Part shown: positions 1 through 64,000 of the stretch, piece after piece
Layout of the letters: every line of letters starts with the position of its first letter
Numbering within the stretch: position 1 is the first letter of the stretch
Origin: Bacteroidales bacterium
GTDB taxonomy: Bacteria; Bacteroidota; Bacteroidia; Bacteroidales; GCA-2711565
Assembly: GCA_028280405.1 (NCBI GenBank)
Contig: JANQLW010000022.1
Coordinates: 1 to 64,000, forward strand
Direction: 5' to 3'
Length of the DNA stretch: 64,000 nucleotides
The notes under the pieces: generated by a model
Told to the model about the DNA's origin: nothing
Database searches by the model: none
What the model saw: the letters and a program-made list of their open reading frames with translations, nothing else
Position numbers and translations under genes: made by a program

Positions 1-50
1 GTTCACTGGCTGTAGTGATTAAGATGATTAAAGGCTTTTATTTCTGTAGA

Positions 51-184
51 ACAATAAAAGTCAATGATATAAACAGCTTAACTTAACGGCTATGGGAAGA
101 CATCCCCTACGTGTTGAATCTTTCTTTATCGTATCTTAAACGACTGGAACATTTACAATTGAGGGGATGGCTTCCCATGGCCGT
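51..184. repeat. Dispersed hairpin repeat, copy 1
   Basis: Bases 92-107 and 163-178 form an inverted repeat with 15 of 16 matches around a 55-base loop. The stem continues outward through ACGGC(T/C) on both sides. The leading segment 51-97 recurs at 24537-24581 with only a few changes, and a sister hairpin with the same core (GGGAAGCCATCC) and a 56-base loop lies at 15302-15383. This looks like a REP/MITE-like intergenic repeat family of unknown function. Confidence 0.6.
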
Positions 185-334
185 CACTGCAGTCAGTGAA
201 TACTCCATGTCATCCTAAAACAAGTTCAGGATGAGATGCCAATTTTAGTTAGAGCATAAAGGGTTTTTACCCCTCTCTCATCCTTAAATGATAAACGTTT
301 GTCTAATTTCATAATCATAATACTCCGGAAATTT

Positions 335-342
335 TAACTTTG
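335..342 (+). promoter_or_regulatory. Promoter -7 box for ggt
   Basis: TAACTTTG matches the Bacteroidetes -7 consensus TAnnTTTG and lies 79 bases before the ggt ATG. Confidence 0.5.
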
Positions 343-421
343 TATAGAATCAAAATTTTATTGGTGTAACAGTTATTTTTTTACAGCTGTTCCATCTACT
401 TGCTAACTAAACTATTATAGG

Positions 422-2110
422 ATGAAAAAACTAACTTTCCTTCTTATCTGTTTGATTTTTACTTTACAGATAATCGCTCAGGACAGAATTACCGGACGTG
501 AATTTGCTACACGCTCCGAAGTGATTGCTCAACATGGAATGGCTTGTACCAGTCAGCCACTGGCTACTCAAGTAGCATTGGATGTTTTAAAACAAGGTGG
601 AAACGCCATTGATGCTGCTATTGCTGCCAATGCCACTTTAGGTTTGATGGAACCAACAGGCAATGGTATCGGTGGTGATTTATTTGCCATCGTATGGAGT
701 GCAAAAGATCAGAAGCTGTATGGTTTAAATGCCAGTGGACGCTCTCCAAAATCATTATCTCTTGAATATTTTAAAAAGAACAATTTTAAAAGTATTCCTG
801 CTTACGGTCCGTTACCCGTAAGTGTTCCAGGATGTGTGGATGGTTGGTTTGAACTTCACAAAAAGTTTGGAAAACTTAAAATGAAAGAAATACTGAATCC
901 GGCAATAACCTATGCAAGGGAAGGTTTCCCTGTTTCAGAACTGATTGCTTATTATATGCAAAAAGGAGTTCGTTTTCAGAAAAGATATCCGAATGTAGAA
1001 AAGGTCTTTGCTCTGAATGGGCATGCACCTAAAAAAGGGGAGATTTTTAAAAACCCTGCTTTAGCAAATACACTCGAAAAAATTGCCAAAGGGGGAAGAG
1101 ATGAATTCTATAAAGGAAGTATTGCCAAAACCATTGATCAGTTCTTTAAGGAACAGGGTGGATTTTTATCCTATGAAGACATGGCTTCACATTATTCGGA
1201 ATGGGTAGAGCCAATCAGCATCAATTACAGAGGTTATGATGTTTGGGAACTTCCTCCAAACGGACAGGGAACTGCAGCTCTTCAAATCCTGAATATTATG
1301 GAAGGTTATGATGTTAAAGCCATGGGATTTGGAACTGCCGAATACATTCATCATTTTACTGAAGCTAAAAAGCTGGCTTTTGAAGACCGTGCAAAATTCT
1401 ATGCTGACCCTGCATTTAATGATCTTCCAATAGATGAATTGATTTCAAAAGAATATGCAGATAAAAGAAGAAAACTCATTAATAGCAAAAGAGCAGGTCG
1501 TTCTTATGATCCGGGAAAAATAGAAACCGGAAATACCATTTATTTAACCGTTGCCGATAAAGATGGAAATATGGTCTCGCTTATTCAAAGTAACTATAGA
1601 GGAATGGGATCTGGTATGTGCCCTCCGGGATTAGGATTTATTTTACAAGATAGAGGTGAGATGTTTAGCTTGGAAAAAGGGCATCTGAATGTTTTTGAAC
1701 CAGGAAAAAGGCCTTTCCATACCATTATTCCTGCTTTTATTACCAAAGATGGAAAACCATATATCAGTTTTGGATTAATGGGTGGCTCCATGCAACCCCA
1801 AGGTCATGCCCAAATCGTAATTAATCTTGTTGATTTCGGAATGAATTTACAGGAAGCCGGCGATGCACCACGTATCAGACATGGTGGTTCATCACAGCCA
1901 ACAGGCGAAAAAATGAAGAATGGAGGAACCCTTTACCTGGAAAGTGGAATCCATTGGGAAGAACTTCAAAAACTTATGCAAATGGGACACAAAATCCAAT
2001 GGGATCTTGGAGGTTTCGGTGGATATCAAGCCATCCTTTGGGATGAAAAAAATAAAGTTTACTACGGCGCTTCTGAAAGCAGAAAAGACGGACAAGCCGC
2101 AGGATATTAA
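422..2110 (+). CDS. ggt: Gamma-glutamyltranspeptidase
   Basis: Gamma-glutamyl hydrolase/transferase acting on glutathione and other gamma-glutamyl compounds outside the cytoplasmic membrane. The 562 residues are the usual family length. A signal peptide covers about residues 1-19 (hydrophobic core LLICLIFTLQIIAQ). The N-terminal half carries the conserved GGNAIDAAIAAN and GNGIGGD blocks. The small-subunit start is recognisable as NTIYLTVADKDGNMVSL, so the autocatalytic nucleophile is most likely Thr372. The oxyanion and glycine-rich region GLMGGSMQPQGH follows. In this family the precursor cleaves itself in front of that Thr into large and small subunits. The gene stands alone behind its own promoter. 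Periplasmic or surface salvage of amino acids from glutathione is the expected role; the exact substrate cannot be read from sequence. Confidence 0.93.
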   Translation: MKKLTFLLICLIFTLQIIAQDRITGREFATRSEVIAQHGMACTSQPLATQVALDVLKQGGNAIDAAIAANATLGLMEPTGNGIGGDLFAIVWSAKDQKLYGLNASGRSPKSLSLEYFKKNNFKSIPAYGPLPVSVPGCVDGWFELHKKFGKLKMKEILNPAITYAREGFPVSELIAYYMQKGVRFQKRYPNVEKVFALNGHAPKKGEIFKNPALANTLEKIAKGGRDEFYKGSIAKTIDQFFKEQGGFLSYEDMASHYSEWVEPISINYRGYDVWELPPNGQGTAALQILNIMEGYDVKAMGFGTAEYIHHFTEAKKLAFEDRAKFYADPAFNDLPIDELISKEYADKRRKLINSKRAGRSYDPGKIETGNTIYLTVADKDGNMVSLIQSNYRGMGSGMCPPGLGFILQDRGEMFSLEKGHLNVFEPGKRPFHTIIPAFITKDGKPYISFGLMGGSMQPQGHAQIVINLVDFGMNLQEAGDAPRIRHGGSSQPTGEKMKNGGTLYLESGIHWEELQKLMQMGHKIQWDLGGFGGYQAILWDEKNKVYYGASESRKDGQAAGY

Positions 2111-2191
2111 GACCTATTCTTACAGGGTCAAAGTCTTATTTTTCTAAAGTAGATTTAAGCCTAGATCCTTTCAGGGTTGCTTAAAATAATT

Positions 2192-2199
2192 TATATTTG
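2192..2199 (+). promoter_or_regulatory. Promoter -7 box for four-helix-bundle gene
   Basis: TATATTTG matches TAnnTTTG. It overlaps a possible upstream TTG start of the downstream frame, which argues that translation begins at the ATG at 2236 instead. Confidence 0.55.
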
Positions 2200-2235
2200 T
2201 ACATAATTGCTCTCCGTAATTATAATTACAAAATT

Positions 2236-2667
2236 ATGTTTGAAGAACCTAAAGATGAAAACATTAAGAATCTATTGATTTACAAAAAAGGAAGAGAAAT
2301 TTATGATGTGGTTTTAACTATTGCCAATCTTATACCTGAAGAAAATGATCACTTACAGGAAATAATCTCCTTGATGCTATCTGATGCTGCAAATATGAGC
2401 GTGAAAATTGCCGGAGCATATCATACTGAACTGTATGATTTAAAAATGGAAGCAGCAACGATTATTCGAAAATCTGCCCGTGATTTAGTTGCTATGTCAA
2501 ATTCTCTAAAGATGTTTGGATTTAATGAGATGGAATATTTTAGCATTGTTAGAGAATTAGTTGAAGAATATCGCCTTCTGTTTATAGACTGGATTGAAAG
2601 TTTTAATCCATGGGATTATATAATTGATGATTGGGGATTATTTAATCCTCCGGGAATAAAACCCTGA
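2236..2667 (+). CDS. Four-helix-bundle protein (23S IVS/S23-like)
   Basis: A 143-residue, mostly helical protein with four long amphipathic helices, resembling the S23/IVP family encoded by intervening sequences of 23S rRNA and scattered as orphan genes through Bacteroidetes chromosomes. The body (NLLIYKKGREIYDVVLTIAN through the RKSARDLVAMSNSLKMFG segment) fits that family; the conserved RSS/NIAEG-type loop is not obvious, so this is a diverged member. The start is set at the ATG at 2236 because an in-frame TTG at 2197 lies inside the -7 promoter box. The gene is flanked by CAGGGT/ACCCTG repeats on both sides. Function is unknown; members pentamerise and bind nucleic acid in the related Avd protein of diversity-generating retroelements. 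No such retroelement is visible here. Confidence 0.65.
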   Translation: MFEEPKDENIKNLLIYKKGREIYDVVLTIANLIPEENDHLQEIISLMLSDAANMSVKIAGAYHTELYDLKMEAATIIRKSARDLVAMSNSLKMFGFNEMEYFSIVRELVEEYRLLFIDWIESFNPWDYIIDDWGLFNPPGIKP

Positions 2668-2670
2668 AAC

Positions 2671-2736
2671 TACCCTGACAGGGTCATCAACCCTTTTTTC
2701 TATAGAAAGTTTTAGCAATGACCCTGTCAGGGTACG
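2671..2736. repeat. Paired ACCCTGACAGGGT palindromes
   Basis: ACCCTGACAGGGT near 2673 and its reverse complement ACCCTGTCAGGGT near 2721 face each other around about 35 bases. Related CAGGGT words occur upstream of the preceding gene near 2123 and 2171. It is a variant of the AACCTGACAGGTT pairs seen at 37.8, 41.3 and 43.0 kb and probably ends transcription. Confidence 0.5.
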
Positions 2737-2764
2737 GACTCATTGAAAATTTAGATTTTTTTGT

Positions 2765-2772
2765 TACTTTTG
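2765..2772 (+). promoter_or_regulatory. Promoter -7 box for ileS
   Basis: TACTTTTG matches TAnnTTTG. A TTG at 2743-2745 sits 19 bases upstream, the usual spacing for the -33 element. Confidence 0.65.
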
Positions 2773-2808
2773 CACCTCTTTAATTAATCAGTAGAAATAT
2801 CACAATCA

Positions 2809-5800
2809 ATGAGTAACAAAAAAACTAACTATCAAGAGTATAAAAAGCTTGATTTGTCAAACATTGGGAAAGAAGTAAGAAAATACTGGGAAGAAAACGG
2901 TATTTTTGAAAAGAGTTTGAAAACTCGTGAAGGCCATAAACCATTTGTGTTTTATGAAGGGCCTCCTTCGGCAAATGGAATGCCGGGTATTCACCATGTC
3001 ATGGCCAGAGCAATTAAAGATATTTTTTGTCGCTATAAAACCCTAAAAGGTTTCTACGTAAAACGTAAAGCCGGATGGGATACTCACGGACTACCTATTG
3101 AAATTTCTACTGAAAAAACACTTGGAATTACAAAAGAAGATATTGGAAAAAACATCTCGGTTGAAGATTATAATAAAGCCTGCCGTAAAGAGGTGATGAA
3201 ATATAAAGATCAATGGGATGATTTGACCAAACGTATGGGGTATTGGGTTGATCTGGATGATCCTTATATTACCTTCGAGAACAAATACATTGAAAGTGTA
3301 TGGAACCTTTTAAGTAAACTTTATGAAAAAGGATTGCTTTATAAAGGATATACCATTCAGCCTTATTCTCCTGCTGCCGGTACCGGTTTAAGTTCACACG
3401 AATTAAACATGCCGGGTTGCTACCGCAATGTAAAAGACAATACGGTAGTTGCACAATTCAAAGTGAAACAAGATGAAAAATCTGATTTCTTATTCAAAGA
3501 TACTCACGGTGATGTATTTTTCCTGGCATGGACCACTACTCCGTGGACTTTACCTTCAAACACGGCTTTAGCAGTTGGTAAAAAAATCGATTATGTAAAA
3601 GTCCAATCTTTTAATCCGTATACGCATCAACCAATAACAGTAGTTCTTGCTAAAGAATTATTTGGAAAATACTTCCCGGAAAAAAATGCAGAATTAGCAT
3701 TAGAAAATTATGAAACAGGACAAAAAGCCATTCCTTTTAAAGTAGTTGATGAATTTAAAGGAAAAGATATAGCAGGCATTCGTTATCATCAATTACTTCC
3801 TTATGCACAACCTGAAGAAGGAGATGCATTCAGAGTTTTAGTTGGAGATTTCGTAACTACAGAAGACGGTACAGGTATCGTTCACATTGCGCCTTCTTTT
3901 GGTGCAGATGACTTCAAAGTTGCCAAAGAAAACGGAATTGGCGCTTTAACTATGGTAAATAAAAAAGGCCAGTTTGTGGAAGAGATGGGAGAGTTTGCAG
4001 GTCGTTATGTGAAAAACGAATACGACCCTAATCATGATCCTAATGAAAAAGACAATGTTGATATCGACATCATTGTTAAGCTGAAAAAAGAAAATTTAGC
4101 TTTTAAAACCGAAAAATACGAACATAGTTATCCTCACTGCTGGAGAACAGATAAGCCAATTCTTTATTATCCATTGGATTCATGGTTTATTAAAACCACT
4201 GCTTTCAAAGACAAAATGATGGAGTTAAATAAAACCATCAACTGGAAACCAACAGCAACCGGTATTGGCCGTTTTGGCAACTGGCTTGAAAACCTGGTAG
4301 ACTGGAATTTATCCCGTTCACGTTATTGGGGAGTTGGACTCCCAATCTGGACTTCCGAGGATCGTGAAGAACAAATCTGCATTGGTTCTGCGAAACAATT
4401 AAAAGAAGAAATTGAGAAAGCAATAGCTGCCGGTGTAATGGATAAAAACCCTATGGGTGAGTTCAATCCGGAAGATATGTCGAAAGAAAACTATGAAACT
4501 TTCGATTTCCACCGTCCATATATTGATGAAATTGTATTGGTATCTGAAAGCGGACAAAAAATGTTCCGTGAACCGGACCTGATTGATGTTTGGTTTGATT
4601 CAGGTGCCATGCCTTATGCACAATTCCACTTCCCATTTGACAATGTAGAAGAATTTGAATCCAGTTTCCCTGCTGATTTCATTGCGGAAGGCGTTGACCA
4701 GACCCGGGGATGGTTTTTTACACTCCATGCTATTGCAGTCATGTTATTCGATTCTGTTTCTTTTAAAACTTGTGTTTCAAACGGACTTGTTCTTGATAAA
4801 AAAGGAAACAAAATGTCGAAACGTTTAGGCAATGCGGTTGATCCATTCGAAACCATTGAAACATATGGAGCGGACGCTACCCGTTGGTATATGATCACCA
4901 ATGCACAGCCCTGGGATAACCTGAAATTCAATATTGACGGAGTTGCTGAAGTAATGCGCAAATTCTTTGGTACCCTTTATAATACTTATTCTTTCTTTGC
5001 ACTTTACGCAAATATTGACGGATTCAAATATGAAGAAGAAGAGGTACCAATGGCAAACCGTCCGGAAATTGACCGTTGGATTTTATCAGAATTAAATACG
5101 CTGATCAAAGTTGTGGATGAAGCTTATAATGATTATGAACCCACAAAAGCGGGCCGTGCCATTGCAACATTTGTTGATGAACATTTGAGTAACTGGTATG
5201 TTCGTTTATGCAGAAGAAGATTCTGGAAAGGTGATTATACAGAAGATAAGATTTCTGCCTACCAAACTTTATATCGTTGTTTGGAAGTGGTTGCTCAATT
5301 GGCTTCTCCAATTGCTCCCTTCTTTACCGACAGGCTATTCATGGACTTAAATAAAGTTAGTGGCCGTCATAATGTGGAATCACTTCATTTAACAGATTTC
5401 GTTGAAGCTGATGAATCCATGATCGACAAAGATTTGGAAGAGCGTATGCAATTGGCGCAAAAAATTTCTTCTATGGTACTTTCTTTACGTAAGAAAACCA
5501 ATATCCGGGTTCGTCAGCCATTGAATAAAATCATGATTCCTGTATTGGATAAAAAATTCATGAAACAGGTTCAGGCCATTGAAAATCTGATTCTATCTGA
5601 AGTAAACATTAAAGAGATAGAATATATGACTGATGCTTCCGATATTTTAGTGAAGAAAATCAAACCTAACTTTAAAGCTTTAGGTCCGAAGTATGGTAAA
5701 ATGATGAAACAAATTGCTACAGCTATTCACCAATTCGGACAGGAAGAAATCAGTAAAATAGAAACCGAAGGTATTTACCATTTAGAAATTGACGGACAAA

Positions 5801-6183
5801 CATTGGAAATTGCTTTAAGCGATGTGGATATCATGACCGAAGATATTCCGGGATGGGTAGTTGCGAACATGGAAAGCTTAACCGTAGCTTTGGATATCAC
5901 AATCGATGAAAAATTAAGAGATGAAGGTATTGCTCGTGAGGTGATCAATCGTATTCAAAATTATCGTAAAGAACAGGAATTTGAAGTTACGGATAAGATA
6001 AATTTAAAGATTGAGAAAAACGCTGAAATAGATGAAGCGATAATTCACAATAATTCATATATTTGTTCGGAGACTTTAGCAGAATCATTAGTTTTAGTAG
6101 ATAATATTGAGGAAGAGGGAAAGACAGAGGTAGAATTGATTGATGGAATACACACCCAATTATTGATTACCAAAGCACAGTAA
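2809..6183 (+). CDS. ileS: Isoleucyl-tRNA synthetase
   Basis: Charges tRNA-Ile in the cytoplasm. The 1124-residue protein has the class I HIGH-type signature as GMPGIHHVMAR near residue 65, a long CP1 editing insert with TTTPWTLPSNTALAV, and a KMSKR signature at about residues 668-672. It ends in a long C-terminal extension instead of the short zinc-finger tail of E. coli IleRS. Length, KMSKR and the segment GTLYNTYSFFALYANIDGF are typical of the eukaryote-like type 2 enzymes. In other bacteria this type is linked with low sensitivity to mupirocin; applying that here is inference. Own promoter upstream; a DksA-like gene follows 49 bases downstream, an arrangement common in this phylum. Confidence 0.97.
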   Translation: MSNKKTNYQEYKKLDLSNIGKEVRKYWEENGIFEKSLKTREGHKPFVFYEGPPSANGMPGIHHVMARAIKDIFCRYKTLKGFYVKRKAGWDTHGLPIEISTEKTLGITKEDIGKNISVEDYNKACRKEVMKYKDQWDDLTKRMGYWVDLDDPYITFENKYIESVWNLLSKLYEKGLLYKGYTIQPYSPAAGTGLSSHELNMPGCYRNVKDNTVVAQFKVKQDEKSDFLFKDTHGDVFFLAWTTTPWTLPSNTALAVGKKIDYVKVQSFNPYTHQPITVVLAKELFGKYFPEKNAELALENYETGQKAIPFKVVDEFKGKDIAGIRYHQLLPYAQPEEGDAFRVLVGDFVTTEDGTGIVHIAPSFGADDFKVAKENGIGALTMVNKKGQFVEEMGEFAGRYVKNEYDPNHDPNEKDNVDIDIIVKLKKENLAFKTEKYEHSYPHCWRTDKPILYYPLDSWFIKTTAFKDKMMELNKTINWKPTATGIGRFGNWLENLVDWNLSRSRYWGVGLPIWTSEDREEQICIGSAKQLKEEIEKAIAAGVMDKNPMGEFNPEDMSKENYETFDFHRPYIDEIVLVSESGQKMFREPDLIDVWFDSGAMPYAQFHFPFDNVEEFESSFPADFIAEGVDQTRGWFFTLHAIAVMLFDSVSFKTCVSNGLVLDKKGNKMSKRLGNAVDPFETIETYGADATRWYMITNAQPWDNLKFNIDGVAEVMRKFFGTLYNTYSFFALYANIDGFKYEEEEVPMANRPEIDRWILSELNTLIKVVDEAYNDYEPTKAGRAIATFVDEHLSNWYVRLCRRRFWKGDYTEDKISAYQTLYRCLEVVAQLASPIAPFFTDRLFMDLNKVSGRHNVESLHLTDFVEADESMIDKDLEERMQLAQKISSMVLSLRKKTNIRVRQPLNKIMIPVLDKKFMKQVQAIENLILSEVNIKEIEYMTDASDILVKKIKPNFKALGPKYGKMMKQIATAIHQFGQEEISKIETEGIYHLEIDGQTLEIALSDVDIMTEDIPGWVVANMESLTVALDITIDEKLRDEGIAREVINRIQNYRKEQEFEVTDKINLKIEKNAEIDEAIIHNNSYICSETLAESLVLVDNIEEEGKTEVELIDGIHTQLLITKAQ

Positions 6184-6232
6184 TTCCTAAAGTATTTGAA
6201 ATAAATTAAGGTTTAACTAAATAATTAGAGCC

Positions 6233-6631
6233 ATGGAAAAAAAAGGAGCTAAAGAGGAAGCAAAAAAAACCAGATACTCTGATGAGGAATTGGAAGAATT
6301 CAAAACACTCATACAACAGAAGCTGGAGAAAGCCAGAAAGGATCTTGATCTTTTGACAGAAGCTTATACAAATCATAACGACCATGGGACTAATGATACT
6401 TCTCCAACTTTTAAGGTATTGGAAGAAGGACACAATGTTCTTTCTAAAGAAGAAAACAGTCGTTTGGCAGCTCGTCAGCAAAAGTTTATCAATAACCTTG
6501 AAAATGCATTGATCCGTATTGAAAATAAAACTTACGGCATTTGCAGGGCTACCGGGAAATTGATTTCTAAAGAAAGGTTGAGAAGTGTACCTCATGCTAC
6601 ACTCAGCATTGATGCTAAATTAAATCAGTAA
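6233..6631 (+). CDS. DksA/TraR-family regulator, zinc finger degenerate
   Basis: A 132-residue protein with a charged N-terminal coiled coil (about residues 15-50 and 75-95) followed by the conserved C-terminal block TYGICRATGKLISKERL and VPHATLS. This is the usual Bacteroidetes version of the TraR/DksA zinc-finger family, in which only one of the four zinc cysteines remains. Family members bind the secondary channel of RNA polymerase. Whether this form does so is unknown, since the metal site is missing. It sits between ileS and lspA on the same strand and ends in a hairpin with a T-tract, so it may be co-transcribed with ileS and partly terminated before lspA. Confidence 0.85.
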   Translation: MEKKGAKEEAKKTRYSDEELEEFKTLIQQKLEKARKDLDLLTEAYTNHNDHGTNDTSPTFKVLEEGHNVLSKEENSRLAARQQKFINNLENALIRIENKTYGICRATGKLISKERLRSVPHATLSIDAKLNQ

Positions 6632-6653
6632 AAAAATAATAGATCCACATATC

Positions 6654-6688
6654 AAAAAGAAGTGGCCGGCTGGTTGCTTCTTTTTATT
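6654..6688 (+). terminator. Hairpin between DksA-like gene and lspA
   Basis: AAAAAGAAG at 6654-6662 pairs with CTTCTTTTT at 6677-6685, with an inner GGCCGGC segment, and runs into a T-rich tail. It is 15 bases before lspA and could be a partial terminator. Confidence 0.6.
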
Positions 6689-6701
6689 TTAAAAAGTAAA
6701 T

Positions 6702-7325
6702 ATGCTTAAAAAATCATTAATCATCATTTTTGTCATACTCATTGCCGATCAGATTTTGAAAATCTGGATCAAAACCAATATGAGCTTAGGGCAGGAATAT
6801 CATATATTGGGAGATTGGTTCATTATTCATTTTACAGAAAATTATGGAATGGCATTCGGAATGCAGTTTGCAGGAGAATTTGGAAAGCTATTTTTAAGCA
6901 TATTCAGAATAATAGCAGTTTCTGCAATTGGATATTACCTATGGAATTTAATCAAAAAGAAAGAAAACAAAATCTTTATCATTAGCATGTCATTAATATT
7001 TACCGGAGCTTTAGGAAATATTATTGATTCGGCATTATACGGGCTCATTTTTTCCGCTAGCACTTATCAAACGGTAGCTGAATTTATGCCGGAAGCCGGT
7101 GGCTATGCAAGCTTTCTTCACGGGAAAGTGGTTGATATGTTCTATTTTCCCATTATTCAAGGATATTATCCGGATTGGTTCCCATATAAAGGAGGTGAAG
7201 AATTTATCTTCTTCAGGCCTGTATTTAATATTGCAGATTCAGCAATTACAATTGGGGTATTTCTATTGATTATTTTTCAGAAATCAATCTTTAAAAAGAA
7301 AGAAAAAGCTACGGAAACTCATTAA
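6702..7325 (+). CDS. lspA: Lipoprotein signal peptidase (signal peptidase II)
   Basis: Membrane aspartyl protease that removes signal peptides from prolipoproteins after diacylglyceryl transfer to the lipobox Cys. Four hydrophobic segments are visible (about residues 4-22, 63-83, 92-115 and 178-195). The catalytic pair appears as GNIIDS (Asp109) and FNIADS (Asp179), with the conserved HGKVVDMFYFP block between. At 207 residues it is longer than the E. coli enzyme because of the insert between the two aspartates, as is normal in Bacteroidetes. Several lipoproteins in this window (SusD, DUF4270, the 9.5, 44.9 and 45.4 kb products) would be substrates. Confidence 0.95.
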   Translation: MLKKSLIIIFVILIADQILKIWIKTNMSLGQEYHILGDWFIIHFTENYGMAFGMQFAGEFGKLFLSIFRIIAVSAIGYYLWNLIKKKENKIFIISMSLIFTGALGNIIDSALYGLIFSASTYQTVAEFMPEAGGYASFLHGKVVDMFYFPIIQGYYPDWFPYKGGEEFIFFRPVFNIADSAITIGVFLLIIFQKSIFKKKEKATETH

Positions 7326-8933
<1,608 letters not shown>

Positions 8934-8935
8934 TT

Positions 8936-9172
8936 ATGAATATTGAAATCATAACACCCGATAAAACATTATTTGAAGGAGAAGTCAATCTTGTTCAATT
9001 ACCTGGTATTGACGGATCCTTTGAAATTTTGAAAAATCACGCTCCTTTAATTTCAGTTCTGGGAAAAGGGAAGATCAAAGTCAAGATTGATGATAATCAA
9101 ACTGAATTTTTCGAAGTGAATGGGGGCGTTATTGAAGTTTTAAAAAACAAAATTCTGATACTTGCAGAATAA
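8936..9172 (+). CDS. atpC: ATP synthase F1 subunit epsilon, short form
   Basis: A 78-residue epsilon subunit made only of the N-terminal beta-sandwich (MNIEIITPDKTLFEGEV, FEILKNHAPLI and the GGVIEV strand). The C-terminal helical hairpin that inhibits ATP hydrolysis in E. coli is absent. This short form is common in Bacteroidetes, so it is not a truncation, but inhibition by epsilon extension is not expected here. It is joined to atpD by a 2-base gap and followed at once by a strong terminator. Confidence 0.95.
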   Translation: MNIEIITPDKTLFEGEVNLVQLPGIDGSFEILKNHAPLISVLGKGKIKVKIDDNQTEFFEVNGGVIEVLKNKILILAE

Positions 9173-9179
9173 ATCATAC

Positions 9180-9213
9180 AAAAAGGCTGTCCGGGTTGGA
9201 CAGCCTTTTTGTT
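9180..9213 (+). terminator. Terminator after atpC
   Basis: AAAAAGGCTGTCC and GGACAGCCTTTTT form a perfect stem with a short GGGTT-type loop and T-tract. It is also directly downstream of the convergent CDGSH gene, so it may serve both. Confidence 0.88.
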
Positions 9214-9449
9214 TACTCCATACAATTTTTATCACATATCGGTGGTGTTTTTGTTTTCTTACACATGCACCACATTACTTCCTGTTTTTTCTCAAAAGTA
9301 ATTGCACATGGCTCCGCACTTGTTCCTCTATGTGAACCATCACAAAATGGTTGGGTTGAACTATTCCCACAGGCACACCAGTAGTATTCACCGGCTTCCA
9401 TACTCATAATTTTAGATTGTACATCCTCGTTTTTAGGCTTTTCTGACAT
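9213..9449 (-). CDS. CDGSH iron-sulfur domain protein, second motif degenerate
   Basis: A 78-residue protein with two CDGSH-type motifs. The first is complete: CACGNSSTQPFCDGSH supplies three Cys and one His for a [2Fe-2S] cluster. The second reads CMCKKTKTPPICDKNC: the three Cys are present but the His ligand position and the GSH/GTH part are gone. Two-motif bacterial CDGSH proteins normally bind two clusters, so this one may bind one, or an altered second one with the extra Cys. Family members are redox or iron-sulfur sensing proteins of uncertain role. The gene lies on the opposite strand inside the split ATP synthase locus, convergent with atpC. Confidence 0.88.
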   Translation of the reverse strand: MSEKPKNEDVQSKIMSMEAGEYYWCACGNSSTQPFCDGSHRGTSAEPCAITFEKKQEVMWCMCKKTKTPPICDKNCME

Positions 9450-9489
9450 AATAAATTAAATAATAATGATTAGATTAAATAGTAGTATC

Positions 9490-9993
9490 TTAAATAACTT
9501 CTCTCATTTGAGCTTCAGCAGGAATCGACAAATGACCTTGTACCAGCAACCACTTACCCTCAATTTTATCCACAACACCCGTAAATCGAATGCCGCTATA
9601 ACTCACTGCATTTCCTTTAAATATAAAATTATAATTCATCACTAAACTAAACCAGGCAGTTGTTCCCGATTTATTTAGCCTGATCACCTGATCACTTACA
9701 TTCACATAAGTATCTTCAAAGTTCTTAAATTGAGTTTTGTAAGCGTTCTCAATTTGCTTCCATCCGGTCAATCTTTCGTTTAAATCAGTACCGATCATGG
9801 TAATGTTTTCACTCTCCGCCCAAATATGCTCAATGAATTCGAAGTTTTCCTCTTCTACCGCCATCACATATTTTTCAATAAGAGCTTTTACCTGATCCGT
9901 TTCCGCTTTAACATCAACAACTTCGCTTCCTTTATAACGACAACCGGACATTGCAAAGATAAATACTGCCAATAAAATTACAAACTTTTTCAT
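9490..9993 (-). CDS. NTF2-like (SnoaL-type) lipoprotein
   Basis: A 167-residue lipoprotein: the signal sequence ends in the lipobox FAMSGC, with Cys18 as the acylated residue. The rest has the cone-shaped NTF2-like pattern: an N-terminal helix (VKALIEKYVMAVEEENFEFI), a region with WKQIENAYKTQFKNF, then antiparallel strands ending in GVVDKIEGKWLLVQGHLSIP. This matches SnoaL-like/DUF4440 proteins, which bind small ligands; the ligand is unknown. It precedes the CDGSH gene on the same strand by about 40 bases and may share its transcript. Confidence 0.75.
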   Translation of the reverse strand: MKKFVILLAVFIFAMSGCRYKGSEVVDVKAETDQVKALIEKYVMAVEEENFEFIEHIWAESENITMIGTDLNERLTGWKQIENAYKTQFKNFEDTYVNVSDQVIRLNKSGTTAWFSLVMNYNFIFKGNAVSYSGIRFTGVVDKIEGKWLLVQGHLSIPAEAQMREVI

Positions 9994-10188
9994 AGTGTTT
10001 CCTTTCCTTTTATGATGGTTCCTTATAAATTTAAAATAATTTTAGCTATTATCCAAATGAAGATTTTATTACTGTATTGTGCTTCAATTTAAAACATATA
10101 TAGGCTTTCAAATAAATTAAAAAAGCCTTCTTTAATTCATCAATTATTTGTAAAATTGCAGATTATTTAAACAGATACTAAATAATAA

Positions 10189-11283
10189 ATGATCAATATA
10201 GACAGGTTTAGGAGTTGGAGAATGAAAGGTATTGCTTTAATAACATTCTTCCTGATTTTTTCCTTAGGACTACAAGCAGCTGATCATGGCGATGATCACA
10301 CAAAAAATGCTCATTCAAAAAAAGAATTTAATGCCGGTAAAAAAATTATTGAACACATCGTTGATTCTTATTATTGGCATATTTTGGATTGGAGAGAAAC
10401 TTCTGTGGCCATTCCTCTTCCTGTAATTCTTTATGATGAAGGGAAATTTCACTTCTTTATGTCATCAAAGTTTCACCATGGGCACGACGCTTATAAAGGA
10501 TTTGAAATTGCTCATGACGGACCAAACAAGGGAAAAATCATTAATACGGAAACTCACAAAAAACCTTTAGATTTATCAATTACAAAAAATGCTTTCGCTG
10601 TATTAATCAGTTTGGCTTTAATGCTAATTATTTTCCTAAACGTTGCAAAAAGTTATAAAAAGAGAGCCGGTCATGCTCCAAAAGGTTTACAGTCATTGTT
10701 AGAACCGTTAATTATTTTTATTCGTGATGACATAGCTAAAGCTTCTATTGGGGAAAAGAAATATGAGAAATATACTCCTTTCCTATTAAGTATTTTCTTC
10801 TTTATCTTTTTAAATAATTTATTGGGATTAGTACCATTCTTCCCCGGAGGAGCAAACGTTACAGGAAATATAAGTGTAACGATGGTACTTGCCTTATTTA
10901 CATTTGTGATTACTACAATAAGTGGGAATAAAAACTACTGGACTCATATCATTAACATGCCTGGAGTACCGTGGTGGTTAAAGTTCCCTGTACCACTTAT
11001 GCCTATCATTGAAATTATTGGATTATTTACAAAGCCATTCGTACTTATGGTTCGTTTATTTGCCAATATAACTGCAGGTCACATTGTAGTATTGAGTTTT
11101 GTGAGTTTAATATTCATATTTGGTAATATGAATATTGCATTAGGATATGGAATTTCTGTTTTTTCTGTTGCGTTTGCTGTTTTTATTGGATTACTCGAAT
11201 TGCTTGTTGCTTTCATTCAGGCTTATGTATTTACATTGCTGTCAGCTTTATACTTTGGAATGGCAACAGAAGAACATCATTAA
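10189..11283 (+). CDS. atpB: ATP synthase Fo subunit a
   Basis: Membrane proton-channel subunit. The 364-residue protein is longer than E. coli AtpB because it begins with a signal-peptide-like segment (MKGIALITFFLIFSLGLQAA) and a His/Asp-rich periplasmic stretch before the membrane helices; this extension is usual in Bacteroidetes. The essential arginine is Arg289 in MVRLFANITAGH, and the last helix carries LLVAFIQAYVF. Translation could start at 10189 or at the ATG at 10222, which gives a cleaner signal peptide. It opens the atpBEFHAG cluster; no atpI is visible upstream. Confidence 0.95.
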   Translation: MINIDRFRSWRMKGIALITFFLIFSLGLQAADHGDDHTKNAHSKKEFNAGKKIIEHIVDSYYWHILDWRETSVAIPLPVILYDEGKFHFFMSSKFHHGHDAYKGFEIAHDGPNKGKIINTETHKKPLDLSITKNAFAVLISLALMLIIFLNVAKSYKKRAGHAPKGLQSLLEPLIIFIRDDIAKASIGEKKYEKYTPFLLSIFFFIFLNNLLGLVPFFPGGANVTGNISVTMVLALFTFVITTISGNKNYWTHIINMPGVPWWLKFPVPLMPIIEIIGLFTKPFVLMVRLFANITAGHIVVLSFVSLIFIFGNMNIALGYGISVFSVAFAVFIGLLELLVAFIQAYVFTLLSALYFGMATEEHH

Positions 11284-11306
11284 TATATTTTTAAACTAAT
11301 CAATAA

Positions 11307-11591
<285 letters not shown>

Positions 11592-11600
11592 TTAAAATCT

Positions 11601-11640
11601 ATCCTTTGTAAATGCGGTTGGCATTTACAAAGGATTTTTA
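11601..11640 (+). terminator. Hairpin with T-tract between atpE and atpF
   Basis: A perfect 15-bp stem (11601-11615 with 11621-11635), loop GGTTG, followed by a T-run. It lies within the operon, 21 bases before atpF, and would act as a partial terminator or an RNA-stabilising hairpin that favours subunit c. Confidence 0.8.
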
Positions 11641-11661
11641 ACCAAATCAAATTCAATTGTT

Positions 11662-12156
11662 ATGGAATTAGTAAGCCCCGGTATAGGATTAATATTTTGG
11701 ATGACATTAGGCTTTGGTATTGTACTATTTATACTGAAAAAATTTGCCTGGAAACCTATTTTAAAATCCTTAAAAGATCGTGAAGACAATATTGAGGATG
11801 CGCTGAACGCCGCCAATAAGGCCCGTGAAGAGATGAAACAATTACAGTTCGATAATGAAGCTTTATTGAAAGAAGCAAAAGAAGAGCGGGATGCTATACT
11901 TAGAGATGCCCGTAAAGTAAAAGAATCCATTATTGAAGAATCGAAAACAAAAGCCAATGAAGAAGCCAATCGTATCATTGAAAGTGCAAAAGAAAGCATC
12001 GAAAATGAAAAGATGGCTGCAGTTACCGAACTGAAAAATCAATTGGCAAATCTTTCAATTGAAGTTGCTGAAAAGATATTAAGAGCTGAATTGTCAGAAG
12101 ATAAAAAACAAAAAGAATACGTTCAAAAATTAATTGAAGACGTAAACTTCAACTAA
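11662..12156 (+). CDS. atpF: ATP synthase Fo subunit b
   Basis: Peripheral stalk subunit of 164 residues. One N-terminal membrane helix (GIGLIFWMTLGFGIVLFILKKF) is followed by a long charged coiled coil rich in Ala, Glu, Lys and Arg with the AAN/AREE dimer region, ending near the delta-binding tail. Normal length. The downstream atpH starts 10 bases later. Confidence 0.95.
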   Translation: MELVSPGIGLIFWMTLGFGIVLFILKKFAWKPILKSLKDREDNIEDALNAANKAREEMKQLQFDNEALLKEAKEERDAILRDARKVKESIIEESKTKANEEANRIIESAKESIENEKMAAVTELKNQLANLSIEVAEKILRAELSEDKKQKEYVQKLIEDVNFN

Positions 12157-12166
12157 GCATATTTAG

Positions 12167-12724
12167 ATGAAACAAACAAAATTAGCAAATCGATATGCAA
12201 AAGCGTTATTTGACCTTGCCCTTGAGCAGAAAGTTTTGGATAATGTAGTTGAAGATATGAAACTGGTAATATCGGTTTGTCAGCAAAATAAAGAATTCCA
12301 ACTAATGCTTCAAAGTCCGATTATTTATAAGGATAAAAAAGAAGCGATTTTAAAGGAAATTTTTGAAAAAAGTATGCAGCAAATTTCTCTATTCTTCTTA
12401 TTAATTATTACGAAGAAAAAAAGAGAAGCGATTTTAGAAACCATCGCACATCAATTTGTTGTACTTTATAAAGAATTTAAAAATATTACCACTGCAACGC
12501 TTGGTACGGCAATTCCTTTGGATAAAGCACTTAAGAATAAAATTGTAGGTTTGCTTCAGGAGCAGACCAAAGGAGAAATTGATTTAATCGAGCAGGTGGA
12601 TGAAGATTTAATTGGTGGCTTTGTATTGGGTTATGATGATAAACAATACGATGCCAGCGTTAAAAAACAAATTAAGGAATTGCAACGCAATTTTAGAGAG
12701 AACTTATACATCAGAGAATTTTAA
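12167..12724 (+). CDS. atpH: ATP synthase F1 subunit delta
   Basis: A 185-residue stalk subunit that links subunit b to the alpha subunits. The N-terminal helical domain begins with LANRYAKALFDLALEQ, and the C-terminal block IEQVDEDLIGGFVLGYDDKQYDASVKKQI matches the conserved family signature. It lies between atpF and atpA with short gaps. Confidence 0.95.
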   Translation: MKQTKLANRYAKALFDLALEQKVLDNVVEDMKLVISVCQQNKEFQLMLQSPIIYKDKKEAILKEIFEKSMQQISLFFLLIITKKKREAILETIAHQFVVLYKEFKNITTATLGTAIPLDKALKNKIVGLLQEQTKGEIDLIEQVDEDLIGGFVLGYDDKQYDASVKKQIKELQRNFRENLYIREF

Positions 12725-12749
12725 ATAAGAAATATTAAAAATCAATCAT

Positions 12750-14336
12750 ATGGCAGAGATTAAACCCGCAGAAGTATCCGCAATATTGCGTCAGCAGTTA
12801 GCAGGATTTAAAGATGAGGCCCAATTGGAAGAAGTGGGTACTGTACTTCAAATCGGTGATGGAATTGCACGTATTTATGGTTTAAATAACGCTGAATCAG
12901 GCGAGCTTCTTGAGTTTGAAAAAGGCGGACTGAAAGGAATCGTACTTAACCTTGAAGAAGACAATGTTGGGGCTGTACTTTTGGGAGAGTCAAACGAAAT
13001 CAATGAAGGTGACAAAGTAAAGCGTAGCGGTAAAATTGCTTCTATCGGAGTAGGTGAAGGAATGTTAGGTCGTGTAATCAATACTTTAGGTGAACCTATC
13101 GATGGTAAAGGCGAAATTAAAGGTGAACGTTTCGAAATGCCTTTGGAACGTGTTGCTCCGGGTGTAATTTATCGTCAACCGGTAAATGAACCTTTACAGA
13201 CAGGTTTGAAACCGGTAGATGCGATGATCCCAATTGGGCGTGGACAGCGTGAATTAATCATTGGTGACCGCCAAACAGGTAAAACTGCCATTGCAATTGA
13301 TACCATTATTAACCAGAAAGAATTTTATGATAAAGGTGAGCCTGTTTACTGTATCTATGTTGCCATTGGACAAAAAGGCAGTACAGTAGCAAACCTTCAT
13401 AAAACATTAGAAGATGCAGGTGCTCTTCCATATACAACCATTGTATCTGCAACAGCTTCTGATCCTGCGGCAATGCAGTTCTATGCTCCGTTTACAGGTG
13501 CAGCAATCGGGGAATATTTCCGTGATACCGGACGCCCTGCCCTTGTAATTTATGATGACCTGTCTAAGCAAGCTGTAGCTTATCGTGAAGTATCTCTTCT
13601 ATTAAGAAGACCTCCGGGACGTGAAGCTTATCCCGGTGATGTATTCTATCTACACTCAAGATTATTGGAGCGTGCAGCAAAGATTATCAACTCTGATGAT
13701 GTAGCGAAAAATATGAATGACCTTCCAGAGTCATTAAAAAATAAAGTAAAAGGCGGAGGTTCATTAACGGCTCTTCCAATTATTGAAACTCAAGCCGGTG
13801 ATGTTTCTGCATATATTCCAACCAACGTAATTTCGATTACAGATGGTCAGATCTTCCTGGAATCAGATCTGTTTAACTCAGGTATTCGCCCCGCAATTAA
13901 CGTAGGTATTTCCGTATCACGTGTAGGTGGTAATGCACAGATTAAATCAATGAAGAAAATTGCAGGTACGCTAAAACTTGATCAGGCACAGTATCGCGAG
14001 CTTGAAGCTTTCGCGAAATTTGGTTCGGAATTAGATGCTGCGACTATGAATGTTCTTGAAAAAGGGAAGCGTAATGTGGAAATCCTTAAACAAGGACAAT
14101 ATTCTCCAATGACTGTCGAGAAACAAGTAGCCATTGTTTATTGTGGTACTAAAGGTTTACTAATGGATGTTCCTGTAAAGAGTGTGAAAGATTTCGAAGT
14201 CGAATATTTACACTTCCTTGAAACCAAACATCAGGATGTACTGGATAACCTTAAAGCAGGGAAACTGGAAGATGCAGATCTTAAAGTTTTGGAAACCGTA
14301 GCAAAAGACATTTCTCAGAAATATGCTGAGAAATAA
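12750..14336 (+). CDS. atpA: ATP synthase F1 subunit alpha
   Basis: Non-catalytic nucleotide-binding subunit of the F1 head, 528 residues. The Walker A loop GDRQTGKT lies at residues 172-179. The region [19 protein letters not shown] is the conserved alpha/beta signature, and [20 protein letters not shown] is intact. Normal length, with a Bacteroidetes-like C-terminal tail. Confidence 0.98.
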
Positions 14337-14367
14337 AATAAATTAAGAAAAACAAAACAGTATATAA

Positions 14368-15249
14368 ATGCCAAGTTTAAAAGAAGTACGTACGAGAATA
14401 GATTCCGTTAAGTCGACTCAACAAATTACGAGTGCGATGAAGATGGTGGCTGCCTCTAAATTAAGAAGGGCACAAAATGCAATTCTTAAGATGCGCCCCT
14501 ATGCTTCCAAGCTTAACGAAATTCTTCAAAACTTGAGCAACAGCATTGACAATAGTTCCGAAGGTGCTTATTCAGCAATTCGTCCGGTCGATAAAGTACT
14601 TATTATAAGTATTGCTTCTAACCGCGGGCTTTGTGGAGCCTTCAATGCAAATGTTATCAAAGAAACCCATAAAAGAATTACTGAAACTTATCAAAGACAG
14701 AATGAAGCAGGTAATGTATTTGTTTATTGCTTTGGTAAAAAGGTAAACGATTTCTTTGGATCCAAAGAGGGATATAAAGTTTCCAATACTAATATTGAGA
14801 TTTTTGATGACTTAAGTTTCGAAAATGTTGTTCCATTAGCAGAACAAGTCATGGAAGATTTTACTTCTAAGAAATATGATAAAATTGAAATTATTTATAA
14901 TCAGTTTAAAAATGCTGCGACTCAAAGATTGATTTCAGAACAATACTTGCCTATTCAATCTAATGAAGAAGATGTAACTAATTTAGCTGCTGATTATATT
15001 TTTGAACCAAATAAAGAAGATATCGTTCGTGAGTTGATCCCAAAATCATTGAAAATACAGCTTTATAAAGCACTATTGGATTCATTTGCTTCTGAGCATG
15101 GTGCTCGTATGACTGCTATGCATAAAGCAACCGATAATGCCGAAGAGTTGTTGAAAGACCTTCAGTTAACCTATAACAAAGCCCGTCAGGCTTCTATTAC
15201 CAATGAAATTCTGGAAATTGTAAGTGGTGCTGAAGCATTGAAAGGATAA
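14368..15249 (+). CDS. atpG: ATP synthase F1 subunit gamma
   Basis: Central rotor shaft, 293 residues. The N-terminal helix LKEVRTRIDSVKSTQQITSA and the C-terminal helix with MHKATDNAEELLKDLQLTYNKARQASIT are the conserved coiled-coil ends that insert into the alpha/beta hexamer. Last gene of the atpBEFHAG cluster; a hairpin repeat follows. Confidence 0.97.
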   Translation: MPSLKEVRTRIDSVKSTQQITSAMKMVAASKLRRAQNAILKMRPYASKLNEILQNLSNSIDNSSEGAYSAIRPVDKVLIISIASNRGLCGAFNANVIKETHKRITETYQRQNEAGNVFVYCFGKKVNDFFGSKEGYKVSNTNIEIFDDLSFENVVPLAEQVMEDFTSKKYDKIEIIYNQFKNAATQRLISEQYLPIQSNEEDVTNLAADYIFEPNKEDIVRELIPKSLKIQLYKALLDSFASEHGARMTAMHKATDNAEELLKDLQLTYNKARQASITNEILEIVSGAEALKG

Positions 15250-15301
15250 TAAAAAAATATCATTTATTATTAAAAAGAGATTTCAATTTTGAAGTGGTAG
15301 A

Positions 15302-15383
15302 GGGAAGCCATCCTAATTATTTTTAAGCAAATGTCTAAGGTTCAAACTATAGTAATTGTTTGTGAGTGAAAGGATGGCTTCCC
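15302..15383. repeat. Dispersed hairpin repeat, copy 2
   Basis: GGGAAGCCATCCT (15302-15314) and AGGATGGCTTCCC (15371-15383) are a perfect 13-bp inverted repeat around 56 bases. Stem sequence and loop length match the element at 92-178, but the loop sequences differ. It lies between the convergent atpG and TlpA-like genes. Confidence 0.65.
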
Positions 15384-15425
15384 ATATCCCGAAGATGCTG
15401 TCCCTTTTTATTGGTTTCTTTCAAA

Positions 15426-16721
15426 TTATTTAATATCCATCATTACAAAAACTTCCAACTCTCTTTCTTCAATAGCTAAATCCAATCCATATTCTTTTAA
15501 TGCCTTTTTCATTTCTTTATAATCCGTAGTCTTGGCATTAATGTCAATATTGATTTTTCCTTCAATACCCGTTTCATCAAGTATGAATCTTATTTCCGGA
15601 GTTGATAAACAGTTTCTCAATTTTTTTATAAATCTGGTAAAAGGAATATTTTCATAATTTATAAAAAAGGCTGTCGCATTCGCCACTGGTTTACCTCCTT
15701 TGCTGGATAGTCTGTCCAACTTATGGTCATCTTTAATTTTTTTGAGAACATATACCTTAAGCTTTCTTTTTTCTTTTTTTATAGTATAATTGAAGGCTTC
15801 TTCCAAATCTTTTTGCATTATTTTTCTGGCCTCTTTCTGAAGTTCTTTATACTCCTTATTTTCATCATTTGCAGATATGATTTCATAGCAATATGGATTT
15901 GATAAATTTTCTTTATCCAGGACTTCTATTTTTGCTATTTGCCCTGATAAAGGAAAATCATAAACATACCGATAAAGGGATAAAGCATGGATATTAATAA
16001 ATCTCAATCCAAACGTTCTATCATCCTCCCGGGGTGCTTTAGTTTTTATATCCCGCTTGTATTCTTCCATTTTCCCGGATAATACAGACTGGAATTTTTC
16101 ACCAACATTTTTTCGTAAAATAGTATTGTTTAATTGTAATTTGCTAAAATCACTTACAAATTCAAATGACTTCTTATTTTCATTTCTTAGTTTTTCGAGT
16201 ACCTCAATCTCACCATTTAACACTGCTTTTATATGATCACTATTTACATCATCTTTGTCAGTAATAGCTATTAATTTCCCTTTGTAAATCCATATTTTCT
16301 TGTTCGTATTAAATAAATCTAAGATTTCGCTGGCTTCTGATTCACTTGCACTTGGCAAAATCAGATCCTGCTGCTTTTTTATCCGGGTAAAAATATTCTC
16401 CACATCTTCTGTTTTGTCTGAGGTAAAAGGTAAAATTTGAATTTTTCCGTCAAACTCTCTTTGTAGCTTATCCAACCTTGGAAAGTCTTTAATACAGGGG
16501 AATCACCACTTAGCCCAAAAATCAAGGATGACAAGCTTATCTTTGAGATTTTTCAACTCTATCTCTTTAGCAGGGTAGTTCACCATATTTGAAAATTTCA
16601 AATTAGGTACATCATCCCCTATTTTAAGTACTTTCTTTTCAAGATTATTTTGAGCAAACAATGTGATGGAAAATACGGTGAAAGCAAAAATTATTGTTTT
16701 TCTAAAAATTCCTTTTTTCAT
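15426..16721 (-). CDS. TlpA-like thioredoxin, in-frame TGA at redox Cys
   Basis: Read as one frame of 431 codons: a signal peptide (residues 1-23), then a TlpA/redoxin-like domain with LKNLKDKLVILDFWAKW, codon 73 TGA (16503-16505), then FPCIKDFPRLDKLQ. The usual motif at this place is W-C-x-x-C, so TGA replaces the N-terminal redox Cys and the second Cys remains. The frame is open on both sides: 72 residues before, 358 after. The long C-terminal part (about residues 170-431) is a domain I do not recognise. Related TlpA-like proteins often accompany SusCD loci in Bacteroidetes, and this gene follows susD by about 150 bases. Either the TGA is read as selenocysteine, or the gene is a recent nonsense mutant, or the base is wrong; I see no convincing SECIS hairpin and no sel genes in the window. 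Confidence 0.65.
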
Positions 16722-16835
16722 CTGTCTATAATTTTATTTGTTCTTGTTTGAAATGATTTATGCGATAATCAGCCTTTTGACAGGCAAACCCGTTATAGAG
16801 ATATAGAATAGCGCAGGTACAACCTGCTTTTATAA

Positions 16836-16864
16836 GTTCGACTGAGGCGGAGCCTCAGCCGAAC
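16836..16864 (-). terminator. Hairpin between susD and the TlpA-like gene
   Basis: GTTCG-A-CTGAGGC and GCCTCAG-C-CGAAC pair around GGA with a single mismatch. There is no good T-tract, so it is a processing hairpin or REP-type repeat, not a clear terminator. Confidence 0.45.
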
Positions 16865-16872
16865 AGCTATTT

Positions 16873-18306
16873 TTAATTGTATCCGGGATTTTGAGTTATG
16901 TTCAGGTTATTTTCGATCTCTGATTGTGGGATTGGATACAACATATCTGTTTCCTGCCAGTCTTTGGTGCCAAAGCCTGATAAGACTGCCCCGGCCTTGC
17001 CTGTTCGTATCAGGTCAAACCAGCGATGCCCCCATTCGGTAAAAAGTTCTATTCGTCTTTCATGCTCAATGGCCAATAGTAATGAAGCCTGATCAGTGGC
17101 TGTTGTATTTTCTAAACCGGCACGATTACGGATCATATTTAAATCGGCCTGTGCACCTGTAATATTTCCTTGTTGTGCACGAGCTTCGGCACGGATGAGG
17201 TATTGTTCAGCCAAACGTAATATGGTTGTATACTCCGTGATCGGGTCGTCCCATTTCGAGACCTTATATTTAAACGGGAAATAATATACAACTTCATTAT
17301 AGATCATACTATCTATCCAATTGCTTCTTCGGGAATCTCCATTTTCAAAACTTTTTACAAAATGATCTGTCAGTACTGCATACCTGGGTGTTGGAACTGG
17401 TATATAGGTACTGGCTTCCTCAGTCCTGCCATGTCCGTCTACAGTCATTAGTTGCCAGATGGCTTCCGAGTTGTTTTTTAAAAATACATTGTTCAATACT
17501 TCCAACTCATAAGTTCCTGTATTTTGGATGACTTTGGAAGCTTCCGTTTCTGCCTTTGCCCAATCTTTTGTATACAAATAGGTCCTTGCAAGGAGAGCCG
17601 TAGCGGCGAATTGATTGGGCTGTACCCGTTCCTCACCGGAATACGAATAATCTTCGGCCAACAAAGCTTGTGCATCTGTTAAATCCTGGATGATTTTTTC
17701 ATAGACAAGGGCAACCGCATCACGCTTTACCACATTATTGGCCAAATAATCAGTCGTACTGATATAAGGAATGTCTCCAAAAAGGTTCACCAGGTAAAAA
17801 TGGAAAAAGGCCCGTATGAACTTGGCTTCTCCGGTTAATTGCTTAGCGGTATTCTCTCTGATTTGATCAGAATTGGCCAGCCCTTCCAATACAGAATTGG
17901 CATAATAAATGTAGGTATAGGCTTCATCCCATAAGACGGTAATGTTTGTCATAACAGGGTTAAGACTATTATTATTTATATCAAGATAATCAATATTGCT
18001 ATTAAATTCGTAAACATTTAGCAGTTCATCTGAGGATAAAGCTGTTATAAAGGAAACACTACGGGTACCTCCATTCACAATTCTGGCCCCATTATTCATT
18101 TCCGAATAAATACCCTGAATGGCAGAAATGGCTGTCCCGTCATCAGCGAAAACGGTTTCACTTACGACTTCCGAAACGGGAGGAGCAATCTGCACAAAAT
18201 CATTGCATGAGCTGATTGTTAGTATTATAGAAAATAGCATTATCCAATTCCGGAAAGAGTTTAACTGAACAATAGTTTTCTTTGGATATATATATAATTT
18301 TTTCAT
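16873..18306 (-). CDS. SusD/RagB-family nutrient-binding lipoprotein
   Basis: Outer-surface lipoprotein that works with the SusC-type transporter encoded 11 bases upstream. The 477-residue protein has a lipobox (ILTISSC) near residue 34, the TPR-like SusD helical core (LWDEAYTYIYYANSVLEGL, AKFIRAFFHFYLVNLFGDIP) and the C-terminal RagB block (RLAEQYLIRAEARAQQGN, ERRIELFTEWGHRWFDLIRTG). Length is usual. No glycoside hydrolase or peptidase accompanies the pair, so the substrate cannot be inferred. Confidence 0.93.
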   Translation of the reverse strand: MKKLYIYPKKTIVQLNSFRNWIMLFSIILTISSCNDFVQIAPPVSEVVSETVFADDGTAISAIQGIYSEMNNGARIVNGGTRSVSFITALSSDELLNVYEFNSNIDYLDINNNSLNPVMTNITVLWDEAYTYIYYANSVLEGLANSDQIRENTAKQLTGEAKFIRAFFHFYLVNLFGDIPYISTTDYLANNVVKRDAVALVYEKIIQDLTDAQALLAEDYSYSGEERVQPNQFAATALLARTYLYTKDWAKAETEASKVIQNTGTYELEVLNNVFLKNNSEAIWQLMTVDGHGRTEEASTYIPVPTPRYAVLTDHFVKSFENGDSRRSNWIDSMIYNEVVYYFPFKYKVSKWDDPITEYTTILRLAEQYLIRAEARAQQGNITGAQADLNMIRNRAGLENTTATDQASLLLAIEHERRIELFTEWGHRWFDLIRTGKAGAVLSGFGTKDWQETDMLYPIPQSEIENNLNITQNPGYN

Positions 18307-18317
18307 TTCTTCTCTCT

Positions 18318-21300
18318 TTAAAATTTAACATTAATACCGGCAGTAATAAATCGTAATGGAGGTAATAATGCCCCGACAGCATTAGGATCCAATCCGATAT
18401 AATTTGTAATGGTAAACAGGTTTTGCCCCTGAACATAAAGCCTGAGGTTTTGAACGCCTAATTTCTTTATGACTTTTTTGGGGAAATCATAGGCTAAAGA
18501 AACACTTTGAAGACGAATATACGAGGCATCCTGTATGAAGTTTGTTCCTCTATAGGTTCGACCAAAACGATAAGGATCCCTTGCATCACGTGCCCATGAA
18601 TATTTCTGGATATCCGTAATGTCTCCAGGGTTTTGCCATCTGTTTTCATGATAAAAAGCAGGAAAATTTTTTCTTGTGCCGCCAGGCTGTCCAAAAATAC
18701 CCAAATAGCTCCGTCCTGTTTGTTTTTTGAATTGGAAGAAAAAGTCCAGTTGCAGACCTTTGTAGCTGATGGAATTGTTAAGCCCCCCATAGTAATCTAC
18801 AGAAATATTGTAGCCAGGTTGTAGATCTTCAGGAGAAGTAATTCTGCCGTCATCGTTCACATCTTCATATTCATACAAGCCGGTTTCAGGATCAACACCG
18901 ATATACCTAAAACCCTTACGGTTAAACATAGATTCCCCTACTACATATTCCTGATCAAACGGTGTGCCTTCTATACCAGGAAAAACGACCAGTTTATTGC
19001 GCTCAAAAGAAATGTTAAAGCTGGTAGTCCATTTCACATTTTTGGTATGGATATTTTGAGAAGAGATTTCGATCTCCAAGCCCTTATTTTGAACAGTGGC
19101 AGGAAAATTGGATTGAACAGAACCAAAGCCTGTAGTCCCGGCTAATGACTTTCCAACCAATTGATTGGAAGAACGGTTTCTATAATAACTGGCAGCCAGG
19201 TAGAGCCGTTCTTCAAAAAAACCCAACTCCAGGGCTAATTCAAATTTCCTGACCGTTTCCCATCCGAATTCAGGATTGGCAAGACGGGTCGGAATTAAGC
19301 CCACAGAAGTCACATAAGCGTATCTTGTAGGAGAATAGCTTTCCAAGTATTGGTAATCTCCGATCTGGTCACTACCGGTTACCCCATAACTGGCACGCAG
19401 TTTCCCGAAACTAAGAAAGCCCAGACTATTTTTAACAAAGCTTTCATTTGAAAAAATCCAGGCTGCTCCGATTGCTCCGAAATTGGCAAATTGTTTACCG
19501 GCTCCAAAACGGCTGGAACCGTCCCTTCTTCCGGTAAGATTTAAAATGTATTTTTCCTTATAATTATAATTAAGCCGTCCAAAAATGGCGTTATACTTGT
19601 ATTCTGAAAAACTGGTCCGGTTGATGTTTGTATTTGGAGCCGCTTGAATATTATCCAACAGGGCATCACTGCTGTACCCCCAAGCCGTTATACTTTCTTT
19701 TTCATTGGTTGAAGATTGAAAACTGATACCTCCTAAAAACCGGAGAACACCCGCTCCAATATTTTTTTTGTAGGCTATTTGTGGCTCTATACTCCAGGTT
19801 TCATTCCAGGCATTCCCAAAAACAGAACCCCCTGTTGGATCGTTTCTGGGATTTTGAGCGCTTATTGGGATTTTTCTTATTTCATCCATGCTTACATAGG
19901 AATAACCTGCATCCAACTTAAGATTTAATGCAGGCAGGATTTTATAGGCTAAGGACGTATTGGTGATCAAGTTGCGGGTGATCCCTTTATAAGCTTTTGA
20001 AAGTGCAGCATAAGGAGGGTCACCGGGCCCATACCTGTATTCCTCAAAATTATGATTTCCTTCTTCATCAAAAGGTTCCGGAGAATGAGCGACCAGTGTA
20101 AATGCCTGCCTAGCAAAAGCTGCTGTTGGTAAATTACTATTCTGGAATACATAATTGACCGAAAAAGAGGCATTGAGTTTCCGATCTATCGATTGATGAT
20201 TAAGCGTTAACAGACCGGCACCCCTTTTAAGTGCAAAGTCGCCCGGATATACCGTCGTTTCCTTATAATAAGATCCATTGAAAAGATAATTTGTAGTAGC
20301 ATTTCCCCCAGAGATGGATAATTGGGTATTTGATCTCTTAGAAGTACCGCCAATCAATTCTTCCTGCCAATCGGTATATCTACCCTGATCCCAAACAAAT
20401 AAGTCATGGAGAAAGGGTTTTATACGATCAGGGATAGGATCAAAACCAATACTTGCATAGGATTCTTTTATCATTTCAATGTACTGATCAGTCGTTAACA
20501 TATCTATTTTTTTCGGAACCTTTCCAAAGCTATAGGATTGATCCAGTGTAACCGTTGTTTTCCCGGATTTTCCCTTTTTAGTTGTAATCAACACAACGCC
20601 GTTCGCCCCTCTTGAACCGTAAATGGCCGTAGCATCCGCATCTTTTAATATTTCTATGCTTTCAATGTCAGCAGGATTAATATAATTGATTGGCAAAATA
20701 GTTGCGTTGTAAACATCACTACTTGCAAAAGGTGAATTTAAGGGATCGGAAGGATAAGGCACACCATTTACAATAAATAAAGGATCATTCCCATCATCTC
20801 TAATACTATTCCGTCCCCTGATTTGGATCTCAACACCACCTCCGGGAACCCCGCTTCTATCAAATATATTGACACCGGGCATTCTGCCCTGTAAAGCTTG
20901 CAAGGGAGTTGTTACCGTTTGATTTTCAATTTGTTTGGCATCTATTCTGGAGATATTTCCGGTTTTTTCTCTTTCCTTCACCGTATAATATCCTGCATTA
21001 ATGGTTACACCTTCCAATTCGGTGGCAGATTGTTCCAACGTAACATTAATGGTGGTCTTATTGTCTACTATAATTTCCTGTTTGGCAAAACCTACATAAG
21101 AAAATACCAATACTGTTTTTGAATCAGGAACTGTAATTGAATATTCACCATCAACATTAGTGGTTACACCCGTAAAAGTTCCCTTTATCATTACGGTAGC
21201 ACTGGGTAAAGCTTTACCTTCTGAGTCGGTCACTTTTCCACTAATTTCGATCTCGGACAAAGGTGTCAGCACAATGGTACTTTCAATAATGGCATAAGTA

Positions 21301-21629
21301 AACGGTTGTCCTTTGAAACACTGCTCCAGGGCTTCTTCAAGCGTAACATCTGAGAGGTCAATGGAAACAGGCTTTGCCTCTTTCATCATTGAAACAGTAT
21401 AGGCAAAGGTATAGTTGCTTTGCTTTTCAATTTGTGCAAAAATACTGCTTAAGGAAGCATTTTGTTCCGAAAGGCTGATCCTTTGAGCATAGGTTGCGGC
21501 ACTCAGGTGCAAACAAGCACCGAATAAGAGTAGAGCGGTCAGTTTCATCACACGAATGAGTTTTGTGAGTAACTTACGCTTTCGCGTATTTTCTTTTTTC
21601 ATACTTTTGTTTTGTTTTAAGTTAGACAT
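18318..21629 (-). CDS. SusC/RagA-family TonB-dependent transporter with STN domain
   Basis: Outer-membrane importer of 1103 residues. After the signal peptide (LLFGACLHLSAATYAQ) come an STN domain (about residues 50-125, SLSSIFAQIEKQSNYTFAY), a carboxypeptidase-regulatory-like domain (ISGKVTDSEGKALPSATVMI), a TonB plug (LQALQGRMPGVNI, DPLFIVNGVPYP, IEILKDADATAIYGSRGANG) and a long beta-barrel ending in RFITAGINVKF. The STN domain is the part that signals to the FecR anti-sigma factor, and the fecR and sigma genes lie just upstream. Translation may start at 21629 or at the ATG at 21602. Substrate unknown. Confidence 0.94.
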   Translation of the reverse strand: MSNLKQNKSMKKENTRKRKLLTKLIRVMKLTALLLFGACLHLSAATYAQRISLSEQNASLSSIFAQIEKQSNYTFAYTVSMMKEAKPVSIDLSDVTLEEALEQCFKGQPFTYAIIESTIVLTPLSEIEISGKVTDSEGKALPSATVMIKGTFTGVTTNVDGEYSITVPDSKTVLVFSYVGFAKQEIIVDNKTTINVTLEQSATELEGVTINAGYYTVKEREKTGNISRIDAKQIENQTVTTPLQALQGRMPGVNIFDRSGVPGGGVEIQIRGRNSIRDDGNDPLFIVNGVPYPSDPLNSPFASSDVYNATILPINYINPADIESIEILKDADATAIYGSRGANGVVLITTKKGKSGKTTVTLDQSYSFGKVPKKIDMLTTDQYIEMIKESYASIGFDPIPDRIKPFLHDLFVWDQGRYTDWQEELIGGTSKRSNTQLSISGGNATTNYLFNGSYYKETTVYPGDFALKRGAGLLTLNHQSIDRKLNASFSVNYVFQNSNLPTAAFARQAFTLVAHSPEPFDEEGNHNFEEYRYGPGDPPYAALSKAYKGITRNLITNTSLAYKILPALNLKLDAGYSYVSMDEIRKIPISAQNPRNDPTGGSVFGNAWNETWSIEPQIAYKKNIGAGVLRFLGGISFQSSTNEKESITAWGYSSDALLDNIQAAPNTNINRTSFSEYKYNAIFGRLNYNYKEKYILNLTGRRDGSSRFGAGKQFANFGAIGAAWIFSNESFVKNSLGFLSFGKLRASYGVTGSDQIGDYQYLESYSPTRYAYVTSVGLIPTRLANPEFGWETVRKFELALELGFFEERLYLAASYYRNRSSNQLVGKSLAGTTGFGSVQSNFPATVQNKGLEIEISSQNIHTKNVKWTTSFNISFERNKLVVFPGIEGTPFDQEYVVGESMFNRKGFRYIGVDPETGLYEYEDVNDDGRITSPEDLQPGYNISVDYYGGLNNSISYKGLQLDFFFQFKKQTGRSYLGIFGQPGGTRKNFPAFYHENRWQNPGDITDIQKYSWARDARDPYRFGRTYRGTNFIQDASYIRLQSVSLAYDFPKKVIKKLGVQNLRLYVQGQNLFTITNYIGLDPNAVGALLPPLRFITAGINVKF

Positions 21630-21784
21630 TCAAATGGTATTTCCATTTTGGTTTAGAGGTTTAACTTAGGCATCAGCCGGATACTGCTGCGAACAGTATC
21701 CGGTTTTTTCGTGCCTGAGTTATTTGGTTTTGTTTTTGCTAGCGTAAATGTTTTCTTATAATTATCTCCTTTCTTTTTTTATTT

Positions 21785-21834
21785 GTTGCTGGTTGGAACT
21801 AGCAACCAGTAACCAGTAAGCAGCAACCAGCAAC
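21785..21834. repeat. Short tandem and inverted repeat upstream of susC
   Basis: GTTGCTGGTT (21785-21794) pairs with AACCAGCAAC (21825-21834), and between them AGCAACCAGTA/ACCAGTAAGC units repeat imperfectly. It lies in the 220-base gap between fecR and susC. Confidence 0.55.
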
Positions 21835-21849
21835 TCTTTTTATTTATTT

Positions 21850-23064
21850 TCAAATAATCGTAATCTTTTTCCCTTCAATCCTGAAATTAACAGCACCCGT
21901 AGCCTCCAATATTTTAAATACATTGGATATATTGGTATTACGACTCATCTTGACATAGAATTTTTCAGTAATTTCTTCTTCGTATTCTACCTTCAGGTCG
22001 TACCAACGGGCTAACTGCCGCATGATGGTTCGGATGTCTGCTTCCTTAAAGTCAAACATACCATTCTTCCAGGCGATGGCTTCTTCAGGGTCTACTTTTT
22101 CCACGTTTAGTTTACCACTTGCATCTAATGAAGCCTGCTGGTTTGGAGAAAGAATGACTGAAGGACGGGGGGACGAAGAGACTGAATGAGAAAGAGAAGA
22201 CGAGACACGGACGCTACCTTCCAGCAAGGTTGTTTTAATCGTACTTTCATCATCGTAGGCACTCACATTAAAATGGGTGCCCAGTACTTTTATTTCAGCT
22301 TTGTTATTTACTTTAACAATAAAAGGCATGTCCTCATTTTTTGCAACCTCAAAATAAGCTTCTCCCTTAATTTCCACCTGACGTTGTTTACCGGTAAACA
22401 GATTGGGATAACGCAATGAGGATGCTGAATTCATCCATACCCTGGTTCCGTCTGCCAATTCTATTTTGAGTGTTTTGCTTCCTCTGGGAATCGTAAGGGT
22501 ATGGTACATTACTTCTGTATCATGATCAGGGATATCAGAACGGTAAGCAATTTGTCCACCGGCATGCTTACTGATATTTACAGTACCCTCTATAGCTAAG
22601 ACACCACGGAAAGTATCTTCAAGTAAGATCCGTTCCCCATTACCCAGCGTTAACACTGCATTAAGCGTTTGGGGAGGAACAATATCCTGTCGGGCTAATT
22701 GCGGGACAACTTGATTTATTTTAGTGCTACGGTTTATCCAGAAATAAATAGCAAAGCCGAGTAATAATATAATACTTGCTGCTGCAGCAATACGGTATCC
22801 CTTATGTAATAGCTTTATTGGTTTGACAGAAGACTTCTTTGCTTCCCTATTTCTTTCTAAAATGGTTTTTAATAAGGATTTGGCTTTTGATGAAGGCAAT
22901 GTTTGTTGGGGCTTAAACTGCTGCCATGCCTGTGCCATTAATGCTTCAAGTTTTGCTTCATTTCCGGATTCCTGTATCCAGTGCGATAGTTTTTCTTTTT
23001 CTTCGGAAGTGATTTCTCCCTGAAAAAAACGGTTTAGCAATTCAATAATTTGTTGATCGGACAT
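21850..23064 (-). CDS. FecR-family anti-sigma factor
   Basis: Inner-membrane anti-sigma factor of 404 residues. The cytoplasmic N-terminus (about 1-85) binds the sigma factor, a membrane helix spans 92-110 (IAAAASIILLLGFAIYFWI), and the periplasmic FecR domain contains SKTLKIELADGTRVWMNSAS and GEAYFEVAKNEDMPFIVKV, followed by a DUF4974-type C-terminus (FDFKEADIRTIMRQLARWYDLKVEY). An odd Ser-rich stretch at about residues 285-305 (SSSLSHSVSSSPRPSV) is encoded by low-complexity DNA like that flanking the neighbouring inserted gene. Works with the sigma gene upstream and the susCD pair downstream. Confidence 0.92.
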   Translation of the reverse strand: MSDQQIIELLNRFFQGEITSEEKEKLSHWIQESGNEAKLEALMAQAWQQFKPQQTLPSSKAKSLLKTILERNREAKKSSVKPIKLLHKGYRIAAAASIILLLGFAIYFWINRSTKINQVVPQLARQDIVPPQTLNAVLTLGNGERILLEDTFRGVLAIEGTVNISKHAGGQIAYRSDIPDHDTEVMYHTLTIPRGSKTLKIELADGTRVWMNSASSLRYPNLFTGKQRQVEIKGEAYFEVAKNEDMPFIVKVNNKAEIKVLGTHFNVSAYDDESTIKTTLLEGSVRVSSSLSHSVSSSPRPSVILSPNQQASLDASGKLNVEKVDPEEAIAWKNGMFDFKEADIRTIMRQLARWYDLKVEYEEEITEKFYVKMSRNTNISNVFKILEATGAVNFRIEGKKITII

Positions 23065-23224
23065 AAAGCGTTCGTTATATTCTTTTATTAAAATTTATTT
23101 ATAATAAATCCCCAATTTTTTTCCCGGCTTTATATGATAGACGAATGGGGATGAAAAAACTCCTAGTTGAAGGGAAAAAGTTGATGAAAAGACGGCAGGA
23201 CGAGGGATTAAGGGAGGGAGGGAC

Positions 23225-23726
23225 TGAGGGACTAAGAGATGGAGAGACTGAGAGATGGGGGGGTAAGGGAAGTAGAGATGATCGCAAAAAAAATATTATT
23301 TTTATGCAAAAAAGCGATGAAAATACGTTCGCATAAAGATTTGGATACATATAAAATTGCATTTGACTTAGCAATAGAAATATTTAAAATGTCGAAATGC
23401 TTTCCAGTAGAAGAAAAGTATTCGCTAACTGACCAAATCAGAAGATCATCAAGATCGGTATGTGCCAATTTAGCAGAAGCTTTTCGAAAAAGAAAATATC
23501 CAAAGTCCTTTGTGGCCAAATTATCAGATGCAGAAGCGGAAGCTGCAGAAACACAAGTTTGGCTGGATTTCTCATTAGCTTGTCAATACATTAATAAAAA
23601 AAGATATCAGGATATTTATGAGAAATATAACCAGGTTATTGGAAAATTAGTCACCATGTCCTTATCTCCCGAGAAGTGGAGTTATTAATTCCCCATCTCT
23701 CAGTCTCTCCATCTCTTAGTCCCTCA
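23225..23726. mobile_element. Four-helix-bundle cassette with 36-bp inverted repeats
   Basis: Bases 23225-23260 and 23691-23726 are perfect reverse complements (36 bp, low-complexity GAGGGACTAAGAGATGGAGA type), enclosing a complete four-helix-bundle gene. Imperfect similarity continues outward to the sigma stop codon at 23747. The cassette separates fecR from its sigma gene and is read in the opposite direction. The arrangement resembles 23S rRNA intervening sequences, which also carry an S23 gene inside a long stem. No transposase is present, so mobility is inferred. Confidence 0.55.
23317..23688 (+). CDS. Four-helix-bundle protein (23S IVS/S23 family)
   Basis: A 123-residue protein starting at the ATG at 23317 (MKIRSHKDLDTYKIAFDLA). 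It carries the family hallmarks: HKDLDTYKIAFDLAIEIF, FPVEEKYSLTDQIRRSSRSV, CANLAEAFRKRKY, and AETQVWLDFSLACQYI. This is the classical S23/IVP family encoded by 23S rRNA intervening sequences and found as stand-alone genes in Bacteroidetes. The frame is open further upstream, but that part translates the low-complexity inverted repeat and is unlikely to be real. It is antisense to the flanking regulatory genes and enclosed by perfect 36-bp inverted repeats. Function unknown. Confidence 0.85.
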   Translation: MKIRSHKDLDTYKIAFDLAIEIFKMSKCFPVEEKYSLTDQIRRSSRSVCANLAEAFRKRKYPKSFVAKLSDAEAEAAETQVWLDFSLACQYINKKRYQDIYEKYNQVIGKLVTMSLSPEKWSY

Positions 23727-23746
23727 CTCCCTCTGTCTCTCAGTCC

Positions 23747-24328
23747 TTAAAATAGCCAGTAAAAAAGAGCAATTGGAAAATAATCCTGCAACTGCCTTCG
23801 AATCGTCCGCAGTGCTTCGGTCATATGGTTTTGCACGGTAGAAATAGAAATTCCAAGCCGGCGAGCAATTTCATCCTGCTTTAAGCCTTGTTCACGACTA
23901 AGAGTATATACCTCGTTTTGTCGGGAAGGTAAATTATTTACAATCTCCTGTAGCTTTTCCTGTAGTTGTTTCTGTAGAAAGGTTTCATCGACAGGGAGAC
24001 CAGCAACAGTTGCATTTTTCTTAAGTTCGGAAAGAATCAGCGTTTCATGGGCCATGCGACGCATGCCACTTATAGCCTGATTTTTGGCCATTTGAAAAAG
24101 GTAAGCACTAAAATGTTCAATTTGGATAAGTTTATCTCTATCCTGCCATAGTTTGGTAAAAATTTCCTGTACAATATCTTCAGCATTTTCAGGCGTATTA
24201 ACAATACGAAGAATAAAAAAATAAAGCTTATCCTTCCAGATATGGAATAGTTTTTCAAAGGCTCTTTCATTACCGGTAGCCAGTTGCCTTAACAATATTT
24301 TTTCCCTATTTGCGAATAGTCTATTCAA
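23747..24328 (-). CDS. ECF sigma factor (Bacteroidetes sigma-70 family 1)
   Basis: A 193-residue sigma factor with region 2 (AFEKLFHIWKDKLYFFILRI, AEDIVQEIFTKLWQDRDKL) and region 4 (LPSRQNEVYTLSREQGLKQD, ISISTVQNHMTEALRTIRRQL). It should direct transcription of the susCD locus when the FecR protein releases it. Region 4 helix-turn-helix is complete. The gene is separated from fecR by 682 bases carrying an inserted cassette, so sigma and anti-sigma expression may now be uncoupled. Confidence 0.93.
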   Translation of the reverse strand: MNRLFANREKILLRQLATGNERAFEKLFHIWKDKLYFFILRIVNTPENAEDIVQEIFTKLWQDRDKLIQIEHFSAYLFQMAKNQAISGMRRMAHETLILSELKKNATVAGLPVDETFLQKQLQEKLQEIVNNLPSRQNEVYTLSREQGLKQDEIARRLGISISTVQNHMTEALRTIRRQLQDYFPIALFYWLF

Positions 24329-24377
24329 TGCTTTTCATTTAATTGTTTTGTTCACATAATGAAGTGCAGAATAGCTA

Positions 24378-24385
24378 CAAATATA
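24378..24385 (-). promoter_or_regulatory. Promoter -7 box for the ECF sigma gene
   Basis: On the minus strand this reads TATATTTG, matching TAnnTTTG, about 50 bases before the sigma start. The sigma gene itself thus appears to have a housekeeping promoter. Confidence 0.5.
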
Positions 24386-24536
24386 AGAAACTGTTTAAAG
24401 TATTAAATTGGGGGATTTGAGAAAGACATCCTTTTTTAATTAGATTCATTGCCCACTCCACATGTTTAACTTGCCTGCTGCAAGCAGGTTTCTAATTTCA
24501 TATATACATTGTAAATTTTGTCAGGGTTTCAGTACA

Positions 24537-24581
24537 ACAATAAAAGTCAATGATATAACACTTAAGTTGACGGCTATGGGA
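24537..24581 (+). repeat. Partial copy of the 5'-end dispersed repeat
   Basis: Shares a 22-base identical block and the downstream ACGGCTATGGGA with bases 51-97, with a 2-base deletion and two substitutions. The right arm of the hairpin is missing here. Confidence 0.65.
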
Positions 24582-24607
24582 TAAAGCCGCTAATTCCATA
24601 AATCCAT

Positions 24608-24642
24608 AAAAAAAGACGCTCCAGCAATAGAGCGTCTTTTTT
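24608..24642 (-). terminator. Terminator after the small secreted protein gene
   Basis: AAAAGACGCTC and GAGCGTCTTTT pair around CAGCAATA with A and T tails on both sides. It lies about 30 bases past the stop of the minus-strand gene. Confidence 0.8.
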
Positions 24643-24672
24643 ATCAAACATTTAAAAAAATGAGGATTTAAA

Positions 24673-25059
24673 TTATAACTTTCCTTTTAATTTTTTCTTT
24701 TTTTCTAAATAGTAAGCATTCAATAACTGAAACTTCAACTCAGTAGGTATAGGCCCTTTAATTTCCCTTTTTCTGGCTATGATATATTCTTCCAGAAATT
24801 TTGAAGATCTTATGCCTTTTCTATATTCTTTCTGATAATCATTCCATGTTTTTGCCTTATATATGGTAATATTTTTTCTGTGTTGATTTGCCCCTACATG
24901 GATTGTATTGACCACTTCAGGATTATTGGATTCTTTATTTTCAATCTCTTTTTTTACAGCAGAATTATTTACTAACTCACGATGATCTTCCTGACTAAAA
25001 ATTGACTGACTCCCAAATAAAACGATCAATATGACTATATACTTTTTCATCCTTTTCAA
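24673..25059 (-). CDS. Small secreted protein of unknown function
   Basis: A 128-residue protein with a signal peptide (YIVILIVLFGSQSIFSQ). The mature part is basic and charged (YRKGIRSSKFLEEYIIARKR, LLNAYYLEKKKKLKGKL) with no recognised domain or Cys. It has its own promoter and terminator, so it is probably a real single gene. Confidence 0.6.
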   Translation of the reverse strand: MKRMKKYIVILIVLFGSQSIFSQEDHRELVNNSAVKKEIENKESNNPEVVNTIHVGANQHRKNITIYKAKTWNDYQKEYRKGIRSSKFLEEYIIARKREIKGPIPTELKFQLLNAYYLEKKKKLKGKL

Positions 25060-25096
25060 TTTTTTAATGCTACTATATAAACCGCATTATAATTGA

Positions 25097-25104
25097 CAAA
25101 TCTA
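25097..25104 (-). promoter_or_regulatory. Promoter -7 box for the small secreted protein
   Basis: Minus-strand TAGATTTG matches TAnnTTTG, 38 bases before the start codon. Confidence 0.45.
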
Positions 25105-25297
25105 TATACTACTTAAGGCCTAAAAAAACCATTTGAACTCAAGTGTCAATAAAATGTAATGAATTGTAAAATTTATATACTTAACCGGATATTGAAGACA
25201 TAGCTTACAAGGGTTTAAAAACCTCGTAGGGCTTCATTATGATTCTCCTCATTCTCAAATTTTCAAATTGGCTCATTGGCTCATTGACATATTTATG

Positions 25298-25305
25298 TAT
25301 TTTTG
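25298..25305 (+). promoter_or_regulatory. Promoter -7 box for ferritin
   Basis: TATTTTTG matches TAnnTTTG, with TTG at 25276-25278 placed 19 bases upstream as -33 element. Confidence 0.65.
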
Positions 25306-25346
25306 TACTGATTAGTCAAAACGAAACACATAAAAATTAATTAATC

Positions 25347-25862
25347 ATGATAAAAGCCAAAGTAGAAAAAGCGATCAATGAGCAAATCAAAAAAGAAGAG
25401 TATTCTTCAAGGTTATATTTACAAATGGCCTCCTGGTGTGAGGTAAATGGTTTTAGCGGTGCTGCAAACTTCCTTTATGCACAAGCAGAAGAAGAGCGTG
25501 AGCACATGCTTAAATTCATTCATTATTTAAATGACAGAGGCGGGTATTCAAAAGTAGTTGAACTTGAACAACCTCCCTATGAATTCAAAAACATTACTGA
25601 TATTTTTGAACAGGTACTGAAACATGAAGAATTCATTACTCAAGCAATTAATGAAGTATATGAAGTTACATTGAATGAAAAAGACTATACTTCCGGAAAC
25701 TTCCTTCAATGGTTCATCAATGAGCAAATTGAAGAAGAAAGTACGATGAGTACAATTTTGGATAAAATTCATCTGGTAGGTGACGATAAAGCCGGTTATT
25801 TCCACATTGATAAAGAATTGGAAGCGATGGCAGCCGCTCGTCCGGAAACTTCAGCTGAATAA
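25347..25862 (+). CDS. ftnA: Ferritin (non-heme)
   Basis: Iron-storage protein forming a 24-subunit cage. The 171-residue protein has the four-helix ferritin fold with ferroxidase ligands in KKEEYSSRLYLQMASW and EEEREHMLKFIHYL, and the later helices around INEQIEEESTMSTILDKI. Length and pattern fit bacterial FtnA. It has its own promoter and a strong terminator. Confidence 0.94.
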   Translation: MIKAKVEKAINEQIKKEEYSSRLYLQMASWCEVNGFSGAANFLYAQAEEEREHMLKFIHYLNDRGGYSKVVELEQPPYEFKNITDIFEQVLKHEEFITQAINEVYEVTLNEKDYTSGNFLQWFINEQIEEESTMSTILDKIHLVGDDKAGYFHIDKELEAMAAARPETSAE

Positions 25863-25870
25863 AAGAACCA

Positions 25871-25903
25871 GCCCCAACAGGATAAGTCTCCTTGTTGGGG
25901 TTA
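25871..25903 (+). terminator. Terminator after ferritin
   Basis: CCCCAACA and TGTTGGGG flank a GC-poor loop; a T-rich segment follows. Confidence 0.7.
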
Positions 25904-26074
25904 AATTTTTCTCATAGATTAATCCTCAATATCAATAGACATACAAGCCAGAACTTAATTAAATAATCAGAAATAAGCTTTCCTGATCAAACAAATTAAA
26001 TTCTCCTGTTTCAATTCTTATACAAGTCTTAAAATCAGAACATATTCGAGAATAATAAATTTTTTTCAAAAAAC

Positions 26075-26090
26075 CAGACCGGTTTGTCTG
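26075..26090. promoter_or_regulatory. TetR operator 1
   Basis: CAGAC-N6-GTCTG. The same palindrome with the same 6-base spacer recurs at 26746-26761. This copy covers the TTTG (-33) element of the tetR promoter, so binding would repress it. Confidence 0.7.
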
Positions 26091-26105
26091 TTTTAATTTT
26101 TTTTA

Positions 26106-26113
26106 TATATTTG
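26106..26113 (+). promoter_or_regulatory. Promoter -7 box for the tetR operon
   Basis: TATATTTG matches TAnnTTTG; the TTG at 26084-26086 is 19 bases upstream and lies inside operator 1. Confidence 0.7.
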
Positions 26114-26136
26114 CAACATAAAATTCATGATGACCT

Positions 26137-26727
26137 ATGAGTACGAATAAAGAAAATATCCAGAATGTTGCTTTGAAACTTTTTTTAGAAAAAGGCTATA
26201 ATGTAGGAATCAATGAAATTATAGAAAAGGCAAATACATCCAAAGGTGCCTTTTATCACCACTATAAAAGTAAAGAACAACTTTTTGTCGAGACCATTGA
26301 ACGTTTTTTCTTCAGCTGCCTGGATGAATTCGAATCCATTAAAACATTAAACTTACCTTATGAAGAAAAAATCTTGAAGTTTGTTGAAGAAGTTTTCGTT
26401 CCCTTTAAAAACATCGAGAAACAACTCAGCAAAGATAAAGCAGTAAATTTTATGAGTATATTTTCAGAATATCCTAAAAAAAAGGTTTTACTAAAAAATA
26501 GCAAAGCATTTTATAAACGGTTTTTTGACCTTCTTGATCATATATTAATTACTGCCGTTAAAGAAAAAGCAATAAGAAAAGATATTGATGTGCATATCAT
26601 ATCACTTCATTTAGTATTGCTAATAGATGGAGCAATTGGAGACTCTCTCTTACTTTTTAAGAATTTTGAAGAAACAGAAAAGAAATGTTTACAGGCTGTA
26701 AAACAATTATTATATCTACTTGAATAA
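26137..26727 (+). CDS. TetR/AcrR-family repressor
   Basis: A 196-residue regulator with an N-terminal helix-turn-helix (NVALKLFLEKGYNVGINEII, ANTSKGAFYHHYKSKEQLF) typical of TetR/AcrR, and a variable C-terminal ligand-binding domain. Two identical-spacing palindromes, one over its own -33 element and one in front of the next gene, indicate self-regulation and control of the LolA-like/barrel/RND genes downstream. The ligand is unknown; hydrophobic molecules or drugs are usual for this family next to RND pumps. Confidence 0.9.
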   Translation: MSTNKENIQNVALKLFLEKGYNVGINEIIEKANTSKGAFYHHYKSKEQLFVETIERFFFSCLDEFESIKTLNLPYEEKILKFVEEVFVPFKNIEKQLSKDKAVNFMSIFSEYPKKKVLLKNSKAFYKRFFDLLDHILITAVKEKAIRKDIDVHIISLHLVLLIDGAIGDSLLLFKNFEETEKKCLQAVKQLLYLLE

Positions 26728-26745
26728 AATTTTTTTATCAATTAC

Positions 26746-26761
26746 CAGACAGACTAGTCTG
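26746..26761. promoter_or_regulatory. TetR operator 2
   Basis: CAGAC-N6-GTCTG, matching operator 1 in both half-sites and spacing. It ends 16 bases before the start codon of the LolA-like gene, where bound repressor would block initiation or early elongation. Confidence 0.7.
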
Positions 26762-26777
26762 ATTAAAATTTATTATT

Positions 26778-27560
26778 ATGAAAACAAAATATTTAAACAT
26801 CAGAAAAAACATACTTGTCTTACTACTAATAATATTGGGAGTAAATAGTATGTTAGCCCAAACCAATAAGGGTTATGAAATAATGAAAAAAAATGATGAG
26901 CTAAAAGAACCTGATGATGCATTCTTTGAAGGGAATCTCGTAATTAAGAACAAACGTGGGAATATAAAAAAAAGGAAAATGAAGATCTTCTCCAAAAAAC
27001 AACCGGCCGGTTTTGATTCTTTTTTTGAAATCCTTGAACCAGCTGATGTAGAGGGCATGAAGTTTCTGACCATTGCAAAAAAAGGAGAAGATGAACAACG
27101 TATTTATCTTCCGGCTTTCGGAAAATCCAGAAAAATATCCGGTTCAGGTAAAGATGGCAAGTTCCTGGGGTCAGATATTTATTTTTATGACCTGGAAGAT
27201 CACAACCTGGAAGATTTCACTTATCAATTCATAGATGAAAAAAAGTGGGAAGGTAAAGACTATTTTATAGTTGAGGCCTATCCTATAGATAAGAAAGCCC
27301 CTTATTCAAAAATAGTTAATTGGGTTTGCAAAGAGGATTATTTCATTTATAAATGTGAAATGTTTGACAAAAAACAGAAGCGGCACTTAAAAACATCAAT
27401 CATAAATCAGACTCAAATTATTCAGGGAATTATATTATCCGTTGAAATGATCACCCAGAACCATATTGATAATAGCTCGACTATTTATTATCAGTCCAAT
27501 TTTAAGATCAATGTTGGCATGGATAAGTCGATTTTTACCATTCAAAACCTTGAAAACTAA
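26778..27560 (+). CDS. LolA-like outer-membrane lipid/lipoprotein-sorting protein
   Basis: A 260-residue secreted protein with a signal peptide (residues about 12-30). The mature part has the half-barrel pattern of LolA/LppX-like 'outer membrane lipoprotein-sorting' proteins: FEGNLVIKNKRGNIKKRKMK, the block EILEPADVEGMKFLTI, QRIYLPAFGKSRKISGSGKDGKFLGSDIYFYDLED (seen in two parts) and INVGMDKSIFTIQNLE at the end. This subgroup normally travels with MMPL-type RND transporters, as it does here. It would carry a hydrophobic cargo across the periplasm. Cargo unknown. The barrel gene starts 6 bases after its stop. Confidence 0.85.
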   Translation: MKTKYLNIRKNILVLLLIILGVNSMLAQTNKGYEIMKKNDELKEPDDAFFEGNLVIKNKRGNIKKRKMKIFSKKQPAGFDSFFEILEPADVEGMKFLTIAKKGEDEQRIYLPAFGKSRKISGSGKDGKFLGSDIYFYDLEDHNLEDFTYQFIDEKKWEGKDYFIVEAYPIDKKAPYSKIVNWVCKEDYFIYKCEMFDKKQKRHLKTSIINQTQIIQGIILSVEMITQNHIDNSSTIYYQSNFKINVGMDKSIFTIQNLEN

Positions 27561-27566
27561 AAACAA

Positions 27567-29258
27567 ATGCTTTTGAGTGAAAAAAAAGCAATACTATTGT
27601 TATTGCTATTAAGTTTGAAGGTTTCAGCCTGGGCCCAGCTGGAAAATTCTTTAAGGCCTGCTGTACAACAACCAATATATCAATTGAAAAACAACAACAG
27701 AAGTTCTGTTAATACTACCTTCAAACCGGAAAATGATTTTAAACTAAAAATTAGTGGTAGTCATTATTTCCAATATCATCTTCCACTTAAGGAAGGACAT
27801 AATAATTTTTATACCTTAATAAAAGCTCCGAAATGGATTAATGAAATCGGGTTTAAGATCAATAATAAAAATATTGAGCTTGTTTCTAAATGGGAGATCA
27901 GAAGTGCTTTGGAAGAGACCGGAAACTGGAAAACACAAAGTGAAATAAGGATCAAAGAAAACTATCTGAAAATTGAGCAGGGAGATTTATCACTCTCTTT
28001 TGGATTTCAAAATTATTCATGGGGTGTTGCCGATGAGTTTAATCCAACAAATAATTTGAATCCAAAGGACTACGAGATAAAAGGCTTCGAGACAGAGGAT
28101 ATCCCGGTATTATCGGCATCCATAAAATATTACCCTAGTGAAAAATGGTCTTTTCAGGGTGTATTTATTCCTTTTGAACAATCGGATGTTTACTTCTGGG
28201 ACTATAAAGATTTTATTCCGAATGAAATGTTTTTCAAGTATAAAATTTCGTCCTATGATTTTAGCTCGGATCAGACAATATTATTGCCGATCGCAATTGA
28301 AAAAAACATAGATTATAAATATCCGGACTTTAGTCCCAAATCAAGTATCGGAGCTATAAAGGCCAGTTTTTATTCCACCGCTTTTGACTTTTCTCTTAGC
28401 TATATTTACGACATTGATCCATATTACACTCCCGAAATCAAGCTCGAAAACTATGCGCTTGAAATAACTGATGAATTACGGGAATATATAAATACAAACT
28501 ATTCACCCGATGAATCTGAAGAAGTCTTTACCCGGCTAAACAAATTAAATAATTATCGTGTTTCGAATATTTTATTAAAGCGTAAACGAATACACCGTCT
28601 GGGTTTTGATGCAAAAACCATTATTGGCAAATATGGGATTTGGCTGGAAGCATGTTATTCGTTGTATGCTGATAATAATAAATCTTATAAAAGAAGAAAC
28701 AATGAAATTTCATTCGTAAGTGGAATTGATTTCTTCTATGGCCCCAATGATCGCTTTTATGCCAATTTGCAATATACCGGAAGATGGGTTATCGGTTTTG
28801 ACAATGGATTTTTTACAGATTACGAAAATGGATTACCCGATATGGAGCAAACAAGCAACGCATCCTATATGGAAAAGTATTATCACAGAATGCTTATTCA
28901 ACCCTTTGGGATCCAAACAGAAAAATATACTCATGGATTTGTGGCATCTCTGGATTTCAATTTTTTCAATGGAACATTAAAGCCTAGTTTCAATGCCTAT
29001 TATTCACTTCCATCCGGATATGATAAAAAAGAAAAAAAACGCTATGGCAGTTTATTATTAATGCCTGAAATAGACTATTCTCCGGGCAATTCTTTACATT
29101 TTTATCTGGGAGCCAATCTTGCTTATTCCTGGTTTAAACCCAGGGGAAGCAATAAGGTAAGAAATGATGATCAAACTGATTTAATCGGGTTTTTGAATCC
29201 GTACAACAATATTTATTTAAAGATAGAATACAAATGGAATCACAATATAAAACGTTAA
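27567..29258 (+). CDS. DUF1302-like outer-membrane beta-barrel protein
   Basis: A 563-residue protein with a signal peptide (AILLLLLLSLKVSAWAQ) and many alternating aromatic/polar strands, ending in the barrel-like IYLKIEYKWNHN. The motif YSWGVADEFNPTNNLNPKDY resembles the SWGE...NP signature of DUF1302 outer-membrane proteins. In Proteobacteria DUF1302 genes co-occur with a LolA-fold protein (DUF1329) and an RND/MMPL transporter; the same trio is present here. I infer the outer-membrane part of a trans-envelope route for hydrophobic molecules. Family assignment is by motif resemblance only. Confidence 0.65.
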   Translation: MLLSEKKAILLLLLLSLKVSAWAQLENSLRPAVQQPIYQLKNNNRSSVNTTFKPENDFKLKISGSHYFQYHLPLKEGHNNFYTLIKAPKWINEIGFKINNKNIELVSKWEIRSALEETGNWKTQSEIRIKENYLKIEQGDLSLSFGFQNYSWGVADEFNPTNNLNPKDYEIKGFETEDIPVLSASIKYYPSEKWSFQGVFIPFEQSDVYFWDYKDFIPNEMFFKYKISSYDFSSDQTILLPIAIEKNIDYKYPDFSPKSSIGAIKASFYSTAFDFSLSYIYDIDPYYTPEIKLENYALEITDELREYINTNYSPDESEEVFTRLNKLNNYRVSNILLKRKRIHRLGFDAKTIIGKYGIWLEACYSLYADNNKSYKRRNNEISFVSGIDFFYGPNDRFYANLQYTGRWVIGFDNGFFTDYENGLPDMEQTSNASYMEKYYHRMLIQPFGIQTEKYTHGFVASLDFNFFNGTLKPSFNAYYSLPSGYDKKEKKRYGSLLLMPEIDYSPGNSLHFYLGANLAYSWFKPRGSNKVRNDDQTDLIGFLNPYNNIYLKIEYKWNHNIKR

Positions 29259-29262
29259 AAAG

Positions 29263-31599
29263 ATGACTTTCAACAATAATGCAGAAAACAGCAAACAATA
29301 TATTTGGTTTACAAAATTAGGTAAACAAATTATTAAATTCAGATGGTTGCTCTTGATATTTGTGATTACTTTGACCATAGTCGCCGGTTTAGGCTTACCA
29401 AAGATAAAATACGATACCTCTATCGAAAATTGGTTTCCCAAAAGTTCGGATATATTTGCGAACAAACAAGAGTTTGAAAACTATTTTGGGAATAGTGATA
29501 TTATCGGTATACACTTAAAATCAGATAATGTTTTTTCGGAAGATAATATAAGAATGCTTGACGAACTAGGCAGCGAATTAGAGTCAAGTATTCCTTTTGC
29601 CGATAATGTTATTTCAATTGCGGATATGGAGTTTAGCTTTACAGAAGATGATGAAATCATAACTGAAGATCTTATCCCTGACCAGCCTGATATTAAAGAA
29701 ATCAATATTGGAAAAGCAAGAGCATTCAGTAAGGTATATTTAAAAAACAAAATTGTTTCGGAAGATTGTACAGAAACATGGTTAGTTATGAATTTACATT
29801 CTTATCCGGATGACTATGAAGAAACCCATGGGGATGTTCCTGAAAATGCAGTTGGGAAAAAAGTATTGGAAATTTTAAGCCAGGAAAAATATAAAAACTA
29901 TAATTTACGAGTTGTAGGAACACCGGTATTCGGATATGAAGAACTATTGTTTACTTCACATGAATCGGAATCTTTACTTTCTATTACCATTCTTGTATTA
30001 CTCATATTTCTCGCGATATTTTTCAGGTCATTTCAAGGAGTTATGATTCCCATTACAACAGCCATCGTATCCATTATTATTGTTTATGGATTCATGGGAT
30101 ACATGGGCATTAAAATGAATGCTTTCTTGTTTTCTGTTCCGATCATATTGTCATTAGCCATATCATTAGGTTACTCAGTTCATCTCTTTAACTTTTATAA
30201 ACGCAGTTTGGCCAAAACCAATAATGTTAAAGATGCTGTAATTATGGCTATAGCAAAAGCCGGATGGCCGACAGCATTTGCAGCTTTTACAACTATTGGA
30301 GCCTTAATTTCATTTATGGCGATTAGCTTGATCCCCTTAAAATGGCTGGGGTTAACTTCAGCTGCTCTTGTATTGGTTATTTACATCATTGTTTTTGTGC
30401 TTACAGGAACTTTATTAAGTTTCGGGAAATTAAAATCAAAGAAAAAAGCTAAAGAAAAAAGCCTGAAAAGCGACAAGTATTTTAATGCATTGGGAATATT
30501 TATTTTTAAACATTCAAAATCCGTAGTGGCTTTCTCAATACTTATTGTTATAGTTATGGGCATAGGGCTAACATCACTTGAAGTTAATTTTGATACAGAA
30601 CGTTCCTACGGAATGAAAGTGCCTTATATAAAACGCACACTTGATGTTGCAAAAACCCGGATTGGCTCTTATGATTCATATAATATTACACTTGATTTTA
30701 AGGAAGAAGATAAAGTAAAAGACCCAAAAGTTCTTAAAAGATTTGACAATTTTGTAACCGAAGTTAACCGGCTGGGATTGACAAAAAAAACAAATTCGAT
30801 CCTGACGATTCTAAAAGATATGAATCAATTGATTCACAAGAATGATCCGATATATTATAAAATACCCGATCAAAAGAATCTGGTAGCTCAGTTGCTGATG
30901 TTTTATGAGATGTCCGGAGGCTCAAGAATGGATGACTGGATTAATGATGATTTTTCCGTATTACGCTTAGAAGTGGAAACAAATAATTTAAATGCAAAGC
31001 AAACCATGCATGAGATCAAGGTTTTACAGGGTTTATCTTCATCCCTGTTTCCCGAAGCAAAATTCAATATTACAGGAGGCTTAGCCAAAATGGGCGCATT
31101 GAACCAATTGGTTGCTTATGGACAAATTAAATCCATTCTTTTGGCATTGTTGATTATCAGCATTTTAATGATGATCGTTTTCGGAGGGATAAAAATAGGG
31201 CTCATTGGCTTAATTCCCAATTTACTTCCAATCATCGCAGTAGGAGGAACGATGGGTTTATTAAACATTCCGCTTGATTTCTTAACCATAACCATTGCAC
31301 CAATGATATTAGGAGTTGCAGTAGATCATACCATTCACATGATCCATTATTTGAAAAATGAATTCAAAAAGACCGGTAACTATGAACAAGCATCTATGAA
31401 GACCATTATTGATCTGGGCAGAGCTTTATTCATGACGTCCTTTATTATTATCATCTCATTTATTGTTTATTTAACATCTCCAATCAATATGATGGTTTAT
31501 TTAGGCCTGTTTGTAGTAATAGGAATATCTTCGGCTTTTATTGCGAATTTGTTGATAACCCCTTTAATTATAAAGGCTGTAAGACCATTTGGGAAATAG
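29263..31599 (+). CDS. RND/MMPL-family transporter
   Basis: A 778-residue inner-membrane transporter. One N-terminal helix (about 27-47) precedes a periplasmic domain, then a five-helix block (about 235-385), a repeat of the same plan with a helix near 415, a second periplasmic loop, and a final five-helix block (about 620-775). IILSLAISLGYSVHLFNFYK and APMILGVAVDHTIHMIHYLK are the paired sterol-sensing-like helix-4 motifs with a charged residue in the second. Sequence type fits MMPL/HpnN-like exporters of lipids, not drug-type AcrB. It is translated from the TetR-controlled operon 4 bases after the barrel gene. Confidence 0.92.
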   Translation: MTFNNNAENSKQYIWFTKLGKQIIKFRWLLLIFVITLTIVAGLGLPKIKYDTSIENWFPKSSDIFANKQEFENYFGNSDIIGIHLKSDNVFSEDNIRMLDELGSELESSIPFADNVISIADMEFSFTEDDEIITEDLIPDQPDIKEINIGKARAFSKVYLKNKIVSEDCTETWLVMNLHSYPDDYEETHGDVPENAVGKKVLEILSQEKYKNYNLRVVGTPVFGYEELLFTSHESESLLSITILVLLIFLAIFFRSFQGVMIPITTAIVSIIIVYGFMGYMGIKMNAFLFSVPIILSLAISLGYSVHLFNFYKRSLAKTNNVKDAVIMAIAKAGWPTAFAAFTTIGALISFMAISLIPLKWLGLTSAALVLVIYIIVFVLTGTLLSFGKLKSKKKAKEKSLKSDKYFNALGIFIFKHSKSVVAFSILIVIVMGIGLTSLEVNFDTERSYGMKVPYIKRTLDVAKTRIGSYDSYNITLDFKEEDKVKDPKVLKRFDNFVTEVNRLGLTKKTNSILTILKDMNQLIHKNDPIYYKIPDQKNLVAQLLMFYEMSGGSRMDDWINDDFSVLRLEVETNNLNAKQTMHEIKVLQGLSSSLFPEAKFNITGGLAKMGALNQLVAYGQIKSILLALLIISILMMIVFGGIKIGLIGLIPNLLPIIAVGGTMGLLNIPLDFLTITIAPMILGVAVDHTIHMIHYLKNEFKKTGNYEQASMKTIIDLGRALFMTSFIIIISFIVYLTSPINMMVYLGLFVVIGISSAFIANLLITPLIIKAVRPFGK

Positions 31600-31709
31600 A
31601 TATATACATAATAACTATATTGGAAGTAATCCTGAAAGACAGGGTTTCTTCCAATATAAGGCTATTTAGGTTTTTCAGATCATAAAGTCTTTAAAAGTAT
31701 CAGATACCG

Positions 31710-32414
31710 TTAACCATTCTTGCTAATCATCTTCAACATATCCTTTTTAAGGATATCTACTTTCTTACCGTCGATATCAATAATCCCATCCTCTTTAAAT
31801 TTCGTTAATACACGGATGGTATTTTCGCGTGAGATGCTCATTAAATCGGCAAGTTCTTGTCTGGATAACATTAAATTAAAGGAGTTATTATAAAAAATAT
31901 TTTCTGAAAAATATAACAGTACATCTGCAAACCGGCCATTTATACGTTTATGGCTTTGATTAATAAAATGGTAATCATTATTCAAACTTTCCTTACAAAC
32001 ATATTTTAATATCTCATGTGCAAACAAACCTTTGTCAACAATAAACTCTTTAAACACATTAATGTCGATATAACAAATTTTTAAATCAACGAGAGCCGCA
32101 TATGAATAATGATTGATTTTATCTCCAAATAAAGAGTGCAGGCCCAAATAAGAATGATGCTTTATAATTTGAATAATATTTGTTTTATTATTCGGAGCAG
32201 ATACATACTCTTTTACGTATCCGGATTTTAAATAAATAATATGGGAAGTCATGGCTCCTGCACGCAGTATTACTTCTCCCCTCTTTACTTCTGATTCCGT
32301 ACAGCTCTGACTTAATAATTCCAGTTGTTCTTCATTTAATACAGATGATGCGCATGATCGATCCATGCAACTTTTACAGTTCTGCCCTTCTCTTACTTTC
32401 AACAAATCTTCCAT
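31710..32414 (-). CDS. Crp/Fnr-family regulator with N-terminal Cys cluster
   Basis: A 234-residue regulator: N-terminal CKSCMDRSC (Cys13, Cys16, Cys21), cyclic-nucleotide-binding-like fold (GEVILRAGAMTSHIIYLKSG), long dimer helix and a C-terminal HTH (LSRQELADLMSISRENTIRV). The Cys spacing is FNR-like and could bind an oxygen-sensitive Fe-S cluster together with another Cys. The recognition helix SRENTIR resembles CRP (R-E-x-x-x-R), which reads TGTG half-sites; a matching ATGTG-N8-CACAT palindrome lies in the intergenic region. It is divergent from the DsrC/DsrMK-like operon and probably controls it in response to oxygen or redox state. Confidence 0.88.
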   Translation of the reverse strand: MEDLLKVREGQNCKSCMDRSCASSVLNEEQLELLSQSCTESEVKRGEVILRAGAMTSHIIYLKSGYVKEYVSAPNNKTNIIQIIKHHSYLGLHSLFGDKINHYSYAALVDLKICYIDINVFKEFIVDKGLFAHEILKYVCKESLNNDYHFINQSHKRINGRFADVLLYFSENIFYNNSFNLMLSRQELADLMSISRENTIRVLTKFKEDGIIDIDGKKVDILKKDMLKMISKNG

Positions 32415-32505
32415 AATTATATCATCATATCTATATAGTTACTAGGGTTCTAAATTATAAAATAAAATCCAAATCTCATACTTAATTGATCTGTAAAACA
32501 TAATT

Positions 32506-32523
32506 ATGTGCTCTATATCACAT
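32506..32523. promoter_or_regulatory. Candidate Crp/Fnr operator
   Basis: ATGTG-N8-CACAT, a perfect 5-bp inverted repeat with the half-site spacing of CRP sites. It is centred about 64 bases before the -7 box start of the dsrC-type operon and about 100 bases from the divergent regulator gene. Confidence 0.55.
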
Positions 32524-32577
32524 TTTTGCATAGGTCACTATCATATTATAAATGTGTGTTTTAAAGCTTTCAGGTTC

Positions 32578-32585
32578 TACATTTG
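32578..32585 (+). promoter_or_regulatory. Promoter -7 box for the dsrC-type operon
   Basis: TACATTTG matches TAnnTTTG, 46 bases before the first gene. Confidence 0.6.
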
Positions 32586-32631
32586 CATCAGACACTAAAA
32601 ACAATCTATACAAATACTAAACGATAATAAG

Positions 32632-32964
32632 ATGAAAGTAGCAATAGCATCAAATGACGGAGTGAATATTTCAAAGGATTTTTTCAAATCTAACTCATAC
32701 AAGGTATTCACTTTAGAAATGGGAAAAGTTACAAAAGAAGAATTCAGAAAAATTGAATCCAATACGGAAGAAGAAATTTGCAAAGCTATATCTGATTGCA
32801 ATTTTTTCATCATTAATAATTATGAGCAATTATGTGATGATATTTTTGGCGAAGATGAGGATAAAGCATTTGTTAAAACTGATGAACACTTAGTTACAAA
32901 TATCATTCATGATTTCAGTACAGAACAACAACGCATTGAAGCAAATTACCTTTGCTGCCCTTAA
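32632..32964 (+). CDS. NifX/NafY-like (FeMo-co biosynthesis domain) protein
   Basis: A 110-residue protein beginning MKVAIASNDGVNISKDFF with the ferredoxin-like fold of the 'dinitrogenase iron-molybdenum cofactor biosynthesis' family (NifX/NifB C-terminal/NafY): SYKVFTLEMGKVTKEEFRKI and ISDCNFFIINN. It ends in CCP, an unusual double-Cys tail. Family members bind Fe-S or Fe-Mo clusters; stand-alone versions occur in many anaerobes without nitrogenase. As first gene of the operon it may carry or insert a metal cluster for the DsrK-like subunit; that is inference. Confidence 0.8.
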   Translation: MKVAIASNDGVNISKDFFKSNSYKVFTLEMGKVTKEEFRKIESNTEEEICKAISDCNFFIINNYEQLCDDIFGEDEDKAFVKTDEHLVTNIIHDFSTEQQRIEANYLCCP

Positions 32965-32989
32965 TACAGATATAAATATTAATGCAAAG

Positions 32990-33235
32990 ATGAAAGATTA
33001 TTATTGTCCGAATTTCGAGGGTTGTCAATTATTAAACACCAATCAGGTAATTGACGACCAGAAGCAGAAAGATATATACAGGGCAGAATATTGTATTAAT
33101 CCGGAATTAACATGGAAAAATTGTAAGCGCTACCAAACCCGTGTGGCCCTTAATTTTTGCCCTGATTTCGTATTACCTGATACGAAGCTAAGCCCGGCAG
33201 AAATTATGAACAAATACGACGAAGAATTTATTTAA
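32990..33235 (+). CDS. Small cysteine-rich protein, unknown
   Basis: An 81-residue protein starting at the ATG at 32990. An open frame extends upstream but overlaps the preceding gene, and MKDYYCPNFEGC is a better beginning. Cys occur in YYCPNFEGC, EYC, KNC and NFC, giving five residues with spacing unlike ferredoxins or rubredoxins that I know. It could bind a metal or cluster or serve as a thiol carrier. It sits between the NifX-like and dsrC genes with short gaps, so it is probably part of the same functional unit. I do not recognise the family. Confidence 0.65.
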   Translation: MKDYYCPNFEGCQLLNTNQVIDDQKQKDIYRAEYCINPELTWKNCKRYQTRVALNFCPDFVLPDTKLSPAEIMNKYDEEFI

Positions 33236-33256
33236 TAACACTTAAAAACAAATAAA

Positions 33257-33574
33257 ATGGCAACGATTGAATTAGAAGAAATGGTTTTGGAAGTTGATGG
33301 TGATGGTTTCTTAACTCAACCTGAAATCTGGACCGAAGACATTGCAAAATCAATAGCAGAAATTGATGGAATCACAGAATTAACAAAAAAGCATTGGGCA
33401 ATTATTAATGTAATCAGAAAAAACTACGAGGAAAAAGGTATGGCCCCAATGATCAGGGTTATTTGCCAGGAAACCGGAGTTAGGTTACGTGAGATCTATG
33501 AATTATTCCCATTAGGGCCTGCTCGCGGTGCTTGCCGTATAGCTGGATTACCAAAACCAGATGGTTGTGTTTAA
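33257..33574 (+). CDS. dsrC: DsrC/TusE-family sulfur carrier with both C-terminal Cys
   Basis: A 105-residue DsrC. The C-terminal arm reads GPARGACRIAGLPKPDGCV, with Cys93 (CysB) and the penultimate Cys104 (CysA) eleven residues apart. True DsrC proteins have both; TusE proteins of tRNA thiolation keep only CysA. In sulfite reducers DsrC carries sulfur as a trisulfide between DsrAB and the DsrMKJOP complex. Here DsrM-like and DsrK-like genes follow, but no dsrAB, dsrJOP, dsrEFH or tusA is visible. The conserved core (KKHWAIINVIRKNYEEKGMAP, VRLREIYELFPLGP) is intact. Confidence 0.95.
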   Translation: MATIELEEMVLEVDGDGFLTQPEIWTEDIAKSIAEIDGITELTKKHWAIINVIRKNYEEKGMAPMIRVICQETGVRLREIYELFPLGPARGACRIAGLPKPDGCV

Positions 33575-33589
33575 TAAATCATAATTATT

Positions 33590-34222
33590 ATGTTTTGGTA
33601 CCATTGGATGATGATTGTCTCCTTGGCAATCAGCATGCTTGCCTGTCTGGCACATATCATTAAATTGATCAGATTAGGCAAGCCAATCGATTACTCTCAA
33701 AAGGCCGGAGATATTTCCTCTGCAATAAAATATTCATTCACAAAAGCAATGAGCCCGGCTAAAAAAGAATCTGCATATTTACATTTACCAACCTATACAG
33801 CGGGTATTATTTATCATCTGGGAACTTTTCTTTCCATTTTTCTGTTTTTCATGATAATTCTTGACCTTCATGAATTATTAAATACTGTATTGGATATTGT
33901 AATCATTGGATTTTTAGCTTTATCAACGATCTCCGGGATTGGAATTCTCATCAAAAGATTAAGTAAAAAGACTTTGAAAGCTCTTTCTAATCCTGATGAT
34001 TACATTTCAAATATTTTGGTAAACCTGTATCAACTAGCTACAGCATATGTTTTATTTGACTCTTCAGCTATTGTTATATATACAATGATTACCTCTGCTT
34101 TATTATTGTATTTACCACTGGGAAAACTCAAACATGCCTTTTATTTTTTCGCTGCCAGATACCATTTAGGGTATTTCTATGGCTGGAGAAATGTATGGCC
34201 TATTTCAAATCATAAAAACTAA
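33590..34222 (+). CDS. DsrM/HdrE-like membrane cytochrome b subunit
   Basis: A 210-residue protein with about five membrane helices (residues roughly 5-25, 65-90, 97-118, 140-165, 170-185). Candidate heme b ligands are His in CLAHIIKLIRLGKPID and HLGTFLSIFLFF, as in NarI/DsrM/HdrE proteins; the C-terminal RYHLGYFYGWRNVWP is typical of this group. It should pass electrons between the menaquinone pool and the soluble Fe-S subunit whose gene starts 5 bases downstream. The assignment is to the family; DsrM, TmcC and HdrE cannot be told apart by eye. Confidence 0.85.
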   Translation: MFWYHWMMIVSLAISMLACLAHIIKLIRLGKPIDYSQKAGDISSAIKYSFTKAMSPAKKESAYLHLPTYTAGIIYHLGTFLSIFLFFMIILDLHELLNTVLDIVIIGFLALSTISGIGILIKRLSKKTLKALSNPDDYISNILVNLYQLATAYVLFDSSAIVIYTMITSALLLYLPLGKLKHAFYFFAARYHLGYFYGWRNVWPISNHKN

Positions 34223-34227
34223 GTATA

Positions 34228-35535
34228 ATGGGAGTATTAACAGAAGAGATTAAACAAAGGGGTTTAGAAGTTTTAAGCTCTCATGGCAATAGTAAATTAT
34301 TAACGCATTTAAATAGTTGTGTCCATTGTGGACTCTGTTCTAATAGTTGTGTTTATTATAAAGTAGATGCCGACGAACACTACGTTCCGGCCAAGAAGGT
34401 AGATATCGTCGCATCTATTTATCGCAGGTACAACACATTTCTGGGGAAAACTTTACCTAAACTAACCAATGCACGTGATCTGGACGAAACTTCAATCGAT
34501 GAATTGGTAGATTTACTATTTGGTTCATGCACTATGTGTGGAAGATGTACATTGCATTGCTCTATAGGAGTGGATATAGGATATGTAGTTCGTAAAGGAA
34601 GAGAAATGCTTTCAGCTATGGGCTATGTTCCTAAAACCTTACAGGCTACAGTAGATGCTGCTATAGAAACCGGCAACAATATGAGTATTTCTACAGAAGA
34701 GTTCGTAGATACCCTTAAATGGTTGGAAGATGATCTTCAATATGAATTGGATGACGAAAATGCGAACATTCCTTTAAATGAAAAGAGTAAAAATGTTATG
34801 TACACTTTAAATCCAAGAGAACCCAAATTTTTCCCGCTTTCCATTTCAGCCATGGCTAAGGTATTTTATGCAGCCAAAGAAAGCTGGACCCTATCCACCG
34901 AAATGTACGATGTAACAAACTATGCATTTTTCTCAGGAAATATGGATGAAGCCAATATTATTGCCCAACGCATGGATACTGAAATGAAAAACCTGGATGC
35001 TACCAAATGTGTGCTTGCTGAATGCGGGCATGGTTCCAGGGCCTATAAATGGGAAGGGCCTAACTATTTAGGCCGGAAGCTTCCTTACGAAGTAACAACA
35101 TCTGTAGAATTATTGGCACAATATATACGTGATGGTCGTATCAAACTGGATCCGGAACGATTATCTGAAGTGGTAACTCTACACGATCCGTGTAACCTGG
35201 CTCGTTCAGGAGGAGTGATTGAAGAGCAAAGGTATATTTTAAGTCATGTGACAAAAAACTTTGTAGAAATGACCCCTCACGGGGTAGATAATTTTTGCTG
35301 TGGTGGTGGCGGTGGCCAATTAGCCATGAGTGAGTATAATGAACGCCGTATGAAAATTGCAAAGGTTAAAGCAGATCAGATTAAAAGTACCGGAGCAAGC
35401 ATCGTTGCGACTCCTTGCCATAACTGTGTAGATCAGCTAACTCAAATAGATCAACACTATAAATTGGGAGTAAAGATTATGACTTTGGCAGAATTGGTAG
35501 CCGATGCTTTAGTATTAGATGAAGAAAAGAAATAA
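34228..35535 (+). CDS. DsrK/HdrD-like Fe-S catalytic subunit
   Basis: A 435-residue cytoplasmic-side subunit. Two ferredoxin-type [4Fe-4S] motifs are visible (CVHCGLCSNSC and CTMCGRCTLHC). The second CCG domain is complete (DPCNLARSGG, then NFCCGGGGG, then CHNC), which builds the non-cubane catalytic [4Fe-4S] cluster of HdrB/D and DsrK. The first CCG domain is degenerate (CVLAECGHG). This pattern matches DsrK and TmcB, whose partners are the cytochrome b subunit and DsrC. It would reduce a DsrC disulfide/trisulfide or oxidise DsrC thiols. Direction cannot be told from sequence. Confidence 0.9.
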   Translation: MGVLTEEIKQRGLEVLSSHGNSKLLTHLNSCVHCGLCSNSCVYYKVDADEHYVPAKKVDIVASIYRRYNTFLGKTLPKLTNARDLDETSIDELVDLLFGSCTMCGRCTLHCSIGVDIGYVVRKGREMLSAMGYVPKTLQATVDAAIETGNNMSISTEEFVDTLKWLEDDLQYELDDENANIPLNEKSKNVMYTLNPREPKFFPLSISAMAKVFYAAKESWTLSTEMYDVTNYAFFSGNMDEANIIAQRMDTEMKNLDATKCVLAECGHGSRAYKWEGPNYLGRKLPYEVTTSVELLAQYIRDGRIKLDPERLSEVVTLHDPCNLARSGGVIEEQRYILSHVTKNFVEMTPHGVDNFCCGGGGGQLAMSEYNERRMKIAKVKADQIKSTGASIVATPCHNCVDQLTQIDQHYKLGVKIMTLAELVADALVLDEEKK

Positions 35536-35558
35536 GAACAATTAAGAATTAAAAAGAA

Positions 35559-36719
35559 ATGAGTAAACAAATATATTTAGATAATTCAGCAACTACTTTT
35601 CCAAAACCTGATGAGGTTTATAAATTCATGGATCATTTCTATCGTAATAATGGAGTAAGCCCGGGCAGATCAGGGTTTGATGCAGCGATTGCAGCAGAAG
35701 AAGTCGTGATGAGTACACGTAAAATGTTAGTTGAATTATTTAATGGAGATGATCCCGATCGACTAACCTTCAGTTATAACGCCAGCGACTCATTAAATAT
35801 GATTATTCAGGGCTTATCTGAAAAAGGGGATCATGTAATCACAACCATGTTAGAACATAACTCTGTATTGAGACCTTTGTACCATTTAGAGCAAGATCAA
35901 ACCATTGAAGTCACTTATGTTCCGTTTGATGAATATGGGTATGTGAGTCCTGAAGATGTTAAACAGGCGATACGTGATAATACCAAAATGGTAATTGTCA
36001 ATCATAGTTCAAATATTATCGGAACTGTTCAACCTATTGAAGAAATAGGTAGAATTTGCAAAGAAGCAGGAGTTTATTTTATTGTTGATGCCAGTCAGAG
36101 TGCTGGGATCATCCCCATAGACATCAAAAAAATGAATATAGATGTCGTAGTATTTACGGGACATAAGTGCTTAATGGGGCCTACCGGAATCGGAGGTTCT
36201 TATGTAAAAGAAGGCGTAAACATAAAAGGAACCCGTTTTGGGGGAACCGGAGTACGTTCGGCACAAAAAACCCATCTTGAGGAATTCCCTTATCGCTTGG
36301 AATGTGGAACCTTGAATCTTTTAGGTGTAGCTGGATTAAATGCCGGAATTAAATGGGTAATGAAACAAGGTATTGAAAACATCCATGAAAAGGAGATCAA
36401 GCTTTGGGATCGTTTAAGAAAAGGCTTACAGCAAATTGAAGGAGTAACCACTTACTGTGCACACGATACCCATAATCAGAATGCGGTATTAAGTTTTAAT
36501 ATCAAAGGATTTATTGCCGGAGATGTAGGCATGATGCTGGACGTGGATTATAATATAGCCAGTCGTACGGGATTACAATGTGCCCCACTTGTACATGAAA
36601 GAATTGGTACTGATGAATTACACGGAACCGTTCGTTTAAGTGCAGGACCATTCACTACCGAACAAGAGATAGATGCTGCGATTGAAGCCGTGAAAGAAAT
36701 TGCATCTATCCCAAGATAA
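35559..36719 (+). CDS. Class V aminotransferase, cysteine desulfurase family
   Basis: A 386-residue PLP enzyme beginning IYLDNSATTFPKPDEV. The PLP lysine is in VVFTGHKCLMGPTGIGG and the active-site loop Cys region is LQCAPLVHERIG, as in the short 'cysteine desulfurase family protein' clade (TIGR01977 type) that is distinct from IscS, NifS and SufS. The clade's activity is not established; it may be a cysteine desulfurase or selenocysteine lyase. It follows the DsrK-like gene by 23 bases and is the last gene of the operon, so it could supply sulfur to DsrC. Confidence 0.88.
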   Translation: MSKQIYLDNSATTFPKPDEVYKFMDHFYRNNGVSPGRSGFDAAIAAEEVVMSTRKMLVELFNGDDPDRLTFSYNASDSLNMIIQGLSEKGDHVITTMLEHNSVLRPLYHLEQDQTIEVTYVPFDEYGYVSPEDVKQAIRDNTKMVIVNHSSNIIGTVQPIEEIGRICKEAGVYFIVDASQSAGIIPIDIKKMNIDVVVFTGHKCLMGPTGIGGSYVKEGVNIKGTRFGGTGVRSAQKTHLEEFPYRLECGTLNLLGVAGLNAGIKWVMKQGIENIHEKEIKLWDRLRKGLQQIEGVTTYCAHDTHNQNAVLSFNIKGFIAGDVGMMLDVDYNIASRTGLQCAPLVHERIGTDELHGTVRLSAGPFTTEQEIDAAIEAVKEIASIPR

Positions 36720-36824
36720 ATATGAACCGATAGGTACAAAACATTTTTAGATATTAGATGATTAAGTGCTTCGTTTTGTTTTCTGATCCCGGCGATGTCG
36801 GGATTGGACTATCGGATAAAACAT

Positions 36825-36867
36825 GGGGCGACACCCTCAGGGGCGACGCCCCTGGGGGTGTCGCCCC
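36825..36867. terminator. GC-rich double hairpin between convergent genes
   Basis: GGGGCGACACCC (36825-36836) pairs with GGGTGTCGCCCC (36856-36867) and an inner CAGGGGCG/CGCCCCTG stem fills the loop. It separates the class V aminotransferase from the convergent DUF3109 gene and is far GC-richer than its surroundings. Confidence 0.65.
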
Positions 36868-36874
36868 TGTTTCT

Positions 36875-37444
36875 CTACTTTCTTTCTCTCTCTTTTGCAA
36901 CCTCTTTTAACTGGTTGTACCACCCCTCTCCAAACTTCCGGGTTAACGAGTCTTTCAAAAATTTATATACAGGCAAGCCTAATTCTTTTCCTTTGATAAT
37001 TGCAGGTTTACAAACCTCCCATTTATGATAATTTACAGCAATGCCTTCCTTAAGTTTTCCTAAACGTACAGGATACAAATGACAACTGATGGGTTTTTGG
37101 AATTTAATTTTCTTCTCATTCCAAGCTTTTTCAATAGCACAAAAAGCAATTCCTTTTTCGAAATAGACAAAAGCACATTCGTTATCATTTAATAATGGAG
37201 TTACAAATTCACCATCCGAATCATAATCAAAAACTCCGGATTGTTCGATAGCTTTTTTTCCTTCTTTTGTCATATAGGGTTTTATAATGTCTATACAATC
37301 CTCAAGTTCTGAAATCTCGTCTTCTTCCAATGGAGCTCCGGCATCTCCTTCTACACAACAAGCCCCTTTACATGCTGCCAGATTGCAACAAAATTTTACG
37401 TCTATAAGATCATCAGAAACAATAGTATCACCAATTATTATCAT
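36875..37444 (-). CDS. DUF3109 family Cys-rich protein
   Basis: A 189-residue protein of the DUF3109 family, common in Bacteroidetes. The N-terminal CCNLAACKGACC and later FCAIEKA, ISCHLYPVR and VCKPAI supply the conserved cysteines, related in pattern to the YkgJ-type CxxxCxxCC zinc/iron-chelating proteins. Function is not established. It has its own promoter and converges on the sulfur operon. Confidence 0.88.
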   Translation of the reverse strand: MIIIGDTIVSDDLIDVKFCCNLAACKGACCVEGDAGAPLEEDEISELEDCIDIIKPYMTKEGKKAIEQSGVFDYDSDGEFVTPLLNDNECAFVYFEKGIAFCAIEKAWNEKKIKFQKPISCHLYPVRLGKLKEGIAVNYHKWEVCKPAIIKGKELGLPVYKFLKDSLTRKFGEGWYNQLKEVAKERERK

Positions 37445-37482
37445 ATTCGATGTGTTAGTTCTGTGAGGGTTTTATAATATTG

Positions 37483-37490
37483 CAAAAGTA
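37483..37490 (-). promoter_or_regulatory. Promoter -7 box for the DUF3109 gene
   Basis: Minus-strand TACTTTTG matches TAnnTTTG, 38 bases before the start codon. Confidence 0.55.
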
Positions 37491-37675
37491 GTTAATTTGA
37501 AAATGTGGTAATGAGATAATTTGAAAATTAATACCTGTATAAATTAAATGGAACATTAGTTCCGATAGCTATCGGGATTAAGTATGTAGAAAGGATGATT
37601 TAATCTTTCATTCCAAATTTTTCATATTTAATATTTCATTTATTTTGCTGTACTTGGTTTACGATGAAAGGCCAC

Positions 37676-37763
37676 GCGTGAGGGATAGAAGCGGCAGCCC
37701 ACAGGAGCGATAGCGACGAGGACTATAGCGGATAGCCCGGCACCGCCAAAGGCGGGGACACGC
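37676..37763 (+). ncRNA. Candidate structured RNA/repeat element
   Basis: Closed by GCGTG/CACGC and containing GAGGGATAGAAGCGGCAGCC, a mirrored AGCGGATAGCCCG, and the hairpin CACCGCCAAAGGCGGGG. The GC content and the GGATAG-AGCGG words recall a conserved intergenic element widespread in Bacteroidetes (possibly the Flavo-1 type RNA motif, not verified). No coding frame. Confidence 0.4.
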
Positions 37764-37841
37764 CCAAATAATATATAAGATTTTATTATTGATATAAGCC
37801 GTTTTATACTACGTCAATCATACCGTATCACCTCAACCTGT

Positions 37842-37866
37842 CAGGTTGTGCAACCTGACAGGTTGA
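37842..37866. repeat. AACCTGTCAGGTT / AACCTGACAGGTT pair
   Basis: Two near-palindromic 13-mers in inverted orientation, separated by GTGC, form a long hairpin. Same family as 41.26-41.30 and 43.02-43.07 kb. Confidence 0.65.
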
Positions 37867-38005
37867 AATATTTAGATATAAAAGAAATAATTGTTCATAT
37901 AACTACTTCCCTCCTACGTCTAAAATCCGGTTAAAAGCCCTGACCCTACTGCTATTTATAAAATATTATCCCTAGCTTTATATGTCAAAATAAAAATATG
38001 ATCAC

Positions 38006-41000
38006 ATGAGAAAATTATTTCTAGTAACAATTGCTCTTATATTTAGTTTAACACTAACAGCCAGTACAGACTGGTTCCGTTATGCATCCATTTCTCCGGA
38101 TGGAGAACAAATCGTATTTACCTATAAAGGAGATTTATATTTAGTATCCTCAAAGGGGGGAGAAGCCAAACCATTAACTTTCCATTCGGCTCATGATTTT
38201 ATGCCTGTATGGAGCCATGATGGAACAAAAATCAGTTTTGCTTCTAATCGTTATGGAAATTTTGATGTATTTATCATTCATGCCAATGGAGGAAAAGCTA
38301 GACGTTTGACTTATCATTCGGCCAATGAATATCCATATACCTTTAGTCAGAATGACAAACAGCTAATATTTGGTGCAGCTCGTCTGGATCATTATAATCA
38401 CAGACAATACCCAACAGGTTCACAGCCGGAAGTTTATACAGTTGGAGCCAATGGAGGAAAAGTAAGTCAACTATGGACCATTCCGGCAGAAGATATTCAA
38501 ATCAGTAAGAATGGCAAAAAATACATTTATCATGATAAGAAAGGCGGAGAGAATGTTTTTCGTAAACATCATACTTCAGCTATTACAAGAGACATTTGGA
38601 TGTATGATGCAGATACAGATACTCACAAAATGATCCTTAAACGTGCCGGTGAAGACAGAAGTCCGGTTTACACTCCGGATGAAAAAGGATTTTATTATTT
38701 AAGTGAAGAAAGCGGTTGTTTTAACGTTCATAGAACTTCGTTTGCAAATCCGGCTCAGAATACACAAATTACAAATTTCAAAAATCATCCGGTACGGTAT
38801 TTAAGTATGAGTAAAGATGGGTTATTGTGTTATACTCAAAATGGAGATCTTTATACGCAAAAGGAGGGGAAAGCAAATAAACTCAATATTCATATTTCAA
38901 TGGATGATAAATACAATAATGAAAAAATCATCAGTGTAAAAGGGAATGTTAGTGAAATGGATGTTTCTCCAAATGGAAAAGAAGTTGTTTATATCGTGCG
39001 TGGTGAAGTTTTCGTTTCCTCGGCAGAAGGAAAAATGACTAAACGTATTACCAATACTCCTGCTCAAGAAAAATTCGTAAGCTTCTCTAGTGATGGTAAG
39101 AAAATCATTTATGCCAGTGAAAGAGATGCAAAGTGGAGTATCTATGAGACGAAGATGAAAAATGAAAAAGAAATGTATTTCTTTGCTTCTACCCTATTGG
39201 AAGAAAAGCCGCTTATTGAAAATAAAAATGATAATTATGAGCCTAAACTTTCTCCGGATGGTAAAGAGTTAGCTTTCATCGAAAACAGAAATACTCTTCG
39301 AATTTATAATATTGAAAATAAAAAATTCAGAACCATACTTGATGGGGAGTATTTATATTATATGCGTGATGGTGACCAGTATTTTGAATGGAGTCCTGAC
39401 AGTAAATGGTTATTTGTACAATACAGGCCGGTTATGGCAAATAGTGAAGTATTATTGATAGAAGTTGGTGGTCAGAAATCAATGATCAACCTTACTGAAA
39501 GTGGCTATGGAGATATGGCTCCTAAATGGGTGAATGGAGGTAAGCAAATGTTGTGGTTCAGTAACCGCCATGGAATGAAAGCGCATGCAAACAGTGGTTC
39601 CAGCCAATTGGATGTTTATACCATGTTCTTTACTAAAGATGGATGGGACAAATTTAATATGACCAAAGAAGAATACACGCTTTGGAAAGAATTGAACAAA
39701 AAAGACAAGAAGAAGCCAGGAGATAAAAAAGACCCAAAGAAAAAAGAAGAACCTAAAAAGAAAGAAGTAAAGCCTTTGAAGTTTGACTGGGATGGCATGA
39801 AGGAGCGTAGAAAAAGGCTTACCATTCATTCTGCGAATATTGGTGATGCTGTACTTTCTAAAGATGGAGAAACACTATATTATCTTGCTCAATTTGAAAA
39901 AGGCATGAACTTGTGGCAAACCAATTTAAGAACTAAAGCCACGAGCATGTTGATCAAACTTGGAGTCAGAAGAGGAAGCCTGGCCTGGGATAAAGACATG
40001 AAAAAATTATTCCTTCTGGCAAATGGCCAAATTTCAACGCTTGATCTTAAAGCGAAGAGAAAAAAACCTATCTCGGTACAGGGAGAAATTTTGCTTGATC
40101 TTGCGGCTGAAAGGCAACATATGTTCGATCATGTATGGAAAAGAACTGAGTCTATGTTTTATATTTCAGGATATCATGGTGCAGATTGGAATGCTTTGCG
40201 TAAAAATTATGAACCTAAATTGGTTTCCATTGGAAACGATTTCGAATTTGCTGAGTTACTATCGGAAATGCTGGGAGAGTTGAATGTGTCTCATTGTGGT
40301 GCCCGTTATCGTAGCGGATCACCCAATGGAGATGCTACCGCATCTTTCGGTATCTTAATTGATTATGATTATAAAGAAGACGGAATTAGAATAGCCGAAG
40401 TATTAAAGAATGGTCCACTAGATAAAGACCATATAAAAGTAAATGCAGGAATGGTGATTAAAAGTATTAATGGAACTCCTATAAAATCAAACATCGATTA
40501 TGCATTTTATTTAAACAGGTTAGCGAATAAGTTTGTTGCATTGGAAATTTATGACCCTGCAAATAAAAAGACCCAAACAGTAACCATGAAACCTGTTAGT
40601 TTACGTAATGAAGCTGCTTTGCTATATAATCGTTGGGTTAAGAAAAATGAAAAACAAGTTGAGAAAATGAGTAATGGTACTCTGGCTTATGTTCATGTTA
40701 GAGGAATGAATGACGGACAATACCGTAATACTTATGAAAAAGTGATGGGCAAATATCTCGATCGCGATGGATTAATTATAGATACCCGCTTTAACGGAGG
40801 TGGAGATCTGGTTGGTGATTTAGCGATGTTCTTAACCGGTGAAAGATTTATTGATTATGCGATTGAAAGCAGAGTTGTTGGATATGAGCCCGGTTATCGA
40901 TGGAATAAGCCTTCATTGGCAATGGTAAACGAGGCAAACTATAGTGATGGTCATTGCTTTGCCTGTGGATATCAGGATTTAGGAATTGGTAAATTAGTAG

Positions 41001-41233
41001 GTATGCCTGTTCCCGGTACTTGCAGTTTTGCAGGCTGGGAAATGTTACAAAATGGAAAAGTAATGTGGGGATCGGTTCCTGTTAGTGCCAAAGATATAGA
41101 TGGTGAATGGATGGAAAATAATGAAACGGTTCCTGAAATAATGGTGAAGAATATGCCTGAAACCATTACACAAGGAAGGGATGAACAATTAGAAGCTGCT
41201 ATTAAGGACATGATGAAAACAGTGAAAAAATAA
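38006..41233 (+). CDS. Tricorn-like S41 protease
   Basis: A 1075-residue secreted protease related to the archaeal Tricorn core. After the signal peptide (residues 1-20) come WD40/PD40-type propeller repeats (SPDGEQIVFTYKGDLYLVSS, PVWSHDGTKISFASNRYGNF and others), a Lys-rich linker (about residues 562-590), a second propeller part, the C1 domain, a PDZ domain (about 800-870, GPLDKDHIKVNAGMVIKSIN) and the S41 catalytic domain with RFNGGGDLVGDL and the nucleophile Ser980 in NYSDGHCFACGY. Likely degrades peptides in the periplasm or outside. A paralogue begins at 62415. Confidence 0.93.
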   Translation: MRKLFLVTIALIFSLTLTASTDWFRYASISPDGEQIVFTYKGDLYLVSSKGGEAKPLTFHSAHDFMPVWSHDGTKISFASNRYGNFDVFIIHANGGKARRLTYHSANEYPYTFSQNDKQLIFGAARLDHYNHRQYPTGSQPEVYTVGANGGKVSQLWTIPAEDIQISKNGKKYIYHDKKGGENVFRKHHTSAITRDIWMYDADTDTHKMILKRAGEDRSPVYTPDEKGFYYLSEESGCFNVHRTSFANPAQNTQITNFKNHPVRYLSMSKDGLLCYTQNGDLYTQKEGKANKLNIHISMDDKYNNEKIISVKGNVSEMDVSPNGKEVVYIVRGEVFVSSAEGKMTKRITNTPAQEKFVSFSSDGKKIIYASERDAKWSIYETKMKNEKEMYFFASTLLEEKPLIENKNDNYEPKLSPDGKELAFIENRNTLRIYNIENKKFRTILDGEYLYYMRDGDQYFEWSPDSKWLFVQYRPVMANSEVLLIEVGGQKSMINLTESGYGDMAPKWVNGGKQMLWFSNRHGMKAHANSGSSQLDVYTMFFTKDGWDKFNMTKEEYTLWKELNKKDKKKPGDKKDPKKKEEPKKKEVKPLKFDWDGMKERRKRLTIHSANIGDAVLSKDGETLYYLAQFEKGMNLWQTNLRTKATSMLIKLGVRRGSLAWDKDMKKLFLLANGQISTLDLKAKRKKPISVQGEILLDLAAERQHMFDHVWKRTESMFYISGYHGADWNALRKNYEPKLVSIGNDFEFAELLSEMLGELNVSHCGARYRSGSPNGDATASFGILIDYDYKEDGIRIAEVLKNGPLDKDHIKVNAGMVIKSINGTPIKSNIDYAFYLNRLANKFVALEIYDPANKKTQTVTMKPVSLRNEAALLYNRWVKKNEKQVEKMSNGTLAYVHVRGMNDGQYRNTYEKVMGKYLDRDGLIIDTRFNGGGDLVGDLAMFLTGERFIDYAIESRVVGYEPGYRWNKPSLAMVNEANYSDGHCFACGYQDLGIGKLVGMPVPGTCSFAGWEMLQNGKVMWGSVPVSAKDIDGEWMENNETVPEIMVKNMPETITQGRDEQLEAAIKDMMKTVKK

Positions 41234-41257
41234 TTCTAAATTTATAATTATTCAATT

Positions 41258-41296
41258 TTTCAACCTGACAGGTTAACCTCAACCTGTCAGGTTGAT
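41258..41296. repeat. AACCTGACAGGTT inverted pair after Tricorn-like gene
   Basis: CAACCTGACAGGTT and AACCTGTCAGGTTG in inverted orientation about 25 bases downstream of the stop codon; likely terminator or REP. Confidence 0.65.
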
Positions 41297-41468
41297 TTGT
41301 TTTTACAAATAGAATCAATAAAATCAATTGAAAATACATGCTTGGATTATCAATTTAAGATGGAAGGATATTTAACCGATTTGCATAATTATAAAATCCC
41401 TCCATTAAACTGATTGTCAACAATTAAAAATATTTTTTCAAATGCCTATTTATTCAAATTAATTTCTA

Positions 41469-41476
41469 TAATTTTG
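41469..41476 (+). promoter_or_regulatory. Promoter -7 box for ornithine carbamoyltransferase
   Basis: TAATTTTG matches TAnnTTTG, 51 bases before the start codon. Confidence 0.55.
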
Positions 41477-41515
41477 CGGCTCAAAAAGAACAATATAATT
41501 AATAATTAAAACCAT

Positions 41516-41521
41516 AGGAGG
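41516..41521 (+). promoter_or_regulatory. Strong Shine-Dalgarno before argF
   Basis: AGGAGG, 5 bases before ATG. Most genes in this window lack such a site, as expected for Bacteroidetes; this one is an exception and fixes the start. Confidence 0.75.
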
Positions 41522-41526
41522 ATATC

Positions 41527-42528
41527 ATGGCTTTCAACCTTAGAAACAGAAACTTTCTAAAATTATTGGATTTTACTCCAAAAGAAATTAAATTTTTGTT
41601 AGACTTATCTGCTGATCTTAAAAAAGCGAAATATGCCGGTACTGAAGAGCAAAAACTTAAAGGAAAAAATATTGCTTTAATTTTTGAAAAAGCTTCTACC
41701 CGTACACGTTGTGCATTTGAGGTTGCTGCTTATGATCAAGGAGCACATGTTACTTATTTAGGACCTACTGGTTCTCAAATTGGTAAAAAAGAATCTATGG
41801 CCGATACTGCTCGCGTATTAGGAAGAATGTATGATGGTATTGAATACCGTGGTTACGGACAGGAAATCGTCGAAGATTTAGGTAAATATGCAGGTGTTCC
41901 TGTATGGAACGGTTTAACAACTGAATTCCACCCGACCCAAATCTTAGCTGATTTCTTAACGATGATGGAACACAGTGATAAGCCTCTTAGTCAAATTACG
42001 TTTGCTTATGTAGGTGATGCACAAAACAATATGGGTAACTCATTAATGATTGGTGCAGCTAAAATGGGAATGAAATTCCGTTCTGTTGCTCCAAAAAGCG
42101 TTCAACCAACTGATGAATTAGTTGCTCAAGCTAAAGAAATCGCAAAAGAAACAGGAGCTGAAATTATCGTTACTGATAATGTTGAAGAAGGTGTTAAAGG
42201 TTGTGATTTTATTTATACTGACGTATGGGTATCTATGGGAGAAGCAGACGAAGTATGGAAAGAAAGAATTGAATTATTGAAACCATATCAGGTAAATAAA
42301 GCAATGATGGATATAACAGGAAATCCAAATGTTAAATTTATGCACTGTTTACCAGCATTTCACAACAGAGAAACAACTGTTGGAGAAGAAATCTATCAAA
42401 AATTCGGATTAGATGGTATGGAAGTTACGGAAGAAGTATTTGAATCTCCGGCATCTATCGTATTTGACGAAGCAGAAAACAGAATGCATACTATCAAAGC
42501 AGTTATGGTTGCTACTTTAGGAGCATAA
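41527..42528 (+). CDS. argF: Ornithine carbamoyltransferase (canonical type)
   Basis: Transfers carbamoyl phosphate to ornithine (anabolic) or runs in reverse in the arginine deiminase pathway. The 333-residue protein has the carbamoyl-phosphate motif STRTRC, the loop [12 protein letters not shown], the ornithine-binding DVWVSMGE and the catalytic [10 protein letters not shown]. Many Bacteroidales instead use N-succinylornithine carbamoyltransferase, whose substrate loop lacks SMG; this enzyme is the canonical kind, close to Firmicute ArcB/ArgF sequences. No arginine genes are adjacent, so the direction of use is unclear. It has a strong ribosome-binding site unlike its neighbours, suggesting acquisition or high expression. 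Confidence 0.93.
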
Positions 42529-42551
42529 TCATTTTCTCAAAACATATTTAG

Positions 42552-42582
42552 AAAGACGCGTAACCACGCGTCTTTTTTTTTG
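42552..42582 (+). terminator. Terminator after argF
   Basis: AAAGACGCGT and ACGCGTCTTT pair around AACC and run into a T9 tail. Confidence 0.9.
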
Positions 42583-42670
42583 TCTAAATATAAAAACCAG
42601 ATATCAATATATAAGAATCAGGATTAAAATTCCATTTGTTGCACTTAAAATCTATTAATCTGATTCTTGG

Positions 42671-42688
42671 TCCCGATCACTATCGGGA
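42671..42688. repeat. TCCCGAT-CACT-ATCGGGA palindrome
   Basis: Perfect 7-bp inverted repeat of the 'cccgat..atcggg' type that also occurs at 37562-37575. Short REP-like palindrome. Confidence 0.5.
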
Positions 42689-42736
42689 TTGATACTGTAT
42701 CCCAGTCTGCAGTAATGCAGGCTGGTTTAAAAAAAT

Positions 42737-42744
42737 TATATTTG
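42737..42744 (+). promoter_or_regulatory. Promoter -7 box for the Zn-ribbon gene
   Basis: TATATTTG matches TAnnTTTG, 27 bases before the start. Confidence 0.6.
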
Positions 42745-42771
42745 TAATTCATCAATCAATAAAACACTATC

Positions 42772-42981
42772 ATGAATAAACGACAATATGAATGTCCAAA
42801 ATGTGGAAGCAGGCAATATGAATTAGACGAAATAAGAACAGTTGGAGGTCCTGTATCAAAGTTTTTTAACGTTCAAAATAAAAAGTTTACCGTAGTTAGC
42901 TGTACTCAATGCAAATATTCTGAATTGTATAAAGGAACTACAAGCACTCTTGGCAATATAATCGACTTCTTTGGCAATTAA
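42772..42981 (+). CDS. Small zinc-ribbon protein
   Basis: A 69-residue protein of the COG3478 type (predicted nucleic-acid-binding Zn-ribbon). Zn ligands are in YECPKCGSRQYE and VVSCTQCKYSELY; between them lies IRTVGGPVSKFFNVQNKKF, and the tail STLGNIIDFFGN is conserved in the family. Function unknown. Own promoter. Confidence 0.85.
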   Translation: MNKRQYECPKCGSRQYELDEIRTVGGPVSKFFNVQNKKFTVVSCTQCKYSELYKGTTSTLGNIIDFFGN

Positions 42982-43018
42982 AAAAAATAGAATAACACTT
43001 TTTAGGGGTTTATCATTT

Positions 43019-43068
43019 TCAACCTGACAGGTTATTTCGCCTCTTTACGAAATAACCTGTCAGGTTGA
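43019..43068. repeat. AACCTGACAGGTT inverted pair upstream of glyS
   Basis: CAACCTGACAGGTTATTTCG and its reverse complement face each other around CCTCTTTA; perfect 21-bp arms. Probable terminator of the Zn-ribbon gene. Confidence 0.7.
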
Positions 43069-43144
43069 GAAAATAAAATCTATTTCTTATTAACTATCCT
43101 ACAAACATTTTCAGATTTTCAAATTGTCACATTGCCGAATTGTG

Positions 43145-43152
43145 TATTTTTG
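43145..43152 (+). promoter_or_regulatory. Promoter -7 box for glyS, implying leaderless mRNA
   Basis: TATTTTTG matches TAnnTTTG, with TTG at 43124-43126 18 bases upstream. The ATG is only 4 bases past the box, so transcription would start at or within the first codons. Confidence 0.6.
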
Positions 43153-43156
43153 CAAC

Positions 43157-44677
43157 ATGGCAAACGAAGACATTTTAAAGAAAATTATTGCCCATGCCAA
43201 AGAGTATGGTTTTGTATTTCAATCGAGTGAAATTTATGATGGTTTAAGTGCTGTTTATGATTATGGTCAAAATGGAGTTGAACTAAAAAATAACATTAAA
43301 GAATATTGGTGGAAAGCCATGGTACGCCACCACGAAAATATTGTAGGGGTTGATGCCGCTATTTTTATGCATCCAACAATCTGGAAAGCTTCCGGACATG
43401 TAGATGCCTTCAGTGACCCGATGATTGATAATAAGGATTCTAAAAAACGTTATCGCGCTGATGTTTTAGTTGAAGACTACTTAGCTAAAATTGAAGCTAA
43501 AATTGAAAAAGAAGTAACGAAAGCTGAAAAACGTTTTGGAGATGCTTTTGATAAAGAACAGTTCCTGGCAACCAATCCAAGGGTTCTTGCCAATAAAGAA
43601 AAAATGGAATCGATTAAAAATCGTTTGTATCCGGCCATGGATGAAGATGATCTGGAAGGTATTAAAAAATTGATTGAAGACTTAGAAATTGCCTGCCCTG
43701 TTTCAGGATCTAAAAACTGGACGGATGTTCGCCAATTCAATTTAATGTTCTCCACTCAAATGGGGTCCTTAAGTGAAGAAGCAAATCAAATTTACCTTCG
43801 TCCGGAAACGGCTCAGGGTATTTTTGTGAACTATTTGAATGTTCAAAAAACAGGTAGAATGAAAATTCCTTTTGGTATTGCCCAAATTGGCAAAGCTTTC
43901 CGTAATGAAATTGTAGCACGTCAATTCATTTTCCGCATGCGTGAGTTTGAACAAATGGAAATGCAATTCTTTGTTCGTCCCGGAGAAGAAATGAAATGGT
44001 ATGAATTCTGGAAAGAAGAACGCAAAAAATGGCATTTAAGCCTAGGCATTCCCGAAAGTAAATATCGTTTCCACGATCATGAGAAATTAGCTCACTATGC
44101 GAATGCTGCGGCTGATATTGAATTCGAATTCCCAATGGGGTTCAAAGAATTGGAAGGAATCCACTCACGTACAGATTTCGATTTAAAAGCCCATCAGGAA
44201 TATTCAGGCAAAAAACTTCAGTACTTCGACCCTGAATTAAATGAAAGTTATGTTCCTTATGTAGTGGAAACTTCCATAGGATTAGATCGTACTTTCTTAG
44301 CAATATTAAGTCATGCTTATACGGAAGAAAAATTAGAAGATGGTTCGGAACGTATTGTGATGAAAATTCCTCCGGTATTAGCTCCGATAAAAGCAGCGAT
44401 TCTTCCATTATTGAAGAAGGATGGCTTGCCGGAAAAAGCTCGTGAAATCATGGATACTTTGAAGTATGACTATAACTGTCAGTACGAGGAAAAAGATGCC
44501 ATTGGTCGTCGTTATCGTCGTCAGGATGCTATTGGAACTCCTTATTGTATTACAGTGGATCATCAAACTTTAGAAGATAATATGGTAACGATTCGTGAGA
44601 GGGATACTATGTCTCAGGAACGTATTCCGATAGATCAGCTATCAAGTATTATAGATAAGAAGATAAAAGGAAATTAA
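43157..44677 (+). CDS. glyS: Glycyl-tRNA synthetase (alpha2 type)
   Basis: Class II homodimeric GlyRS of 506 residues. The start is set at 43157 (MANEDILKKIIAHAKEYGFV), which matches the family N-terminus; an ATG 33 bases upstream lies before the promoter box. Conserved blocks include FQSSEIYDGLSAVYDYGQNG, the motif 2 region (RPETAQGIFVNY, IGKAFRNEI) and motif 3 (ETSIGLDRTFLAIL). The C-terminal anticodon-binding domain follows. This is the single-chain eukaryote-like enzyme, not the alpha2beta2 type. Confidence 0.96.
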   Translation: MANEDILKKIIAHAKEYGFVFQSSEIYDGLSAVYDYGQNGVELKNNIKEYWWKAMVRHHENIVGVDAAIFMHPTIWKASGHVDAFSDPMIDNKDSKKRYRADVLVEDYLAKIEAKIEKEVTKAEKRFGDAFDKEQFLATNPRVLANKEKMESIKNRLYPAMDEDDLEGIKKLIEDLEIACPVSGSKNWTDVRQFNLMFSTQMGSLSEEANQIYLRPETAQGIFVNYLNVQKTGRMKIPFGIAQIGKAFRNEIVARQFIFRMREFEQMEMQFFVRPGEEMKWYEFWKEERKKWHLSLGIPESKYRFHDHEKLAHYANAAADIEFEFPMGFKELEGIHSRTDFDLKAHQEYSGKKLQYFDPELNESYVPYVVETSIGLDRTFLAILSHAYTEEKLEDGSERIVMKIPPVLAPIKAAILPLLKKDGLPEKAREIMDTLKYDYNCQYEEKDAIGRRYRRQDAIGTPYCITVDHQTLEDNMVTIRERDTMSQERIPIDQLSSIIDKKIKGN

Positions 44678-44751
44678 GCTCTGTAAATTATAATAAAAAA
44701 GCGACCCGAAGGAGCATTTTTTTATACTTTATGTCAAAGTCAGCTATTCCG

Positions 44752-44832
44752 TCATGCTGAACTTGTTTCAGCATCTGAGCCAATTGATTTCATGAAATAA
44801 GCTATTAGATACAGAAACAAGTTCAGCATGAC
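44752..44832. repeat. GTCATGCTGAACTTGTTTC inverted pair
   Basis: Perfect 19-bp arms at 44752-44770 and 44814-44832. A related single arm lies at 46411-46438. The repeat lies between convergent glyS and a lipoprotein gene and may end both transcripts. Confidence 0.7.
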
Positions 44833-44857
44833 AGCCGTAATAGTAAATCTATATCTA

Positions 44858-45364
44858 TTACTTATTATTCTCTGAAAAACTTTTTAGGGTCAAGCTTTTT
44901 ACTGTATTATTGTTATTTATGCTTGAAGAGCCTTTTAAAATCAATATAGTAGCGGCATCAGTAGCAACCCCTCCCGTAGAATAAACAGTTACCGTATTCT
45001 TAGCTGTAACATCATCTGATCCAGTATTATAAACTGGTGTAGAAATAGAATAAATAGTCTTGGTTTTACCTTCAGGAATTGTAATATTCGAAATGGGAAG
45101 ATCCGTTTCAACAGTTCCTTGCCCTTGAGCCCAACCGCTAATAAACTCTTCCCTAACATGAACTCTTTCAATTTCCACTTCCCCACCCAAATTTTCTACC
45201 TCAATAGTCCAATTTATTGAACCTCCACTACTCATTGCTGAAGGTGTTATTATATTAGAAACAGATATTGGACCAGGCTCTTTTTCTTTTTGACATGATG
45301 TAGTCAAAAATATAATTAGGCTTACACTTATTAAAACTAAATATCTTGATACTATATTTTTCAT
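44858..45364 (-). CDS. Lipoprotein of unknown function
   Basis: A 168-residue lipoprotein; lipobox FLTTSC places the acylated Cys at about residue 24. The mature part looks like one immunoglobulin/CARDB-like beta-sandwich (INWTIEVENLGGEVEIERVH, TIPEGKTKTIYSISTPVYNT, KNTVTVYSTGGVATDAATI). It follows the next lipoprotein gene by 14 bases in one transcript. Role unknown. Confidence 0.7.
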   Translation of the reverse strand: MKNIVSRYLVLISVSLIIFLTTSCQKEKEPGPISVSNIITPSAMSSGGSINWTIEVENLGGEVEIERVHVREEFISGWAQGQGTVETDLPISNITIPEGKTKTIYSISTPVYNTGSDDVTAKNTVTVYSTGGVATDAATILILKGSSSINNNNTVKSLTLKSFSENNK

Positions 45365-45378
45365 AATTGTCAGAATTA

Positions 45379-45897
45379 TTATTTATTTATTTTATTTATT
45401 TCAACCAAATGCTTTTTCCATTCTTCTGGGATTTCAGAAATATCATACACTCTTAATTCATTTGATTTTTTCTCCTTTAAGCTTAATGATTCTTTGGACA
45501 ATGTAGCATCAATAAAGTTTTTATCTATTTGAAACATTGCTCCTGAGGCAGGGTCTACAATCAGCATTCCAACGACCCCTCCTAATAATAAATTAGCCCA
45601 GTACCATCCATCAAGTGATGCACTAATTGAATATGTTTTTGAAGAGTAGCCCTTTTTGCTAAATTTAATGTTATAAATGGCTTTTTTCATAAAACCACTT
45701 TTTGCTTTAAGTGTTACAACTGCAGGGGTTTGCCCATTAAAAACACTAACTCCATTCCTATCTGTAATTACAACATCTGCCCTATCAGGTGTACTTTGTA
45801 ATTGGACAGGATACTTTGAAGCACTAAATATTGAAGCACAACTTTGAAACATAACGACTAAAATAAAAGACAAGCCGAGAAAAACTAACTTTTTCAT
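45379..45897 (-). CDS. PEGA-like lipoprotein
   Basis: A 172-residue lipoprotein with lipobox VMFQSC. The N-terminal half has a PEGA-like beta domain (YPVQLQSTPDRADVVITDRN, GQTPAVVTLKAKSG, YNIKFSKKGYSSKTYSI), followed by a hydrophobic stretch (WANLLLGGVVGMLIVDPASG), then a short tail (ELRVYDISEIPEEWKKHLVE). Such proteins often sit at the outer membrane; no function known. Its leader contains the structured element at 45956-46089. Confidence 0.72.
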   Translation of the reverse strand: MKKLVFLGLSFILVVMFQSCASIFSASKYPVQLQSTPDRADVVITDRNGVSVFNGQTPAVVTLKAKSGFMKKAIYNIKFSKKGYSSKTYSISASLDGWYWANLLLGGVVGMLIVDPASGAMFQIDKNFIDATLSKESLSLKEKKSNELRVYDISEIPEEWKKHLVEINKINK

Positions 45898-46450
45898 AAT
45901 TATTAAGTTTTAGTTTGCCCAGCCCCAAAGCAGTTAAAAATGGATATAAAAAAAAGCGTGGAACTGTAACTTACCGTCTTCGAGGTACGACCAAGCACCC
46001 ACGCATCAAATAAGAATAGCCCACGCCATAAGCGTAGACGTATCACTTATTATTCTTGATGCATTAAAATTTTGGTCGTTTTCGAAGACAAGAATATAAG
46101 CTAACGCTTTATATTTTATTATTTATTTTATCTATACCATATATTATTTTTTATTACTTACTAATGTACAAAATCTTTAAATACAAAAAGAGAAATCATT
46201 ATAAGATGGTTTTATGAATTTTGCAGGCAAGTCAGGGCATGACTTGCTCATAAGCAATTGTCTTAAATTTAAGCTTTAGTGAAACAATTAAATCAGAGCC
46301 ATACCCTGACTATCATAATATCAAACATCCTAAATCACAAATAAATCGAATATCAGATATCTAGTATCGCTCAATCATTCAATCAGGAAACTGTATGAGT
46401 TTATAGCTCAGATGCTGAAACAAGTTCAGCATGACAGCCGGATGAATAAA
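45898..46450. other. Intergenic region with attenuator-like element
   Basis: 553 bases without a gene. Near 45956-46089 lies a nested inverted-repeat element; 46411-46438 carries a single GCTGAAACAAGTTCAGCATG-type repeat. The segment 46090-46400 is AT-rich with no frame or motif I can support. Confidence 0.55.
45956..46089 (-). promoter_or_regulatory. Attenuator-like structured leader element
   Basis: On the minus strand: an arm at 46089-46072 pairs with 45994-45976 (GTCTTCGA...CGACCAA type), GCATCAA/TTGATGC pairs inside it, and a terminator-like hairpin GCGTGG (46004-45999) / CCACGC (45961-45956) is followed by eight or more T. A second GCGTGG at 46026-46021 can compete for the same CCACGC. 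The long-range stem and the terminator stem cross, so they exclude each other. It lies about 60 bases before the PEGA-like lipoprotein start. Confidence 0.5.
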
Positions 46451-47014
46451 CTATTTATTATTAAAATTCGTCATGGTTAAGCCTATGCCAATAGAGACAA
46501 AACTCTTAACCATATCCGTAGCTACTTTTATTCTGGAAATAAGAATATCTTCTTCCTCTTTAGTCCATTTTCCAAGTACATAATCCGATTGGTATCCACG
46601 GGCAAAATCATTACCTATACCTACACGTAATCTTGGAAATTCTATGGTTTGAAGATGTTCAATAATACTGGTTAAGCCATTATGGCTACCATCTCCACCT
46701 TTCATCTTCATTCTCAACTTTCCTGTAGGTAACGAAATATCATCAAGAATAGTCAATGAATTCTCCACAGGAATTTTCTCCTGATTCAACCAATACTTTA
46801 CTGCCTTACCACTTAAGTTCATATAAGTAGAGGGCTTGATCAATACTAATGTACGGCCACGAAATTTCATCTTAGCTACTGATGCTAAACGGCCTGGTTC
46901 AAAAGTAACCTTGCCTTGTTGAGCGAGGGCATCCAGAATGATGAACCCAATATTATGGCGCGTATTACGATATTCATCACCAATATTTCCTAATCCGCAA
47001 ATTAAATACTTCAT
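46451..47014 (-). CDS. pth: Peptidyl-tRNA hydrolase
   Basis: Recycles peptidyl-tRNA by cleaving the ester bond. The 187 residues have the family motifs GLGNIGDEYRNTRHNIGF (with the catalytic His in NTRHNIGF), KPSTYMNLSGKAV, and DDISLPTGKLRMKMKGGDGSH NGL split by one Asn-Gly step. Last gene of a prs-rplY-pth cluster on the minus strand. Confidence 0.96.
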   Translation of the reverse strand: MKYLICGLGNIGDEYRNTRHNIGFIILDALAQQGKVTFEPGRLASVAKMKFRGRTLVLIKPSTYMNLSGKAVKYWLNQEKIPVENSLTILDDISLPTGKLRMKMKGGDGSHNGLTSIIEHLQTIEFPRLRVGIGNDFARGYQSDYVLGKWTKEEEDILISRIKVATDMVKSFVSIGIGLTMTNFNNK

Positions 47015-47030
47015 ATGCTAAAAAAAGACA

Positions 47031-47058
47031 GGGTATAAAGTTAAAAAACTTTATACCC
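47031..47058 (-). terminator. Hairpin between rplY and pth
   Basis: GGGTATAAAGTT and AACTTTATACCC are a perfect 12-bp stem with a TTTT loop on the minus strand, followed by a T-run. It would partly terminate before pth. Confidence 0.75.
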
Positions 47059-47091
47059 CACATAATATTTTAACTTTTGATTATTCAAAAA

Positions 47092-47730
47092 TTATTCAGC
47101 TGCAGGAGTTTCTCCTCCTTCAGCACTTTCTGCTCCTTCTTCTCCTTCTCCTTCTTCATCACCTTCTTCCTCTTCTTCATCAACAACAACTCTTGCAGTG
47201 AATACACCAACAACGATAGATCTGGGATTATCAAGAAATCTTAATTTATCATTTTCAACATCCTTCACAAGAATTGAATCTCCAACCTCAAGCTTAGAAA
47301 TATCAAGAACAATTTGATCCGGAAGATCTTCAGCTAAACCAGCAACACGCATTTTTCTGATTTTAGTTCTTAATTTACCCCCTTTGATTACACCGGGAGC
47401 TGTTCCTTCTAAAGTAACAGGAATAGCAATAGTAACAGGCTTACCAGGAAGTACTTCCAAAAAGTCAACATGTAAAATACGATCAGTTACAGGATGATAT
47501 TGAATGTCTTGCAATACAGCATCAACCTCTTTTCCGTCAATATTTAATTTAATGATAAAAACTTCAGGAGTGAAAATAATTTTTTTGAAGTCTTTTTCTT
47601 CTGCAACAAAGTGTACTTGTTCTTTTCCACCATAAAGAACGCAAGGAACTTTACCTTCTCTCCTGTTCTTTTTTGCATCTTTTTTCCCTACGTTCTCTCT
47701 TGGAGAACCGCTCAATGATACATTTTTCAT
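47092..47730 (-). CDS. rplY: Ribosomal protein L25/Ctc
   Basis: 5S rRNA-binding ribosomal protein, long (Ctc) form of 212 residues. The N-terminal domain begins VSLSGSPRENVGKKDAKKNR with VPCVLYGGKEQVHF; the C-terminal beta domain (VTLEGTAPGVIKGGKL, LPDQIVLDISKLEVGDSILV) follows. It ends in a very acidic Glu/Gly tail of about 30 residues, common in Bacteroidetes. Encoded 21 bases after prs, as often seen in bacteria. Confidence 0.95.
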   Translation of the reverse strand: MKNVSLSGSPRENVGKKDAKKNRREGKVPCVLYGGKEQVHFVAEEKDFKKIIFTPEVFIIKLNIDGKEVDAVLQDIQYHPVTDRILHVDFLEVLPGKPVTIAIPVTLEGTAPGVIKGGKLRTKIRKMRVAGLAEDLPDQIVLDISKLEVGDSILVKDVENDKLRFLDNPRSIVVGVFTARVVVDEEEEEGDEEGEGEEGAESAEGGETPAAE

Positions 47731-47751
47731 TTTTGAATCTATTTTTAATTA

Positions 47752-48687
47752 TTAAAATTGAAATAAAGAGCTAATCGACTGCTTACTTTCAATTCGGCTA
47801 ATTACCTCAGCAAAAAGGTCTGCAGTTGATAACACTTTAAATTTTTCATGTTCTTGTTTTAAAGGAATCGTATCTGTAACAACGATTTCTGTGAATGGAG
47901 AATTAATTAAACGCTCATAAGCTGCACCTGAAAATACAGGATGTGTAGATATAGCTCTCACACTTGCTGCTCCATTCTCCATCATAATTTCCGCAGCTTT
48001 TGTAATGGTACCTGCAGTATCAATAATATCATCAACTAATACAATGTCTCTTCCTTTTACCTCACCTATTAAAGCCATTTTTGCAATTTCGTTTGCTTTA
48101 GCTCTTTGTTTATAACAAATAACAAAATCTGTTTCCAGGCTTTTTGCATAAGCTGCTGCACGACGGGTACCTCCGGTATCAGGAGAAGCCATCGTAAGTT
48201 TAGGTAAATTCAACTCTTTCAAATATTTATTAAATAAAGTAGAAGCATAAAGATGATCTACAGGAACATCAAAAAAGCCTTGAATCTGATCAGCATGTAA
48301 ATCTAAAGTTACAACTCTGTTCACACCTGAAGCAGTTAATAAGTTAGCAATCATTTTTGCTGAAATCGGAACTCTGGGTCGGTCTTTGCGATCCTGACGG
48401 GCAAATCCAAAATAAGGTATAATAGCAATAATACTTTTGGCAGAAGCTCTTCGGGCAGCATCAACCATTAATAATAACTCAAATAAATTCTCAGAAGGTT
48501 GAAAAGTAGATTGTACCAAAAAAACATCACGCCCACGAACATTATCGTTGAAACAAGTTTGAAATTCGCCATCGGCAAATACTGTAACTGATGAATTCCC
48601 TAAGGTTGTATTAAAGCTTTTAGCAATTTTTTCACCAAGGTATTTGCTTGATCTTCCAGCGAATATAGCAATTAGTTTTTCGGACAT
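47752..48687 (-). CDS. prs: Ribose-phosphate pyrophosphokinase
   Basis: Makes PRPP from ribose 5-phosphate and ATP. The 311-residue protein has the ATP/flexible-loop region YFGFARQDRKDRPRVPISAK, the divalent-metal site LDLHADQIQGFFDVPVDHLY, and the PRPP-binding signature DIVLVDDIIDTAGTITKA. Normal length. First gene of the prs-rplY-pth cluster with its own promoter. Confidence 0.96.
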   Translation of the reverse strand: MSEKLIAIFAGRSSKYLGEKIAKSFNTTLGNSSVTVFADGEFQTCFNDNVRGRDVFLVQSTFQPSENLFELLLMVDAARRASAKSIIAIIPYFGFARQDRKDRPRVPISAKMIANLLTASGVNRVVTLDLHADQIQGFFDVPVDHLYASTLFNKYLKELNLPKLTMASPDTGGTRRAAAYAKSLETDFVICYKQRAKANEIAKMALIGEVKGRDIVLVDDIIDTAGTITKAAEIMMENGAASVRAISTHPVFSGAAYERLINSPFTEIVVTDTIPLKQEHEKFKVLSTADLFAEVISRIESKQSISSLFQF

Positions 48688-48720
48688 GAGTATTAGTTCT
48701 TTAGATGATTTTTAAGGCTG

Positions 48721-48728
48721 CAAAATTA
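48721..48728 (-). promoter_or_regulatory. Promoter -7 box for prs
   Basis: Minus-strand TAATTTTG matches TAnnTTTG, 33 bases before the prs start. Confidence 0.6.
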
Positions 48729-48812
48729 AGATTAAAATAGATACTTAGCAATAATTTCATGAAGAATAATTAAAAACTTAAAAAAACTTTATCGAATATT
48801 TAAGAAAATAAG

Positions 48813-48820
48813 TATTTTTG
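48813..48820 (+). promoter_or_regulatory. Promoter -7 box for tRNA-Leu
   Basis: TATTTTTG matches TAnnTTTG, 18 bases before the tRNA 5' end. Confidence 0.55.
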
Positions 48821-48838
48821 CGGACTCGCAAACCAAAT

Positions 48839-48922
48839 GCCCAGGTGGCGGAATTGGTAGACGCGATGGTCTCAAACACCATTGAGGTAACACTCGTGCC
48901 GGTTCGACCCCGGCCCTGGGTA
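48839..48922 (+). tRNA. tRNA-Leu (anticodon CAA)
   Basis: 84 bases with acceptor GCCCAGG/CCTGGGT, D-arm region GGCGGAATTGGTAGACGC, anticodon loop CTCAAAC giving CAA, a long variable arm typical of leucine tRNA, T-loop GGTTCGACCCC and discriminator A. CCA is not encoded. Reads TTG. Confidence 0.93.
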
Positions 48923-48923
48923 C

Positions 48924-48957
48924 AAAAAAGCTTTCCGAACTGGAAAGCTTTTTTTAT
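48924..48957 (+). terminator. Terminator after tRNA-Leu
   Basis: AAAAAAGCTTTCC and GGAAAGCTTTTTTT pair around GAACT, with T-tract. Confidence 0.85.
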
Positions 48958-48978
48958 ATTTATCCAAATTTTTCTCAA

Positions 48979-50598
48979 ATGAACAAGCCAACAAAAAAAA
49001 TCTATATATATCTTCCTGTTCTTTTTTCTATGGTATTAATTATTGGAATTATTATTGGAAATAGAATTAAGACCGGAACCCCTCTGGATAAAAACCTATT
49101 ATCACTTAAACATCATAAACAAACTAATAAGCTCACAAATATTCTTAACTATATAAGGCTAGATTATGTAGATTCTGTAGATGAGAACAAACTAACTACC
49201 AGCGCCATAAAAGCAATGATTAGAAACCTTGACCCTCACACACAATACATTAGCAGGGAACGGTTTGCTGCTGTTCATGATCAATTAATGGGTTCATTTG
49301 AAGGAATAGGTGTATATTTTAGCATCCTTAGAGATACCCTTATGGTTATCAGGCCTCAAACCGGAGGACCCTCTGACAAGGTTGGAATAAAAGGAGGTGA
49401 TCGTATCGTAAAAGTAAATGATACCACCATTGCAAACATTGGTATTGATGATGAAGAGGCAAAAGCTAAGCTTAAAGGACCTAGAGGATCAACTGTAAAA
49501 ATAACCGTGAAAAGATTAGGTACTCCCCAATTACTTGACTTTGAAGTTAAGCGCGACATTATACCTACAAGTAGTATGAATCTGGCTTATATGGTAAATG
49601 ACTCTATTGGGTATATAAAATTAAACACATTTTCAGCCACAACCTATGAAGAATTCAGGGCAGGACTTGAGAAACTAAAAGAAGATGGATTACAGGAGCT
49701 CATTATTGATTTAAGAGGAAATGAAGGGGGTTATGTTCGTCAGGCAATAAATATTGCAGATGAATTATTATCAGAAAACCTGTTAATTGTTTACACAAAA
49801 GGGAATAACAGGCCAAAGGCAACAAGTTATTCTACAAACAGAGGAATATTTGAAGAGGGAGATATAGTCATATTAATGGATGAACGATCTGCTTCTGCAA
49901 GTGAAATTTTAGCTGGAGCTATACAGGATAATGACCGAGGAGTAATTATAGGCAGAAGATCCTTTGGAAAAGGCCTGGTTCAGGAACAATTAAACTTGTC
50001 AGATGGATCTGCCTTCAGAATGACTATTGCCAGATATTATACCCCAACCGGAAGATCAATTCAAAAACCATATAAAGGAGAGGATTTTAATAAATATTAT
50101 AGTGAATCCTATCATAGGTTTGCTAATGGTGAGCTCACCAGTATAGATAGTGTAAAAGTTAATGATTCATTAAAATATACGACTCCCAAAGGAAAAATTG
50201 TTTATGGAGGAGGAGGAATTATGCCTGATAAGTTTGTTGCTGTAGAAACCAGTACATCAAGATTTTATCAAAATCTCATGCGCAAACAAATTATTTATCA
50301 ATTTGCATTTTATTATTTAGACAGAAACAGAAAAAAAATTGAAAAGTTTAAAAATGTAAAAAGTTTCATACAAAACTTTAAAATAAATCATAATATCATC
50401 GATGAATTAATTGTTTTTATTAAAGAACAAAACATCGAATTTAACAAAACAGAATATAAAAAAGAGGAAGAACGAATTAAAGTATTATTAAAAGCACAAA
50501 TAAGCAACAACCTATTTGATGATGAGGGATTTTTCCCTGTTTACCATCAGATAGACAAAACATTTAAAGAAGCCGTAAACTACTTAACTGCTAATTAA
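48979..50598 (+). CDS. Carboxy-terminal processing protease (S41)
   Basis: Periplasmic serine protease of 539 residues, CTP/Prc family. An N-terminal anchor (PVLFSMVLIIGIIIG) precedes the helical region LDPHTQYISRERFAAVHDQL, a PDZ domain (about 95-190, SFEGIGVYFSILRDTLMVIR, GGDRIVKVND) and the catalytic domain with DLRGNEGGYVRQA, the Ser in DERSASASEILAGAIQD (residues near 306-308) and the Lys in RRSFGKGLVQEQ. It cleaves C-terminal segments of exported proteins. Confidence 0.93.
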   Translation: MNKPTKKIYIYLPVLFSMVLIIGIIIGNRIKTGTPLDKNLLSLKHHKQTNKLTNILNYIRLDYVDSVDENKLTTSAIKAMIRNLDPHTQYISRERFAAVHDQLMGSFEGIGVYFSILRDTLMVIRPQTGGPSDKVGIKGGDRIVKVNDTTIANIGIDDEEAKAKLKGPRGSTVKITVKRLGTPQLLDFEVKRDIIPTSSMNLAYMVNDSIGYIKLNTFSATTYEEFRAGLEKLKEDGLQELIIDLRGNEGGYVRQAINIADELLSENLLIVYTKGNNRPKATSYSTNRGIFEEGDIVILMDERSASASEILAGAIQDNDRGVIIGRRSFGKGLVQEQLNLSDGSAFRMTIARYYTPTGRSIQKPYKGEDFNKYYSESYHRFANGELTSIDSVKVNDSLKYTTPKGKIVYGGGGIMPDKFVAVETSTSRFYQNLMRKQIIYQFAFYYLDRNRKKIEKFKNVKSFIQNFKINHNIIDELIVFIKEQNIEFNKTEYKKEEERIKVLLKAQISNNLFDDEGFFPVYHQIDKTFKEAVNYLTAN

Positions 50599-50627
50599 TC
50601 AATTTATTAAACCAAAAATATAAAATC

Positions 50628-51203
50628 ATGGCATTTGAATTACCTCCACTACCTTACGAAATGGATGCACTAGAGCCATTTATTTCGAAAAACACACTTG
50701 AATTTCATTATGGGAAACACCACCTTACTTATGTAAATAATCTTAATAAATTAGTTCCAGGTACTGAATTTGAAAACTCGGGCTTGGAAGAAATGGTATT
50801 AAAAGCTGAAGGAGGTATTTTTAATAATGCAGCTCAGGTATGGAACCATACTTTTTACTGGAACTGTTTAAGCCCGAATGGAGGTGGTGAACCTAAAGGG
50901 GAACTTGCCGAATCTATAAAGGAATGTTTTGGATCATTTGCTGAATTTAAAGAACAATTCTCCATAGCATCTGCAACGCTCTTTGGGTCAGGTTGGGCAT
51001 GGCTAGTTAGCAATGAAGATGGGGACTTGGAGATTATTCAGGAAAATAATGCTGGTAATCCAATGCGTAATGGTTACACTCCCTTATTGACATGTGATGT
51101 ATGGGAACATGCTTATTATCTGGATAAACAAAACAGGCGTCCGGCTTATATTGAAGATTTTTGGCAGTTGGTAGATTGGGATGCAGTTGAAGCAAGGTAT
51201 TAA
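50628..51203 (+). CDS. sodB: Superoxide dismutase, Fe type
   Basis: Converts superoxide to oxygen and hydrogen peroxide. The 191-residue protein has metal ligands in FHYGKHHLTYV (His27), VWNHTFYW (second His) and DVWEHAYYLD (Asp and His). Gln in NAAQVWNHTFYW and the GSGWAWL segment indicate the iron or cambialistic type. No signal peptide, so cytoplasmic. Directly downstream of a perfect palindromic terminator shared with glmS. Confidence 0.94.
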   Translation: MAFELPPLPYEMDALEPFISKNTLEFHYGKHHLTYVNNLNKLVPGTEFENSGLEEMVLKAEGGIFNNAAQVWNHTFYWNCLSPNGGGEPKGELAESIKECFGSFAEFKEQFSIASATLFGSGWAWLVSNEDGDLEIIQENNAGNPMRNGYTPLLTCDVWEHAYYLDKQNRRPAYIEDFWQLVDWDAVEARY

Positions 51204-51245
51204 AAATAATGAGGTGACACCTTAAGGTGTCACCTCATTATTTTT
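51202..51245. terminator. Bidirectional palindromic terminator
   Basis: A perfect 44-base palindrome centred on CTTAAG, with A and T tails on either side. It lies between the convergent sodB and glmS genes and overlaps the sodB stop codon. Confidence 0.85.
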
Positions 51246-51246
51246 T

Positions 51247-53085
51247 TTACTCAACCGTAACAGACTTTGCTAAATTTCTTGGTTGATCTACATTACAGCC
51301 TCGCTTAACTGCAATATGGTAGGATAGCTTTTGAAGAGGTATTGTTGCTAACAATGGAACCAGCATTTCTTCAGTTTCAGGTATTTCAATGACATAATCT
51401 GCCAATTCCTTTACTTCTGTATCTCCTTCAGTAACAATAGCTATAATTTTTCCTTTACGGGCCTTAACTTCCATAATATTACTTACAACCTTTTCATAAG
51501 TACCCCGGTTAGTGGCAATAAAAACAACCGGCATATCTTCATCAATTAAGGCAATAGGGCCATGTTTCATTTCAGCTGCCGGATATCCTTCTGCATGGAT
51601 ATATGAAATTTCTTTAAGCTTTAAAGCTCCTTCTAATGCTACAGGGAAATTATATCCTCTACCTAAATAAAGAAAATTTGCTACGTCTTTAAAACGCTCT
51701 GCAATCTCTTTTACTTGCGAACTTGTTTTTAAGGTCTTTTCTACTTTTTCAGGAATAATATTCAGCTCCGTAATAATCTCATGGAAACGGGTTGTTGAAA
51801 TTGTACCTCTACTTTGGGCAAGATGTAAAGCCATCAAGGTTAAAACAGTAACTTGTGCCGTAAAAGCTTTAGTAGAAGCTACTCCTATTTCTGGTCCTGC
51901 ATGAGTGAAGGCTCCGGCATGTGTAGCTCTGGCAATAGAAGAACCAACAACATTACATACACCAAAAATTGTTGCACCTTTTGACTTTGCCAATTCAATT
52001 GCAGCTAAGGTATCTGCTGTTTCGCCTGACTGAGAAATTGCAATTACGATATCATCTTCTGATAAAACAGGGTTTCTGTATCTGAATTCAGAAGCATATT
52101 CAACTTCTACTGGAATTCTGGCTAAATCTTCAAACAAATATTCCCCAACCAAACCTGCATGCCATGAAGTTCCACAGGCAATGATGATGATTCGCTTAGC
52201 ATTTTTCAATTTATGCTCATACTCTATCATTCCACCCATACTGATTAAATTTTGTTCCAAATTTAATCTGCCTCTAAAACTATCCCGTATGGATTTGGGT
52301 TGCTCATATATTTCCTTTAGCATAAAATGCTCAAAGCCTCCTTTTTCAAGTTGGTTAATATTCAACTCTAATTCCTGAACATATGGAGTTTTATCTTTAT
52401 TTTTAACTGTTTTAACAACTAATGGTTCATCTTTTTTTATAAGGGCAACATCTTCATCTTCCAGATAAACAACATGTTTTGTGTATTCAATAATAGGTGA
52501 AGCATCAGAAGCTAAAAAGTATTCACCTTTTCCTACGCCAATTACAAGTGGGCTTCCTTTACGGGCAGCTACCAATAAATTTGGCTCATGTTTCGAAACA
52601 ATCACTATTGCATAAGCCCCGATTACTTGATTAAGGGCAATACGAACAGCTTCAAATAAATTCACCTGTTCATTCTTTTGGATATCCTCAATTAAATAAA
52701 TAAGAACTTCTGAATCGGTATCACTTTCAAAAACATAACCTCTGTTTATTAATTCTTTCTTAATAGAAGCATAATTCTCAATAATACCATTATGAATGAT
52801 GGCTAAATCATTATTTTGTGAGTAATGAGGGTGGGCATTAACATTATTGGGTTCTCCGTGAGTAGCCCAACGGGTATGGGCAATTCCAATTTTCGAATCA
52901 ATTGGTTTTTTCCCAATAAAATCTTCAAGGTCAGCAACTTTTCCTTTACACTTATAAACATCAACTTTACCGTTAAGCAATGCAACTCCGGCACTGTCAT
53001 AACCTCTGTATTCTAATCTTTTCAGACCATTTATAAGGATTGGATAAGCCTGTTTGTCTCCAATATAACCTACAATTCCGCACAT
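51247..53085 (-). CDS. glmS: Glutamine-fructose-6-phosphate transaminase (isomerizing)
   Basis: First enzyme of UDP-GlcNAc synthesis. The 612-residue protein begins MCGIVGYIGD (nucleophile Cys2 after Met removal), followed by a class II glutaminase domain (about 1-230) and two SIS sugar-isomerase domains (IIIACGTSWHAGL, SQSGETADTLAAI, GRGYNFPVALEGALKLKEIS). It ends with the conserved DQPRNLAKSVTVE. No glmS-type ribozyme is visible upstream. Confidence 0.97.
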   Translation of the reverse strand: MCGIVGYIGDKQAYPILINGLKRLEYRGYDSAGVALLNGKVDVYKCKGKVADLEDFIGKKPIDSKIGIAHTRWATHGEPNNVNAHPHYSQNNDLAIIHNGIIENYASIKKELINRGYVFESDTDSEVLIYLIEDIQKNEQVNLFEAVRIALNQVIGAYAIVIVSKHEPNLLVAARKGSPLVIGVGKGEYFLASDASPIIEYTKHVVYLEDEDVALIKKDEPLVVKTVKNKDKTPYVQELELNINQLEKGGFEHFMLKEIYEQPKSIRDSFRGRLNLEQNLISMGGMIEYEHKLKNAKRIIIIACGTSWHAGLVGEYLFEDLARIPVEVEYASEFRYRNPVLSEDDIVIAISQSGETADTLAAIELAKSKGATIFGVCNVVGSSIARATHAGAFTHAGPEIGVASTKAFTAQVTVLTLMALHLAQSRGTISTTRFHEIITELNIIPEKVEKTLKTSSQVKEIAERFKDVANFLYLGRGYNFPVALEGALKLKEISYIHAEGYPAAEMKHGPIALIDEDMPVVFIATNRGTYEKVVSNIMEVKARKGKIIAIVTEGDTEVKELADYVIEIPETEEMLVPLLATIPLQKLSYHIAVKRGCNVDQPRNLAKSVTVE

Positions 53086-53166
53086 AATGATGACTGTTTT
53101 TATAAAAAAAACTTTAAACTACTACTTTTTTCTTAAAGCTAAAATAAAATATTTAAAAGAATAATA

Positions 53167-54558
53167 CTACTCAATAATCGAATAAGTAACCTCTAACCTA
53201 AATCTATTATCAAAGAATTCAGAATTTACAGGGTCGAATCCTCTAAAGATTAAACGACTATATCCATTAGTTTCACTACCGGAAAACAATACCAAACCCA
53301 ACTCATTTTCGTCTTTATTCTGTAGTACTTCCTGAACATAACGAGTAAGTCTGAATCTATATTCCTTATTGGTAGTATCAATGGAACCACCTAAATGGAC
53401 TCCCCTACCGCCATCTACATAATAATCCGGCACAACAGTAGTAGTGTCATTTATATGTCTTAACCCAATATTCAAACCGGTAGGATTAAATATATTTAAA
53501 TCAGTTAACTCATCATCTTCTCCATATGATAAAATTAACTCCGCTTTATTAATAATAATATTACCTATATCATTCAAACTTTTTAAATGAGGAAAATCGA
53601 AATGAACCCGGGTACCTGCAAGTGGCTGAATATATAATTTTTCTTTTGAGGACTCCTTATTAATATTATTAATTTGATTCAATAAATCCGTTTCAGCTCC
53701 TTCAAAGTTCATATGATCATGCTTATTAAGCCATGCACTATAATTTGGGATTATCACAAAATCAAATTCTTTGAGATTTGCATCTTCATTATCTTCCTTA
53801 GTATAAAAAGTCAACTTTGTATCCACACTGGTCATATTAAATCCAACTAAGGCACCGGTTTCACCATCACTAGGATCTACTTTTATATGAATACCATTAA
53901 CCAATTTAACAAATTCATCTAAATTAACCAATGAAGTATCCGTATGTAATGAAGTACTATCAAGATTCCACAAATTGGTTACAAATAAATTTTCAACCGG
54001 GATTTTCATTCTCACTTCTAAAGAAGGTCTAACAGAAACTGAGGTATCTGTTTTTAGTGGAGTAGGGTTATAAGTATGACTTACAATTGGAACAGGATTA
54101 TATTGAAGTTCATGATTCGAATAATAAAGCCCTCCTCTTTCAAATGGTTCGGTTATCTCATGTATATGAATGGTTTGTGTTGTTAAAGTATCCCCATAAT
54201 ATGATTTAGAATATTTTAAAGAAAATACTACAGAATCAAGAACATATCCGTCAAATCCTTTAAATGAAAATGCATCAGGGATAAGCTGAGCATAGGTACT
54301 CGAAACAACTTTTCCGAAAACAGGATCATTTAAAAATCCAATAAGGTTTTCGGCTTGGCCAGTTGTCAAAACTGAATCAACTTTTACGGAATAAGCATTC
54401 ATACTCATCGTATCAATTCTATTTAGATCACTTAATGGTCCGTTAGGAACTAAATCAGCACCTATTTGACTTGTTTTATCAGTACACGCAGAGATAAGAA
54501 TGATACCTACTATTCCTGATAAAGCTATGTTTTTAGCTAAAAGCTTTACTATTCTCAA
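53167..54558 (-). CDS. DUF4270 family lipoprotein
   Basis: A 463-residue lipoprotein (lipobox ILISAC) of the DUF4270 family, widespread in Bacteroidetes and usually located between a GT5-like gene and glmS, exactly as here. Beta-rich with no known catalytic motif. Function not established. Gap of about 30 bases to the gene before it. Confidence 0.85.
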   Translation of the reverse strand: MRIVKLLAKNIALSGIVGIILISACTDKTSQIGADLVPNGPLSDLNRIDTMSMNAYSVKVDSVLTTGQAENLIGFLNDPVFGKVVSSTYAQLIPDAFSFKGFDGYVLDSVVFSLKYSKSYYGDTLTTQTIHIHEITEPFERGGLYYSNHELQYNPVPIVSHTYNPTPLKTDTSVSVRPSLEVRMKIPVENLFVTNLWNLDSTSLHTDTSLVNLDEFVKLVNGIHIKVDPSDGETGALVGFNMTSVDTKLTFYTKEDNEDANLKEFDFVIIPNYSAWLNKHDHMNFEGAETDLLNQINNINKESSKEKLYIQPLAGTRVHFDFPHLKSLNDIGNIIINKAELILSYGEDDELTDLNIFNPTGLNIGLRHINDTTTVVPDYYVDGGRGVHLGGSIDTTNKEYRFRLTRYVQEVLQNKDENELGLVLFSGSETNGYSRLIFRGFDPVNSEFFDNRFRLEVTYSIIE

Positions 54559-54590
54559 TTTAAATAATTTTAAGTAGTTAATGCTCAGAA

Positions 54591-55400
54591 TTAGTTTCCT
54601 AATAATTCATCATAAAACTTATTATAAGCATCTAAATATGTTTCCTCCGGATGGTATTCAAGATATGGCTTCCCGGAAGCTTTAAGATATGCTTCAACTT
54701 CAGGATTTATTTCTTCGCTTCCAATAATCAAACCATCAGCATAATCAATTGCAGCCTTATTCACATTCACAAAACCACTTTCTCTATACTGATTAACATG
54801 GTCATCGTTAATACCTTCCATTTTTATTTTTTCTGCAAAACCTTTATCTAAACCTTCTGTAAATTCATCATTGTAAATAGAATAAACAACTTTGGTTTCA
54901 CTAAATAAAGGGTTTTCACTAAAGGCCGTTTTTAGGTAAAGAGGGGTTAAGCTTGTAAACCAACCATGACAGTGAACAACATCAGGAGCCCAGCCTAATT
55001 TCTTAACTGTTTCTAATACTCCTCTTGAAAAGAAAATAGCTCTTTCATCATTGTCGTTAAAAAACTTATTATTCTTATCTCTCAAAGTAAATTTACGCTG
55101 GAAATAATCTTCATTATCTATGAAGTAAATTTGCATACGGGCTTGTTGAATAGAAGCAACTTTTATAATAAGAGGATGGTCTGCATCATCAATAATTAAA
55201 TTCATTCCTGAAAGCCTGATTACTTCATGTAATTGATTTCGTCTTTCATTGATGCAACCATAGCGTGGCATAAATGTTCTGATTTCTTTTCCCCTTTCCT
55301 GGATTCCCTGGGGTAAATATCTTCCAATTTTCCCCATAGGGGTTTCCTCTAAATACGGTGTAATTTCTTGTGCTACAAATAAAACCCTGGCCTTTTGCAT
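54591..55400 (-). CDS. Standalone GT5-like (starch/glycogen synthase) N-terminal domain protein
   Basis: A 269-residue protein resembling only the N-terminal Rossmann domain of GT5 starch/glycogen synthases (VLFVAQEITPYLEETPMGKI, VVHCHGWFTSLTPLYLKTAF). The ADP-glucose-binding KTGGL motif is replaced by MGKIGRYL and the C-terminal domain is absent, so glycogen-synthase activity is unlikely. The short form is conserved in Bacteroidetes next to DUF4270-glmS. Its role is unknown. Confidence 0.8.
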   Translation of the reverse strand: MQKARVLFVAQEITPYLEETPMGKIGRYLPQGIQERGKEIRTFMPRYGCINERRNQLHEVIRLSGMNLIIDDADHPLIIKVASIQQARMQIYFIDNEDYFQRKFTLRDKNNKFFNDNDERAIFFSRGVLETVKKLGWAPDVVHCHGWFTSLTPLYLKTAFSENPLFSETKVVYSIYNDEFTEGLDKGFAEKIKMEGINDDHVNQYRESGFVNVNKAAIDYADGLIIGSEEINPEVEAYLKASGKPYLEYHPEETYLDAYNKFYDELLGN

Positions 55401-55419
55401 AATATAAATTTTTAATGTG

Positions 55420-55427
55420 CAAAATTA
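55420..55427 (-). promoter_or_regulatory. Promoter -7 box for the GT5-like/DUF4270 genes
   Basis: Minus-strand TAATTTTG matches TAnnTTTG, 19 bases before the start. Confidence 0.6.
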
Positions 55428-55546
55428 GTAAATTTTTGCTAAAATTCCATGTATCAAAAAGAAAGCCGCTGAAATACATCTTTTTTACAGACTTATTTTC
55501 AGCAGCTTAAGAAAATTTCGTTTAACTTCTTTTAACAAAAGAATGC

Positions 55547-56458
55547 TTACCCTCTTTTGAATAAAGCCTTAATAATCAGCCACGCCATCTTTGGATTTTC
55601 TTTTAAACGACGGGTTGAATAAGCAAACCATTGCTCGCCATAAGGAACATAAATACGCATTCGATGCCCTTTGTCTAAAATAGATTGGCGTAACTCCGGA
55701 GTTACTCCGTACAGCATTTGGAATTCATACATCTCTTTAGGAACATTATATTTTTCAATAAGTTTATAAGCTCCTTCTACCAATGGCACATCATGTGTGG
55801 CAATACCCGGATAAATATTGTTTTGGAACATATATTCCAAGTCAGTTAAGAAATGCTCATTGATTTCATGGTATTTTTTGTAAGCAATTTCAGCAGGTTC
55901 AACATAAATACCTTTACACAATCTATAGTTGATCGGATTCTCTTTATCATTAAGGTCTTGTAAAGCTTTAATATCATCAAGTGTACGTTTAAGGTATGCC
56001 TGAAATACTAATCCGACATTTTTAGGGAACTCTTCTTTTAATCTTCTGAAAATATCAATTTCCAAATCTACACACTGTGAGTCTTCCATATCAACTCTCA
56101 CAAAATTATTATAGGAAGCAGCTTTAGCAACAATTTCTCTGATATGCTGGTAACATACTTCTTTATCCAATAACAAACCGAACATTGTTGGTTTTAAAGA
56201 ATAATTACCATTCACATCTCTCTTTTCTACAGTATCGATAATATCTAAATAGGTATTCTTATTTTCTTCAGCTTGCTCCAGCTTTGTAATAAATTCACCT
56301 AATAGGTCAATCGTTACCATCATTCCTTTAGAATTAAGGTCTTTTGATACCTTAATCGCTTCTTCAATATTTTTGCCTGCAATATATCTTTTAGAAAATA
56401 CCCATACCAAGCTCTTAGGCATGTATGGCAATAAGGCTGCAATTAGTTTATTAAACAT
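55547..56458 (-). CDS. Proline dehydrogenase
   Basis: Flavoenzyme oxidising proline to pyrroline-5-carboxylate and passing electrons to quinone. Monofunctional 303-residue form with the FAD/substrate barrel pattern: NYNNFVRVDMEDSQCVDLEI, RLCKGIYVEPAEIAY, YPGIATHDVPLVEGAY, YEFQMLYGVTPELR and RIYVPYGEQWFAYSTRRLKE. No P5C dehydrogenase domain. Single gene, own promoter with a leader of about 100 bases. Confidence 0.94.
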   Translation of the reverse strand: MFNKLIAALLPYMPKSLVWVFSKRYIAGKNIEEAIKVSKDLNSKGMMVTIDLLGEFITKLEQAEENKNTYLDIIDTVEKRDVNGNYSLKPTMFGLLLDKEVCYQHIREIVAKAASYNNFVRVDMEDSQCVDLEIDIFRRLKEEFPKNVGLVFQAYLKRTLDDIKALQDLNDKENPINYRLCKGIYVEPAEIAYKKYHEINEHFLTDLEYMFQNNIYPGIATHDVPLVEGAYKLIEKYNVPKEMYEFQMLYGVTPELRQSILDKGHRMRIYVPYGEQWFAYSTRRLKENPKMAWLIIKALFKRG

Positions 56459-56563
56459 AACTCAAACAATTTTTAGGTCTAAATAAATTAATTTTCGAAA
56501 TTCCGAACCCGATAATAATATTGATAAAGAGTATATAACAATATAGAAGCTCCCGAATTTCTG

Positions 56564-56571
56564 CAAATATA
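56564..56571 (-). promoter_or_regulatory. Promoter -7 box for proline dehydrogenase
   Basis: Minus-strand TATATTTG matches TAnnTTTG. Confidence 0.55.
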
Positions 56572-56806
56572 AAAATTGTTTAATACTAATTGTTATTTTT
56601 TTCACATTAGATTTAAAAAAAAACTGAGTTTATATTCAGACTCATCTACATTCAAATCATTTAAACCTTTTGCTAATTAATGATGATAAATTATTTATGA
56701 ACAATCAAAATATCATTTTAGATTTTTGATCTTCAATTAATTTTGTTGACTGTTAATAAAATAAGGATGTTGTTAATAAATATTTGTTATTCATAATTTT
56801 AATATT

Positions 56807-56814
56807 TATTTTTG
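56807..56814 (+). promoter_or_regulatory. Promoter -7 box for DUF177-rpmF-plsX-fabH
   Basis: TATTTTTG matches TAnnTTTG, 25 bases before the start codon. Confidence 0.65.
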
Positions 56815-56839
56815 CAGGCCGAAAAAAAGAAGGTAAATT

Positions 56840-57361
56840 TTGGGAAAACAAAAAGATTTTATCATCCCCTTTGTTGGGCTGGGTTTAGGGTTTCATGAAT
56901 TTACTTACGAAGTAAATGATGTGTTCTTTGAGAATTTTGAATATTCGGAAATAAAGAAGGGCAATGTAAACGTTTCCCTTTCTTTTGAAAAGCAAGAAAG
57001 CATGTTTGTTTTAGATTTTCAAATAAAAGGGACTGTAAATATTGAATGTGACAGATGTTTGGAAGATTACAATCAGGATATTAGTTCAAGTCAGCAATTA
57101 ATTATACAGTTTGGGGAAACTTATAATGAAGAGTCTGACGAAATTATTACGATTCCTGAAAATGCTTATGAAATAGATGTTGCACCTTATATATACGAAT
57201 ACATTCATTTATCATTACCTATACGTCGAGTTCATTCTGGGTTAAAAGATGGTTCTTCAGGATGCAATCAAAAGGTAATCAAAAAACTCAATGAACATTC
57301 AGAAAGTGAACAAACAGATCCCCGATGGGATGTATTAAAGAAACTGAAAGAAAAATTATAA
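56840..57361 (+). CDS. DUF177 (YceD-like) protein, TTG start
   Basis: A 173-residue member of the YceD/DUF177 family, which precedes rpmF in most bacteria and is implicated in 23S rRNA metabolism. Conserved features: CDRCLEDYNQDI, DIVAPYIYEYIHLSLPIRRVH region (here as IDVAPYIYEYIHLSLPIRRV) and the C-terminal DPRWDVLKKLKEK. Translation starts at TTG because no ATG fits; AGAAGG lies 6 bases upstream as a ribosome-binding site. First gene of the operon with rpmF, plsX and fabH. Confidence 0.88.
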   Translation: MGKQKDFIIPFVGLGLGFHEFTYEVNDVFFENFEYSEIKKGNVNVSLSFEKQESMFVLDFQIKGTVNIECDRCLEDYNQDISSSQQLIIQFGETYNEESDEIITIPENAYEIDVAPYIYEYIHLSLPIRRVHSGLKDGSSGCNQKVIKKLNEHSESEQTDPRWDVLKKLKEKL

Positions 57362-57381
57362 TTAAAATAACATAATTAAAA

Positions 57382-57567
57382 ATGGCACATCCAAAACGTA
57401 AAATTTCGAAAACTCGCAGAGATAAAAGAAGAACTCATTATAAAGCTGTAGCTCCAACACTTTCTACTTGTTCGAATTGCGGTGCATCTGTAAAATACCA
57501 TACTGTATGTTCAGAGTGTGGATACTACAAAGGCAAATTAGCGATTGAAAAAGCAGAAATTGAATAA
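57382..57567 (+). CDS. rpmF: Ribosomal protein L32
   Basis: A 61-residue ribosomal protein: MAHPKRKISKTRRDKRRTHY, then a zinc ribbon with CSNCGASVKYHTVCSECGYY. All four Cys are present, so this is the zinc-binding form. Second gene of the operon. Confidence 0.97.
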   Translation: MAHPKRKISKTRRDKRRTHYKAVAPTLSTCSNCGASVKYHTVCSECGYYKGKLAIEKAEIE

Positions 57568-57592
57568 TCCGATCCGGAGTAAATAATTTTTA

Positions 57593-58537
57593 ATGAAAGT
57601 TGGAATAGATGTAATGGGGGGCGACTTTGCCCCTAAGTCAACTATTGAAGGAGCCATATTAGCTCAAAAAGAGATAGGTACGTCTGATCATATTGTATTA
57701 GTTGGTGATGAAACCATTATCAGAGAAGAACTTTCCAAACGTAATGAATCAGCTTCTGATTATGAGATTGTTCATGCTTCAGAAGTGATCAGCATGGGAG
57801 AACATCCCCTTAAAGCTTTTAAGACCAAAACAGATTCAAGTATTAATAACGGTTTTCGTTTATTAAAAGAAGGCCGCATTGATGCATTTTCCAGTGCCGG
57901 TAACAGTGGGGCTATCCTGATAGGATCCATTTATAGCCTGGAAGCTGTTCCCGGAATTATTCGCCCATGTATTGCAGCTATCCTTCCTAAAGAAAACGGA
58001 GGTATTACTATATTATTAGATGTAGGTACAAATCCTGACCCCAAACCGGATGTAATGTACCAGTTTGCCATACTTGGCTCTATCTATGGAAAATTTGTTC
58101 ATGGTATTAAAAACCCTAAAGTCGGATTGTTAAATATTGGTGAAGAAGAAGAAAAAGGAAATTTGTTAAGCCAAAGTGCTTTTCAAATGATGAAAGGGTC
58201 CAATGACTTCAATTTCATTGGTAACGTTGAAGGCAGAGACTTATTAAATGATAAGGCAGATATTATCGTTTGTGACGGATTTACCGGTAACGTTGTTCTA
58301 AAACAAATTGAAGCAATGTACCAATTAATGATATCAAAGGGCTTACATAATGATAATTTCATTAAGCGGTTCAATTATGAAATCTATGGGGGAACTCCTG
58401 TATTGGGGATCAACTCATCAGTCGTAGTTGGGCATGGAATCTCCAGTGCATTGGCGATAAAGAATATGATACTGCTTTCTAAAGAAATTAAAAAAGCAGG
58501 CTTGTCTCAAAAAATATACGGCGCATTAAAGAACTAA
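57593..58537 (+). CDS. plsX: Phosphate acyltransferase PlsX
   Basis: Converts acyl-ACP to acyl-phosphate for phospholipid synthesis. The 314-residue protein starts VGIDVMGGDFAPKSTIEGAI and shows SAGNSGAIL, LDVGTNPDPKPD, LLNIGEEEEKGN and CDGFTGNVVLKQIE, all family blocks. Normal length. Between rpmF and fabH as in many bacteria. Confidence 0.96.
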   Translation: MKVGIDVMGGDFAPKSTIEGAILAQKEIGTSDHIVLVGDETIIREELSKRNESASDYEIVHASEVISMGEHPLKAFKTKTDSSINNGFRLLKEGRIDAFSSAGNSGAILIGSIYSLEAVPGIIRPCIAAILPKENGGITILLDVGTNPDPKPDVMYQFAILGSIYGKFVHGIKNPKVGLLNIGEEEEKGNLLSQSAFQMMKGSNDFNFIGNVEGRDLLNDKADIIVCDGFTGNVVLKQIEAMYQLMISKGLHNDNFIKRFNYEIYGGTPVLGINSSVVVGHGISSALAIKNMILLSKEIKKAGLSQKIYGALKN

Positions 58538-58549
58538 CAGAATAAAAAT

Positions 58550-58557
58550 TAACTTTG
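58550..58557 (+). promoter_or_regulatory. Internal promoter -7 box for fabH
   Basis: TAACTTTG matches TAnnTTTG, 22 bases before fabH; suggests fabH is also transcribed on its own. Confidence 0.5.
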
Positions 58558-58579
58558 CCCTTTTTAAAAATAAATTTTC

Positions 58580-59578
58580 ATGACAAAAATTAATGCAGCA
58601 ATAACTGGTATTCAAGGTTGGGTTCCCGATTTCATTTTAACAAATGAAATGTTAGCCAATATGGTTGATACGAGTGATGAATGGATTACCACACGTACAG
58701 GAATCAAGGAAAGACATATTTTAAAAGGAGAAGGATTAGGAACATCTGATCTAGCCGCACCGGCCGTTAAACAATTACTGGAAAAAACAGGTACTTCAGC
58801 TGATGAAATTGATATGCTTATTTGTGCTACAGTTACTGCTGATATGCAATTCCCTGCAACAGCAAATATAATTTGTGACAAAGTAGGTATCAAAAACGCA
58901 TTTAGTTATGATCTTAATGCTGCATGTTCAAGCTATATCTATGCATTAACTACTGCTGCAAAATTTATTGAATCAGGATCTCACAAAAAAGTAATTGTTG
59001 TTGGTGCCGATAAAATGTCATCCATCGTTGATTATGAAGATCGTCAAACTTGTGTAATTTTTGGGGATGCAGGAACAGCAACATTGCTAGAGCCTACTAC
59101 AGAAGAAATAGGTGTTATGGACTCTATTCTTAAATCTGATGGATCCGGGAAAATTCACCTGCACCAAAAAGCAGGAGGCTCTGTAAAACCGGCTTCTCAT
59201 GAAACAATTAACGCCAGAGAACATTTTATATATCAGGAAGGCCAGGCAGTATTTAAATTTGCGGTTACGAATATGGCTGACGTTTCAGTTGAAATTATGG
59301 AAAAAAATAATTTAAAAGCTGAAGATATTGCTTATCTGGTACCTCACCAGGCTAACTTGCGTATTATTGATGCTACTGCTCGCAGAATGGGTGTTGATAA
59401 AGAGCAGGTAATGATTAATATTTCACGTTATGGAAATACCACTTCCGCTACAATTCCATTATGTTTATGGGAATGGGAAAACAAACTGAAAAAAGGAGAT
59501 AATGTTATTTTATCTGCATTTGGAGGTGGATTTACCTGGGGTTCTATCTGGCTTAAGTGGGCTTATGATCCCAAATAA
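58580..59578 (+). CDS. fabH: 3-oxoacyl-ACP synthase III
   Basis: Starts fatty-acid synthesis by condensing acyl-CoA with malonyl-ACP. The 332-residue protein has the catalytic triad: Cys in [12 protein letters not shown], His in [11 protein letters not shown], Asn in [13 protein letters not shown]. Other blocks: [18 protein letters not shown] and [16 protein letters not shown]. Last gene of the operon, followed by a terminator. Confidence 0.96.
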
Positions 59579-59604
59579 GATTGAAAACTATTATTAAAAT
59601 ATTT

Positions 59605-59638
59605 AAAAGCAGTTTCAAAAAATCGGAACTGCTTTTTT
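59605..59638 (+). terminator. Terminator after fabH
   Basis: AAAAGCAGTT and AACTGCTTTT pair across TCAAAAAATCGG, ending in a T-run. Confidence 0.8.
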
Positions 59639-59659
59639 ATACCGCTTCTTAATTGATAT

Positions 59660-59667
59660 TATATTTG
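59660..59667 (+). promoter_or_regulatory. Promoter -7 box for the GNAT gene, implying leaderless mRNA
   Basis: TATATTTG matches TAnnTTTG. Only CAAC separates it from the ATG at 59672, the same TTTGCAACATG junction as at glyS. Confidence 0.6.
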
Positions 59668-59671
59668 CAAC

Positions 59672-60097
59672 ATGAGAGCAGAAAGATTTACCACAGCTAA
59701 CAAAAAGCTTTACAATATTGCATTCGGCATACGTAAAGTAGTTTTTATGGAAGAGCAAAACACACCACTCGAACTAGAAAAAGAATTTGAAGATGAAGCT
59801 ATTCATTATCTTGTTTTTAATGAAGAAGGAGAAGCAATGGCTACTGCCAGATGGCGTGAAGTTGAAGCCGGTATAAAACTGGAACGCTTTGCTGTTCTTA
59901 AAGAACACCGAAAAAAAGGGGTTGCTAACTTTATTCTAAACCATATACTGAATGAACCCGAAATTCAAGGAAGATATGTTTATTTGCATTCTCAGGCATC
60001 AGCTTCAGAATTCTATCGTAAAAATGGATTCCAGGTCATGGGCAATGTTTTTATGGAAGCAGGGATTGAACATTATAAAATGGTGCTGAAAAAGTAA
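59672..60097 (+). CDS. GNAT-family acetyltransferase
   Basis: A 141-residue N-acetyltransferase of the ElaA/YjcF-like kind: IRKVVFMEEQNTPLELEKEF, the acetyl-CoA loop LERFAVLKEHRKKGVANFIL (R/Q-x-x-G-x-A form) and the C-terminal HSQASASEFYRKNGFQVMGN. Substrate unknown. Own promoter; converges on the PHP gene across a perfect hairpin. Confidence 0.85.
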   Translation: MRAERFTTANKKLYNIAFGIRKVVFMEEQNTPLELEKEFEDEAIHYLVFNEEGEAMATARWREVEAGIKLERFAVLKEHRKKGVANFILNHILNEPEIQGRYVYLHSQASASEFYRKNGFQVMGNVFMEAGIEHYKMVLKK

Positions 60098-60103
60098 TAT
60101 ATA

Positions 60104-60188
60104 GAACACGAATGACACGGATTAGACTGATCTACGCTGATTTAATTATTATCTGTGAAAATCAGTCTAATCCGTGTCATTCGTGTTC
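60104..60188. repeat. Perfect 28-bp inverted repeat between convergent genes
   Basis: 60104-60131 and 60161-60188 are exact reverse complements around 29 bases; the core ATCCGTGTCATTCGTGTTC is a word often repeated in unrelated bacterial genomes. It starts 6 bases after the GNAT stop and ends 2 bases before the PHP gene stop, so it may end both transcripts. Confidence 0.75.
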
Positions 60189-60190
60189 CA

Positions 60191-61033
60191 TTAAATCTTC
60201 ACACTCATAAACTTCCCATTTTTAAACTTCATAATCTCTTTAAAGCCTATCTCTTTTAAAGAAGATATTGCTTCCAGAAAATATAAAGGCAAATCATCTG
60301 GTTTATGAGCATCAGAACTAATGGTTACCGGTATATTCAAAGCTCTGATTTTTTTAAGGATATCTATACCCGGAAAAAATGTATTGGACCTTTTCTTATA
60401 AAGTCCTCTGGTATTGACTTCCAGAATACAATTGTTTTCTTTTGCCAGGGATAAGACTTCATCAATCAGATCCTGATACCACTTTTCATCTTCCTTAAAA
60501 TAGCGATCTTTATTGTGCATTTTTACTTTATCAAAGTGTCCAATAATATCAGGTTTTTGAGTAACTATCATTTCATTGGTTTGACGATAAAATGCAGTAA
60601 CAGCTTTTTTAATATCCCCATCAAAAAGATTGTTTAGACCTTCATCATAGGTTTCATATTTCGGCCCATCTGTAAACCACAATCCCTCTTTCTCAGGATT
60701 GGTAACTAAATGCACTGATCCTAATACATAATCTAATCCTAAACGATTCTTATAGACCGTAAAATCTTCAAGTATTCCAGGAATATAATCAAACTCAAGC
60801 GAGAGGTAAATCTCTATCTGATCTTTATATTTTTCCTTAAGACGTTTGATTTCTTTGCCATAATCATCAATTCTTTCAGGCTTAATGGCGAATGGATTTT
60901 CAAAAGGTAATGGAGAGTGCCCTGAGAAACCCAAAAATTCAAATCCTAATTCTATTGCTTTTTTAACATATGATTCCGGCTCATCCGAACCATCACAAAA
61001 ATGAGTATGTGTGTGTAAGTTAAATAGCTTCAT
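60191..61033 (-). CDS. PHP-domain phosphatase (histidinol-phosphatase type)
   Basis: A 280-residue PHP-family metal-dependent phosphatase. Metal ligands are visible in NLHTHTHFCDGSDEPESY, LSLEFDYIPGI, VLGSVHLVTN, IIGHFDKVKMHN, LEVNTRG and ISSDAHKPDDL. This fits HisJ-type histidinol-phosphate phosphatase, but no histidine genes are near, so the substrate could differ. It follows the U32 gene by 2 bases and is probably co-transcribed. Confidence 0.87.
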   Translation of the reverse strand: MKLFNLHTHTHFCDGSDEPESYVKKAIELGFEFLGFSGHSPLPFENPFAIKPERIDDYGKEIKRLKEKYKDQIEIYLSLEFDYIPGILEDFTVYKNRLGLDYVLGSVHLVTNPEKEGLWFTDGPKYETYDEGLNNLFDGDIKKAVTAFYRQTNEMIVTQKPDIIGHFDKVKMHNKDRYFKEDEKWYQDLIDEVLSLAKENNCILEVNTRGLYKKRSNTFFPGIDILKKIRALNIPVTISSDAHKPDDLPLYFLEAISSLKEIGFKEIMKFKNGKFMSVKI

Positions 61034-61035
61034 GT

Positions 61036-62292
61036 TTAATCTTCAAATACAGGATCTACTTCAATTACTTTATAAACTTTATCTCCACGGCGAATTAATT
61101 CCTTAACAGGAAGAGAACACAATTCACCTTTCACCGTTTTCCGAACCTTTCCTAAATCAACTCTGATTTCAGAAATAGTATCTTCATAAACTCCGGTTGT
61201 CGGGCCAATAATTTTTATTTCCTCTCCTATTACCAGATCATGGGTCTCCATTTTTACCTCTATCACATTCAGCTTAGAAAAATAATTAGTTACCTTCCCC
61301 ACATAAACTTTTCGCTTTGTTGCTTGTGAACCATATCTCTCAGTCCACTCTCCCATTTTTCTTCCTAAATAATAACCATCCCAGAAACCCCGATTATAAA
61401 CTTCACCTAATCTCCGATTCCAAACTGCTATCTTCTCATCTGTAAAACGACCTTCAAAGTATGCATTTACTGCTTCACGATAACATTCAACAACCGTTTT
61501 TACATATTCAGGTGAACGGCCTCTCCCTTCTATTTTCAAAACACTTACACCGGCTTTCAAGATTTTATCAATAAAAGATATCGTATTCAAATCTTTAGGC
61601 GACATAATATATTCGTTATCTATCTCCAACTCAATTCCTCCATCCTTATCTTTTACTTCATAAGGTCGGCGACAAATTTGCAGACATGCACCTCGGTTGG
61701 CAGATGAATTCAAATTATCCAAACTTAAATAACATTTTCCGGAAACAGCCATACATAATGCTCCATGAGCAAAGATTTCTATTTGAACCAATTTCCCCGA
61801 AGGTCCGGTAATATTTTGCGCTTTGATTGCATCCGTAATAACTTTAACCTGTTTCAGATTCAGTTCCCTGGCTGTAACCATTACATCTGCAAAATTTGAA
61901 TAGTACTTCACTGCACCTATATTGGTTATGTTAGTCTGCGTTGACATATGCACTTCCATTCTTACTTCATTTGCATATTGAATAACACTTTGATCAGAAG
62001 CTATAATTGCCGTAATCTTATTTGATTTTGCAGCATCTACAATTTTTCTCATCAAAGGAAGTTCATCATCATAAATTACCGTATTCAGGGTAATATAGGT
62101 TCTGATATTTTGCTCCTGACAGATTTCAGATATTTTAACCAAATCCTCCAAAGTAAAATTATTGGACGATTTGGAACGCATATTTAATTGTTCAATCCCA
62201 AAATAAATCGAATCTGCTCCACCCTGAATTGCCGCCATTAAAGACTCATACGAGCCAACAGGGGCCATTATCTCAACATCTTTCGCAGTCAT
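61036..62292 (-). CDS. U32 peptidase family protein (TrhP/YegQ-like)
   Basis: A 418-residue U32 protein with the signature region EIFAHGALCMAVSGKCYLS and Cys positions for an Fe-S cluster (ALC, GKC, GACLQIC). N-terminal MAPVGSYESLMAAIQGGADSIY and the C-terminal barrel (VKMETHDLVIGEEIKIIGPT) complete the family. Close in architecture to E. coli TrhP (YegQ), which hydroxylates U34 of tRNAs with prephenate; peptidase activity is doubtful in this group. First gene before the PHP phosphatase gene. Confidence 0.88.
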   Translation of the reverse strand: MTAKDVEIMAPVGSYESLMAAIQGGADSIYFGIEQLNMRSKSSNNFTLEDLVKISEICQEQNIRTYITLNTVIYDDELPLMRKIVDAAKSNKITAIIASDQSVIQYANEVRMEVHMSTQTNITNIGAVKYYSNFADVMVTARELNLKQVKVITDAIKAQNITGPSGKLVQIEIFAHGALCMAVSGKCYLSLDNLNSSANRGACLQICRRPYEVKDKDGGIELEIDNEYIMSPKDLNTISFIDKILKAGVSVLKIEGRGRSPEYVKTVVECYREAVNAYFEGRFTDEKIAVWNRRLGEVYNRGFWDGYYLGRKMGEWTERYGSQATKRKVYVGKVTNYFSKLNVIEVKMETHDLVIGEEIKIIGPTTGVYEDTISEIRVDLGKVRKTVKGELCSLPVKELIRRGDKVYKVIEVDPVFED

Positions 62293-62308
62293 CTTTTTAA
62301 TTTTTATA

Positions 62309-62316
62309 CAAATGTA
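62309..62316 (-). promoter_or_regulatory. Promoter -7 box for the U32/PHP genes
   Basis: Minus-strand TACATTTG matches TAnnTTTG, 16 bases before the start codon. Confidence 0.55.
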
Positions 62317-62414
62317 AGAGTTTCATCTACAAAAGCAGCAAACGAATTTGAATGATTATAAATAATCTCTTTACCTTAGATTCTTATTTTGAATATCAAC
62401 TAAATAATTATAAA

Positions 62415-64000
62415 ATGAAAATCAATCGAATCATTTCATTAGCTGTATTTCTGTTTGCAGCACAAAGCATTATTGCGAATCCGTTATGGATGAGATATCC
62501 ATCTATCTCGCCTGATGGACAAACTATTGTCTTCTCATATAAAGGAGATTTATACACTGTCCCAACATCAGGTGGTGAAGCAAAAATTCTCACCGTTCAT
62601 GAAGCTTATGACTTCAGGCCTGTTTGGTCTCCGGATGGAAAAACCATCGCTTTTGCTTCAAATCGTCATGGCAATTTTGATATTTTTACGATCCCGGCTA
62701 CAGGAGGAAAAACCAAAAGAATCACTTACTATTCAGGAAATGAATATCCAACCACATTTTCTCCTGATGGGATGAAAATTACTTTCTCTGCTGTTATTCA
62801 GGACAATCCTAAAAACATGGAATTCCCCAGTAGGGCTTTGGACGAATTATATACAATCTCAATAAATGGTGGAAGAGAAAAGCAATTACTTTCCACACCT
62901 GCCAGATATGCACAATATAATTCCCAGGGAGATAAAATTGTTTATCATGATAATAAAAGTGTAGAAAATATTTGGCGTAAACATAACACCCAAGGGTTTG
63001 CACGCGATATCTGGGTATATGATATCAAAAATGACAAACATACTCAATTAACAACTTTTAAAGGTGATGACCGCTTTCCTCTTTTCAGCAATAACGACCA
63101 ATTGATATATTATCTAAGTGAAAGATCAGGAGATTTTAACGTATGTAAATTCTCTTTATCAAATCCTGCACAAATCGAACAGGTCACTAATTTCAAACAT
63201 CATCCCGTACGTTTCTTAAGCATATCAAACAATGGGATCCTTTGCTTTAGTTATCATGGAGAATTATATACAATTACAGACGGAAACTCACCTAAAAAAG
63301 TAAAAGTCACGATCAATATGGATGATAAATCCAATAATGATGTTTTCATGAAATTACGAAACGGTGCTACAGAAATGGCAGTTTCTCCTGATGGAAAAGA
63401 AGTTGTTTTCGTTGTAAGAGGTGAAGTTTTTGTTACATCGGTTGATTATGGAACAACCAAAAGAATTACAAACACTCCTGAACAGGAACGTTCAGTTAGC
63501 TTTAGCCCTGATGGGAAAAGTTTATTATATGCTTCCGAAAGAAACGGAAGCTGGAATTTATATCAGACAAAGCTGGTGAATAAAACTGATTTAAATTTTA
63601 CGAATGCAACTTTACTTAAAGAAGAAGTTATCCTGGAAACAAAAAATGAAACATTCCAGCCTAAATATTCTCCTGATGGAAAAGAAGTCGCATTTCTTGA
63701 AGAAAGAATCATTCTAAGGGTTATAAACCTTAAATCCAAGAAAGTACGTACCATTTTAAAAGGTGATTATAATTATTCTTATACAGATGGAGATCAACAT
63801 TACGATTGGTCGCCAGATGGAAAATGGTTTTTGATGGATCTAAGTGAAAAGCCAAGATGGCCTATCGGAGATATTGTTTTAGTAGATGCACAAGGAAACG
63901 GAAACGTTGTGAATTTGACCCAAAGTGGATATTCTGATGGTGTTGCTAAATGGAGTCTTGGAGGCAAAGCCATGATTTGGGCTACTGACCATCATGGATT
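62415..64000 (+). CDS. Tricorn-like S41 protease, 5' part (runs off the window)
   Basis: About 528 residues of a second Tricorn-like protease, open to the end of the window. Signal peptide ISLAVFLFAAQSIIA, then propeller repeats closely parallel to the first copy: YPSISPDGQTIVFSYKGDLY, RPVWSPDGKTIAFASNRHGN and FQPKYSPDGKEVAFLE. It should continue with PDZ and S41 domains outside the window. Starts at the ATG at 62415. Confidence 0.88.
   Translation, partial: MKINRIISLAVFLFAAQSIIANPLWMRYPSISPDGQTIVFSYKGDLYTVPTSGGEAKILTVHEAYDFRPVWSPDGKTIAFASNRHGNFDIFTIPATGGKTKRITYYSGNEYPTTFSPDGMKITFSAVIQDNPKNMEFPSRALDELYTISINGGREKQLLSTPARYAQYNSQGDKIVYHDNKSVENIWRKHNTQGFARDIWVYDIKNDKHTQLTTFKGDDRFPLFSNNDQLIYYLSERSGDFNVCKFSLSNPAQIEQVTNFKHHPVRFLSISNNGILCFSYHGELYTITDGNSPKKVKVTINMDDKSNNDVFMKLRNGATEMAVSPDGKEVVFVVRGEVFVTSVDYGTTKRITNTPEQERSVSFSPDGKSLLYASERNGSWNLYQTKLVNKTDLNFTNATLLKEEVILETKNETFQPKYSPDGKEVAFLEERIILRVINLKSKKVRTILKGDYNYSYTDGDQHYDWSPDGKWFLMDLSEKPRWPIGDIVLVDAQGNGNVVNLTQSGYSDGVAKWSLGGKAMIWATDHHG

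Follow-up and report, generated by a model that had tools for sequence, protein, structure and literature searches.

The nearest described kin of the gene considered here are two entries in PMC13188914 Table 1, the UxxC thiol-disulfide isomerase-like selenoproteins (cd02966, TlpA-like) and the Prx-like oxidoreductase selenoproteins (PF00578). Like these, the window gene encodes a thioredoxin fold with a probable selenocysteine (Sec, U) for the first redox Cys of a U-x-x-C motif and a bSECIS-like hairpin within the coding sequence; unlike them, its product carries a C-terminal DUF3738 domain, which is named in neither entry. The ResA/TlpA oxidoreductases (PDB 4nmu, 1jfu; NF002854) have the same domain and active-site position, whereas the window protein has a predicted Sec and not Cys, an extra DUF3738 domain and scores under the curated NCBIfam cut-offs. 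The published bSECIS model has a loop of 3-9 nt with G in the first two positions, a stem of 4-16 bp, a spacing of 16-37 nt and a free-energy threshold of <= -7.5 kcal/mol (PMC13188914). The Bacteroidetes were once reported to be without the Sec trait (PMC1794560). The window TlpA gene itself belongs to the known UxxC TlpA-like selenoproteins; more surprising are the selenoproteome of which it is part and the FG-GAP family described below.

The window, that is the whole stretch of 64,000 nucleotides that was analysed, holds a minus-strand frame from 16721 to 15426 (MKKGIFRKTIIFAFTVFSITLFAQNN...VILDFWAKW-TGA-FPCIKDFPRLDKLQ...) with the TGA as its sole interruption (Table 1). The sequence-only reading had placed this TGA exactly at the first redox Cys of a TlpA-like thioredoxin, as WAKW-TGA-FPC, and both the frame and the alignment bear this out: a phmmer comparison with solved structures places residue 73 opposite the first catalytic Cys in ResA (E 2.1e-11) and in thioredoxins. 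Its count of open codons, 72 before the TGA and 358 after it without a frameshift, also held, the frame running from an ATG to the TAA at 15426-15428. The protein combines W-[CU]-x-x-C with a PF00578 domain, by which a TlpA/ResA-like thiol:disulfide oxidoreductase is recognized, and a window-wide scan found no second internal TGA of this kind. AlphaFold2 on the single protein sequence gave a model with a pLDDT of 32, which was left aside. Standard annotation would break the gene into a stub of 72 residues and a fragment starting at TTG, and the active site would be lost.

Table 1. Features of the window locus and positions of FG-GAP loci elsewhere in the genome
Feature	Position	Strand	Basis or remark
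Putative Sec-containing TlpA/ResA-like thioredoxin-DUF3738 gene	15426..16721	-	431 codons + TAA
Probable signal peptide (MKKGIFRKTIIFAFTVFSITLFAQ)	16650..16721	-	Read from sequence by eye
AhpC-TSA (TlpA-like thioredoxin) domain, residues 34-127	16341..16622	-	Pfam PF00578, E 2e-10, 41.1 bits, cut-off 26
TGA, predicted to be read as selenocysteine, residue 73	16503..16505	-	Reading frame, paralogues, alignment to solved structures
TGT, resolving Cys of U-F-P-C motif	16494..16496	-	Sequence
bSECIS-like hairpin CUUUCCA-AGGU-UGGA(U)AAG	16467..16485	-	Loop 16475-16478, starting 25 nt after TGA
DUF3738 domain, residues 283-426	15444..15875	-	Pfam PF12543, E 2e-10, 41.5 bits
SusD-like gene, upstream of Sec gene	16873..18306	-	ORF; named from sequence
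SusC-like TonB-dependent receptor, upstream of Sec gene	18318..21629	-	ORF; named from sequence
FG-GAP Sec-Cys loci (putative)	L071:10465-12342; L082:4656-5774; L088-L099; L146:2084-3397	+; -;; +	Vicinal Sec-Cys motif

The absence of sel genes noted earlier is true of the window but not of the genome (3.87 Mb in 91 contigs, 95% complete, 1.9% contamination), where they sit elsewhere. The sequence-only reading had asked for a genome check for selA, selB, selD and tRNA-Sec, with a lack of sel genes as a refuting outcome, and all four are present, the full machinery expected of a bacterium that makes selenoproteins. A tRNA-Sec with anticodon UCA (60.2 bits, above the Rfam cut-off) sits just upstream of selA (539 bits, cut-off 268) on contig C91; selB (369 bits, cut-off 242) is ~11 kb from this pair on the same contig, and selD (443 bits, cut-off 125), on contig C51, is itself interrupted by an in-frame TGA, in HGAG-U-GCK. 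The stretch from selB to selA includes genes for a YedE selenium transporter (486 bits, cut-off 200) and for a member of the cysteine desulfurase family (TIGR01977). The selenium cluster as a whole (L082; C91:40500-58500) comprises selB, a putative FG-GAP Sec gene, genes for a Fer4_5 protein, a ModA-like binding protein and a NifB-like radical SAM protein, the TIGR01977 gene, YedE, selA and tRNA-Sec. In the window itself, at 34228-36719 (+), an Fe-S protein gene precedes a second TIGR01977 gene for a cysteine desulfurase (461 bits), which scores under the SclA selenocysteine lyase cut-off and could serve selenium delivery.

A search of the genome with the window protein returned three paralogues that match over the full length, are 60, 51 and 45% identical to it and all have a single TGA at the same catalytic codon, and more distant thioredoxin-like relatives likewise with one TGA, at the first redox Cys; because the site is shared in this way, the TGA is beyond chance. 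Together with PF00578 and local scans, this search gathered ~16 thioredoxin-like TGA genes, namely the window gene and those at C2:57188 and 50151, C42:8462 and 9789, C35:63457, C63:17855, C22:34240, C19:19574, C55:10374, C67:10794 and 12189, C77:5073 and 3872, and C91:34639 and 14752. U-x-x-C is found in all but C77:3872, a decayed-looking gene (L077 near 873) with U-G-P-Y and a lost frame. A further candidate, C69:78854, was dropped because its TGA, coming after a CKPC motif where the match ends, appears to be a genuine stop. Three paralogues of the same TlpA-DUF3738 architecture (L013, L014 and L016) are still in the genome with Cys at the Sec column; alignment of the in-frame TGA with the Cys of homologues is what a bacterial selenoprotein is expected to show.

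The hairpin after the TGA had been credited with about three pairs. This was an undercount: it has seven, CUUUCCA pairing with UGGA(U)AAG (one bulged U) around AGGU. Like the bacterial SECIS consensus (PMC13188914, Fig. 2A) it has a 4-nt loop, AGGU, with G second, a 4 bp upper stem (seven with the bulge) and 24 nt between UGA and loop, all within the ranges of the model; unlike the consensus, it has the bulged U on the 3' arm, and the free energy of the hairpin alone, as obtained for the identical sequence in paralogues, is about -4.0 kcal/mol where the threshold is -7.5. A 63-nt fold reaches -8.7, but as a different structure. Each gene was scored by the best-paired hairpin that has GU in its loop and lies 14-31 nt past the codon; five pairs or more were found in 13 of 16 Sec genes, 10 of 11 FG-GAP genes and 1 of 10 Cys homologues from the same genome. 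Of 1000 synonymous recodings none reached the observed total pairing in either Sec set (90 versus a recoding mean of 34 in the first; 68 versus 49 in the FG-GAP set, scored later under the same rule), whereas 900 of 1000 did so for the Cys set, although the GU loop rule was picked after the first hairpins had been viewed and the Cys and recoding comparison is therefore partly post hoc. Among the four close paralogues, identical codons encode 9 of 9 conserved residues in the hairpin region versus 26 of 99 elsewhere (Fisher p=1.8e-5); gene conversion could mimic such identity within these four, but would not account for what is seen in unrelated genes. In ten representative families, tabulated at the four innermost stem pairs, 39 of 40 cells hold a standard pair, and each of the four occurs as several pair types; since the hairpins were chosen for pairing, this shows compatibility rather than proof. 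By the same score, the glutathione peroxidase gene described below and the C35 gene have no GU-loop hairpin. Looking for a bSECIS after the TGA, a check that the sequence-only reading had put forward, thus returned a bSECIS-like hairpin which, on sequence grounds, is under constraint at synonymous sites.

The window TGA is almost certainly read as selenocysteine, a possibility raised from the letters alone and now supported by the genome's machinery, the many TGA paralogues and the constrained hairpin. The main alternative had been a Cys-to-stop mutation. A nonsense mutation or sequencing error, leaving a pseudogene or a wrong base, would find some precedent in decayed-looking paralogues elsewhere (a TAA, L075:2411, inside the C63 TlpA gene; L094, a short FG-GAP copy with an altered hairpin), but it fails to explain ~30 genes with one TGA exactly at a redox position, many of them paralogues sharing the same redox codon. 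It is also at odds with the 358 codons open past the TGA, the constraint on the downstream hairpin at synonymous sites and the presence of the sel genes, and we rejected it as highly improbable. Equally improbable, and likewise rejected, is a changed genetic code or altered tRNA by which TGA would be read as Cys or another residue: TGA does occur at Cys positions and few genes of the window use it as their stop (2 of 49), yet TGA still terminates genes, in-frame TGA is confined to redox sites with SelB-type hairpins after them, SelA, SelB, SelD and tRNA-Sec are all present, and the tRNAs among the Rfam hits have ordinary anticodons save for tRNA-Sec.

Sec UGA codons are generally decoded incompletely. 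Another possibility, compatible with selenocysteine as the main explanation, is that the UGA is a selenium-dependent switch, with low selenium stopping translation at codon 72 and turning the gene off and high selenium giving the full protein. Paralogues that share the architecture but have Cys could then take its place. Against such a switch, which we regard as unlikely, the 72-residue product would comprise a signal peptide and part of a thioredoxin fold.

Under the selenocysteine reading, we propose that SelA makes Sec-tRNA(UCA) with selenophosphate supplied by SelD, and that SelB would bring this tRNA to the ribosome and bind the short AGGU-loop hairpin just 3' of the UGA. Codon 73 would then be read as Sec to give a U-F-P-C active site in an exported TlpA/ResA-like thiol:disulfide oxidoreductase; both Sec insertion and periplasmic export are what we infer from sequence. 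Sec has a lower pKa than Cys and exchanges faster, and in the window protein it may act as the nucleophile that attacks disulfide bonds in envelope proteins, in a setting linked to SusCD.

The C2 paralogue has as its neighbour an FG-GAP repeat gene whose reading frame contains a TGA, in W-U-C-I-G-T-H-P-Q-F-V-D-L, and another FG-GAP TGA gene adjoins selB. A search of the genome with this family gave 12 matches, with TGA in each, and a scan of C91 added one, making 13 loci that share the motif U-C-x4-P-Q-F-V-D and a near-invariant bSECIS. Over 11 copies, codons 6-9 after the TGA depart from CCA CAG TTT GTG at a single codon, amid neighbouring codons that vary, and they form a hairpin, CCACA-GUU-UGUGG, present in nearly all 13 loci. 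One copy ends in a DsbD_N domain; together with the member beside selB this suggests a selenium-based periplasmic redox network. Directly after the FG-GAP Sec gene of L146 is a further candidate selenoprotein gene on C91 (3559-5025 (+), 489 codons) with TGA in ERC-U-GCLYHGG (C-U-G-C) and a DsbD_N domain at the C-terminus of its product. The 2026 inventory (119 families; PMC13188914) has no entry for the FG-GAP Sec-Cys proteins, and a literature search for FG-GAP or Bacteroidales selenoproteins found nothing relevant; the FG-GAP proteins are apparently an unlisted selenoprotein family. Relatives of the family were found in 0 of 59 related genomes at E<=1e-25 and 0 of 394 genomes of the phylum at E<=1e-20.

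With a glutathione peroxidase (L076:147-692 (+), PF00255 140 bits) that has TGA at the catalytic position, NTASK-U-GFT, candidate selenoproteins number ~32 (~16 thioredoxin-like, 13 FG-GAP, SelD, glutathione peroxidase and the DsbD_N protein; two or three decayed), a lower bound that is based on family searches and full scans of two contigs, C91 and C69. We consider it very likely that one Bacteroidota lineage has built a ~30-gene, apparently mostly exported selenoproteome by exchanging Cys and Sec repeatedly in proteins of the thioredoxin fold and by expanding the new FG-GAP family. In a tree of 52 thioredoxin domains, 8 Cys/Sec changes are needed, at least 6 of them forced by well supported branches; the window gene is part of a lineage-specific wave of such exchange.

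A clear tRNA-Sec (~53 bits or more) was found in ~40 of 393 genomes of the order. Five congeners gave no tRNA-Sec at E<=1e-9, and one of them has a match at 6.5e-8, a range where ordinary tRNAs score too. The close TlpA subfamily had no other member among the 393 genomes at E<=1e-30, with the best few candidates per genome scored, and a scan of a contig collection with the four paralogues gave two unrelated thioredoxins and no close homologue. Homologues of the C55 protein (TlpA-DUF4369) occur in most of 44 relatives, and none of the matches listed has a TGA. In two congeners without a clear tRNA-Sec, the C19 Sec protein has an orthologue with Cys, 51 and 48% identical to it over 167 residues. 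As there are congeners without a clear tRNA-Sec and one paralogue's orthologue has Cys, the Sec-for-Cys question is directly testable, and the lineage offers a natural experiment on why Sec replaces Cys in exported thioredoxins.

A SusCD pair precedes the Sec thioredoxin gene at the window locus and also in C2, a position which suggests a tie to loci for nutrient uptake at the outer membrane. In the window, a strong inverted repeat (GTTCGGCTGAGGC TCC GCCTCAGTCGAAC) at 16836-16864 lies in the gap from the SusD-like gene to the Sec gene; it has no T-run and is possibly an intercistronic element.

Follow-up and report, generated by a model that had tools for sequence, protein, structure and literature searches.

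A DsrC protein together with a membrane reductase is usually taken as a marker of sulfite/sulfate respiration or of sulfur oxidation by the reverse Dsr pathway. In the prototypical DsrC–DsrMK(JOP) system, a DsrC of the two-Cys kind operates together with a b-type cytochrome in the membrane and a protein carrying CCG and 4Fe-4S sites. A second point of comparison is provided by the HmcE/HmcF and TmcC/TmcB pairs of sulfate reducers, and a third by the E. coli IscS–TusA–TusBCD–TusE pathway, a sulfur relay fed by a cysteine desulfurase. DsrC is reduced by DsrK-type proteins (PMC8076601; available text of PMC10504309). A few assemblies devoid of DsrAB have been reported to code for DsrK or DsrM, namely seven in a basal DsrK clade and, for DsrM, some Chloroflexi (Neukirchen et al. 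2023, available text of PMC10504309). Unlike the pair described below, these are DsrMK proper, and the available text of that study contains neither the string “bacteroid” nor a mention of an operon combining DsrC, such a pair and a desulfurase. In the open-access literature, covered mostly as titles and abstracts, we likewise found no report of DsrC in Butyricimonas and no description of this operon as a DsrAB-less DsrC/DsrMK-like system of Bacteroidota.

Here we describe a two-Cys DsrC and an MK-like pair that form a fixed operon in many (dozens of) anaerobic Bacteroidota lacking a siroheme sulfite reductase. The representative locus lies in a 64-kb window, i.e., the whole stretch of DNA analyzed, from an assembly of 3.87 Mb that is 95% complete. 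Its six ORFs (32632–36719) are tightly spaced on the same strand (Table 1), which confirms the operon observed in an earlier note on this DNA. The interpretation offered there is partly supported.

Table 1. Features of the operon and its upstream region (window coordinates)
Feature	Coordinates	Strand	Basis
FNR/CRP-family regulator	31710..32414	-	cNMP_binding and HTH_Crp_2 domains; FNR model match weak
TGTGCTCTATATCACA palindrome, putative operator for the FNR/CRP-family protein	32507..32522	.	TGTG-N8-CACA
Gene 1, 110 aa, distantly NifX/PF02579-like	32632..32964	+	Homologue match below cut-off
Gene 2, 81 aa, five invariant Cys	32990..33235	+	Start inferred from relatives
DsrC, two-Cys (Cys93, Cys104; further invariant Cys70)	33257..33574	+	PF04358, TIGR03342
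M, HmcE/TmcC-like cytochrome b subunit of the membrane, probably of NarI fold	33590..34222	+	Family matches, predicted fold
K, DsrK/HmcF/TmcB-type, with sites for two 4Fe-4S clusters and a single complete CCG site	34228..35535	+	Family scores, Cys
CSD, predicted PLP-dependent cysteine desulfurase of class V (PLP Lys203, catalytic Cys341)	35559..36719	+	TIGR01977

Components of the operon

The identity of the DsrC as a two-Cys version is borne out by matches above the cut-offs of both PF04358 (118.6 bits against 24.9) and TIGR03342 (101.1 against 53.5) and by the presence of Cys70, Cys93 and Cys104 in all 81 operon copies. Both CysA and CysB of the C-terminal CX10C arm are kept in 81/81 of these proteins, while CysA is found in none of 31 one-Cys relatives. 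In our tree the operon DsrCs are monophyletic and lie nearest to the DsrAB-linked type; the nearest PDB chain to the window protein is 2xsj_C. Cys70 does not serve as a signature of the operon, as a Cys also occupies this position in the DsrCs of loci L196 and L197. The L196 gene adjoins genes for DsrN-, DsrL- and DsrB-like proteins.

The earlier designation of the M subunit as DsrM-like did not hold up: the DsrM model yields no match to the window protein, and HmcE (26.4 bits, cut-off 275) and TmcC (20.4 bits, cut-off 240) are nearer, both matches being weak and below threshold. Among 36 homologues, HmcE is matched by all, TmcC by 26 and DsrM by a single one, weakly. No sequence relatives of M are present in the PDB; the top eight PDB matches to its predicted structure (pLDDT 90) are all NarI, with probabilities of 0.99–1.00 but TM-scores of only 0.44–0.53 and E-values of 0.06–0.2. 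The axial-type His76 and His182 are retained in 77/77 sequences, His65 in 67 and His192 in 65 of them, with the second His pair complete in 55 and incomplete in 22. A paired loss of His65 and His192, which might have served as proof of a heme pair, was not found; their losses are mutually exclusive.

The K subunit keeps 14 of its 15 Cys in 68/68 sequences (31/34/37/41, 101/104/107/111, 266, 322, 357/358 and 397/400). Its two 4Fe-4S sites and the single CCG site thus stand, whereas placement within DsrMK proper is not supported: it scores 240.6 bits on the DsrK model (cut-off 400), against 303.5 on HmcF (cut-off 750) and 291.3 on TmcB (cut-off 735). Moreover, Chlorobia-type DsrKs score about 700 or more on the DsrK model and, at about 549 aa, bear an N-terminal extension that the 435-aa K lacks, just as M has 210 aa versus about 331 aa in its Dsr-pathway counterpart. 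By sequence score, the M/K pair is closer to HmcE/HmcF and TmcC/TmcB, which are also similar in size, than to DsrMK. However, it falls far below the cut-offs of both families, and its partners here are DsrC and a desulfurase. As both subunits are under every equivalog cut-off, orthology gives no assurance of a DsrK activity. The operon genes include none for DsrJOP, a multihaem cytochrome c, the other Hmc/Tmc subunits or TusBCD.

The last gene encodes, as previously noted, a class V aminotransferase of the cysteine-desulfurase type: it passes TIGR01977 (461 bits, cut-off 377), and Cys341 and Lys203 are kept in 60/60 homologues. A separate SufS is encoded in a suf-like locus of the host genome; hence, the operon enzyme is probably not the housekeeping one.

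The two leading genes code for small proteins. The first had been termed NifX-like. A weak likeness can be upheld from a longer homologue at locus L101, but that protein scores 22.8 bits on PF02579, below the cut-off of 26.3, and the window protein matches no Pfam or NCBIfam model, so that membership in the family cannot be claimed. It ends in a CCP motif (CCCP in its relatives), and clustering of neighboring genes recovered these relatives in few of 80 named loci. For the second gene, the start at 32909 was replaced by that in Table 1, most likely the right one as it is used in relatives, which removes an overlap with gene 1. The product belongs to no Pfam family and displays the pattern C-x-N-x3-C…C…C-x-R…C-P-D-F, its five Cys being invariant in 36 sequences; its confidently predicted structure (pLDDT 90.6) has no match in the PDB.

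Conservation of the operon and absence of siroheme sulfite reductases

A scan of GTDB recovered 155 loci encoding a close DsrC, the best 80 of which are all from Bacteroidota and Ignavibacteriota. Wherever the order was testable among these named loci, M follows DsrC in 77/77, K comes next in 71/74 and CSD follows K in 60/64, while the flanks vary and are unrelated between loci. This strong conservation agrees with the module proposed earlier, whereas its description as unusual for Bacteroidota has to be dropped: the operon is a regular feature of anaerobic Bacteroidota and Ignavibacteria, including cultured Butyricimonas isolates. In five genomes K is not beside DsrC–M; a loss of K in gut lineages was considered and rejected, for a K 57–63% identical is encoded elsewhere in 5/5. 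The CSD is not universal: it is missing beside K in L157 and within about 1.5 kb of the K copies of the split loci, and it is inverted in L076 and L077.

The earlier note had seen no dsrAB within the window, and this extends to the whole host assembly, which has no siroheme sulfite/nitrite reductase (NIR_SIR) domain. Nor is this domain encoded in 18 operon-bearing relatives or in 25 named operon genomes, Butyricimonas isolates included, the two sets overlapping in part. Of the findings that the earlier note had named as refuting its view, neither dsrAB elsewhere in the host genome nor a lack of conserved gene order was thus encountered. We do not claim a significant avoidance of sulfite reductases, as 0/18 operon-bearing and 10/131 other genomes have one (p = 0.61).

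Predicted function and alternatives

Given the lack of a siroheme sulfite reductase, the co-encoded desulfurase is the most likely source of sulfur for DsrC, and the operon probably links the quinone pool to a desulfurase-loaded sulfur carrier. This accords with the earlier suggestion of a minimal module that connects DsrC and MK to quinone without depending on a sulfite reductase. We tentatively favor a respiratory-type function, for which the MK–DsrC reaction is modeled on established DsrC/DsrMK biochemistry. The two-Cys DsrC would cycle between the dithiol and the disulfide (or trisulfide); the CSD, converting cysteine to alanine, would most likely load it with sulfane sulfur, and the second DsrC Cys would then displace H2S, leaving a disulfide. 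The CCG cluster of K could re-reduce this disulfide, with electrons passing from menaquinol via the b hemes of M to K. The net reaction would be cysteine (or a sulfane donor via TusA/DsrE2) + quinol → H2S + alanine + quinone. In some relatives, DsrE2, TusA, FlpD and HdrA-like genes are appended to the operon. The desulfurase and DsrC-family protein recall the TusA/TusE-type relay, but the operon DsrC retains its two Cys and is coupled to a pair that resembles a disulfide reductase and is linked to quinone. As for DsrC–DsrMK(JOP), the operon genomes differ in having no DsrAB or siroheme enzyme and in placing a desulfurase in the operon.

A somewhat unlikely alternative is the reduction or detoxification of sulfane sulfur (S0, polysulfide or thiosulfate), with rhodanese, TusA and DsrE2 feeding DsrC, MK and quinol reducing it and the CSD being an auxiliary feeder. 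Outside the window operon, the host genome codes for TusA, DsrE2 and another DsrC, a one-Cys version; one of its clusters is read as encoding a PsrABC-like Mo enzyme, two YeeE/YedE, two rhodanese-like proteins, an SQR-like protein, DUF1641, one-Cys DsrC and DsrE2. A one-Cys DsrC/DsrE2 set lies directly upstream of the operon in L123, L144 and L150 (with DUF1641 in L123 and L144) and DsrE2–TusA directly downstream in L101. However, most loci have no such sulfur-relay genes nearby, whereas the CSD is nearly always present, and DsrE2 was rejected as an obligate partner since it is not enriched beyond chance (7/18 operon-bearing versus 61/131 other genomes). Improbable in our view is that DsrC purely shuttles electrons by thiol/disulfide exchange, as a protein heterodisulfide that connects a soluble oxidoreductase with the quinone pool, any sulfur transfer being incidental. 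In D. vulgaris, DsrC does interact with FlxABCD–HdrABC and support fermentative growth (Ferreira et al. 2023, cited in the available text of PMC10920352), and in L101 the operon is followed by HdrA-like and FlpD genes; but the desulfurase is the commonest fixed neighbor, and besides K the host genome has only two kinds of CCG protein, one LutA-like and the other an HdrED-like fusion encoded next to EtfAB, leaving no HdrB partner found there.

Decidedly improbable is the oxidative direction, in which MK would oxidize the DsrC dithiol or persulfide and so feed sulfide electrons into the quinone pool. DsrMK-type modules do run oxidatively in sulfur oxidizers (available text of PMC10504309), but the lack of DsrAB closes the way to sulfite, the host codes for a separate SQR-like protein and a desulfurase brings sulfur in rather than out. 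We consider very improbable a role in sulfur/selenium trafficking or Fe-S maturation, in which the CSD would serve as selenocysteine lyase or provide sulfur for Fe-S clusters, MK electrons turning persulfide into sulfide for assembly: the 333 bits of the CSD on the selenocysteine lyase SclA and the faint NifX likeness of gene 1 point this way, but the SclA cut-off is 525, gene 1 occurs in few loci and the host has its suf-like locus. Sulfite reduction by a non-siroheme MccA-type enzyme using the operon DsrC is hardly to be expected, as the operon is without a multihaem gene and MccA is not known to use DsrC; it is suggested by DsrC and MK otherwise belonging to sulfite reduction (available text of PMC10504309).

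The operon may give Bacteroidota a hitherto undescribed way to dispose of electrons anaerobically: an HmcEF/TmcCB-like pair would use quinol to reduce DsrC-bound sulfur, derived from cysteine or a sulfane donor, to H2S, with no sulfite reductase involved. It is plausible that sediments, digesters and guts harbor such a new source of H2S and of quinone turnover, and isolates now allow a direct test of the role that DsrC plays in the absence of DsrAB. In any case, matches to dsrC or dsrK should not be called evidence for sulfite reduction.

Regulation

The regulator encoded divergently to the operon has an N-terminal C-x2-C-x4-C group (Cys13/16/21) along with Cys114, and is similarly placed in L101, L107, L123, L138, L144, L150 and other loci. 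It probably switches the operon on under anaerobiosis. The region upstream of the operon has no canonical FNR box (TTGAY-N4-RTCAA); instead, it features the TGTG-N8-CACA palindrome, which also recurs in the regulator–operon interval of L101, L107, L123, L138 and L144.

A conserved DsrC-centered operon in Bacteroidota

The six genes of the operon, which the earlier note correctly read as lying on a single strand, code for a weakly NifX-like protein (gene 1), a five-cysteine protein (gene 2), a two-Cys DsrC, a cytochrome b (M), an Fe–S/CCG protein (K) and a cysteine desulfurase (CSD). The longest ORF of gene 2 begins at 32909; its counterpart in relatives is ~81 aa, starting at 32990, and with this start the seeming overlap with gene 1 disappears. 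The gene 2 family (~80 aa) displays five invariant cysteines, has no Pfam family and, despite a confident model, no fold match in the PDB. The divergent upstream gene, 217 bases from gene 1, codes for an FNR/CRP family regulator with an N-terminal group of cysteines. A TGTG-N8-CACA palindrome between the two, seen in the window and in the relatives L101, L107, L123, L138 and L144, is the putative operator of the operon.

Features of the window, the host genome and relatives
Feature	Position	Remarks
Operon, six genes	32632-36719	all same strand
Gene 2	32990-33235	
Regulator	31710-32414	divergent
TTGAT-N4-ATCAA	9087-9100	perfect palindrome, FNR-box type
Host sulfur cluster (L061)	C74:70000-85000	
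Host desulfurase row (L203/L207)	C91, ~49-51 kb	
~490-aa class V aminotransferase	L101:4445-5965	relative
~490-aa class V aminotransferase	L204:1351-2808	host C88
NarI/HdrD-like fusion	L138:2015-3808	597 aa

The gene2-DsrC-M-K-CSD order recurs in relatives amidst differing flanks. Genome contigs encoding DsrC relatives numbered 155, and the best 80 of these are by title from Bacteroidales, other Bacteroidetes and Ignavibacteria, bar one named just “bacterium” and L116, titled Alphaproteobacteria. The operon and neighbors of L116 are identical in set to those of the Bacteroidales locus L108; its label is probably wrong. At the testable loci of these best 80, M follows DsrC in 77/77, K comes next in 71/74 and CSD follows K in 60/64, with gene 2 ahead of DsrC in 44/77; the lack of conserved gene order that would have spoken against the earlier note's proposal is not seen. 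Of the four loci where CSD does not follow K, at least L097 comes down to an ORF overlapping the end of K. Three loci and two relatives (G400, G511) lack K at the locus and encode a 57–63% identical K elsewhere in the genome, with no CSD close to these copies.

Affinities of the component proteins

DsrC scores above the cut-offs for PF04358 and TIGR03342, and its closest PDB relative is 2xsj_C, the chain of a DsrC-family protein of sulfate reducers; the match to the sulfurtransferase chain 7syb is far weaker. Both C-terminal cysteines (Cys93 and Cys104) and Cys70 are kept in 81/81 copies; of the C-terminal pair, CysA is found in 0/31 other Bacteroidota DsrC-family proteins compared. In a tree built from a short alignment with few columns and flagged long branches, the operon DsrCs group together (SH-aLRT 99) and share their side of the tree with those of sulfate reducers, Chlorobia-type genomes (f196) and the f211 genomes, separate from the one-Cys DsrC proteins (99). 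CSD exceeds the TIGR01977 cut-off and retains Lys203 and Cys341 in 60/60.

K matches HmcF, TmcB and DsrK with 303, 291 and 241 bits, under all three cut-offs; for M the scores are 26 against HmcE and 20 against TmcC, and HmcE is matched by 36/36 M homologues, TmcC by 26/36 and DsrM by 1/36. Hence, by sequence profiles, the pair belongs to the wider DsrMK/HmcEF/TmcCB kind and not to DsrMK proper. The operon Ks form one group (90) apart from reference DsrK (26–31% identical); their position relative to HmcF and TmcB is as judged from profile scores. Two 4Fe-4S clusters account for eight of the fourteen cysteines that K keeps in 68/68, the others being Cys266 and the five of the CCG set (322/357/358/397/400). 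In M (n=77), His76 and His182 are invariant (77/77), with His65 in 67 and His192 in 65; against its AlphaFold model (pLDDT 90) eight NarI chains rank first, with high probability and modest TM.

Proposed sulfur flow without a siroheme sulfite reductase

The lack of dsrAB remarked in the window extends to the whole host genome (95% complete), in which a search for the siroheme sulfite/nitrite reductase domain (NIR_SIR) found none; the same search recovered siroheme enzymes in 11/14 control genomes. The domain was likewise found in 0/18 operon-bearing genomes among 149 relatives, and in 0/25 named operon genomes, among them two Butyricimonas and the complete Bacteroidales bacterium CF. A few genomes are apparently shared by the two sets (L094, L125 and L158 have the lengths of contigs of G395, G487 and G480). 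Siroheme sulfite reductase is therefore absent from the operon genomes examined; we claim absence and not avoidance, the contrast with relatives lacking the operon (10/131) being non-significant (p = 0.61).

It is established that the C-terminal cysteines of DsrC take up sulfur and that DsrK-type proteins reduce the trisulfide or disulfide so formed (PMC10504309; PMC8076601), and DsrK/DsrM without DsrAB are mentioned in passing in the former. We found no description of a DsrC-M-K-CSD operon in the open-access literature. We propose that DsrC would be loaded with sulfur by CSD or a TusA/DsrE2 relay and release H2S, its disulfide then being reduced by menaquinol via M and K, the direction and substrate being part of the proposal. 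CSD is favored as the loader because it is the commonest fixed neighbor after M and K. The foremost rival, sulfane-sulfur reduction or detoxification with DsrC loaded by rhodanese/TusA/DsrE2 relays, is raised by related genes adjoining the operon in some genomes: in L101 it runs on into DsrE2, TusA, FlpD and HdrA-like genes.

Other sulfur-related neighborhoods

The host cluster L061, on sequence reading, codes for a PsrABC-like Mo enzyme, two YeeE/YedE, two rhodanese-like proteins, an FNR-like regulator, an SQR-like protein, DUF1641, a one-Cys DsrC and DsrE2. Of these, DsrE2 is confirmed by profile, and Pfam identifies the homologues of DsrE2 and DUF1641 in L144. The cluster, which is not linked with the window operon, is likely a module for sulfane sulfur. 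On C91 of the host, YeeE/YedE, TusA, a TIGR01977-like desulfurase (40% identical to CSD), a DUF3343-like small protein and a radical-SAM-like protein stand in a row; the host SufS lies in a separate suf-like locus. A second type of class V aminotransferase, carrying the motif GGC(L/A)CAGTYGHYLL and also seen in L071, is upstream of DsrC in some relatives and unlinked in the host. Loci L196 and L197 (genomes G839 and G849) bear a different DsrC-M-K set, with a ~540-aa K and, in DsrC, a cysteine at the Cys70 position; in G839 this set adjoins DsrN-, DsrL- and DsrB-like genes and is additional to a DsrMKJOP-type copy (L195). Closely upstream of the operon in L138, a NarI-like membrane part is fused to an HdrD-like two-CCG part. 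The FNR-box-type palindrome is the sole exact one in the window.
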